This document shows positions 1 through 27,965 of a DNA stretch of 27,965 nt, piece after piece. Positions within the stretch are counted from its first letter, which is position 1. Each line of letters opens with the position of its first letter. The notes beneath the pieces are model-generated. The model did not search any database. It saw nothing but the letters and a program-made list of their open reading frames with translations, and was not told where the DNA came from. A program made the position numbers and the translations under genes. Source of the DNA: a virus. The DNA is taken from positions 1 through 27,965 of the IMG/VR virus record IMGVR_UViG_3300027734_004120, one strand, 5' to 3'.

Positions 1-1268
1 TCGGACCCATCTGCGCCTGGAGCACCGTCGGACCCATCAGCCCCGGCCGCACCAACCAGTGAGGCCAACCAAGCCGTTTCATCTCCAACGAAGCCGTTCG
101 CGACGGCGACTTCATATGCAGAAGCGCCGTCGGCACCATCGGCCCCAGGAGCGCCGTCGGCACCATCGGCCCCAGGAGCGCCGTCGGCACCATCGGCCCC
201 GTCGGCACCATCGGCCCCGTCGGCACCAGCAGCACCGATGAGAGAAGCGAGCCATGCCGTTTCATCTCCAACGAAGCCATTTGCAACGGCAACTTCATAG
301 GCAGACGCGCCATCGGCCCCGTCGGCACCGGGAGCGCCATCGGCCCCGTCGGCACCGGGAGCGCCATCGGCCCCATCGGCACCCGGAGCTCCATCCGAAC
401 CATCAGCACCCGGCGCACCAACGAGTGAAGCCAACCAAGAGGCTTCATCGCCAACAAAGCCATTGGCCACGGCAACTTCATAGGCAGACGCACCGTCAGC
501 CCCGTCGGCGCCGTCAGACCCGTCGGCGCCGTCAGCCCCGTCGGCGCCGTCAGCCCCGTCCGCACCGGGTGCCCCGTCGGCCCCGGGAGTGCCGATGATC
601 TGGCCTGCGTCAACCCACGTCAGCGCCTCAGAATAGATCCAGAGATGACCGCCACCCTCGTCAACCACCCAAGCATCACCAATCTGCTGACCGCTTGAGG
701 GGAGATCCGAGATGAGGCTCTTGGTCCCCTTCAAATCAAAGCTGTAACCATTCGCGCCGTCAGCACCATCTGCGCCGTCGGCACCGGGAGCGCCGTCAGC
801 CCCGTCGGCGCCATCAGCCCCATCGGCTCCCTTCAGAGAGTCCAACCAAGCCGTCTCATCGCCAACGAATCCGTTAGCCACCGCAAGGTCGTAGGCCGAA
901 GCGCCATCAGCGCCATCAGCGCCATCAGCTCCGTCCGCGCCATCAGCTCCGTCCGCGCCATTAGCGCCATCAGCTCCGTCCGCGCCATCAGCACCATCTG
1001 CGCCGTCAGCTCCAGGAGGCCCGGGAGGCCCGGGGATACCAGAGCCACCGCTCCCCTGATCGCCCGTTTCCGGCAGGAACGAATATTCGAGGCGGCCTCG
1101 AGAAGCCTCAAGGACAAGAACCTCGAACGGGTTGAAGCCGAGCGAGCTCGGACCAACCGCATCGTTGACCTCGAAGGTCTGAGCAACAGGCGTCGCGAGC
1201 ACCTTGCCAATACCGGGCAGGATGATCTCGACAAGCGGAGAAGTCGTGTTGGTGACAACAAGTTGCAT
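1..1268 (-). CDS. Collagen-like tail fibre/appendage protein (3' end outside window)
   Basis: The frame is open from the ATG at 1268 to the window edge, giving at least 422 residues, so the C-terminus is missing. The first 75 or so residues form a non-repetitive head beginning MQLVVTNTTSPLVEI. After it come G-x-y triplets (GPPGPPGADGADGAD and variants), interrupted four times by a block resembling SAYEVAVANGFVGDE followed by TAWLASL, and once by a longer globular insert near 560-770. This layout is typical of phage and bacterial collagen-like fibres, where triple-helical Gly-x-y rods are joined by short non-collagen segments. It is probably a host-binding or decoration fibre. It lies downstream of the capsid and holin-like genes and is separated from them by a terminator, so it may have its own transcription. 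The near-identical DNA repeats are prone to recombination. The family assignment is secure; the exact virion role is inferred. Confidence 0.85.
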   Translation of the reverse strand, partial: MQLVVTNTTSPLVEIILPGIGKVLATPVAQTFEVNDAVGPSSLGFNPFEVLVLEASRGRLEYSFLPETGDQGSGGSGIPGPPGPPGADGADGADGADGADGANGADGADGADGADGADGADGASAYDLAVANGFVGDETAWLDSLKGADGADGADGADGAPGADGADGADGANGYSFDLKGTKSLISDLPSSGQQIGDAWVVDEGGGHLWIYSEALTWVDAGQIIGTPGADGAPGADGADGADGADGADGSDGADGADGASAYEVAVANGFVGDEASWLASLVGAPGADGSDGAPGADGADGAPGADGADGAPGADGADGASAYEVAVANGFVGDETAWLASLIGAAGADGADGADGADGADGAPGADGADGAPGADGADGASAYEVAVANGFVGDETAWLASLVGAAGADGSDGAPGADGS

Positions 1269-1293
1269 GGCGCGGCCCTCGTGTGGGATGCGC

Positions 1294-1352
1294 CAAAAAT
1301 AGGAAAGCCCGCAACACCTCGCAAGCGTAACTGCGAGACATTGCGGGCTTTC
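1294..1352 (-). terminator. Intrinsic terminator between holin-like gene and fibre gene
   Basis: Read on the minus strand, a 12-bp stem (GAAAGCCCGCAA at 1341-1352 paired with 1303-1314) contains a second inner stem (CTCGCA 1318-1323 with TGCGAG 1332-1337). It is followed by a short spacer and a T run at 1295-1299. It begins just after the stop of the 183-aa gene and would end the head-gene transcript before the fibre gene. Confidence 0.8.
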
Positions 1353-1357
1353 TGCAA

Positions 1358-1909
1358 TCAGCCGTTCTTGACGATGCGCTTTCGGGCGACCGGCTTAACG
1401 ACTGTCTGGTGGAAGCCAACCGAGGCCAGAGGGGCGAGCGCCATGAAAAGCGCCTGCCACCACTGGGTTCCGGGTGTGACGGTCGAGAGACCGCCGACCA
1501 AAGCCGACAAGATCAAAACGAACTTGCCGACCTGACCTTCCTTCAGGAGGAACCCGCCGAATCGCCGCAAGAGCGAAATCAGCACGAGCACAATCGCCGA
1601 GATGGCCGAGGCAATCCCGAAGACCGTTGGCCCGTCGAAGGCAGCCTTCGTCTTCTCTGCAGCAGAAACAACACCACCCGCGAGGTCATCCGCAGCGACG
1701 CTCGCCGCAGCCGAAGCTGGGACGGAAGGCGCCACGGAGGCCTCGACGGAAGGGGCTGCAGAAACGACAGCAGGCTGAGACACGACAACCGCGGCATCGG
1801 CTTTCACCGGTACCTTGGCGTCGCCCGACGAAGGTCCCCCATCCGCGCCCTGGGCGAGCGCCGTCAGATACGGCGCGAGCACCAAGACCAGCATGAGGAC
1901 GTACTTCAT
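1358..1909 (-). CDS. Putative holin-like membrane protein with signal peptide
   Basis: This 183-aa protein starts at the ATG at 1909, which is preceded by GAAGGGTGAG; a GTG three codons upstream is less likely. Residues 1-20 look like a signal peptide or signal anchor ending at ALAQ. Residues 21-80 are a low-complexity Ala/Val/Pro/Ser linker. After this come three hydrophobic segments at about 96-114, 129-145 and 150-168, and a basic tail (KPVARKRIVKNG). Several hydrophobic helices with a basic tail fit a holin or other inner-membrane lysis or entry protein. I do not recognise the exact family. It lies directly downstream of the major capsid gene and ends at a terminator. Holin is an inference from topology; a virion membrane-associated protein is the alternative. 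Confidence 0.55.
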   Translation of the reverse strand: MKYVLMLVLVLAPYLTALAQGADGGPSSGDAKVPVKADAAVVVSQPAVVSAAPSVEASVAPSVPASAAASVAADDLAGGVVSAAEKTKAAFDGPTVFGIASAISAIVLVLISLLRRFGGFLLKEGQVGKFVLILSALVGGLSTVTPGTQWWQALFMALAPLASVGFHQTVVKPVARKRIVKNG

Positions 1910-1938
1910 GGTTCTCACCCTTCGAGGTCAGTTCAGGT

Positions 1939-3498
1939 TCAGACCGGGCTCTGGCTGCCGGAGGCCACGCGGAGGCCCTCGACGAGGACCGCGGCCGAGT
2001 GCTCCACGAGCGTGAAGTCGTGCCACGAGTACGCGTCGTACCGGTAGGAGTCCGTCTCCTGCTCGTACTTGAGGTATTGCTGGAAGCCGCCCTCGCCCGA
2101 GTCCGGCGCCGCCACCGACACGCGCCACTGGAGGTTGGCGGGGGTCGTGAGGAAGAGCGAGGAGCCCTGGTAGAGCGTGTTGCCCGCACCAGCGGCCGCG
2201 CCGCTGTACGTGCCAGCCGTGAGGCCGAGCGTCGAGAGACCGTTCGCCGCGCCAGCCGCGACCACCACCGAGGAGCCAGCACCCGAGGTCGGGGAGGTCA
2301 GCTCGATGCGGCCGAACTGGTCAACACGGGCCACGTCGCGGTACGCCGCGCCCTCAGCAGCAACGAGCGCGTCGTTGATGATGTTGGCGACGCGCTGCGC
2401 GGAGATCTGGCGATCCATGAGCGAAGCGTCGTTGACGTGCGGGAACGTGATCGTGTTGGCGCCAGTACCGTCGACGTTGAGGCTGATCTGGTAACCATCG
2501 GTCGGGAACTTGAAGTAGTCCGCCTTGGTGCCCAGCGCGCGACCCGGGACAGCCGTAGTGATCGTATTGATCGCGTCGTCCGTGGGGAGCAGCGGGATCG
2601 GCCAGAACTGAACGCCGAGGGGAGCGGGGGCCGCACCCGTGAGCGCCATCGAGGCCTCGAGCGCGCCACCGGCGCGAACGCTCATCGCCTGGATCCAGTC
2701 GAGGATGACAGCCGGGTTGCAGAAGAAGTACTTCTCACGCGGCATGTAGAGCTTCGGGAAGCTCCGCATCATCTCGAAGAACAGAGGGAGCTCGACGAAG
2801 TTGCCATCGAAGTGGATGCGCGTCGAACGAGCGCGCATCTGCTTCAGCCAGCCGTCGTTCGCCGACAAGAGGGCCGTGCGGTCATCGCTCGGGACGATGT
2901 CGTCGTCGCCGAGGAGGGCCATCTGCTCAAGGTCGTTCACCATGAGCGGCATGACGCGGCTCATGAGGAGGTCCTGGAAGCGGTCCTCGTAGAACGTCTG
3001 GTAGACCATCTCCTTCGAGAAGGTGATGAAGGTCTGCATCTTCTTGAGCTGCCACTCGTTGCTGACGCGCATCGAGAGGGGCTTCGAGGACGGCCCGGGG
3101 TGCGCCGTGAACTCCGACGCGGGGCGCATGACAGTGCCGCCAGCGAAGGTGTTCTCAACGCGGCCCGACATCTTGCCGCCGCGGTGAACGATGAAGTCGA
3201 TGCCGGGGCCACCAACCGCCGACGGGGGGAGACCGCCCGTGGGGAAAGCGACGTTCGGGTAGGTCGAGGGCGCGTTCGGCGGGTAGAAGGCCGACGGACC
3301 CTGCGGCTGCCACTGCGCCGACAGCTTGGGCGAGAGCAGCGTCGACTGCGCCCGCATGAACTGGAAGGCTGCCTCCTGAACCTCGGGGTCCAGACGGCCA
3401 CCCGCGTTGAGGTCAGACGTGCTGCCCTCAACCAAGTACGCCTTCGCGATCTTCTCACGGTCCTTGAGGCCGTGGTGCTTCCACATATTGAACGACAT
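1939..3498 (-). CDS. Major capsid protein (HK97-fold type)
   Basis: This 519-aa protein starts at an ATG with a strong GAGGAG ribosome site. It follows the portal, protease and core genes, the canonical slot for the major head protein. The N-terminal third (KHHGLKDREKIAKAYL, the Pro-rich stretch near 65-95 and the FITFSKEMVYQTFYEDRF region) resembles capsid proteins of large-headed phages encoded after XkdF-type proteases. Residues about 330-455 are Gly/Ala/Thr-rich and end in TYSGAAAGAGNTLYQ before LTTPANLQWRVSV resumes. This looks like an inserted domain that would sit on the outside of the shell. The C-terminus (YRYDAYSWHDFTLVEHSAAVLVEG) is typical of the final strand region. The capsid role rests on context and overall character; I cannot test the fold here. 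Confidence 0.8.
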   Translation of the reverse strand: MSFNMWKHHGLKDREKIAKAYLVEGSTSDLNAGGRLDPEVQEAAFQFMRAQSTLLSPKLSAQWQPQGPSAFYPPNAPSTYPNVAFPTGGLPPSAVGGPGIDFIVHRGGKMSGRVENTFAGGTVMRPASEFTAHPGPSSKPLSMRVSNEWQLKKMQTFITFSKEMVYQTFYEDRFQDLLMSRVMPLMVNDLEQMALLGDDDIVPSDDRTALLSANDGWLKQMRARSTRIHFDGNFVELPLFFEMMRSFPKLYMPREKYFFCNPAVILDWIQAMSVRAGGALEASMALTGAAPAPLGVQFWPIPLLPTDDAINTITTAVPGRALGTKADYFKFPTDGYQISLNVDGTGANTITFPHVNDASLMDRQISAQRVANIINDALVAAEGAAYRDVARVDQFGRIELTSPTSGAGSSVVVAAGAANGLSTLGLTAGTYSGAAAGAGNTLYQGSSLFLTTPANLQWRVSVAAPDSGEGGFQQYLKYEQETDSYRYDAYSWHDFTLVEHSAAVLVEGLRVASGSQSPV

Positions 3499-3509
3499 GG
3501 CTTTTCTCC

Positions 3510-5702
3510 TCAGAGGGCGTAGGTGGTCTGACGCCGCGCGTGCTGCAGGTAGGCATCCTGCGGGCTGGTGGTTGTGGGCTCGTTGCTCTTGGTCGTGTAC
3601 GTGGCGCTGCCAGTCGCCTCGAGGCTGTCAGAGACAGGTCGAGCCGGGAGGGCAATGCCCTTGGCCACAGGAGCGGGAGCCGCTTCCGGCTCATCGCCCT
3701 GCACATCAATCTGCATCTGGCCATCCACGACCGTCACCTTGAAGTTCTTCTTGGCAGCGACGAGCGCGGCCATGATGTCGGCGGGGTTAACCGCCGTCTT
3801 CTCGGTGACAACCGCCGGCTCAGCCGACGCAGCCTCGGGCTCCGGTGCAGCAACCTCAGGCTCCTTGTGAGCCTCGGCCTGCTCCGAAGCGACGGTCTCC
3901 GCAGGAGCAGCCTCGGCCTCAGCCGCAGGCTCCTCCTCGGACTTCTTCACCGCCTCTTCGGGCGGGGAAGGCGCGACAGTCTCTTCGACGTCCATCTTTT
4001 TCTCCCGTGCAAGCCGGCTCTCGTATTGAGCCTTGAGTCGCTTCGTAAAGTTCATAGCAGCAGTTCCGCCCCAAAGCAACCACGCAACGAAACCGGGGCT
4101 TTCGCTTCCAACACGGTCATCCTGCCCAGCCGTCCAGTCCACACGGTGGCGTGCAAACCAAGCTGGGCCCTTGACGACCGCCCAGTATTCGGGCATCGGG
4201 TCGCCGGCAGCCATACGACGGGCGCGGCGGATGGTTTCTTCCACCAGCCCATCGCCACCGCGGCCTTCTTCGTAGGCGCGCAAACCACGACGCGCAGCGG
4301 AGCGCATCGCGGCATTCGGGCGGAGCTCGTCAGAGCTGATCAGGCTTCCGCCAGGGAGCTTGCCTTCGCTGTCCGAGACCTTGGTGACCACGTCGTAGTC
4401 GACGCCATCATCCACAAGCTCAAACTCGGGGAGCGAGTCATTGAACCGCTCGTAGTTGTCGAGGTCCTGGTCCTCGAAGAACCGGAGAACCTCAACCTCT
4501 GCCTCGACAAGCTCGTCCTCGCCGCCAGCTTCGATGATGGTCACGATGCTGTCGTCCGTGAACGACTTCTGCGTGGAAGCGGGGTGCGACTTGGGAAGCA
4601 AGTCAGTGTCGAACGGTCGGCGCGGGAACTTCCCAGTGCCGAGAGCAGCGAGGAAAACGCGAACACGCGCAAACGCCCATTGCTCAGCCGAGCTGACGTT
4701 AGGACGAACGCTGGAAGGGTTCGAGCGGTAAGCGCCGATGCCGCGATTGTAGACCTGACGGAGCATCTCCATCGTGGCCTGCTTGCCCTCGTCAGGGTAC
4801 TTCGCGTTGTGCTCCGTCATCATGTCGCGGACGCGAGACTCGACGGACTCTGGCAAAGCCTTCTGGAGCTCTTCGGAGCTCATCGCCGGCAGCTTCTTCA
4901 GGTCGGAGAAGGGCTTCAAAATCCGTCGGTCAGACGGAAGCCACTCATCCTCAGCAGTCTCGTAGTACGAGAGCAGCGTGGCGACAGGGTTCGCGGCCGT
5001 GGCCTCGAAAACCTCACTGGTACCACGAAGCTGAACCTTGCCAGACCGACGAATGCCGATGACGCGGCCCTTGCCGATCATCGGGGGGCCGGGAGGCTTG
5101 GGGATCTCGTAAGAGACGAAATCACCCACAGACAGGTCCTCAGCCTTCTTCATGTCGTCGGGCTTCCAGCCCGCTTCCACTTCCACCGCGGCCCCAACGT
5201 CGGACTCGATGGAAACGTCGCGCGGCCCAAAGGAGACCGGCATTTCCATCAGGTCGGTGATGTCGAAGGAACCATCGGGAAGCTGGGTGTACGACGCCAT
5301 GAAGTACATGGGGTTCGGCGCTTCCGCCGCCATGATGGCGTCAACGAACTTCGGGCCCATGAGGACGCGGTCGCGGTAAATGCGAATCGCGTCAACGTAG
5401 TAGTCCTGTGTGCTCTTCGTCTTGACGAGGATCTTCTTGCGGATAGTGTCGAGGAGGCGATTGATGACGTCACCAATCACCTCGTTCTCGCTGGAAGCGA
5501 AGAACTTGGAGACGAACTCCGGCAGGTCATCCGCGTTCTTGATGACGGTGAAGCCCTCGTGATTGCGGCTCTCCGCCTCAGTCAGGATCGCAGGCTCGGT
5601 GACGAGCGAGACCTCTTCAGGGTCAATGTTGCTCAGGCGATGCCGGCGCGCTTTTTCGACGCGGACGGCATCCTTGGCAATCGAGCTGAAATCGAAGTCC
5701 AT
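3510..5702 (-). CDS. Prohead core/scaffold-like multidomain protein
   Basis: This 730-aa protein starts at the ATG at 5702, behind a clear GAGGAG site and 2 nt after the protease stop. Visible parts are: residues 1-170, with VSLVTEPAI near 31-39; a small barrel-like segment at 187-246 (SVGDFVSYE, KGRVIGIRRSGKVQLRG), similar to Tudor/DUF2945-type domains; residues 298-372 (HNAKYPDEGKQAT, QWAFARVRVFLAALGTGKF, FDTDLLPKSHP), a conserved phage head-module domain; residues 470-562 (RRARRMAAGDPMPEYW, WFARHRVDWTA, FVAWLLWGG), a second such domain; and an acidic Ala/Glu/Pro-rich tail at 572-640. The acidic tail and the position between protease and capsid suggest an internal scaffold cleaved during maturation. 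The domain recognition is from memory and the role is inferred. Confidence 0.65.
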   Translation of the reverse strand: MDFDFSSIAKDAVRVEKARRHRLSNIDPEEVSLVTEPAILTEAESRNHEGFTVIKNADDLPEFVSKFFASSENEVIGDVINRLLDTIRKKILVKTKSTQDYYVDAIRIYRDRVLMGPKFVDAIMAAEAPNPMYFMASYTQLPDGSFDITDLMEMPVSFGPRDVSIESDVGAAVEVEAGWKPDDMKKAEDLSVGDFVSYEIPKPPGPPMIGKGRVIGIRRSGKVQLRGTSEVFEATAANPVATLLSYYETAEDEWLPSDRRILKPFSDLKKLPAMSSEELQKALPESVESRVRDMMTEHNAKYPDEGKQATMEMLRQVYNRGIGAYRSNPSSVRPNVSSAEQWAFARVRVFLAALGTGKFPRRPFDTDLLPKSHPASTQKSFTDDSIVTIIEAGGEDELVEAEVEVLRFFEDQDLDNYERFNDSLPEFELVDDGVDYDVVTKVSDSEGKLPGGSLISSDELRPNAAMRSAARRGLRAYEEGRGGDGLVEETIRRARRMAAGDPMPEYWAVVKGPAWFARHRVDWTAGQDDRVGSESPGFVAWLLWGGTAAMNFTKRLKAQYESRLAREKKMDVEETVAPSPPEEAVKKSEEEPAAEAEAAPAETVASEQAEAHKEPEVAAPEPEAASAEPAVVTEKTAVNPADIMAALVAAKKNFKVTVVDGQMQIDVQGDEPEAAPAPVAKGIALPARPVSDSLEATGSATYTTKSNEPTTTSPQDAYLQHARRQTTYAL

Positions 5703-5704
5703 CG

Positions 5705-6157
5705 TCACTCCTCGTAGGTTCTCTTGGCCATTGCGCCAATCGAGAACCCTTTGATTACGCCATTTTGAACTGCAGTCCACACATCTTCGTCAAGCACTTT
5801 CACCGCGAGCATCCAGCTCCCCTTAGGGATCACGATGTCGCCGTTGCCCTTGTCGTCTGGCAGGGCAGCGCGATTATCTCGGGGAATCGTCTCTTCGATG
5901 GTGGTCACATAGGATTCGACGACAGGGAACCGTGACCGTGCGCGGTCGAAGTCCCTGTGCATGAAGCCCGTTGTGGCGTTGCCCTCAACGTACTTCAGCA
6001 TGAAGCGGTGAGCCGCCTCTTCGATGTCCATCGCCGAGATGACGGAGCCCTGCCGGTCCTCAATATCTGGACGCAGCACAGGCCCCTTCACGACGCGTTG
6101 CGCGTCGCTCGTCTTCATGATTGGAACGAAGAGGGAGACCTTGTTCATGTCGGGCAT
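5705..6157 (-). CDS. XkdF-like prohead serine protease (Peptidase_S78_2 type)
   Basis: This 150-aa protein has the features of the PBSX XkdF family: VVKGPVLRPDIEDRQG near 22-37, EEAAHRFM near 46-53, GFMHRDF with a candidate catalytic His67, VVESYV with candidate Ser82, and the ending GSWMLAVKVLDEDVWTAVQ then GVIKGFSIGAMA. Such enzymes degrade the scaffold and trim capsid proteins during head maturation. It lies between the portal and the core protein, as expected. The downstream core gene begins 3 nt past its end and reads directly on. An internal ATG (MNKV, 6148) is an alternative start; neither has a strong ribosome site. The length is close to the usual size for a stand-alone protease of this type. 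Confidence 0.85.
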   Translation of the reverse strand: MPDMNKVSLFVPIMKTSDAQRVVKGPVLRPDIEDRQGSVISAMDIEEAAHRFMLKYVEGNATTGFMHRDFDRARSRFPVVESYVTTIEETIPRDNRAALPDDKGNGDIVIPKGSWMLAVKVLDEDVWTAVQNGVIKGFSIGAMAKRTYEE

Positions 6158-6172
6158 GGTAAGTGGCCGCCT

Positions 6173-7729
6173 TTACCGCGTCAATCCACCCGGCAGAGGC
6201 CGGAGAGGCACCGCATTTGTGGGGTCTTCCGCCGCGGGCGCGGGGGCCTTTCCAATCGTCGCCTCTTCGTAGGCGAGGATGCGCGAGGGCTTCTGCATGT
6301 TGGCGTCGGTCTGGGCGTCGATCATCAGGACAGGCAGGTCTGCGCCGTCGATGATGCGGTTGAACTGGTCGCGGATGTCGTTGACCGAGAGGCCGTCCTT
6401 CATCTTCGAGACCACCGAGGAAATCTGAACCGGGTCGAGATTCTTCGGACGGTTGAACTTGAACACGGCCCCAGGGGCGATGCGAGGCGCGAGCGCCTCA
6501 GTCAGCAGTTGTTCCCACTCTTCCGAACGCGGGTTGATGACGCCTTCCATGGTGATGTGCTTCTGCGAAGCCGCAGCGCGCGTCGTGCCCGTCGCATTGC
6601 CGCCCAAGAACGCAGGCGACATGCGGAAGGCCTCCGCGATCTCGTCATTGTTCTCCATGGCGCGCTGTGAGAGGCCAGCCAAATCCTTGATACCGAGCTC
6701 CACACGCTCGATGCGGATCTTCGCGCCCTGACCGAGAGCGCCTTGGACTCGAGGCTCAATGATGGCGGCACGATTGGCGTTGTGGACGCCCTTACCTTCC
6801 GCATTGAAGATGGCCTCGATGCGCTCCGTGGAGCCGTCCGTCAGGTTGCCGCCCTCGACGATCACGAGGATCGGGACGTGAGTACCGTTCTCCAAGAACG
6901 AGACCATGAACTGGCCCATCTGGTCGTTGCCCATGATGGCGTTCAGCGCAGAAACGTACGACGGCGCCCCGTAGTAGCTGTCGAGCGGGTGGTAGTTCTT
7001 CAGGTGGAGGATCGCGTTCCCCTTGAGGTCGGGGTCCAAGTCTGCCGGCCACTGCGCGTAGAACTCGCCGGTCTTGCGGTTGATGTACTTGTGGTCGGGG
7101 TTCACGTCCCCGAACACGCGGTAGTACAGGCCGTTGAACCTGACCGCGGTCTCGCTGCGCGTCTCGACATCGTACAGGTTGATCAGGGAGCCCTGAATCC
7201 ACCGCTCCCGGTACTTGTCGATGCGCATGAAGGTGAACGGCACATGCAGCAGGCCCTGAACATCGCCTCCTGCTTCGCGGTTCTCCTCAAGAATCTCCAA
7301 GGTGGCGTTGCCGCAGCCCTGGTAGTCCATCTCCGCCTTCGTGATCTCGTGCGAAAGCGGGAGGAAGGAGTTCGGGTTGGGGCGGCGGATGAAGTCGTCC
7401 AGCGTCTGACGCTGGCGCTCCAACTGCGCGAGCTTGTTGGGACGACCCTCGAACTCCTTGAGGAGTCGGGAGTCCACCTGAGCTCGAGCGCCGAGGCCGA
7501 CCGAGCTTCGCGCAATCTGCCGAACGCAGCTTCCAAGCCGCGTGTTGACGTCCATGTACTGGAGCCACACGCCAGGCGTGTGGCGCGGCACGACGAAATC
7601 AGCGTGGAACTGGAGGTCCAGCGTCGGGTCATCGCTGATGGTCTTGGGCCGGTCACGCTGGACCTGGACCTTGCGGATCAGGACGTCCGACGCGTCACGG
7701 TTCAGGTCAGGAGTGAAATCGTACTTCAT
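6173..7729 (-). CDS. Phage portal protein
   Basis: This 518-aa protein begins MKYDFTPDLNRDASDV at the ATG at 7729. GAGGT lies upstream, inside the end of the terminase gene region, so the longer frame upstream is not needed. Between residues 200 and 440 it has portal-like features: a folded region with YYRVFGDVNPDHKYIN, LKNYHPLDSYYGAPSYVSAL, FMVSFLENGTHVPILVIVEGG, and the helical segment NDEIAEAFRMSPAFLGG followed by a variable C-terminus. The portal is the dodecameric ring at the head vertex through which DNA is packaged. It sits directly downstream of TerL and upstream of the protease, the standard order in PBSX/Mu-like and many large phages. Confidence 0.85.
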   Translation of the reverse strand: MKYDFTPDLNRDASDVLIRKVQVQRDRPKTISDDPTLDLQFHADFVVPRHTPGVWLQYMDVNTRLGSCVRQIARSSVGLGARAQVDSRLLKEFEGRPNKLAQLERQRQTLDDFIRRPNPNSFLPLSHEITKAEMDYQGCGNATLEILEENREAGGDVQGLLHVPFTFMRIDKYRERWIQGSLINLYDVETRSETAVRFNGLYYRVFGDVNPDHKYINRKTGEFYAQWPADLDPDLKGNAILHLKNYHPLDSYYGAPSYVSALNAIMGNDQMGQFMVSFLENGTHVPILVIVEGGNLTDGSTERIEAIFNAEGKGVHNANRAAIIEPRVQGALGQGAKIRIERVELGIKDLAGLSQRAMENNDEIAEAFRMSPAFLGGNATGTTRAAASQKHITMEGVINPRSEEWEQLLTEALAPRIAPGAVFKFNRPKNLDPVQISSVVSKMKDGLSVNDIRDQFNRIIDGADLPVLMIDAQTDANMQKPSRILAYEEATIGKAPAPAAEDPTNAVPLRPLPGGLTR

Positions 7730-7736
7730 GGCGACC

Positions 7737-9824
7737 TCAAAAAGTTCGCACCAGCATATCGCCGCTGTCCCACGGCTCCAACAGGAACGGGAAACGGTGG
7801 CAGTTGAATACCACACCAGCCACAGCGTCCGCTGCGTCCTTTGACCCGTTGTGAGGATGGTCAATCTTGTCGCGGCGATCCTCGAGTCGGAAGATTTCCT
7901 GAAGCAGAGGCTCGTACTCGTAGATGGAGAACCGTCGCTTGCCGTCCGCCGCGATGTCCATCACGGCATCACGGAAGCAGTAGTAGGGGTCCTTGGTCTT
8001 GTCGACCGAGAGGTGCTCCGCGATCACCGTCCCCGCCCTTGAAAGTTGGTGCTGCAGGAACTGCTCGGACTGGTGACCGTCAGCCGTCACGCAGCCGATC
8101 ATGAACCCGTTCGCCCGCATCTTGTTGAGGACGGCCTCGATGTTGTCGAACTGGATTCGCCCACTCTTGGGAGGAAGCACTTGCAGGACGAGGTCCATGT
8201 AGACCCGAGGTCGGTCCATGGGCGTGCCGTACATGCCGGTCCCGTTGCAGACGGGGCAGACGACGGTCTTCTGACCGCGGCAAGACGCGCAGCGGACCTC
8301 GGTCCGGCCAACTCGCCGCTTTCCAGTGCCCAAGCATCGGGGGCAACTGCAGACCTTCGCGCCAAAGCATTCGCCGCAGGAACGCGTTGTCTCGCCCTCG
8401 GTGAGTCTGTTGACCGTCACCAAATTCGAGACGTGCCCCATCGCCAAACCGAAGGCGTCAGACGTAACGCCAGGGTCGGCATGAACGGCCCGAAGCATGT
8501 TGGGGTTCACCCGCGGCCGCTTGGTCACGGGGTCGACCAGCATGTTCAGGTAGAACTCCACCGAGTCGGACAAGGTGGTGGTCTGCGAGGAGAACGGGTG
8601 GCGGCATTGGTAGTCCGCGTAGCCGTCAACCTCAAGTCGCAAACAACGGACGAAGTTCTCACGCTGAGGAATCAGGGGGCGCAGGCCTTCGACCGAGACT
8701 CCGGCCAAGTCGCGCAATGAGCCATCGAGGTCCTTGAGGAAGGACGCTCGCATCTCCTCGGCGCACCAGACCACTCGACCAGTCGCGTGCTCGACCTCAT
8801 CCGCCGCCAAGATTCTCGACGCCCTGTTCCCTGAGCCCACTTCCACTGGAAAAGTGCGGCCAGAGAAGATCAGGTTTCCCGCGTTGTCCTTGACGCCCTT
8901 CTTCGCTTCCCACTGCGACATCGAGAAGACGACCGTCGGGTAGGCAGCATCCCCTGCCAGCGCGGTTCGCTCTCGCCGCTCAACGAAGTCGTCCGGGTAC
9001 TGCCGAGACGAGTCGAGCACCACGCGGCAAAGCTGCAGCGTGTTGTTCCGCATGAAGCGCGACTCCATACGGCGGAAGCAGTTCTCGACCAAGTCCTCGG
9101 CAACGTCGAGCGTCTCGCCGCGCTTCTTCGCGGACTCCTCGACAACTGCGTAGAAGTTGCACTCGGTGGCGTACAACCCGAGCACGTCTTCGGAGTGGAT
9201 GGCCGACTCGCTGGTGACGTCAGGACGAATGATGATGTTCTTCGTCTTCGACGCGATCTTCGAGGAGAGCTCCTGATTTCGTGGGAACTCGTACTGGAAG
9301 TACGGCGTGGCGTCGATTGCCGTGAGCAGCGGCTCAAACAGCTTGGCCTTTGCCTTCTCCTTCTTCATCGAGACCATGACGATGACGAGAGGCGAAGTGC
9401 TCGGCAGATTCAGGAAGTTCTGCGGGCTCGAGAAGCACGACAACCGGTAGTAGTCGTACATCGCCAGCAGTACTAGGATTTGTGTTTTGCCGACACCGAT
9501 GGCGCCCGTGAGGATGACCTCAGTCACGTCGCCTTGGGCGGCGGAAATGAACATCTTTTTCTTCTCGGGCCACAGGAAGTCACCCGCGAACGGGCCCGAG
9601 TAGTACTGGTTCTCAATCCACTCTTCAGGCGGCAGGATTGGCCGATCCAGAGGGACCGAACCTTCGCCCAAGAACTTCTGGGAGAAGGCTGAAACGATGC
9701 TGTCGAACTTGGATGAAGTGGCGTTACCGGACTTGACGTAGAAGCTGCCGACAAGCCCTTTGGTGTGCCCGCATTCTCCAAGATCGGCAGGCGCGGATTT
9801 GGGGGCTTCGAAGCTGAAGTTCAT
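7737..9824 (-). CDS. terL: Terminase large subunit with embedded DnaJ-type zinc-finger domain
   Basis: This 695-aa protein overlaps the upstream stop by ATGA. The ATPase half has a Walker A motif GAIGVGKT at 107-114 and a hydrophobic strand ending in VVEE at about 227-230 as Walker B. The RNase H-like nuclease half has VHADPGVTSDAFGLAMGH at 447-464 (first acidic site), CVTADGHQS near 578-586 (second) and HNGSKDAADAVAGVV near 658-672 (third). Between the first and second sites, residues 483-530 carry four CxxC pairs: C483/C486, C494/C497, C512/C515 and C523/C526. Three are followed by Gly-rich turns such as CLGTG and CNGTG. This is the pattern of the DnaJ/Hsp40 cysteine-rich domain, which binds two zinc ions. 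TerL packages and cuts concatemeric DNA at the portal. The family call is secure; the zinc-domain role is unknown. Confidence 0.93.
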   Translation of the reverse strand: MNFSFEAPKSAPADLGECGHTKGLVGSFYVKSGNATSSKFDSIVSAFSQKFLGEGSVPLDRPILPPEEWIENQYYSGPFAGDFLWPEKKKMFISAAQGDVTEVILTGAIGVGKTQILVLLAMYDYYRLSCFSSPQNFLNLPSTSPLVIVMVSMKKEKAKAKLFEPLLTAIDATPYFQYEFPRNQELSSKIASKTKNIIIRPDVTSESAIHSEDVLGLYATECNFYAVVEESAKKRGETLDVAEDLVENCFRRMESRFMRNNTLQLCRVVLDSSRQYPDDFVERRERTALAGDAAYPTVVFSMSQWEAKKGVKDNAGNLIFSGRTFPVEVGSGNRASRILAADEVEHATGRVVWCAEEMRASFLKDLDGSLRDLAGVSVEGLRPLIPQRENFVRCLRLEVDGYADYQCRHPFSSQTTTLSDSVEFYLNMLVDPVTKRPRVNPNMLRAVHADPGVTSDAFGLAMGHVSNLVTVNRLTEGETTRSCGECFGAKVCSCPRCLGTGKRRVGRTEVRCASCRGQKTVVCPVCNGTGMYGTPMDRPRVYMDLVLQVLPPKSGRIQFDNIEAVLNKMRANGFMIGCVTADGHQSEQFLQHQLSRAGTVIAEHLSVDKTKDPYYCFRDAVMDIAADGKRRFSIYEYEPLLQEIFRLEDRRDKIDHPHNGSKDAADAVAGVVFNCHRFPFLLEPWDSGDMLVRTF

Positions 9825-10354
9825 GCGTCACGTTTCATTGCAGCCAGGGTCGCACGAAGCGCGAGGGCCAAGTCGACGCCAATACCTTGAAGCTGATGTG
9901 GGTCCGAAATGTGCCGGCGAAGCACGGCATAGACGGAGTCCATGAGGTTGCCGAGCATGTCCATCGTGATGACGTCACGCATCTTCAGCGTGGTCACGAC
10001 GGCCTTCTCCTTCACCTCGGCAGAGACCTTGGCGATCTGCACTTTCAGCCGCACCGCCTCACTCTTGAGGATCTCGTTGTCCTCAAGCAGCGCGTCGATG
10101 CGGAGTTGCTCACGCTCAAGCCGCGCGAGCTCCACCGAGAGGTCGAAGAGGGAGCCGTTGCTCCGCAGGTCCTCGACCAGCGACCAGACGTCCTCCGACA
10201 CGCTCGCCGGCCGGACGCTTGTGCGCCTCGACTCCAGCATCGCGTTGATCTCTTGGAGCGCCTTAACCTGGCTGCCGCGACCCGCGGGCTGAAGAACAAC
10301 AACAGGCGCGGGCTCTGGGAGGTCGATTGGCGGCGGAAGGTCTTCCTTCATCAT
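9821..10354 (-). CDS. Coiled-coil protein upstream of TerL, candidate small terminase subunit
   Basis: This 177-aa protein has a Pro-rich N-terminus (KEDLPPPIDLPEPAPV), a helical central part with a long heptad-rich stretch at about 70-120 (VELARLEREQLRIDALLEDNE, then KSEAVRLKVQIAKVSAEVKEK), and a helical C-terminus. It overlaps the TerL start by 4 nt and the preceding stop at its own start. Immediately upstream of TerL is the usual place for the small terminase subunit, which forms a ring that recognises phage DNA. No clear DNA-binding motif is visible, so the adjacent 101-aa winged-helix-like protein is an equally good candidate. The start may be either of two consecutive ATG codons. Confidence 0.5.
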   Translation of the reverse strand: MMKEDLPPPIDLPEPAPVVVLQPAGRGSQVKALQEINAMLESRRTSVRPASVSEDVWSLVEDLRSNGSLFDLSVELARLEREQLRIDALLEDNEILKSEAVRLKVQIAKVSAEVKEKAVVTTLKMRDVITMDMLGNLMDSVYAVLRRHISDPHQLQGIGVDLALALRATLAAMKRDA

Positions 10355-10656
10355 CGCACCACGGATTCACCGAGTGCAGTCGCCCGCCACTCGACGTATC
10401 TCCCGCGGCCAATGCTGCCGTTCGGTCGCTTTCGTTCGGCAGAGGTCACCAAGCCCATCTTCTTCAGGTGATGAAGATGGACTCGTGCCCAGACCAGCCT
10501 CGCGTCACCGTTCGAGATTAGGGTCGTTTCGGCACCTGTGCAGAGGTCGTCATAGAGGGTGGCGACCGCGTTGGCGTAGGTGACACCCTGCTTCACGACG
10601 AAGCTGAGGATCGTGTTGCGGACTCTTCCGCGGAGGACCAAGGTTTCTTCGGACAT
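10351..10656 (-). CDS. Small winged-helix-like protein
   Basis: This 101-aa protein begins MSEETLVLRGRVRNTI at the ATG at 10656; the longer frame upstream runs back through the preceding gene and was not used. The segment LVWARVHLHHLKKMGLVTSAERKRPNGSIGRG near 53-85 looks like a recognition helix followed by a basic hairpin wing ending in RYVEWRAT. A DNA-binding function is likely. It overlaps the next gene through an ATGATGA junction and is two genes from TerL, so it may be the small terminase or a late regulator. A perfect inverted repeat lies in the 30-nt gap upstream and could be an autoregulatory operator. I do not recognise a specific family. Confidence 0.55.
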   Translation of the reverse strand: MSEETLVLRGRVRNTILSFVVKQGVTYANAVATLYDDLCTGAETTLISNGDARLVWARVHLHHLKKMGLVTSAERKRPNGSIGRGRYVEWRATALGESVVR

Positions 10657-10657
10657 A

Positions 10658-10679
10658 AAGTAAGGGTAAAACTTACTTA
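10658..10679. promoter_or_regulatory. Inverted repeat (possible operator) upstream of winged-helix gene
   Basis: The half-sites AAGTAAG (10658-10664) and CTTACTT (10672-10678) form a perfect 7-bp inverted repeat around GGTAAAA. It ends 2 nt before the ATG at 10656, in one of the few gaps of this operon. It could be a repressor site or a small hairpin affecting initiation. No experimental support is visible. Confidence 0.35.
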
Positions 10680-10687
10680 TGCCAAAA

Positions 10688-10900
10688 TCAACACTCGCGG
10701 GGGTCGCTCTCCAACGGAGGCAGACCACCAACGATGGCCTCGATGTCCTCGGGGCGCCCAATCAAGTTCACCGAGTTGTCGTCGAAGCAGACCTCGCAGT
10801 AGACGTGGGTCTCCTCTTCCTCCTGCAGCTTCCAGATTGCCTTCGCCAGCCCGAGCGCGTCTGCCTTTGAGGCGAAGCCGATTTTGTTGACCACATTCAT
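10688..10900 (-). CDS. Small hypothetical protein
   Basis: This 70-aa protein starts MNVVNKIGFASKADAL at the ATG at 10900. The start overlaps the stop of the upstream gene (ATGA) and is preceded by GAGGTGGG. It consists of an N-terminal helix (ADALGLAKAIWKLQEEEE) and a strand-rich second half with two cysteines (HVYCEVCFDDNSVNLIG) and a third near the end. A CxxC-type pair is present but there is no obvious second pair, so I do not call a zinc finger. It sits between two small DNA-metabolism genes in the same operon. No family recognised. Confidence 0.6.
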   Translation of the reverse strand: MNVVNKIGFASKADALGLAKAIWKLQEEEETHVYCEVCFDDNSVNLIGRPEDIEAIVGGLPPLESDPREC

Positions 10901-11220
10901 ACGTCCCACCTCATTTCATTGAGGTCCTCGACAATCGAACGAACGACCGACAGGTCCTTCGACGACAGGGCCTTGGAGTGCGAGACCTTTGCCGCGAGGT
11001 CATCCACGACCTTCCGCGCAACCTCGTAGTCCAGATCGCCGCCCTTACCGAACGGGAGCGCGAACGCGCCCGAGGGAAGATGCGTGACCACGAAGCCGCG
11101 ACCCAAGTTGGCGGGCAAGGTCACGGCCCATGGACCTGCCTGGTAGAACTTGAAGACCTCGCCCTGCGTGACGGTGTTGCTCTTGTTGAGCATCGGAATC
11201 CAGACGCGCTCGAACCTCAT
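10897..11220 (-). CDS. Hypothetical protein
   Basis: This 107-aa protein starts MRFERVWIPMLNKSNT at the ATG at 11220, which overlaps the stop of the winged-helix gene upstream (ATGA) and is preceded by a GGGGGG run. The sequence is mixed strand and helix: a strand-rich half (EVFKFYQAGPWAVTLPANLG, FVVTHLPSGAFALPF) then a helical half (YEVARKVVDDLAAKVSH, VRSIVEDLNEM). It is co-transcribed with the adenine methyltransferase and exonuclease. No function can be assigned from the sequence. Confidence 0.6.
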   Translation of the reverse strand: MRFERVWIPMLNKSNTVTQGEVFKFYQAGPWAVTLPANLGRGFVVTHLPSGAFALPFGKGGDLDYEVARKVVDDLAAKVSHSKALSSKDLSVVRSIVEDLNEMRWDV

Positions 11221-11633
11221 GCGCCCCCCACGTTGAAGGTGATGCGGCGGTTGCTGGAGTCCCTGACGACCTTGTACGTGCGACCCATCTTCTCGATGTG
11301 CCCAGACTCGATGAGCTGGGTGAGGGCGTACTGCACGCTCGACAGGCTCTTCCATCCGAGATGGATGCGAATCTGCTCGTAGCTCGGATGTCGCCCAGCC
11401 TCTTGGATGTTGCGAACGATGAACTCAAGCATCTTCCGGTTCTTGTCGCCCATCTGGAACAGGTCCAGTTGAGCCTCTGGCTCGGGCGTCTTGATCTCGC
11501 CCTCGACCTCAAGGAGCGCCAAGCGCAGGCTCTCTGCCTTCTGGAGCAGGGGGTAGGGAAGGTGCGGCATGAACTGCTGAACGATCTCGGAAGGTCGTTC
11601 ATCCAGTCGTTGAAGAAAGAACCCGGGCGTCAT
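11217..11633 (-). CDS. Winged-helix DNA-binding protein (LexA N-terminal-like)
   Basis: This 138-aa protein starts at the ATG at 11633 in a TGATG junction with the methyltransferase stop, 7 nt after GGAGG; a GTG one codon earlier is the alternative. The second half carries a winged helix similar to the LexA DNA-binding domain: KMLEFIVRNIQEAGRHPSYE, then IRIHLGWKSLSSVQYALTQL, then IESGHIEKMGRTYKVV. The first half is helical (LLQKAESLRLALLEVEGE). There is no LexA peptidase domain, so it is a stand-alone DNA-binding protein, possibly a regulator of this operon. The 92-aa gene at 17497-17775 encodes a second protein of the same type. Confidence 0.65.
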   Translation of the reverse strand: MTPGFFLQRLDERPSEIVQQFMPHLPYPLLQKAESLRLALLEVEGEIKTPEPEAQLDLFQMGDKNRKMLEFIVRNIQEAGRHPSYEQIRIHLGWKSLSSVQYALTQLIESGHIEKMGRTYKVVRDSSNRRITFNVGGA

Positions 11634-12286
11634 CACTCAACCTCCAGGATTTGGTACTCGATGGTCTTGGGGAAGTTCCCCTTGCGCCACATCATCCAGC
11701 AGTAGGTAGCGCCATCCGTCTTGTTGTTTCCGGTGAACGAAGGGCGGCGGGTGAGCCCGAAGATTTTCGTGGGCATCCCGACGTCATTCTTCAACCACTT
11801 TGTCCGTCCGTGCCGCTTCGCGCCGTCTAGCAACCAACTGCTTCGAAGCAGGACGAACACCGCGCCGCCGTCACAGACTTCGCGAATGGCCTTGTCGATG
11901 AACCTCTGCGCGGTGTTCATGGCGCCACCATAGGGCGGGTTCATCACCACCAGGTCGATGACCGGAGACACTTTCGGCATGCCCAAGTAGTCGCCGACCT
12001 CCATCTGAATCCCGCGCATCTCGCAGTCAGAGGCGAACGACTCGTCGATCTCGTTGCCCAAGAAGTGGTCGTAACCGAAGGGGCGGAGTGCATCAGCCAC
12101 ACGCTCCAAGATCACGCCATTCCCCGCCCCGGGCTCGAAGATGCAGCCGAGTTCCTGCCGCGCAGACTTGCGAGCAATCACGGTTCGGCCAGTCTCCTTG
12201 ATGACCTCGGGGATTATGACGTCCACGCACCACGCGGGCGTGGGGTAGAAGTCGGTGCCGCCGCTTGGCGTGTTCTTCCGGCTCAC
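11633..12286 (-). CDS. Phage DNA N6-adenine-type methyltransferase
   Basis: This 217-aa protein starts at a GTG that overlaps the exonuclease stop (GTGA), with GAGGTG just upstream. It opens with TDFYPTPAWCVDVII, a signature of a large group of phage and plasmid DNA methyltransferases. The SAM-binding motif I is FEPGAGNG at 50-57 and the catalytic motif IV is NPPY at 116-119, as in adenine-N6 enzymes. The GGAVFVLLRSSWLL segment corresponds to a later core strand. It likely methylates adenine in phage DNA, perhaps to evade restriction. No restriction partner is seen nearby, so it is probably an orphan methyltransferase. The target sequence cannot be inferred. Confidence 0.8.
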   Translation of the reverse strand: MSRKNTPSGGTDFYPTPAWCVDVIIPEVIKETGRTVIARKSARQELGCIFEPGAGNGVILERVADALRPFGYDHFLGNEIDESFASDCEMRGIQMEVGDYLGMPKVSPVIDLVVMNPPYGGAMNTAQRFIDKAIREVCDGGAVFVLLRSSWLLDGAKRHGRTKWLKNDVGMPTKIFGLTRRPSFTGNNKTDGATYCWMMWRKGNFPKTIEYQILEVE

Positions 12287-13077
12287 TTCGCACCTCGCTC
12301 ACGAAGCTCAGCGCGAAACGCCGCCTCAGCGCCTGGATGGAGGCCTTCCATCTTCTCAAGGATGAACTTGATGTAGTCCTTCGGGACAGCATTCAGCGGA
12401 CGTCCAACGTGCTTGCCTGCGCCAACCCGAACGACGTTGGGGAACTTGCGGTCGCGGTAGAGCCAGTACGACCAGGCTTCCGACTCGGTCTTGATGAGCT
12501 CAGCCGCCTTCGCCTGCACCTCGACGGCCTTCTGCACGTCCGAAGGAAGGAAGCCGTCGTCGAGCATGTGGTAGAGCAGGTCATGCGTCGCCAGCGCATC
12601 GGCTTTCGCGCTGTGCGCGTTGGTGAGGTCGATCTCGTAGTGGGCGCAGACGTCGCCGAGCTTCCGGCTGCGCATCGACCGCATGTGCCAACGAGCGAAG
12701 ATGATCAGGTCGATGACCTTGGAGCGGTCAATGACGATGGGCATACCGGCTCGAGCGAACTCCGCCTCAATCAAGGGCAGGTCGTAGTCGATCAGGTTAT
12801 ACCCAAGAATCACGTCAGCCGAGCGGAACCGCTCGGCGATACCCTCGGCCACCTCCGCGAACGCAGGCGAATCAGCGACGATGGCGTCCGTGATTCGATG
12901 AACAGCAGTTGCCTCGGGCGGGATTGGGCAGCCCGGGTTGATGTACCGCTGAAGCGCCTTACGACCGACCTTCGGGTCGTAGAGGACGCCGCCAATCTCG
13001 ACGATTCGCGCCTGCTTCGGGTCAATCCCAGTGGTCTCCGTGTCGACCACGAGGATGCGAGAGTCTCTGAACTCCAT
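12283..13077 (-). CDS. DEDDh 3'-5' exonuclease (DNA polymerase III epsilon-like)
   Basis: This 264-aa protein starts at the ATG at 13077 preceded by GGAGGTG; an upstream ATG six codons earlier lacks such a site. Exo I is VVDTETTGID with Asp12 and Glu14, Exo II is GYNLIDYDLPLI with Asp97/Asp99, and Exo III is HSAKADALATHD with His155 and Asp160, giving the DEDDh set. The C-terminal 60 residues (KHVGRPLNAVPKDYIKFILEK) resemble an extension seen in some phage and bacterial exonucleases of this family. It would degrade DNA from the 3' end in proofreading, repair or host DNA turnover. It is the first gene after a promoter-like motif at 13096-13123 and heads the DNA-modification and packaging operon. 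Confidence 0.88.
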   Translation of the reverse strand: MEFRDSRILVVDTETTGIDPKQARIVEIGGVLYDPKVGRKALQRYINPGCPIPPEATAVHRITDAIVADSPAFAEVAEGIAERFRSADVILGYNLIDYDLPLIEAEFARAGMPIVIDRSKVIDLIIFARWHMRSMRSRKLGDVCAHYEIDLTNAHSAKADALATHDLLYHMLDDGFLPSDVQKAVEVQAKAAELIKTESEAWSYWLYRDRKFPNVVRVGAGKHVGRPLNAVPKDYIKFILEKMEGLHPGAEAAFRAELRERGAK

Positions 13078-13095
13078 GAACACCTCCGCCGGCAT

Positions 13096-13123
13096 CTTTA
13101 ACGTAATGCAGCGAGAGGTTCAA
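13096..13123 (-). promoter_or_regulatory. Promoter-like motif A ahead of exonuclease operon
   Basis: On the minus strand TTGAAC (13118-13123) and TTAAAG (13096-13101) are separated by 16 nt, with the exonuclease ATG 18 nt further on. The same arrangement, including several identical spacer bases, recurs at 17449-17476 ahead of the lysis operon. Both lie in rare gaps at the head of long gene runs, which supports a real promoter class. The -10 element is not a perfect sigma-70 match. Confidence 0.5.
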
Positions 13124-13134
13124 GTAGTATCTTA

Positions 13135-14367
13135 CTAAATGCTGGGCCTCAACGAGACCACGAAGGCCGAGCCCATTGGCAGCGGGATGTACCGGATGGA
13201 GCCGTCCAACTTGGATAGGATCGCCTGCGCGAGCGCGAGCCCGACCCCAGTTCCTGGGAACTCGCTGTGGGCGCGGTAGAACATGGCGAACAACTGGGCG
13301 CGGTATTCAGGTGCGATGCCGACACCGTTATCGACGAACTTGATGCTGACCATCAGGTCGTCTGGTTCAACCTCGACCGATACGCACGGCACCTTGGCTT
13401 GGTTGAACTTCAGCCCATTCTCGATGAGGTTGTAGAAAACCTCGCCTAGCAGGACCGTGTCCCCCATCACCATGAGCTTGTCGTGGCTTGGGAGGTAGAC
13501 CATCCCAGCCCGCGCCTCCTTGGCCTTCTTCGCCGCCCCCAAGATGAGGGGCATGATGTTGACTGGGTATGCCTCGACGTTCTTGTTGCGAAGCCCCGTC
13601 AGCATGCTGATGGCGACCACAGTCTCAGCTAAGGATTGGGAACGCTCGCTGATGAGCTGCAACCGCTCCTTAGCCGGTTCTGGGACCGTGTGCCCATAAT
13701 CCTCAAGGACGGAAGTCGCCAGCGCAGAGGCTGTTCTCGCCGGCCCCTTCAACTGGTGCGCGGTGATTGAGGCGAATCTGGAGAGCTCCGCCGCCATCTG
13801 CATGGCGTCGGTGATGTCGGTGCCGCAGACGAGGATGAACTCGCCGTTCTTCACGAACCGCCATTCGAAGATTCGCCCGTGCCCGTTCTTGCAACGAATG
13901 CTTCCGCGGTTCTCTGTCCCGCAGCTCAACCCCGTGACAGCGTCGAGCCACGCCAGTTTATCAAGGTCCTCGGGTTCAATGATGTCCTCGACCGACATCT
14001 GGAGCAGTTCTTCCTGCTCCCACCCTGTCTGCCGAGTCCAAGCCTCGTTGACCCAACTGAAGACGATCTCGTGCCGATGAACGCAGAGTGGCGCGATGGC
14101 CATCAGGTCGTTCGTCGCCTTGGACCAGTAGACTAGTTGGTGTTGCACCTTCGCTGCAGCAGTCTTCATCTGCAATGTCGTGATGAGCAGCGCGACCGCA
14201 GCCGCCCAGAATGACGAGAGCAGTATGATCTCTGGTGTGAAGGCGACGATGAACCGATTGATGACGATACCAACCAAGACGTTGGCGGCAATCACCACAA
14301 CGACTTCCACTATGTCCTTTGGGCTGCAGCAAACACGATGCCGTAGCCGACGAAGGATGGACCTCAT
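13135..14367 (-). CDS. Membrane-bound PAS sensor histidine kinase
   Basis: This 410-aa protein has two membrane helices near 19-38 and 46-65, then a PAS domain at about 85-190 (WVNEAWTRQTGWEQEELLQ, DIIEPEDLDKL, then FEWRFVKNGEFILVCGTDIT). The dimerisation domain has the H box ITAHQLKGPARTAS with His204. The ATPase domain has the N box FYNLIENGLKFN at 311-322, G1 box DNGVGI at 346-351 and G2 box GTGVGLALA at 372-380. It should autophosphorylate in response to a signal sensed through PAS or the membrane and pass phosphate to the response regulator encoded just upstream, with which it shares an ATGA overlap. All catalytic boxes look intact. Histidine kinases are very rare in phages. The target pathway is unknown. 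Confidence 0.93.
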   Translation of the reverse strand: MRSILRRLRHRVCCSPKDIVEVVVVIAANVLVGIVINRFIVAFTPEIILLSSFWAAAVALLITTLQMKTAAAKVQHQLVYWSKATNDLMAIAPLCVHRHEIVFSWVNEAWTRQTGWEQEELLQMSVEDIIEPEDLDKLAWLDAVTGLSCGTENRGSIRCKNGHGRIFEWRFVKNGEFILVCGTDITDAMQMAAELSRFASITAHQLKGPARTASALATSVLEDYGHTVPEPAKERLQLISERSQSLAETVVAISMLTGLRNKNVEAYPVNIMPLILGAAKKAKEARAGMVYLPSHDKLMVMGDTVLLGEVFYNLIENGLKFNQAKVPCVSVEVEPDDLMVSIKFVDNGVGIAPEYRAQLFAMFYRAHSEFPGTGVGLALAQAILSKLDGSIRYIPLPMGSAFVVSLRPSI

Positions 14368-14789
14368 TGTGGCACCTGATTGAGGTCGAGCCAGAAGCTG
14401 AAGGTCTTCTGGATGACCTGGTTGAAGTCCACGGGACGAAGAGGTTTCTCGACATAGCCGTTAGTTCGGTTCAGGTAGGCCTTCTCGATGTCAGCTTGGG
14501 TGTTGGACGTGGTCATGATCACCACAGGCAGCTTCCATCCGCTGTGGTTGGCGCGGATTGCCTTGAGGCAGTCGATGCCGGACATCCTGGGCAGATGGAG
14601 ATCGAGAAGAACCAGGTCGAAGCTCTGCCTGAGCTTCTCGCCATCGAAGAGCTTGTCGCAGGCTACGATGCCGTCTCGAGCTCGAATGACCTCGTAGACC
14701 ACGCCAGTTGGTTGAAGTACGCGCGAGATCGCCCGCTCCGCGAGCATCGCGTCTGCGTCGTCGTCCTCCACCAAGAGGATTCGCTTCAC
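14364..14789 (-). CDS. Single-domain response regulator (Rcp1/CheY-like)
   Basis: This 141-aa protein starts at a GTG that overlaps the upstream stop (GTGA). It is a complete receiver domain: VKRILLVEDDDAD with acidic residues 8-10, phospho-acceptor Asp63 in LVLLDLHLPRMSG, Thr93/Thr94 in VIMTTS, and Lys115 in YVEKPL. It resembles the Rcp1-type receivers that partner PAS- or phytochrome-containing kinases. There is no output domain, so it must act through protein contacts or as a phosphate relay or sink. It is translationally coupled to the histidine kinase and follows the coiled-coil membrane protein, forming a three-gene unit at the end of the lysis operon. Confidence 0.92.
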   Translation of the reverse strand: MKRILLVEDDDADAMLAERAISRVLQPTGVVYEVIRARDGIVACDKLFDGEKLRQSFDLVLLDLHLPRMSGIDCLKAIRANHSGWKLPVVIMTTSNTQADIEKAYLNRTNGYVEKPLRPVDFNQVIQKTFSFWLDLNQVPQ

Positions 14790-15235
14790 GGCTTTAGCCC
14801 CAGACCAGGGATCGTCTGAATCCCGGTCAATTGCTGAAGGATGCCGAGGAAGAGCAGCACGAGGCCAAGGATCAGCGCAGAGCCACCCTTCTCCCACACC
14901 GCCTTTGCGACGATGGCGAGGCGCTCATCCTTGCGCTTCTTGGTCTCCTCTTGGGCCGCCAAGTGCTTGCTGATGAGCTCGAAGAGCTTCTCCTGATGCG
15001 TCGTGTGCGCGCTCTGGAGGACCTCAAGCATGCGCTGCTGGTCGAATCGCTCAAGGTCGCCTCGAACGCGCTCGACACCGCGGATGATCGAATCGTCCCG
15101 TGCCTGCATCGTCGCGATGTGCTGCTGGAGGACCGAGTCGAGCTTGGCCACGTCTCGAACCAGCATGTCCAGACGAACATCGATCTTCACGATGTCCGAG
15201 GCAGAACCTGTAGGTGTTTTCTTCGGCGTAGGCAT
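14786..15235 (-). CDS. Coiled-coil protein with C-terminal membrane anchor
   Basis: In this 149-aa protein residues 13-110 are helical and heptad-rich (VRLDMLVRDVAKLDSVLQQH, GVERVRGDLERFDQQRMLEV, and a Lys/Glu-rich stretch near 95-106). A hydrophobic segment follows at about 117-135 (GGSALILGLVLLFLGILQ). The layout resembles XhlA-type phage haemolysin/lysis accessory proteins but is longer. It is coupled to the response regulator by a GTGA overlap and lies downstream of the other lysis genes. It could therefore be a lysis accessory, or a membrane partner of the two-component pair. The first choice is by analogy, the second by gene neighbourhood only. Confidence 0.65.
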   Translation of the reverse strand: MPTPKKTPTGSASDIVKIDVRLDMLVRDVAKLDSVLQQHIATMQARDDSIIRGVERVRGDLERFDQQRMLEVLQSAHTTHQEKLFELISKHLAAQEETKKRKDERLAIVAKAVWEKGGSALILGLVLLFLGILQQLTGIQTIPGLGLKP

Positions 15236-15268
15236 GCCGCGCAGGATAGCGCAAGCAGTTGGCGTGTC

Positions 15269-15547
15269 CTACTGTTCCTCGGGTATCTGCGGCTTAAGCT
15301 GCATGGCGCAGCCAGCGAAGTTTCCTAAGGGCATACCGTAGGCGGAGAACTTGTATCGTAGTTCTTTCCCGTTGCGGTTGTAGCGGGCCTTGCCGTCAGG
15401 AAGAACCTCTAGTGCGCCGTTCGCCTCTGAGCGTTTGCTGACGACGCCCGTCCACCGGACAGTACCGGTCACGGCGTCAACGCAGACCACGGGCATCCCG
15501 ACAGCGAAAGACGCTTGGTTAAGCCTCCAACTATTCGGCGCTGACAT
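15269..15547 (-). CDS. Small hypothetical protein
   Basis: This 92-aa protein starts MSAPNSWRLNQASFAV at the ATG at 15547, 17 nt inside the end of the upstream gene and behind GAGGTGG. It is strand-rich (GMPVVCVDAVTGTVRWTGVV, then KARYNRNGKELRYKF) and ends KPQIPEEQ. The pattern suggests a small beta-barrel, but I recognise no family. It lies in the lysis/two-component operon. The longer frame upstream is an out-of-frame shadow of the 267-aa gene and was not used. Confidence 0.6.
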   Translation of the reverse strand: MSAPNSWRLNQASFAVGMPVVCVDAVTGTVRWTGVVSKRSEANGALEVLPDGKARYNRNGKELRYKFSAYGMPLGNFAGCAMQLKPQIPEEQ

Positions 15548-16334
15548 CGTCCACCTCAATCCTGCCCCACGACTTCGGCTCAAGGTTCGACCAAAATACT
15601 CGTAGAAGATTCCGCTCAGGCAGGGTGGTGCCAAAGCCCTGCTCAGCCCCGAGCCAGTAGGCCAAGGCCATGACCTGGGGTGGCTGAAGGAAGGCGAGTT
15701 CAACCTCAACTCCCCAATGCCCGTGCTCCGCCGCGCCGTGGCACTGCGCGACGATGTCCGCGAAAACCTGTAGCAGCTTGGGCTCTCGCCAAGCATTGGC
15801 CGTCTGCCGCGCCAAGTAGGTAGCCGTGTCGTGAGTCTGCTTGTCCATAATCCTCGGGATGACGTGGTGCTCCAAGAACGCCTCGCGGCCCCGTTCACGA
15901 ATGCCGCGCTGATACTCGTGCTTGTTGGCCAAGGCGTCCAAGAACCAAGGGTCGAACTCGAACCCGAGCTGACGCAGCTTCACTGCGTCCTCGGGGGTGA
16001 TTGCTTCCCGAAACGAGAGCCAGCCGTGGATGGTGCGGCGGTGGATGCCGATGTCGCGCGAGGCGTGCTTGGGGACGTACCCCAAGCTGTAAAGGAAGAG
16101 CTCAAGCCGCCGCATCTCTGCGACGTACCCGGGGCTCTTGAACTTGGCGGCCATCCAACTGTCGGTGTGGAAGATGTTCCGCATCCCCAAGTAGACCTGC
16201 CACAGGCAGTGACGAGTCCATGGCGTCTTCCGCTTCGGTTCGCCGCCACAGGCTTGGACGTACTTGTCCAGCGCCTGCCCCAGTTTCCTGGCGAGCTCAA
16301 TCTCGTGCGACTTCCGCACCCGCTCCCTGGCCAT
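15531..16334 (-). CDS. Hypothetical protein with a possible HTH segment
   Basis: This 267-aa protein starts MARERVRKSHEIELAR at the ATG at 16334, whose first base is the last base of the upstream TAA (TAATG). The middle part (ASRDIGIHRRTIHGWLSFRE, near 92-111) looks like a helix-turn-helix or homeodomain-like unit, followed by ITPEDAVKLRQLGFEF. The remainder is helical and rich in aromatic residues. No enzyme motif is seen. It sits between the two-helix membrane protein and the coiled-coil membrane protein in the lysis operon. A DNA-binding role is possible but unproven. Confidence 0.6.
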   Translation of the reverse strand: MARERVRKSHEIELARKLGQALDKYVQACGGEPKRKTPWTRHCLWQVYLGMRNIFHTDSWMAAKFKSPGYVAEMRRLELFLYSLGYVPKHASRDIGIHRRTIHGWLSFREAITPEDAVKLRQLGFEFDPWFLDALANKHEYQRGIRERGREAFLEHHVIPRIMDKQTHDTATYLARQTANAWREPKLLQVFADIVAQCHGAAEHGHWGVEVELAFLQPPQVMALAYWLGAEQGFGTTLPERNLLRVFWSNLEPKSWGRIEVDDVSAE

Positions 16335-16513
16335 TAGCCCTCGGCGCGCTTCGGGAACAGGAGGTTCGTGACGAAGTGGGCGGCGAACACGAGGACCATA
16401 GTCGTCGTGACCGCGGACAGCCCGGCGATGAGCATCCCGACACCAAGGCCGTTGATGTGGATGGCCACCAGGTTGCTGATGAGCATGATCGCGGCGCCTT
16501 CGAGGTACTTCAT
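16334..16513 (-). CDS. Small two-helix membrane protein, candidate holin
   Basis: This 59-aa protein starts MKYLEGAAIMLISNLV at the ATG at 16513, which overlaps the upstream stop (ATGA); AAGGA lies 8 nt before. Two hydrophobic stretches (about 6-29 and 31-53, with Gly-rich ends) are followed by the basic tail FPKRAEG. Two short membrane helices, a basic C-terminus and a position two genes after the cell-wall hydrolase match a class II-like holin, which would release or trigger the endolysin. The protein is short enough to be missed by automated calls. The coding assignment is strong because start and stop both interlock with its neighbours; the function is inferred. Confidence 0.7.
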   Translation of the reverse strand: MKYLEGAAIMLISNLVAIHINGLGVGMLIAGLSAVTTTMVLVFAAHFVTNLLFPKRAEG

Positions 16514-16899
16514 AGAGAGGTCCTTTCGTCATCGCGCATGCCAGCGCGGATTCGGTTGTTCTCGAAATCTGGGTCGACCTTCACGCCTTCGGCCCAGAGC
16601 GTTGACCTATCGGCCGGGAGCGCAATCGCGCGGTACTCCAAGCCGCCTTTGTAGCTGTAGAAGTGCGGACGCTGATCGACCGGCATCTCGAAGGTCGTCT
16701 GCATGATCCGGTCGGAGAGCATCTCGCGTCGGGCCTTGATGATCTCGGCGCCCAGCTTCGACCCGCCCACACCATTCCTGTTGATGAACCCAGGAGTAGC
16801 GCGAAACGAGTTGGTGCTACTCGGCTCCCACGAGACGAGGCGAGCAGGCCTGCGAAAGACCCGCATAGCCCAGATGATGAAGTCCTCGAGCATGGTCAT
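16510..16899 (-). CDS. Hypothetical protein in lysis cassette
   Basis: This 129-aa protein starts MTMLEDFIIWAMRVFR at the ATG at 16899, overlapping the hydrolase stop (ATGA); a second ATG two codons on is an alternative. The N-terminal 18 residues are amphipathic with aromatic and basic residues and could touch the membrane. The rest is soluble, with FRATPGFINRNGVGGSKLGA, a helical KARREMLSDRIMQTTFE stretch and YKGGLEYRAIALPADRSTLW. It has no recognisable domain. It is sandwiched between the hydrolase and the two-helix membrane protein, so a lysis accessory role such as a spanin-like or antiholin function is possible but not supported by motifs. Confidence 0.6.
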   Translation of the reverse strand: MTMLEDFIIWAMRVFRRPARLVSWEPSSTNSFRATPGFINRNGVGGSKLGAEIIKARREMLSDRIMQTTFEMPVDQRPHFYSYKGGLEYRAIALPADRSTLWAEGVKVDPDFENNRIRAGMRDDERTSL

Positions 16900-17357
16900 A
16901 GTTTCTTCTCGAAAAAGTAAACGCTCTTGAAACGCTTGGACACCTTCACGCTGGACAGCCAGCTTGGCGGCCGTTTCTTGCCGACCTTCTTCAGCCACTT
17001 GTTGGCTGTCGCTTCCTCTGTGAACCAGCGGACCTGGCGGTTCATCCACGCAGGCTTCCAGACCTGCTTCATGTCGCCGTTGATCAGTTGCCGCGCGAGC
17101 ACGCGAACGTAGGCGGGCTCCTTGATGCGGCAGCGCCCGTTGAACTGCTTGGGCGCCATCAGGACCTTAACGATTTTCTCTTTGCGGGTGCCGTCCAAGA
17201 GGGCCATTCGATTCTCGATGACGTGCGCCACGAGCATTCCCAGGGCATCGTCATTCCCAGCTTCGCCGCAGATGATGTTGGCCACCAGCGACTCGGGGTC
17301 GCTCGGGTCAAGGGGCTTCGGAGAAGCCAAGGCGGCGAGAAGAAGTAGGGAGAACAT
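16896..17357 (-). CDS. SleB/CwlJ-type cell wall hydrolase (endolysin)
   Basis: This 153-aa protein starts at the ATG at 17357 behind GAGGTG. Residues 1-12 (MFSLLLLAALAS) form a short hydrophobic segment that may be a signal peptide or signal-anchor-release helix. Then comes SLVANIICGEAGNDDALGML with the conserved Glu32, followed by VAHVIENRM and APKQFNGRCR near 68-77, matching the SleB/Hydrolase_2 pattern. These enzymes cleave the glycan strands of peptidoglycan. The C-terminal half is basic (KWLKKVGKKRPPSWLSSVKV). It is the first full gene after a promoter-like motif and a structured leader, and the next genes look like lysis helpers, so it is probably the phage endolysin. Confidence 0.78.
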   Translation of the reverse strand: MFSLLLLAALASPKPLDPSDPESLVANIICGEAGNDDALGMLVAHVIENRMALLDGTRKEKIVKVLMAPKQFNGRCRIKEPAYVRVLARQLINGDMKQVWKPAWMNRQVRWFTEEATANKWLKKVGKKRPPSWLSSVKVSKRFKSVYFFEKKL

Positions 17358-17365
17358 CAATCACC

Positions 17366-17413
17366 TCACGGGTAAATGCGGCTTCGCCGCAAGTTCAAGT
17401 TAGCCTTGAGCAC
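17366..17413 (-). promoter_or_regulatory. Possible leader peptide and hairpins ahead of endolysin
   Basis: The leader between promoter motif B and the endolysin contains a 15-codon frame starting GTG at 17413, 4 nt after a GGAGG. It encodes LKANLNLRRSRIYP and ends TGA at 17366, within the endolysin ribosome site region. The GGAGG sits in the loop of a CCGGT/ACCGG hairpin (about 17413-17427), and a second hairpin, TGCGGC-GAA-GCCGCA, lies inside the frame (17377-17391). Translation of the small frame could control access to the endolysin start. This is inferred from layout only. Confidence 0.35.
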
Positions 17414-17448
17414 CGGTCCTCCACCGGCTTACGTTGTCGTGAGGTGTT

Positions 17449-17476
17449 CTTTAACGCTATCCAGCCCTCAAGTCAA
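17449..17476 (-). promoter_or_regulatory. Promoter-like motif B ahead of lysis/two-component operon
   Basis: On the minus strand TTGACT (17471-17476) and TTAAAG (17449-17454) are separated by 16 nt. Motif A at 13096-13123 has the same spacing, and shared bases extend over about 30 nt. It lies in the gap between the 92-aa winged-helix gene and the endolysin and would drive the operon down to the histidine kinase. Confidence 0.5.
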
Positions 17477-17496
17477 GTCGCTTTAGAAAATATTTA

Positions 17497-17775
17497 CTAC
17501 TTAGCGTCAGCTTGGACGTAGACCCCGAACTGGATGCGCTTGCCCTCTGGCTCGCGGACCACCTTCCAAGACCCGCGCTCGCTGTCCGGCCCCTTGATGA
17601 CGTACTCCAAGTAACCCTTCTTGATGAGCGCCTGGATGTGGGCGTTTGCCGCGCTTCGGGAGTTCATCTTGAACTCTTCCATGATGTCGTTGGTCGTGGC
17701 GTGCGTGTGGTACTTCACGATGAACTGGATCATGAACCGAAGGATCTCGGCCTGGCGTTCGGTCAGCCCGCTCAT
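17497..17775 (-). CDS. Winged-helix DNA-binding protein (LexA N-terminal-like)
   Basis: This 92-aa protein starts at an ATG overlapping the upstream stop (ATGA). It begins LTERQAEILRFMIQFIVKYH, close to the LexA opening, followed by HATTNDIMEEFKMNSRSAANAHIQALIKKGYLEYV, a winged-helix recognition unit, and a basic wing (GSWKVVREPEGKRIQFGVYV). It lacks a peptidase domain. It is the last gene before the promoter-like gap that controls the lysis operon, so it may regulate that promoter or its own. It is similar in build to the protein encoded at 11217-11633. Confidence 0.75.
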   Translation of the reverse strand: MSGLTERQAEILRFMIQFIVKYHTHATTNDIMEEFKMNSRSAANAHIQALIKKGYLEYVIKGPDSERGSWKVVREPEGKRIQFGVYVQADAK

Positions 17776-18416
17776 TGGTTGGTGTCCTTGTAGAGGGTGA
17801 CGATGGCGGCGAGGACGTCCTTGAGCTCGGTCAGGTCTTCGCCGCGAACCCGCGCCTTGAACATGTACTTGAGCAGGTCGATGGCCTCTTGCCGCGCATC
17901 GTTGATGGTGTCGCGGCCGTCGTCGCTCATGAGGTATTGCCCGTACTTCTTGAAGCCGAACTCCGCGCGGGCCTGGACATCCGAGATGACGGTGCCAGAG
18001 TTCTCGGTCTTTTCCTCAAGCCACTCCACGAGGAGCTCAGGAATCGGCTCGCCTTCGGCGCGCGGCAGAGGTTCAGGTTCGGCAATGTGCCCGCCCGAGG
18101 TCACCCAGCGAGCGGAGTCCTCAAGCTCTTCAACGGTTCGTCTGATCATGAGGTCCGGCACAATTGGGTGTTTGCCCAAGAAGGCGAGCCATTTGTAGTA
18201 GGTGGTGGTCGACAGGGTGCTGTTGCCCCAGGTGTTGTTCCTGTTGGCGGTTGCGACCATCGTCAGGGAAGGGCCACCGGCTTTGAGGGTGGCGAGTTGG
18301 ATGCGCACCGTGGCCTTTGGCCGCTGGACGTACCAGAACCCACCGCGGCGCTCAGCTCTGCACAGGTGAAGCTGCTTGCGCCAGTAGTCGACGACGGAGT
18401 CTGCCGTCCAGTCCAT
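17772..18416 (-). CDS. Protein with C-terminal MazG-like nucleotide pyrophosphohydrolase segment
   Basis: This 214-aa protein starts at an ATG in a TGATG junction with the coiled-coil gene. The C-terminal part carries the pattern of phage MazG/dUTPase-like helical pyrophosphohydrolases: RAEFGFKKYGQYLMSDDGRD at 150-169, then DARQEAIDLLKYMFKAR at 173-189 with acidic residues suitable for metal binding. The first 110 residues are unlike MazG and contain a Tyr/Trp-rich region (VVDYWRKQLHLCRAERRGGF, TTYYKWLAFLGKHP), possibly a DNA-interaction domain. It may hydrolyse modified or host nucleotides during infection. The fusion of an unknown N-terminal domain to the MazG-like unit is unusual. Confidence 0.65.
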   Translation of the reverse strand: MDWTADSVVDYWRKQLHLCRAERRGGFWYVQRPKATVRIQLATLKAGGPSLTMVATANRNNTWGNSTLSTTTYYKWLAFLGKHPIVPDLMIRRTVEELEDSARWVTSGGHIAEPEPLPRAEGEPIPELLVEWLEEKTENSGTVISDVQARAEFGFKKYGQYLMSDDGRDTINDARQEAIDLLKYMFKARVRGEDLTELKDVLAAIVTLYKDTNQ

Positions 18417-18754
18417 CAGAAGTCCGCCTCAAGCTCCTCGAGCTTCTTGTTCGCGTCATCGAGCTTACGCGTCAGGTCGAGGATTTCATCCTCGAACTCC
18501 CGATGCTGGCGTTCCTCGGCGGCAAGCTCGTCACCGAGGTACTTCACCTCGGACTGGAGGTCCTCGATGTCGGCTTGGAGGCTCTGCCGCGTGGGCTGCC
18601 CGACGAAGGCTTGGAGCGCATCACGAAGGCCCTCGACGTCCTCAAGACGGATGACGATGTCCGTGTCGGTGTGACCAAGCGTCTCGATGAGCTTGGTGAG
18701 GTTGTAGTCGTGCGTGTTCTCCGCCCACGGGAAGGTCGGCTGGTAGCTCTTCAT
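18416..18754 (-). CDS. Coiled-coil hypothetical protein
   Basis: This 112-aa protein starts MKSYQPTFPWAENTHD at the ATG at 18754, in a TGATG junction. The second half is a long acidic coiled coil (LQADIEDLQSEVKYLGDELA, then LTRKLDDANKKLEELEADF). The first half is globular, with LTKLIETLGHTDTDIVIRLE. No family recognised. It is tightly coupled to genes on both sides, so co-expression with the MazG-like protein is expected. Confidence 0.65.
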   Translation of the reverse strand: MKSYQPTFPWAENTHDYNLTKLIETLGHTDTDIVIRLEDVEGLRDALQAFVGQPTRQSLQADIEDLQSEVKYLGDELAAEERQHREFEDEILDLTRKLDDANKKLEELEADF

Positions 18755-19401
18755 CACTTGTTCCTTGAGATGTAGGAGTTCTTGTCGTTCGCCACGCGGT
18801 CTGGGTGGAAGTCGCTTTGGGTCCGACCGAGATGGTCATCAACAGTAGACTGGGGCGCTGGTCCACCTTTCCGGTGCCAAACGTCCCGCGCCTTGCGCTC
18901 CGCGCAGAGCTTCAGGAAGAGTGCGTCGTAGTCCTTGCTGTCCACGGTCTGGACAGGTTTGGTCCGGTCGCGCTCCTGCTTTGCCTTGTAGGTGCGCTGG
19001 TTGAACATGTACGTCGGGATGCTCTTGTTGATGCGCGACATCAGCAGGTTGTGGACCGTCTCAGTGAACGCGATGCCGCGCTCCCGCTTAGAGAGGTCGA
19101 CTAGCGCATCCCGGCAATCTTGGCCCACCGAGCACTCCAGGCGGCGAAAGCGCGGGTGCATGGGCTGCGTCCACGTCTTCATGTCCTGGGGGCGCATGAT
19201 GTAGTTGTGGCTCTGCCGCGTCAGCCGAGGATTGGGCAGGGTGTAACCCAGCTCTCGGAGTGCCTCGGTGAGCTCGACGATGATGATGCCAGCGGCCGAC
19301 CAGATCTTCCCACCGCAGATAGTCTCCACCTGAATCTGGTAGATGCGCTCGCGGATGGCGTCGTCGGGCGTGATTCGGAACTTGCCGAGAAACAACCTCA
19401 C
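18754..19401 (-). CDS. Hypothetical protein
   Basis: I chose the GTG at 19401 because it overlaps the upstream stop by 4 nt (GTGA), as almost every junction here does. An ATG at 19449 would add 16 residues (MDAKTKVRPSFQTSGD) and a 52-nt overlap. The product is about 215 aa: VRLFLGKFRITPDDAIRERI, then a helical region with IIIVELTEALRELGYTLPNP, RLTRQSHNYIMRPQDMKTW, and a very basic C-terminal half (NQRTYKAKQERDRTKP, ERKARDVWHRKGG). The charge suggests nucleic-acid contact. No family recognised. Confidence 0.6.
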   Translation of the reverse strand: MRLFLGKFRITPDDAIRERIYQIQVETICGGKIWSAAGIIIVELTEALRELGYTLPNPRLTRQSHNYIMRPQDMKTWTQPMHPRFRRLECSVGQDCRDALVDLSKRERGIAFTETVHNLLMSRINKSIPTYMFNQRTYKAKQERDRTKPVQTVDSKDYDALFLKLCAERKARDVWHRKGGPAPQSTVDDHLGRTQSDFHPDRVANDKNSYISRNK

Positions 19402-19715
19402 GTCGCCACTCGTTTGAAACGAAGGCCGTACCTTTGTCTTTGCGTCCATACCGCCACGTCCAGCCTTGCGGAGGTCTCAAGCATCGACTCGCAGTACGCG
19501 AGTCGGGACTTCAAGACGTTGATGTGCTCTTCGAGGGCCTCACGAAATCCAGTACCTTGCGCCGCGAGGTCATCAGCCGCCAAGGCCATGTAGACTTCGA
19601 CGTTCTCCTTGTTCTTGAACACCCGAAACTGCAGGTCATCCTTCTGAACGAGCAGGGTTCCATGAACGAGGTTGTGCGTGAAGCCCGCTTGAGTGCAGGT
19701 CATCTTCAGCGTCAT
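19398..19715 (-). CDS. Small hypothetical protein
   Basis: This 105-aa protein has a start with a good AAGGAG site 4 nt before the ATG. Its N-terminal half is strand-rich (NLVHGTLLVQKDDLQFRVFK) and its C-terminal half helical (GFREALEEHINVLKSRLAYCE), ending with the basic RQRYGLRFKRVAT. It follows the HAD gene after a 13-nt gap. No domain recognised. The codon pattern and the good ribosome site support it as a real gene. Confidence 0.65.
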   Translation of the reverse strand: MTLKMTCTQAGFTHNLVHGTLLVQKDDLQFRVFKNKENVEVYMALAADDLAAQGTGFREALEEHINVLKSRLAYCESMLETSARLDVAVWTQRQRYGLRFKRVAT

Positions 19716-19728
19716 GCGACTCCTTAGG

Positions 19729-20325
19729 TTAGTCCCTAAAGAGTAACTGAGGCGTGTACTGCTGTCCAGCAGAAAGTCGGAGGTGTTGCGCGATTAGCAT
19801 CGCGCAGGCCTCTGGAATGTAGTTGGTCAACGGTACAGGTTCTGGGTCACCGAAGTGCAGCGGGTCCACCCGAAGAAGGTGGGGCTCCGCGACGTAGCAG
19901 CCGAGCTTCGTCAGCTTCTCGATGGCCAGCCAGTCGTCGATCAGGATCCATGGCTTGTCGGCGATGAACGAGAAGTCGTTCTCCTGCCGCGTGGTGAAGA
20001 CCTTGTTGACGTGCTTGAGCAGGCCAACAGCCTCGAGCGCGCATCGAGCATAGATGGGGTCGGCCCCCGTGTAGATGTGGACTTCGCCAAGTTCACGGAA
20101 GGCTTGAAGGGCGAGCTCGGCGCCTGGGCGCACGAGTACTCGTTCCATGCGGAAGGACGAGATGACGGCACGCTCCGCGTGCTCAAGGCAGCGGGCCATG
20201 TGGTCGAGGCGCCCTTGCGGCAGACCACGATTTCTCGCACTCGTCAGGGCGGCGCGAAGACCTTCTGGCGTCTCTTGGAAGGTGTCCAAGAGCGTGTGGT
20301 CCAGGTCAACGAAGATGATGTTCAT
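19729..20325 (-). CDS. HAD-superfamily hydrolase/phosphatase
   Basis: This 198-aa protein starts MNIIFVDLDHTLLDT at the ATG at 20325, behind GGGGGAG. Motif I DLDHT gives the nucleophile Asp7 and acid/base Asp9. Motif II is the strand EVHIYTGADP with its Thr. A Lys in ADKPWILIDDW supplies motif III, and the DD pair motif IV. A helical cap lies between motifs I and II. This places it among small HAD phosphatases such as 5' nucleotidases or polynucleotide phosphatases. The substrate is unknown; a role in nucleotide recycling or nucleic-acid end processing would fit a phage. It is the first gene after a 367-nt non-coding stretch. Confidence 0.85.
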   Translation of the reverse strand: MNIIFVDLDHTLLDTFQETPEGLRAALTSARNRGLPQGRLDHMARCLEHAERAVISSFRMERVLVRPGAELALQAFRELGEVHIYTGADPIYARCALEAVGLLKHVNKVFTTRQENDFSFIADKPWILIDDWLAIEKLTKLGCYVAEPHLLRVDPLHFGDPEPVPLTNYIPEACAMLIAQHLRLSAGQQYTPQLLFRD

Positions 20326-20692
20326 GTGCTCCCCCAAAGTTGCGTGGAGGGTACATGATTAACCCCTGACCCTGCAGCCGCGGAGTGAGACGCGGAGGTG
20401 TCAGCCCTTTTCATCAGGGTCAGGGGGGTGCCGATGAACCGCAACATCCGCCTCTTAGAGGCGCCTACACGGCGGTAGGCGGTCGATTCGATGACCACTC
20501 GTCAGGTCCGAACTTGGGCCTGCTCCAGTCGCCGAAGGTAGGCGCTACCTCCACCCTCTTTTGGCCGGGGCGGAACTTGCCTGCGACTGTCTTTCTTCTG
20601 CCGTCACCGCAGCAGAGGGCGTTGCGGCCCTCGTTCTTGTCAGCCTACGCAGGAGGTTGTTGCGGGTCAACAACTTTTTTTGGAACACCTGG
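20326..20692. other. Non-coding island with hairpins
   Basis: This is the longest gap in the minus-strand block. It contains a 12-bp inverted repeat (20363-20374 with 20415-20426) enclosing a CCGCG/CGCGG hairpin, two adjoining perfect hairpins (20449-20463 and 20462-20481), and a plus-oriented terminator (20656-20681). On the minus strand one frame from about 20657 to 20478 looks protein-like (for example DKNEGRNALCCGDG and VEVAPTFGDWSRPKFGP) but has no start codon and an in-frame TAG directly before it. I therefore leave it uncalled; it could be a decayed gene. Confidence 0.5.
20656..20681 (+). terminator. Intrinsic terminator on the plus strand inside the minus-strand block
   Basis: GTTGTTG (20656-20662) and CAACAAC (20668-20674) form a perfect 7-bp stem around CGGGT, followed at once by seven T residues (20675-20681). 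This is a canonical intrinsic terminator for plus-strand transcription. On the minus strand the A run precedes the hairpin, so it would not work for the neighbouring genes. It implies an antisense or non-coding plus transcript ending here. Confidence 0.6.
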
Positions 20693-20974
20693 TCAATAGT
20701 CGTCTGGGTCGCGGCTTCGGGTCTTGGCGCACTGCTGGCACCGCTCATGGATGTAGCCGAACATGGACATCGTGGAGAACGCCCATTCGTGGCCGACCTG
20801 CTCGCACTCCTCTTTGAGCGCGTTGAACTGCGCCTCGAACCGGGCGCGATGGGGTGCCAAGAGTGCATCGCGCTCCGCGCGTTCTTGGCGTTCGATCTCC
20901 AGACGGCGGTCCCAGATGCTCTTCACGTCAACCTCTACCTTGGCCTGGCTCGTTCGTGGGTACGGTTGCATCAT
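20693..20974 (-). CDS. Small protein with CxxC pair
   Basis: This 93-aa protein starts MMQPYPRTSQAKVEVD (either Met possible), overlapping the end of the upstream gene by 47 nt. Residues 20-60 are a charged helix (RLEIERQERAERDALLAPHR, FEAQFNALKEECEQVGHEW). The C-terminus has SMFGYIHERCQQCAKTRSRD with a CxxC. A Cys and a His in ECEQVGHEW could complete a zinc site, as in several small phage zinc-ribbon-like proteins. Function unknown. Its stop borders the non-coding island. Confidence 0.6.
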   Translation of the reverse strand: MMQPYPRTSQAKVEVDVKSIWDRRLEIERQERAERDALLAPHRARFEAQFNALKEECEQVGHEWAFSTMSMFGYIHERCQQCAKTRSRDPDDY

Positions 20975-21116
20975 GGACCCAATTGGATAGGCGGCGAAGT
21001 CCGATGAGGTAGCAGACCTCAGAAATCGGGTGGGCCACCAGATTGTGGACCGACCATTTGAACGGGTCGGGAATGCGGCCCAGGAGTTGGTTCAGGTTCA
21101 TCTCAAGTAGACGCAC
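20928..21116 (-). CDS. Small hypothetical protein (phage HNLVAHP type)
   Basis: This protein is 62 aa from the GTG at 21116 (behind GGTGAG) or 57 aa from the ATG at 21101. The core KWSVHNLVAHPISEVCYLIG followed by LRRLSNWVHDATVP matches a recurrent class of tiny phage proteins with H-N-L-V-A-H-P and W-V-H-D motifs. Their function is unknown to me. It lies between the 81-aa coiled-coil gene and the CxxC protein and overlaps the latter. Confidence 0.55.
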   Translation of the reverse strand: MRLLEMNLNQLLGRIPDPFKWSVHNLVAHPISEVCYLIGLRRLSNWVHDATVPTNEPGQGRG

Positions 21117-21128
21117 GGGCTCACCAGC

Positions 21129-21374
21129 TCAGAAAGGGGTTGAGGGCGGCACATGCCCGAAGTCGCCGCTAAACGTCACTTGTTGGCCTCCCGTCGGCCG
21201 GTTCCAATGGGCATCCGCGGCGGCGACGGTTTCGGCGAAGGCGGCAATCGCCTGCTCGCGCTTCTCGAGTCTGGCCTTCAGTTGAGCGACTTCATCTTGA
21301 TAGGACTTCAGGAAGGCTTGAGTCTTGTTGAGTTGTTCGAGAAGGTCCGCTTCGCGGAGCTCATGTTCATTCAT
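21129..21374 (-). CDS. Small coiled-coil protein
   Basis: This 81-aa protein starts MNEHELREADLLEQLN at the ATG at 21374. That ATG overlaps the cytosine methyltransferase stop by ATGA and is preceded by GGAGG at a good distance; the ATG two codons upstream is too close to that site. Residues 5-50 form a coiled coil (LNKTQAFLKSYQDEVAQLKA, RLEKREQAIAAFAETV). The C-terminus is Gly/Pro-rich. Function unknown. Confidence 0.65.
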   Translation of the reverse strand: MNEHELREADLLEQLNKTQAFLKSYQDEVAQLKARLEKREQAIAAFAETVAAADAHWNRPTGGQQVTFSGDFGHVPPSTPF

Positions 21375-22260
21375 AGCCATCCTCCTCTTCGGGCCAGGAT
21401 TCGGAATGCAGTTGCGGCGGCGAGGGGCACTTGGCCATTTCCAATGGCGCGGAGTCGGGCGCGGCGAGTGTTCTTTGGAGCCACGTCCTCTGGGATTCTC
21501 GAATGTCCTGGTAGCAGTTGGTCCAGCCCAGAGGCCAGTTCATCAACCACTCGACCCACGTTGGGTTCAGCTTGCCACCAGCCATGGCGTTGAGGCACTT
21601 CGATTGCTGGCTGTCGCCCTGCAGGCGATAGTTGTTCTCGCTGCTCGTGGGGGTCGGCAATCGACCTGTCCCGCCATCCCCCCGAACCCAGTCCGTCAGG
21701 CTGATGCCAGGATTGGCTTTGCTCCCCGCATTCCGACTCCCCGACGCTTTCGCGTCGCCGGCCGTGGGCGTGGGTATGCGCGACGATCCAGATCCTTTTG
21801 CGGAGGTGGGGGGCGCCAACATCGGACGCTCCCAGCACGCCCCACTCCACATCATACCCGAGGGCGGCAAGATCTCGCAGGACGACTTCAAGCCCGAGCT
21901 TTTGGAGACGCGGCGAGTTTTCAGCGAAGACAAATCGAGGTCGTACCTCTCCCACGATTCTGGACATTTCTTTCCAGAGTCCAGACCTGGGTCCAGAGAT
22001 TCCGGTTCCGGTTCCTGCGCTGGATATATCTTGGCAGGGAAAGCCGCCAGATATGACGTCAACACGGCCTCGCCATGCTCTTCCGTCAAAGGTGCGCACG
22101 TCATCCCAGACAGGATACGGGGGAAGCGAGCCGTCATTTTGCCGTGCGAGAAGAACGGCGGAGGCGAACCGGTCGTTCTCGACGGCGCAGATGGTCTTCC
22201 ATCCGAGAAGGTGACTGGAGAGTAGGCCTCCACCAGCGCCCGCGAAAAGAGCCAGCTCAT
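21367..22260 (-). CDS. Overlapping-frame protein within the C5 methyltransferase gene
   Basis: This 297-aa frame starts at an ATG overlapping the upstream stop (ATGA), only 4 nt from the methyltransferase GTG, and is shifted one base from the enzyme frame. It has no stops over 891 nt. It begins MSWLFSRALVEAYSPVTFSD and contains PPSGMMWSGACWERPMLAPP, two PTPT blocks (163-166 and 202-205) and LNPTWVEWLMNWPLGWTN at 231-248. I recognise these as features of a family of phage proteins found with this methyltransferase type (WPTP blocks and an NPxWVEWLMGWPxGW motif). Function unknown. Whether both frames are translated cannot be settled here; a start-site choice between GTG and ATG may set the ratio. 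Confidence 0.6.
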   Translation of the reverse strand: MSWLFSRALVEAYSPVTFSDGRPSAPSRTTGSPPPFFSHGKMTARFPRILSGMTCAPLTEEHGEAVLTSYLAAFPAKIYPAQEPEPESLDPGLDSGKKCPESWERYDLDLSSLKTRRVSKSSGLKSSCEILPPSGMMWSGACWERPMLAPPTSAKGSGSSRIPTPTAGDAKASGSRNAGSKANPGISLTDWVRGDGGTGRLPTPTSSENNYRLQGDSQQSKCLNAMAGGKLNPTWVEWLMNWPLGWTNCYQDIRESQRTWLQRTLAAPDSAPLEMAKCPSPPQLHSESWPEEEDGYE

Positions 22261-22264
22261 TCAC
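21371..22264 (-). CDS. DNA (cytosine-5) methyltransferase
   Basis: This 297-aa protein starts at a GTG that overlaps the upstream stop (GTGAATGA). Motif I is LALFAGAGGG at 4-13, motif IV is GGFPCQDIS at 73-81 with catalytic Cys77, motif VI is ENSP at 115-118, motif VIII is APHLRKRIWIVAH, and motif X is RLRAIGNGQVPLAAA at the C-terminus. All parts needed for a C5 enzyme are visible. It should transfer methyl groups from SAM to cytosines, probably protecting phage DNA. The variable target-recognition region between motifs VIII and X is short. Almost its whole length is overlapped by another open frame on the same strand that also looks like a real protein. Frame integrity argues that the enzyme is functional. 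Confidence 0.88.
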   Translation of the reverse strand: MNELALFAGAGGGLLSSHLLGWKTICAVENDRFASAVLLARQNDGSLPPYPVWDDVRTFDGRAWRGRVDVISGGFPCQDISSAGTGTGISGPRSGLWKEMSRIVGEVRPRFVFAENSPRLQKLGLEVVLRDLAALGYDVEWGVLGASDVGAPHLRKRIWIVAHTHAHGRRRESVGESECGEQSQSWHQPDGLGSGGWRDRSIADPHEQREQLSPAGRQPAIEVPQRHGWWQAEPNVGRVVDELASGLDQLLPGHSRIPEDVAPKNTRRARLRAIGNGQVPLAAATAFRILARRGGWL

Positions 22265-22637
22265 GGTTGCCCAGCAAGCGCATCGCGCGGACCTTGCCCT
22301 CATAGTAATATTTGTCGTCTTCAGTGCAGTCGTCATGCTCGACGTACCAACGAAGAGCTTCTTCAATCTCCTGGCTCTTGGCGACATCCTTCAGCAGTTG
22401 CTGGATTGTCGCGAGTTGCTCGCAAACGAGCTCCAGTGTGCTTCGTTGAACCTCTGGGACGTCCTTGGTTTCCTCGTTATCGTACAGCCCCATTTTAATC
22501 AGCCGAGACTTGGCATGGCGATTGGGAGAGGTTTTGCCATTGACCCAGCGCCATACGGCGCTCTGGTCGGTCCCCACCATGTGCGCGACGTCCTTGATGG
22601 AAAGACCGCGAGCCTTCATCCTGTCGATCAGGAGCAT
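22257..22637 (-). CDS. HTH (XRE-like) transcriptional regulator
   Basis: This 126-aa protein has a start with GGAGG 5 nt before the ATG. The N-terminus holds a helix-turn-helix: LIDRMKARGLSIKDVAHMVG, then TDQSAVWRWVNGKTSPN. After this come a helical region (STLELVCEQLATIQQLLKDV) and an acidic segment (YVEHDDCTEDDKYYYEGK). Such proteins are phage repressors or Cro-like regulators. It overlaps the preceding regulator gene and its stop overlaps the starts of the cytosine methyltransferase and its overlapping frame, so all are probably one transcript. The target operator is not known. Confidence 0.75.
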   Translation of the reverse strand: MLLIDRMKARGLSIKDVAHMVGTDQSAVWRWVNGKTSPNRHAKSRLIKMGLYDNEETKDVPEVQRSTLELVCEQLATIQQLLKDVAKSQEIEEALRWYVEHDDCTEDDKYYYEGKVRAMRLLGNRE

Positions 22638-22921
22638 TTTTCCTCCAGTTGCTTCTTCAAGAAAGATATTTCAAGTTCGAGCTCCACTACCTTTCTTCGT
22701 AGGTAGTCCAGAGATTGCGCTCCTTCGAGCGTGCTGATGAAGTCCATGTCGGTCTTCAGGACGTGGGCAATCCTGGGCCAGTACTTCGAGCGGAACGAAT
22801 TTCTTCTTCCTGTTTCTACTAAATACAAAGCCGTGTGGGTCACGCCGATTGACCTGGCCACCGAAGCTATTGATAGACCTAGTTCCAATCGGCGTTGGAG
22901 CATGAACTCGCCGAACTTCAT
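22628..22921 (-). CDS. HTH (XRE family) transcriptional regulator
   Basis: This 97-aa protein starts MKFGEFMLQRRLELGL at the ATG at 22921, behind AAGGAGGGG. Residues 8-60 are a classical XRE helix-turn-helix (SIASVARSIGVTHTALYLVE, TGRRNSFRSKYWPRIAHVL). A C-terminal coiled segment (YLRRKVVELELEISFLKKQL) may mediate dimerisation. Two different HTH regulators in tandem are reminiscent of a phage control region, but both are read in the same direction. The start overlaps the zinc-ribbon gene stop (TGATG). Confidence 0.82.
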   Translation of the reverse strand: MKFGEFMLQRRLELGLSIASVARSIGVTHTALYLVETGRRNSFRSKYWPRIAHVLKTDMDFISTLEGAQSLDYLRRKVVELELEISFLKKQLEEKCS

Positions 22922-23085
22922 CAATACCCCTCCTTGAACCAGCGCCCCTTCAACGAGAACCCGGTCTTCACAGGGATGCGCTTCATCTCGGTCTTGCAAC
23001 CTTTACAAAGAACAACCTCATTTACCTTTGCAATCACCTCTTCCTGCCGGCCGCAGGTTTCGCACTTCATCTCGTAGACGGGCAT
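22921..23085 (-). CDS. FmdB-like zinc-ribbon small protein
   Basis: This 54-aa protein has a near-perfect AAGGAGGT 4 nt before the ATG at 23085. It begins MPVYEMKCETCGRQEEVI and continues VVLCKGCKTEMKRIPVKTG. The two CxxC pairs (C8/C11 and C27/C30) and the opening MPxYExKCxxCG match the FmdB-type regulatory zinc ribbon. The ending FSLKGRWFKEGY also matches that family. It may bind nucleic acid or proteins. It lies between dpdA and the two regulators. Its small size means it is easily missed; the clean ribosome site and TGATG junction support it. Confidence 0.78.
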   Translation of the reverse strand: MPVYEMKCETCGRQEEVIAKVNEVVLCKGCKTEMKRIPVKTGFSLKGRWFKEGY

Positions 23086-23127
23086 GTGACCTCCTTCTTC
23101 CCCTTGTACATTTACTGTTTATAATGC

Positions 23128-23139
23128 GCAAGAAAAAAG
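23128..23139 (+). repeat. GCAAGAAAAAAG repeat copy 1, downstream of dpdA
   Basis: A 12-nt word found again, exactly, at 23937-23948 and 23959-23970. This copy lies just past the dpdA stop, the other two just before its start, so the gene is flanked. It could be a protein-binding site or an AT-rich unwinding element. Confidence 0.45.
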
Positions 23140-23143
23140 TGCA

Positions 23144-23905
23144 TCACCAAAACGAGGCCTGCCTGGGCCTGGGTATGATTTCCCAGGTCATCTCGATGTA
23201 CTTTTCAACCCCGACATGCACACAAGCCGATTGGGAGTGGTCGCAAGGGTATAATTTCCCCTCGTACTTGGCTTCAAGGGTCCAGGACATCGAGTCAGAG
23301 GAGACTACTTGCTGGTGAACCTTTTGCAGCCCAGTCCGCTTTACCCCGAATAAGTGAAGTTTCAGCCCTGTCCCGCGAAACCGGTCAGTGACATCCAAAA
23401 GCTCCAAGGTCCGTTGCCTTCTGCAGACACTTCCGACGCCCACTCGAGGCTGCGCCTCCAAATCAATCCCTCGGGCCTGGTACATATCCAGGCATCGCGA
23501 ATAATCATCCGGCTCCCAGCCCTGGACCACAGGAATAAAAGGGAGCTCTGGGGCAAGCATGCGCAGGGCGATGTAGTTGTCGATGGTCAACTCTTGGTGA
23601 CGCTTGATAGTCAGCCCAGTTTTGGACAGCGCGAAGGGCTCGCACATCCAGTCCTGCGGAGCAGCAAAGTCGAGCTTCCCGATTTCCTCCACATACCGAC
23701 GCGTGGCATCGACGTACTCCTTCGGAGTCGTCTGCCACGCCCCATTCATGGTGACCTCCGTGAACCCGCCAGAGTCAAGGGCCCAAGGAGCAAGGGCAGG
23801 AAGCCAGCCTCGAGTCCGTCTCAGCCGCCGATGAGAAACGAACATGGGGATTCGCAGGCGGTTGAGCCAGTAAGGCTCCGGCACTCCAAGATAGAAGGTT
23901 CGCAT
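23144..23905 (-). CDS. dpdA: DpdA-like 7-deazaguanine DNA modification protein (TGT-like)
   Basis: This 253-aa protein starts MRTFYLGVPEPYWLNR at the ATG at 23905; upstream in-frame codons are AT-rich and unlike the protein. It matches the phage DpdA family: MFVSHRRLRR at 21-30, ALDSGGFTEV at 42-51 (the DSGGF signature shared with tRNA-guanine transglycosylase), AAPQDWMCEP at 81-90, PVVQGW at 125-130, GVGSVCRRQ at 156-164, LFGVKRTGL near 185-193 and SSDSMSW at 202-208. DpdA swaps guanine in DNA for a 7-deazaguanine such as preQ0 or a derivative, blocking restriction enzymes. No preQ0-synthesis gene is visible in the window, so host-made precursor or genes elsewhere would be needed. It is the first gene of the minus-strand block. 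Confidence 0.85.
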   Translation of the reverse strand: MRTFYLGVPEPYWLNRLRIPMFVSHRRLRRTRGWLPALAPWALDSGGFTEVTMNGAWQTTPKEYVDATRRYVEEIGKLDFAAPQDWMCEPFALSKTGLTIKRHQELTIDNYIALRMLAPELPFIPVVQGWEPDDYSRCLDMYQARGIDLEAQPRVGVGSVCRRQRTLELLDVTDRFRGTGLKLHLFGVKRTGLQKVHQQVVSSDSMSWTLEAKYEGKLYPCDHSQSACVHVGVEKYIEMTWEIIPRPRQASFW

Positions 23906-23936
23906 CAAACCCAAGTATCGGGCAGCAGCGAGAATT

Positions 23937-23970
23937 GCAAGAAAAAAGAAGTAAGCGTGCAAGAAAAAAG
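23937..23970 (+). repeat. GCAAGAAAAAAG repeat copies 2 and 3, upstream of dpdA
   Basis: Two exact copies at 23937-23948 and 23959-23970, 22 nt apart (two helical turns), in the AT-rich leader of dpdA. The regular spacing suggests binding by one protein on the same face of the helix. Confidence 0.45.
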
Positions 23971-24310
23971 TAAAGTTAGTAATGATATTACGTAAGAGCC
24001 AGAAAAAAATCCAAAAAATATGAGGGCAATTATTTATCAAATCCAGGTGAGAAAGCCTGAGGGTACCCGCCACATTTTATTGGACGCCGAGGCAGGCGAA
24101 ATCAAAGGCGCCACACGGTGAGCTAGAAAATAAATGAGGGGGCCGGTCAGAAAATTGGAATAATTATCTGGGGTACGGCCATCCGCCCTGACGGCTAGCG
24201 CGCCACACTCACAAGGGCACCCCCCTTGTCAAGCGAAAGAAAACCACTACGACACGTCAGTGAAAACCCTGACAAGCCTACACACTAAACCGAGATCAGC
24301 CGGAAAAGCG

Positions 24311-24355
24311 CCCCCCCTCGAACCCCCCTCGAACCCCCCTCGAACCCCCCTCGAA
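24311..24355. repeat. C-rich 11-nt tandem repeat, four copies
   Basis: The unit CCCCCCTCGAA is repeated four times in tandem; the first copy has one extra C. The repeat lies in the divergent non-coding region. It could be an iteron-like binding site or a slippage product. Confidence 0.8.
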
Positions 24356-24586
24356 CGGTACAGGGTGCAAAAAAAAAACGTAGTGATTCCGCGCACTTGC
24401 ACTTTTTTGCAAAAAATAGTGGACGCAGAAAACAGGGTCGTTCATAGTTGTCTCACCTTGCAGCGATGCAAGGCGCTGACAAGCGGTTCGAGGCTCTCTT
24501 CCTTCGCGGGACACAACCGCCATAGAGGGAAGATGCGGAAGCGAAGAGTCCCGGGCACAAGGTTCATTGACAATCGAGTCGGCTAA

Positions 24587-24627
24587 CCCCCCCCCGAGAG
24601 ATGCGCGTAAGCGAGTCTCGGGGGGGG
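24587..24627. other. Long GC-rich hairpin
   Basis: CCCCCCC-CGAGA-type arm (24587-24599) pairs with TCTCGGGGGGGG (24616-24627), giving a 12-bp stem with a 16-nt loop that itself contains CGC-GTAA-GCG. No T run follows on either strand, so it is not a classical terminator. Confidence 0.6.
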
Positions 24628-24717
24628 CGAGAGAGTGAGTGACGCGGTGTAACGCCGCGTTAGGGGGCGCATCCTAGGAAGGGATGTTAACCCGAAACAC
24701 TCTCACCGCCGAATGAC

Positions 24718-24878
24718 TGCAACACGAAAGGCTAGCGCGTGTTGCAGGTCCGCCGAAAATCGAGCGGACACCGTACCGGATGCATCGTGCGATGATGCAT
24801 AGCAGGGGGTGCGATACCCTGCAACGGTGCGACAATCGAGACTCACCGTGCACCCCCTTTGCAGGGGGTGCGATGGTG
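24718..24878 (+). other. Cluster of five hairpins upstream of first plus-strand gene
   Basis: Stems: TGCAACACG with CGTGTTGCA (24718-24746, 9 bp perfect), GTCCGC/GCGGAC (24748-24769), TGCATC/GATGCA (24781-24799), GCAGGG/CCCTGC (24802-24822) and CACC..GCACCCCC/GGGGGTGC..GGTG (24844-24878). They follow one another with little spacing, suggesting a structured leader RNA or a small non-coding RNA. No known RNA family is recognised. Confidence 0.5.
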
Positions 24879-24988
24879 AGGGGGTACATTCTGACCGTAC
24901 CGGCGGTGCGGTGCCTTGCTGCATAGGGTAGCACGGTGCCGCGCCCATTCGCCGGTACACAATGCCGAGACTACTGAAGGAGCCTACA

Positions 24989-25291
24989 ATGGCCACGATT
25001 TCCACCCCCAAGTCCGCCCCCGCCGCCTCCGCCAACGCCGCCCCGCTCTCCGCAGAGGAGATGCGCCTCGCGGCGCTGCACGCGGAGTTCAACCTCTCGC
25101 TGGAGCACCTCGCGGCCCTCGCGCTGGTGAAGGCCAAGGACGCGGCGCAGGCGCGAGTGAGCGCCGCCGCCTACCGCAAGGCGCGCCACCGCGCGTTCTT
25201 TCTTGCAATCGAGACCCGCCAGCTCAAGGCATACGAGATGGCGGTCGTGACCCTCTCCCTGACCGAGCGGGAGATGCTCGGCCTCGCCTGA
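24989..25291 (+). CDS. Small hypothetical protein
   Basis: This 100-aa protein starts at the ATG at 24989 with AAGGAG 7 nt before. It has an Ala/Pro/Ser-rich N-terminus (MATISTPKSAPAASANAAPL), then a helical remainder (SAEEMRLAALHAEFNLSLEH, AAYRKARHRAFFLAIETRQL, ending TLSLTEREMLGLA). It is Ala-rich with strong GC at third codon positions. No domain recognised. It is the first gene of the plus-strand block, after the hairpin cluster. The helical, charged character might suit a small DNA-binding or structural protein. Confidence 0.6.
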   Translation: MATISTPKSAPAASANAAPLSAEEMRLAALHAEFNLSLEHLAALALVKAKDAAQARVSAAAYRKARHRAFFLAIETRQLKAYEMAVVTLSLTEREMLGLA

Positions 25292-25371
25292 GGCCCAGCA
25301 CCCCCCCCTGACCGCTAACCCCTAACCCCCCTCACCATCGTGCCTCCCGCAAAGGGGGTGCCCGTGCGTGC

Positions 25372-25419
25372 GTGTTACCGCAAGGGGCGCAAGGCTGCTT
25401 GCGCCCCTCGCGGTCACAC
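25372..25419 (+). other. 22-bp hairpin before second plus-strand gene
   Basis: Arms 25372-25393 and 25398-25419 pair over 22 positions with two mismatches around a GCTG loop. The structure sits 19 nt before the start codon at 25439 and just outside its ribosome site. It could be an RNase III processing site or could affect expression. No T run follows. Confidence 0.65.
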
Positions 25420-25438
25420 TCACCCACTAGGAGAGATT

Positions 25439-26200
25439 ATGCAGATGTCGTCGCAGGAGCGGCGCACGTTCTTTGACACCCTCGGTGTCAAGGGGTGGCG
25501 CACGCTGCGCGACACGCTTGCACGGCCGGCGCGGAAGCGCTCGCGGCTGAGTCTCGCCATGGCCGCCGCCACGCGGAGCGAGGCGCGGATGGATGCCACC
25601 GCCGCTCGGTGGCAGCACCAGACCCGTGACCTCGACGCGGTGGCGACCGAGGTCGCCCACCGCATCGACGCGGAGGCGGGGCGCACCCCTGACCGCCTCC
25701 GGCGGTCGCTGGTGGAGGCGTGGCTGCACGCCGCGCTCAAGCAAGGCGACCTGCGCCTAGTGCGCGCGGTAGTCTCCCGCATGGCGGGCTCGCTCCTCGG
25801 CTTCACCGAGGAGGGCGAGGTGCGGCTATCCAGCCGCGCCCGCCGCGTGGCGTTCGAGACGCTCGCGGCGCTTGTCGCGGATGGGCAGGCCCATGCCCAC
25901 CGCGGCCGCGGCCGCGCCATCGCTGACGGCCACAGCACCCAAGGTGCCGTGGTCTATACCAAGGTTCAAGAGTCGCGCCCGCTTGACGCGGTGCCCGACT
26001 ACTCCCGCGCCCCCATCATGGGGGGGCTCGCCTCGACGCTGACCCGCGCCGCTGATGCGGTCGCGGCGCTCATGCGCCTGAGGCGCGCTGCCGCTCGCTC
26101 GGAGACCACTCAAGGTCCGAGCGCGCCCGTGGTAGTGGTGTCATCTCCCGAAGTCACCCCGAGCACGGGTGACGGGGCTGGGGCGGAGACCCTAGCGTAG
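25439..26200 (+). CDS. Hypothetical helical protein
   Basis: This 253-aa protein starts MQMSSQERRTFFDTLG at the ATG at 25439 with TAGGAGAG upstream; the longer frame upstream runs through the hairpin and is not used. The protein is Arg/Ala-rich and mostly helical (SRLSLAMAAATRSEARMDAT, RLRRSLVEAWLHAALKQGDL, RLVRAVVSRMAGSLLGFTEE, SRARRVAFETLAALVADGQA). The C-terminal 50 residues are low-complexity Thr/Ser/Pro/Val. No catalytic motif or known domain is seen. Strong third-position GC and a good ribosome site support it. The basic helical build would suit a DNA-associated protein. Confidence 0.65.
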   Translation: MQMSSQERRTFFDTLGVKGWRTLRDTLARPARKRSRLSLAMAAATRSEARMDATAARWQHQTRDLDAVATEVAHRIDAEAGRTPDRLRRSLVEAWLHAALKQGDLRLVRAVVSRMAGSLLGFTEEGEVRLSSRARRVAFETLAALVADGQAHAHRGRGRAIADGHSTQGAVVYTKVQESRPLDAVPDYSRAPIMGGLASTLTRAADAVAALMRLRRAAARSETTQGPSAPVVVVSSPEVTPSTGDGAGAETLA

Positions 26201-26210
26201 GTGTCCCACA

Positions 26211-26321
26211 CCCCCAAGGGGGTAGTGGGATTGCACCTAGCCCCTGCAGAAGGGGCGAACCTGAGGTCCACCATGCGGGGGGATCCCCCCTGCGTGCCAC
26301 CGCCCCCAAGGGGGTAGTGGG
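26211..26321 (+). repeat. 19-nt direct repeat (two copies)
   Basis: CCCCCAAGGGGGTAGTGGG occurs at 26211-26229 and again, exactly, at 26303-26321. Each copy forms the core of a CCCCC-AA-GGGGG hairpin. The second lies inside the cloverleaf-like structure. Confidence 0.8.
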
Positions 26322-26360
26322 CACCGATCCCTCTTCGGGGGGGTCGGTGTGTGGACCTCA
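26262..26360 (+). ncRNA. Cloverleaf-like multibranched RNA structure (candidate)
   Basis: A perfect 10-bp closing stem TGAGGTCCAC (26262-26271) with GTGGACCTCA (26351-26360) encloses three hairpins: GGGGGG-AT-CCCCCC (26277-26290), GTGCCAC..CCCCC-AA-GGGGG..GTGGGCAC (26294-26324), and CCGATCCC..GGGTCGG (about 26324-26347). A 99-nt four-way fold in the 3' region of a phage transcript suggests a functional RNA, but it has no tRNA signature (no T-loop GTTCRANTC) and matches no RNA family I know. An array of DNA hairpins with another role is the alternative. Confidence 0.4.
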
Positions 26361-26361
26361 A

Positions 26362-26404
26362 CGCCCCCCGTGCGTTCACTGTTTGAGTGAACGTGCGGGG
26401 GGCG
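26362..26404 (+). other. Long GC-rich hairpin
   Basis: CGCCCCCCGTGCGTTCACT (26362-26380) pairs with AGTGAACGTGCGGGGGGCG (26386-26404): 17 of 19 positions match, broken by one TG/TG internal loop, around a 5-nt loop. It directly follows the cloverleaf-like structure. Confidence 0.7.
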
Positions 26405-26579
26405 GGGTTCGCCGTGTCTGCGAGGCGAAGCCCAACGGGGCCGGATGTCGCATAGTGCGGTGGGCGCTCACTTAGGAAGAGTGAACGAACGTGCGTGCAA
26501 TCGTTAGTAGGACGATGCGACTACTCAGGTGACCGTTGGGAGTGTGATGGAAACGTCACGCTGCAGGATGCGCCATCTT

Positions 26580-26610
26580 GCCCGCACACCGAAAGGTGTA
26601 GCGGGCTTTT
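26580..26610 (+). terminator. Intrinsic terminator with GAAA tetraloop
   Basis: GCCCGCACACC (26580-26590), GAAA loop, GGTGT-A-GCGGGC (26595-26606) and a T run. Eleven base pairs with one bulge; it ends the transcript of the first two plus-strand genes and the structured 3' region. Confidence 0.85.
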
Positions 26611-27082
26611 CGTGTTTTCGAATGGCGGGGGTTCGGCGAAGCGTCGCTTGACGCCTCACGAATCCAGCCCAAGGAACCGCAAGGTCTCTTGGGAAAATCC
26701 CCGTCAAGGGAACCCTCAGGGAACCCATGCCGCATCCTGACCATCCAAGGAACCATCGGACACGGCAGACCGTGAGTCGACAGGCCAAGGGTGGGAACCG
26801 CTACCCCACCCCCAGCGGGTGGCGCGCGGAGGTAGGAGAACCCGGCTCACGCCGCTTTGCCTACCTGAAGGAGGTTCCCCTTCCCCTCTCACGAGGGGCG
26901 GGGATTCGGAATGCCAAGGTCGGGAGACCTGGCGCTACGTGTGGCATGCCCAGTGCGATGGGGTGATGCCGGGCCTCTAAGGATACCTGTTGCCGCCAAA
27001 AAAATCGGCGGGGGGAGGTGTCCTTAGAGGCTCTTCGCGTAAAACAATAACGCCGCCCAGCGCGGCTAGAAGGAGGCTCATC
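26611..27082. other. Non-coding stretch with repeated GGAACC words and a long stem
   Basis: No convincing gene lies here; the frame at 26727-26966 has no good ribosome site and unusual composition. The word AAGGAACC or GGGAACC recurs (around 26673, 26709, 26719, 26749, 26792). Near its end is a long hairpin (26973-27031). The stretch could be an untranslated leader for the 53-aa gene or a structured RNA. Confidence 0.4.
26973..27031 (+). other. 16-bp inverted repeat hairpin ahead of 53-aa gene
   Basis: GCCTCTAAGGATACCT (26973-26988) pairs with AGGTGTCCTTAGAGGC (27016-27031), with one T-G wobble as RNA. Inside it is a GCCG/CGGC stem with an A-rich loop (26992-27009). It lies about 50 nt before the start of the next gene. 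Confidence 0.7.
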
Positions 27083-27244
27083 ATGAGCCGTATCGCCACT
27101 CGTATTTTCTTCATCCTCGCCCACCTGGCCCGTGCTCAGAAGGACGACCACACCGCGATGTACACCGCCCACCTCCTGGGCATCCTTGAGGCCGAGGGCC
27201 TCAAGGTCGACCGCCGGTCAGGCCACCTGGGCGTGCGCGCCTAA
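27083..27244 (+). CDS. Small hypothetical protein
   Basis: This 53-aa protein starts MSRIATRIFFILAHLA at the ATG at 27083, preceded by AAGGAGG at 6 nt. A hydrophobic N-terminal helix is followed by RAQKDDHTAMYTAHLLGILE and a basic tail (DRRSGHLGVRA). It is too short for most gene callers, but has a strong ribosome site and a terminator 30 nt after its stop. Function unknown. Confidence 0.6.
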   Translation: MSRIATRIFFILAHLARAQKDDHTAMYTAHLLGILEAEGLKVDRRSGHLGVRA

Positions 27245-27274
27245 GGCCAGGCGGTGGCACCCTCGGTGGGGTGG

Positions 27275-27306
27275 AAAAAGGGCGCGGCAAATACGCGCCT
27301 TTTTTG
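27275..27306 (+). terminator. Intrinsic terminator
   Basis: AAAAAGGGCGCG pairs with CGCGCCTTTTTT around GCAAATA; the stem GGCGCG/CGCGCC (27281-27286 with 27294-27299) is followed by T residues 27300-27305. It ends the transcript of the 53-aa gene. Confidence 0.85.
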
Positions 27307-27395
27307 GTCTCACCGAGACCTCGCCCCATAGTGGGGCCCCGGCAGTCTCGCCGGCCAGGTTCGCTTGCCTGGAACTCACCAAGCAGGAGTCGCTA

Positions 27396-27818
27396 ATGAA
27401 TGCCAACTTTGTCGCCGCCTGCCTCATCTCGGACAACAACCTCCACGCCGCCTGGGAGGCGGCGGGGGTCGCCGCCAGGAAGTGTAATGGTGGATTGGAC
27501 ACACTCCCCGGCAACGAGGAGTTGCACGCGCGCTCCCGCGCGCGGGAGGAGACCATGTGTCGCGCCCACTCGGCGCTTGAGAAGCTGGGGCTGCGCCTGC
27601 CCTACAGCACCCGCACCCAGGCCGAAGTCTTCACGGACTTCAATGGGAAGTGGGGCGAGGACCCGTTCAACGGGTTCTGTTGGTCAATCGCTGAAACCGC
27701 GCTCAAGGCGCGGGAGACGCGCATGATTGAGCAAGAGTTGGAATGGGTTGAGACCGCCAAGGCCATGGAAGAGGCGGCAATTGAGCAGGCGAACAGCTTC
27801 AAGCGGGTCCACGCCTGA
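27396..27818 (+). CDS. Hypothetical protein
   Basis: This 140-aa protein starts MNANFVAACLISDNNL at the ATG at 27396, with CAGGAGT upstream. It is helical (LHAAWEAAGVAARKCNGGLD, LHARSRAREETMCRAHSALE), with a central aromatic segment (YSTRTQAEVFTDFNGKWGED, PFNGFCWSIAETALKARETR) and an acidic C-terminal helix (IEQELEWVETAKAMEEAAIE). No family recognised. The longer frame starting upstream crosses the previous terminator and was rejected. It is followed by a terminator, so it is probably its own unit. Confidence 0.65.
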   Translation: MNANFVAACLISDNNLHAAWEAAGVAARKCNGGLDTLPGNEELHARSRAREETMCRAHSALEKLGLRLPYSTRTQAEVFTDFNGKWGEDPFNGFCWSIAETALKARETRMIEQELEWVETAKAMEEAAIEQANSFKRVHA

Positions 27819-27862
27819 GACCTAGCCGCCCAAGGGCGGCCGCCCGTCGGGGCGTAAGACAG

Positions 27863-27894
27863 GGACGCGAGGAATTTTCTCGTGTCCTTTTCTT
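27863..27894 (+). terminator. Intrinsic terminator
   Basis: GGACGCGAG (27863-27871) pairs with CTCGTGTCC (27879-27887) with one G-T pair, then TTTTCTTT. It follows the 140-aa gene by about 45 nt. Confidence 0.8.
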
Positions 27895-27965
27895 TCGACT
27901 CGACGCGTCCCCAGTGTGGGGACCCCCGTGCGGGAGCGCGCACGTGAAAATCCGCTCTAGTCCCG

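Follow-up and report, generated by a model that had tools for sequence, protein, structure and literature searches.

What does a second reading frame encode when it runs, on the same strand, along almost the whole of a phage DNA methyltransferase gene? The question arises in a 27,965-nucleotide stretch of viral DNA (hereafter, the window; positions 1 to 27,965 of IMG/VR record IMGVR_UViG_3300027734_004120), a phage fragment in which portal, tail-fibre and polymerase–exonuclease-type genes were found. Two frames of 297 codons each lie on its minus strand: frame A (21371..22264), which begins with GTG, and frame B (21367..22260), which begins with ATG in the +1 frame. The original prediction had placed two such frames here, the second free of stops, starting at an ATGA junction and ending 4 nt past the first. 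The open reading frame coordinates bear this out, including the two ends (21367 and 21371), except that the frames have 890 nt in common and not the 891 nt first given. Long same-strand overlaps are rare and are usually of unrelated proteins. Here, the two frames seem to specify parts of the same enzyme: comparison of sequences makes it very probable that the locus is the source of both subunits of a split C5-cytosine DNA methyltransferase, alpha written in frame A and beta in the overlapping frame B. We favour this reading because frame B is open, the functional code switches from A to B along the gene, B-type sequence is found within single-chain relatives and motif X occurs in only one frame of a locus.

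Frame A contains C5 methyltransferase motifs I, IV (PCQ), VI (ENS), VIII and X in order. In an alignment of 50 homologues, the columns of motif I (LFAGAGGG, 22226..22249, minus strand, as are all features of the overlap) are invariant or near-invariant and those of motif IV (GGFPCQDIS, 22022..22048), with the catalytic cysteine, are invariant. The same holds for E115, N116 and P118 of motif VI (FAENSP, 21911..21928), for H153, R155, R157 and W159 of motif VIII (APHLRKRIWIVA, 21779..21814) and for G275, G277, Q278 and V279 of motif X (AIGNGQVP, 21425..21448). Frame A had been credited with every C5 motif, which is incorrect: its match to Pfam PF00145 (E = 8e-35) spans profile positions 5–168 of 324, covering motifs I–VIII only, and Pfam, AlphaFold and a motif search found neither motif IX nor a target-recognition domain on the same chain. 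AlphaFold modelled residues 1–170 and 278–297 with confidence as the C5 large domain, for which the best solved matches in Foldseek were M.HaeIII and M.HhaI. The linker between them (residues 175–255, 21500..21742) is disordered (pLDDT <50) and has no target-recognition domain. With the large domain confident and the linker disordered, frame A is predicted to have no small domain of its own. The linker appears to stay open so that frame A can reach motif X.

The two frames start almost together. The GTG of frame A and the ATG of frame B stand 4 nt apart in the junction GTGAATGAG (22256..22264), and the arrangement xTGAATGA, with the same spacing, was found in 126 of 162 distinct loci, in agreement with the predicted pair of neighbouring starts. 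Most of these xTGAATGA loci have a Shine–Dalgarno-like tetramer 2–5 nt ahead of the frame-A start. The frame-A open reading frame could be extended upstream to an ATG at 22387; its homologues begin at a GTG or ATG matching 22264. Upstream on the same strand is a helix-turn-helix (HTH)-domain gene (22257..22637; HTH_3, E = 3e-6), the TGA stop of which overlaps the ATG of frame B to form the ATGA junction, so that translation of frame B and of the HTH gene may be coupled.

We measured whether frame B is kept open by shuffling synonymous codons within each gene, which retains the enzyme sequence and the codon use, and counting stops in the other frames. Viral loci were fetched with frame B (28) or frame A (80), giving 93 distinct loci overall; 73 of them were found by frame A alone, and this enzyme-selected set is therefore unbiased towards frame B. 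In these 73 loci, which are not 73 independent events, frame B held 3 stops against 293.5 expected. The third (+2) frame showed no depletion (862 stops against 763.6). The expectation is equivalent to about 3–4 frame-B stops per gene, and a check for homologues with an intact enzyme and an interrupted second frame found 70 of the 73 loci without any frame-B stop, as expected if the overprinting is kept across phages. Taken together, all 93 viral loci held 15 frame-B stops where 371 were expected, with a single divergent locus (L021) accounting for 10 of them; the +2 frame had 1,062 stops against 948. The nearest homologue of the window (L002), taken alone, had 0 frame-B stops against 3.1 (P about 0.01). 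Bacterial matches to a frame-B query came mostly from Pseudomonadota, with some from Verrucomicrobiota and other phyla; the 69 bacterial loci held 3 frame-B stops against 242.8, in a set biased by having been fetched with frame B. Along the gene, depletion was already evident in the first 30 codons (1 stop against 26.2) and continued over codons 30–95 (0 against 65.7). Selection is keeping frame B open over its whole length, and, given the depletion within the first 95 codons, we conclude that it is probably read from its own early start beside that of frame A.

Long chance open reading frames are common in high-GC DNA, and the similarity of frame-B sequences over the first 160 codons partly follows the conservation of frame A. 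Frame B could on this account be untranslated, open through chance, GC content or codon bias, with its conservation a mere shadow of the enzyme frame. We regard this as scarcely credible: synonymous shuffling predicts hundreds of frame-B stops that are absent, stops in the third frame exceed the expectation, and in the recognition region the wobble belongs to frame B, as described below. A chance open frame was ruled out by the shuffling, and shadow conservation alone by this B-frame wobble together with low synonymous change in frame A at codons 100–145.

Pairs of related loci were compared by the codon position of their differences, a signal strong enough to map which frame is in charge where. 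Up to motif VIII, differences fell at frame-A positions 1, 2 and 3 in fractions of 0.26, 0.14 and 0.60, near those of flanking genes (0.22, 0.12 and 0.66). From motif VIII to the WVEWLMGWP block, which is the recognition region, the fractions were 0.68, 0.20 and 0.12. Position 1 of frame A is the third position of frame B, and the recognition region therefore evolves as frame-B code. The code switches: it is that of frame A up to motif VIII and that of frame B in the recognition region. Reduced synonymous change in the enzyme frame, which had been proposed as a check, was seen locally, as the four-fold synonymous change of frame A dropped from 0.47–0.51 at codons 75–100 to 0.11–0.28 at codons 100–145. 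Strongly constrained frame-B sequence thus begins at about residue 100; residues 100–145 of frame B (21826..21963) are the start of a conserved beta core that overlaps frame A before motif VIII. This agrees with the shorter frame B of distant phages (SG4 and Porphyromonas and Bacteroides phages), which lacks the MSWLFS start. Stop avoidance and purifying selection, the marks of a same-strand overlapping pair, were found in both frames.

Past the frame-A start, close homologues among viral loci L030–L109 often match at 85–95% up to motif VIII, about 490 nt in, beyond which the match is lost altogether. They also differ in how many WPTP-type blocks they have, mostly from 1 to 4. Recognition regions look as if they had been swapped as modules with both frames staying open.

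The frame-B product belongs to a recurrent family, as had been suggested from its MSWLFSxALVEE start, its WPTP blocks and an NPxWVEWLMGWPxGW motif. Pfam gave no match for frame B. The window protein matched PHROG_1008, annotated as 'DNA methyltransferase' (E = 1.2e-16), and small families of unknown function, and among 60 frame-B proteins PHROG_1008, PHROG_26627 and PHROG_27243 matched 60, 60 and 55, respectively. PHROG_35493, also of unknown function, matched 48 of the 60. On the strength of these counts, PHROG_26627, PHROG_27243 and PHROG_35493 are probably annotated pieces of the second frame; the PHROGs entries for PHROG_1008, PHROG_26627 and PHROG_27243 make no mention of its being the second frame of a methyltransferase gene. 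Its target-recognition region has PTPTA-type blocks (residues 160–229, 21574..21783) and evolves with B-frame wobble. It is followed by a block resembling motif IX (LNPTWVEWLMNWPLGWT, residues 231–247, 21520..21570), with the consensus LNPxWVEWLMGWPxGWT; in 60 frame-B homologues, M240 and P243 are invariant and most of L231–W242 is near-invariant. We named this block motif IX by homology to single-chain relatives and not by structure. AlphaFold modelled frame B alone poorly (mean pLDDT 57), and only the motif IX region scored high (about 85). Neither Foldseek with this low-confidence model nor a sequence search against solved structures gave a usable match for frame B. A poor fold in isolation suits a subunit that folds only on its partner and is not proof of one.

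The identity of frame B comes from relatives in which the enzyme is a single chain. Mycobacterium phage Batiatus gp66 and Gordonia phage Ailee gp4 contain motifs I–VIII, PTPxA blocks and motif X in one frame, and they carry FPEWMMGWPAGWVT or FAEWMMMLPAGWVT, an EWMMGxPxGW-type block. They resemble the window in motifs and blocks and differ from it in being one protein with no end-to-end overlap. A frame-A profile matched both ends of gp66 and gp4, and a frame-B profile matched the piece between motifs VIII and X; the latter match was short and moderate (E about 1e-7, against 0.8 or worse for shuffled controls). PHROG_1008 matched both frame B of the window and residues 168–437 of gp66. A sequence search of gp66 against solved structures, meant to place motif IX, gave an alignment that ended short of that motif. 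In Mycobacterium phage Pioneer and Gordonia phage GordDuk1, frame A carries motifs I–VIII and frame B the recognition region and motifs IX and X, and the frames overlap. By homology, these relatives identify frame B as the portion of a C5 methyltransferase that holds target recognition and motif IX.

Frame B might instead encode a separate regulator, an inhibitor or activator that stands outside the active enzyme, and the original prediction had likewise proposed a partner that modulates the methyltransferase. The first 100 or so residues of frame B, weakly constrained apart from their openness, have no counterpart in the single-chain enzymes, and the four-fold synonymous rates of frame A are somewhat low over codons 2–75 (0.17–0.36), so this part may do something else. 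We consider a regulator very improbable nonetheless: single-chain methyltransferases contain B-type sequence as an integral stretch from motif VIII to motif X, frame B can take over motif X, and frame A is without a small domain. On this evidence, frame B is the part of the enzyme that frame A lacks, with its recognition region and motif IX, rather than an accessory to it.

Movement of motif X (GNGQVP-type) was scored in 92 loci. It was found only in frame A in 72 loci, and in the variants L017 and L042; only in frame B in 15 loci, in L022 and, after a single stop, in L026; in frame A past one stop in L097; and in both frames in 0 of the 92. The WVEWLMGWP-type block was in frame B and never in frame A, with L021 the one exception, as a frame change there fuses both. 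Motif X behaves as part of one shared enzyme. Where frame B holds motif X, frame A often ends shortly past motif VIII, and its recognition region held 31 frame-A stops against 75.5 expected from shuffled B codons. Where frame A holds it, there were 0 stops against 159.9, a figure partly built in, as this class is defined by frame A being open to motif X; the informative part is the contrast between the classes.

These data also bear on a different account of the locus, in which two programmed frameshifts, from A to B past motif VIII and back from B to A ahead of motif X, yield a single polypeptide. In its favour, the gene does pass from functional A code to functional B code, true single-chain versions exist in some phages (such as Batiatus gp66), and a G9 run lies at the A-to-B junction of L021. 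Frameshifting, however, needs no open frame B upstream of the recognition region, where codons 2–95 (three bins summed) held 1 stop against 92 expected, and no open frame A through the recognition region, where it is open whenever it leads to motif X; frame B, moreover, has its own conserved ATG. We therefore think it very unlikely that frameshifting accounts for the locus, and we retain the split-subunit reading.

Three observations concern loci that depart from the layout of the window. In L021 (2701–3621), the G9 run lies near codon 90, exactly where frame A becomes B-type, and the rest of frame A continues in another frame; the run may represent slippage, phase variation or a sequencing error. 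In Mycobacterium phage Llama (L113), genes 74/75 are related to SG4 gp64, but a frame change has split the methyltransferase into these two genes and has broken frame B too. Loci with motif X in frame B can have an HNH-endonuclease-like open reading frame in the third frame between motifs IX and X, with frame B open across it (L003, L004, L006, L008, L010, L012, L014, L015, L018, L019, L022, L025 and L027; for example, L015:3836–4183 and L010:3674–4021), such that three frames are used in turn. The four of these that we tested matched Pfam HNH at E = 0.0007–0.0085, below the curated cut-off.

In the mechanism that we propose, alpha would supply the S-adenosylmethionine (SAM)-binding catalytic large domain with its catalytic cysteine, running from motifs I–VIII through the disordered linker to motif X. 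The second half of beta would supply the small domain absent from alpha, made up of the target-recognition region and motif IX. Both subunits would be translated from the neighbouring starts on one mRNA and would assemble into a single methyltransferase, the activity of which may serve to protect the DNA of the phage or to mark it. Next to the methyltransferase copy of the window, no restriction enzyme was seen.

In M.EcoHK31I, the gene of the larger subunit also encodes the smaller one, in an alternative frame. The window shares this property, its proposed second subunit lying in another frame of the same gene. M.EcoHK31I (YGGCCR) has motifs I–VIII and X on the larger polypeptide and motif IX on the smaller (PMC3404938), and M.AquI has motifs I–VIII on alpha and part of the recognition region with motifs IX–X on beta (PMC3404938); the two are natural precedents for split C5 methyltransferases (PMC3404938; PMC3439449). 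The window has the former layout, the first of its two predicted chains bearing motifs I–VIII and X and the second bearing motif IX. Unlike in M.EcoHK31I, frame B of the window is as long as frame A, starts 4 nt later and spans the whole gene, and its family writes the recognition region in B code, whereas the predicted recognition domain of M.EcoHK31I was put on the larger subunit. The context differs as well, as these are phage or prophage loci, and the likeness is one of motif layout; searches of plasmids and E. coli identified no relative of M.EcoHK31I. Loci whose motif X lies in frame B (L003, L004, L010, L025, L029, Pioneer and GordDuk1) share the M.AquI motif split, although in the viral loci the parts overlap across most of frame A. 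The window itself is not of this type, as its motif X lies in frame A, compared with frame B at at least 15 other loci. By analogy, the case may be seen as extending the M.EcoHK31I type to a second frame that is as long as the first and holds the recognition region. We found no description of a phage overlap of this kind in the open-access literature.

With less assurance, we lean towards a wider view: that an enzyme family widespread among phages builds one active site from two domains, which two frames of the same DNA encode end to end. Selection would be handed over from A to B at the domain boundary, motif X would move between frames and recognition modules would be swapped with both frames open; the roughly 100 N-terminal residues of frame B may add a function absent from known C5 methyltransferases. 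The split-subunit reading would explain a phage protein family that is common and of unknown function. It also suggests that the recognition half is missing from phage C5 methyltransferases of this type that are annotated as 'complete', so that an enzyme recoded in frame A with no regard for frame B may be inactive or misjudged. The family also offers an experimentally tractable model for the origin and persistence of dual-coding genes and for their resolution into one chain, as in Batiatus, or two.

Elsewhere in the window, a gene of the queuine tRNA-ribosyltransferase family (23144–24073, minus strand) matched PHROG_1279 (E = 4.6e-78) and, weakly, DpdA (E = 0.00044); the phage may perhaps also use 7-deazaguanine DNA modification. 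Two very long open frames on the plus strand, one of 725 amino acids (3540–5717) antisense to the open reading frame at 3510–5780 and one of 507 amino acids (1999–3522) antisense to that at 1939–3498, are probably an effect of codon composition.
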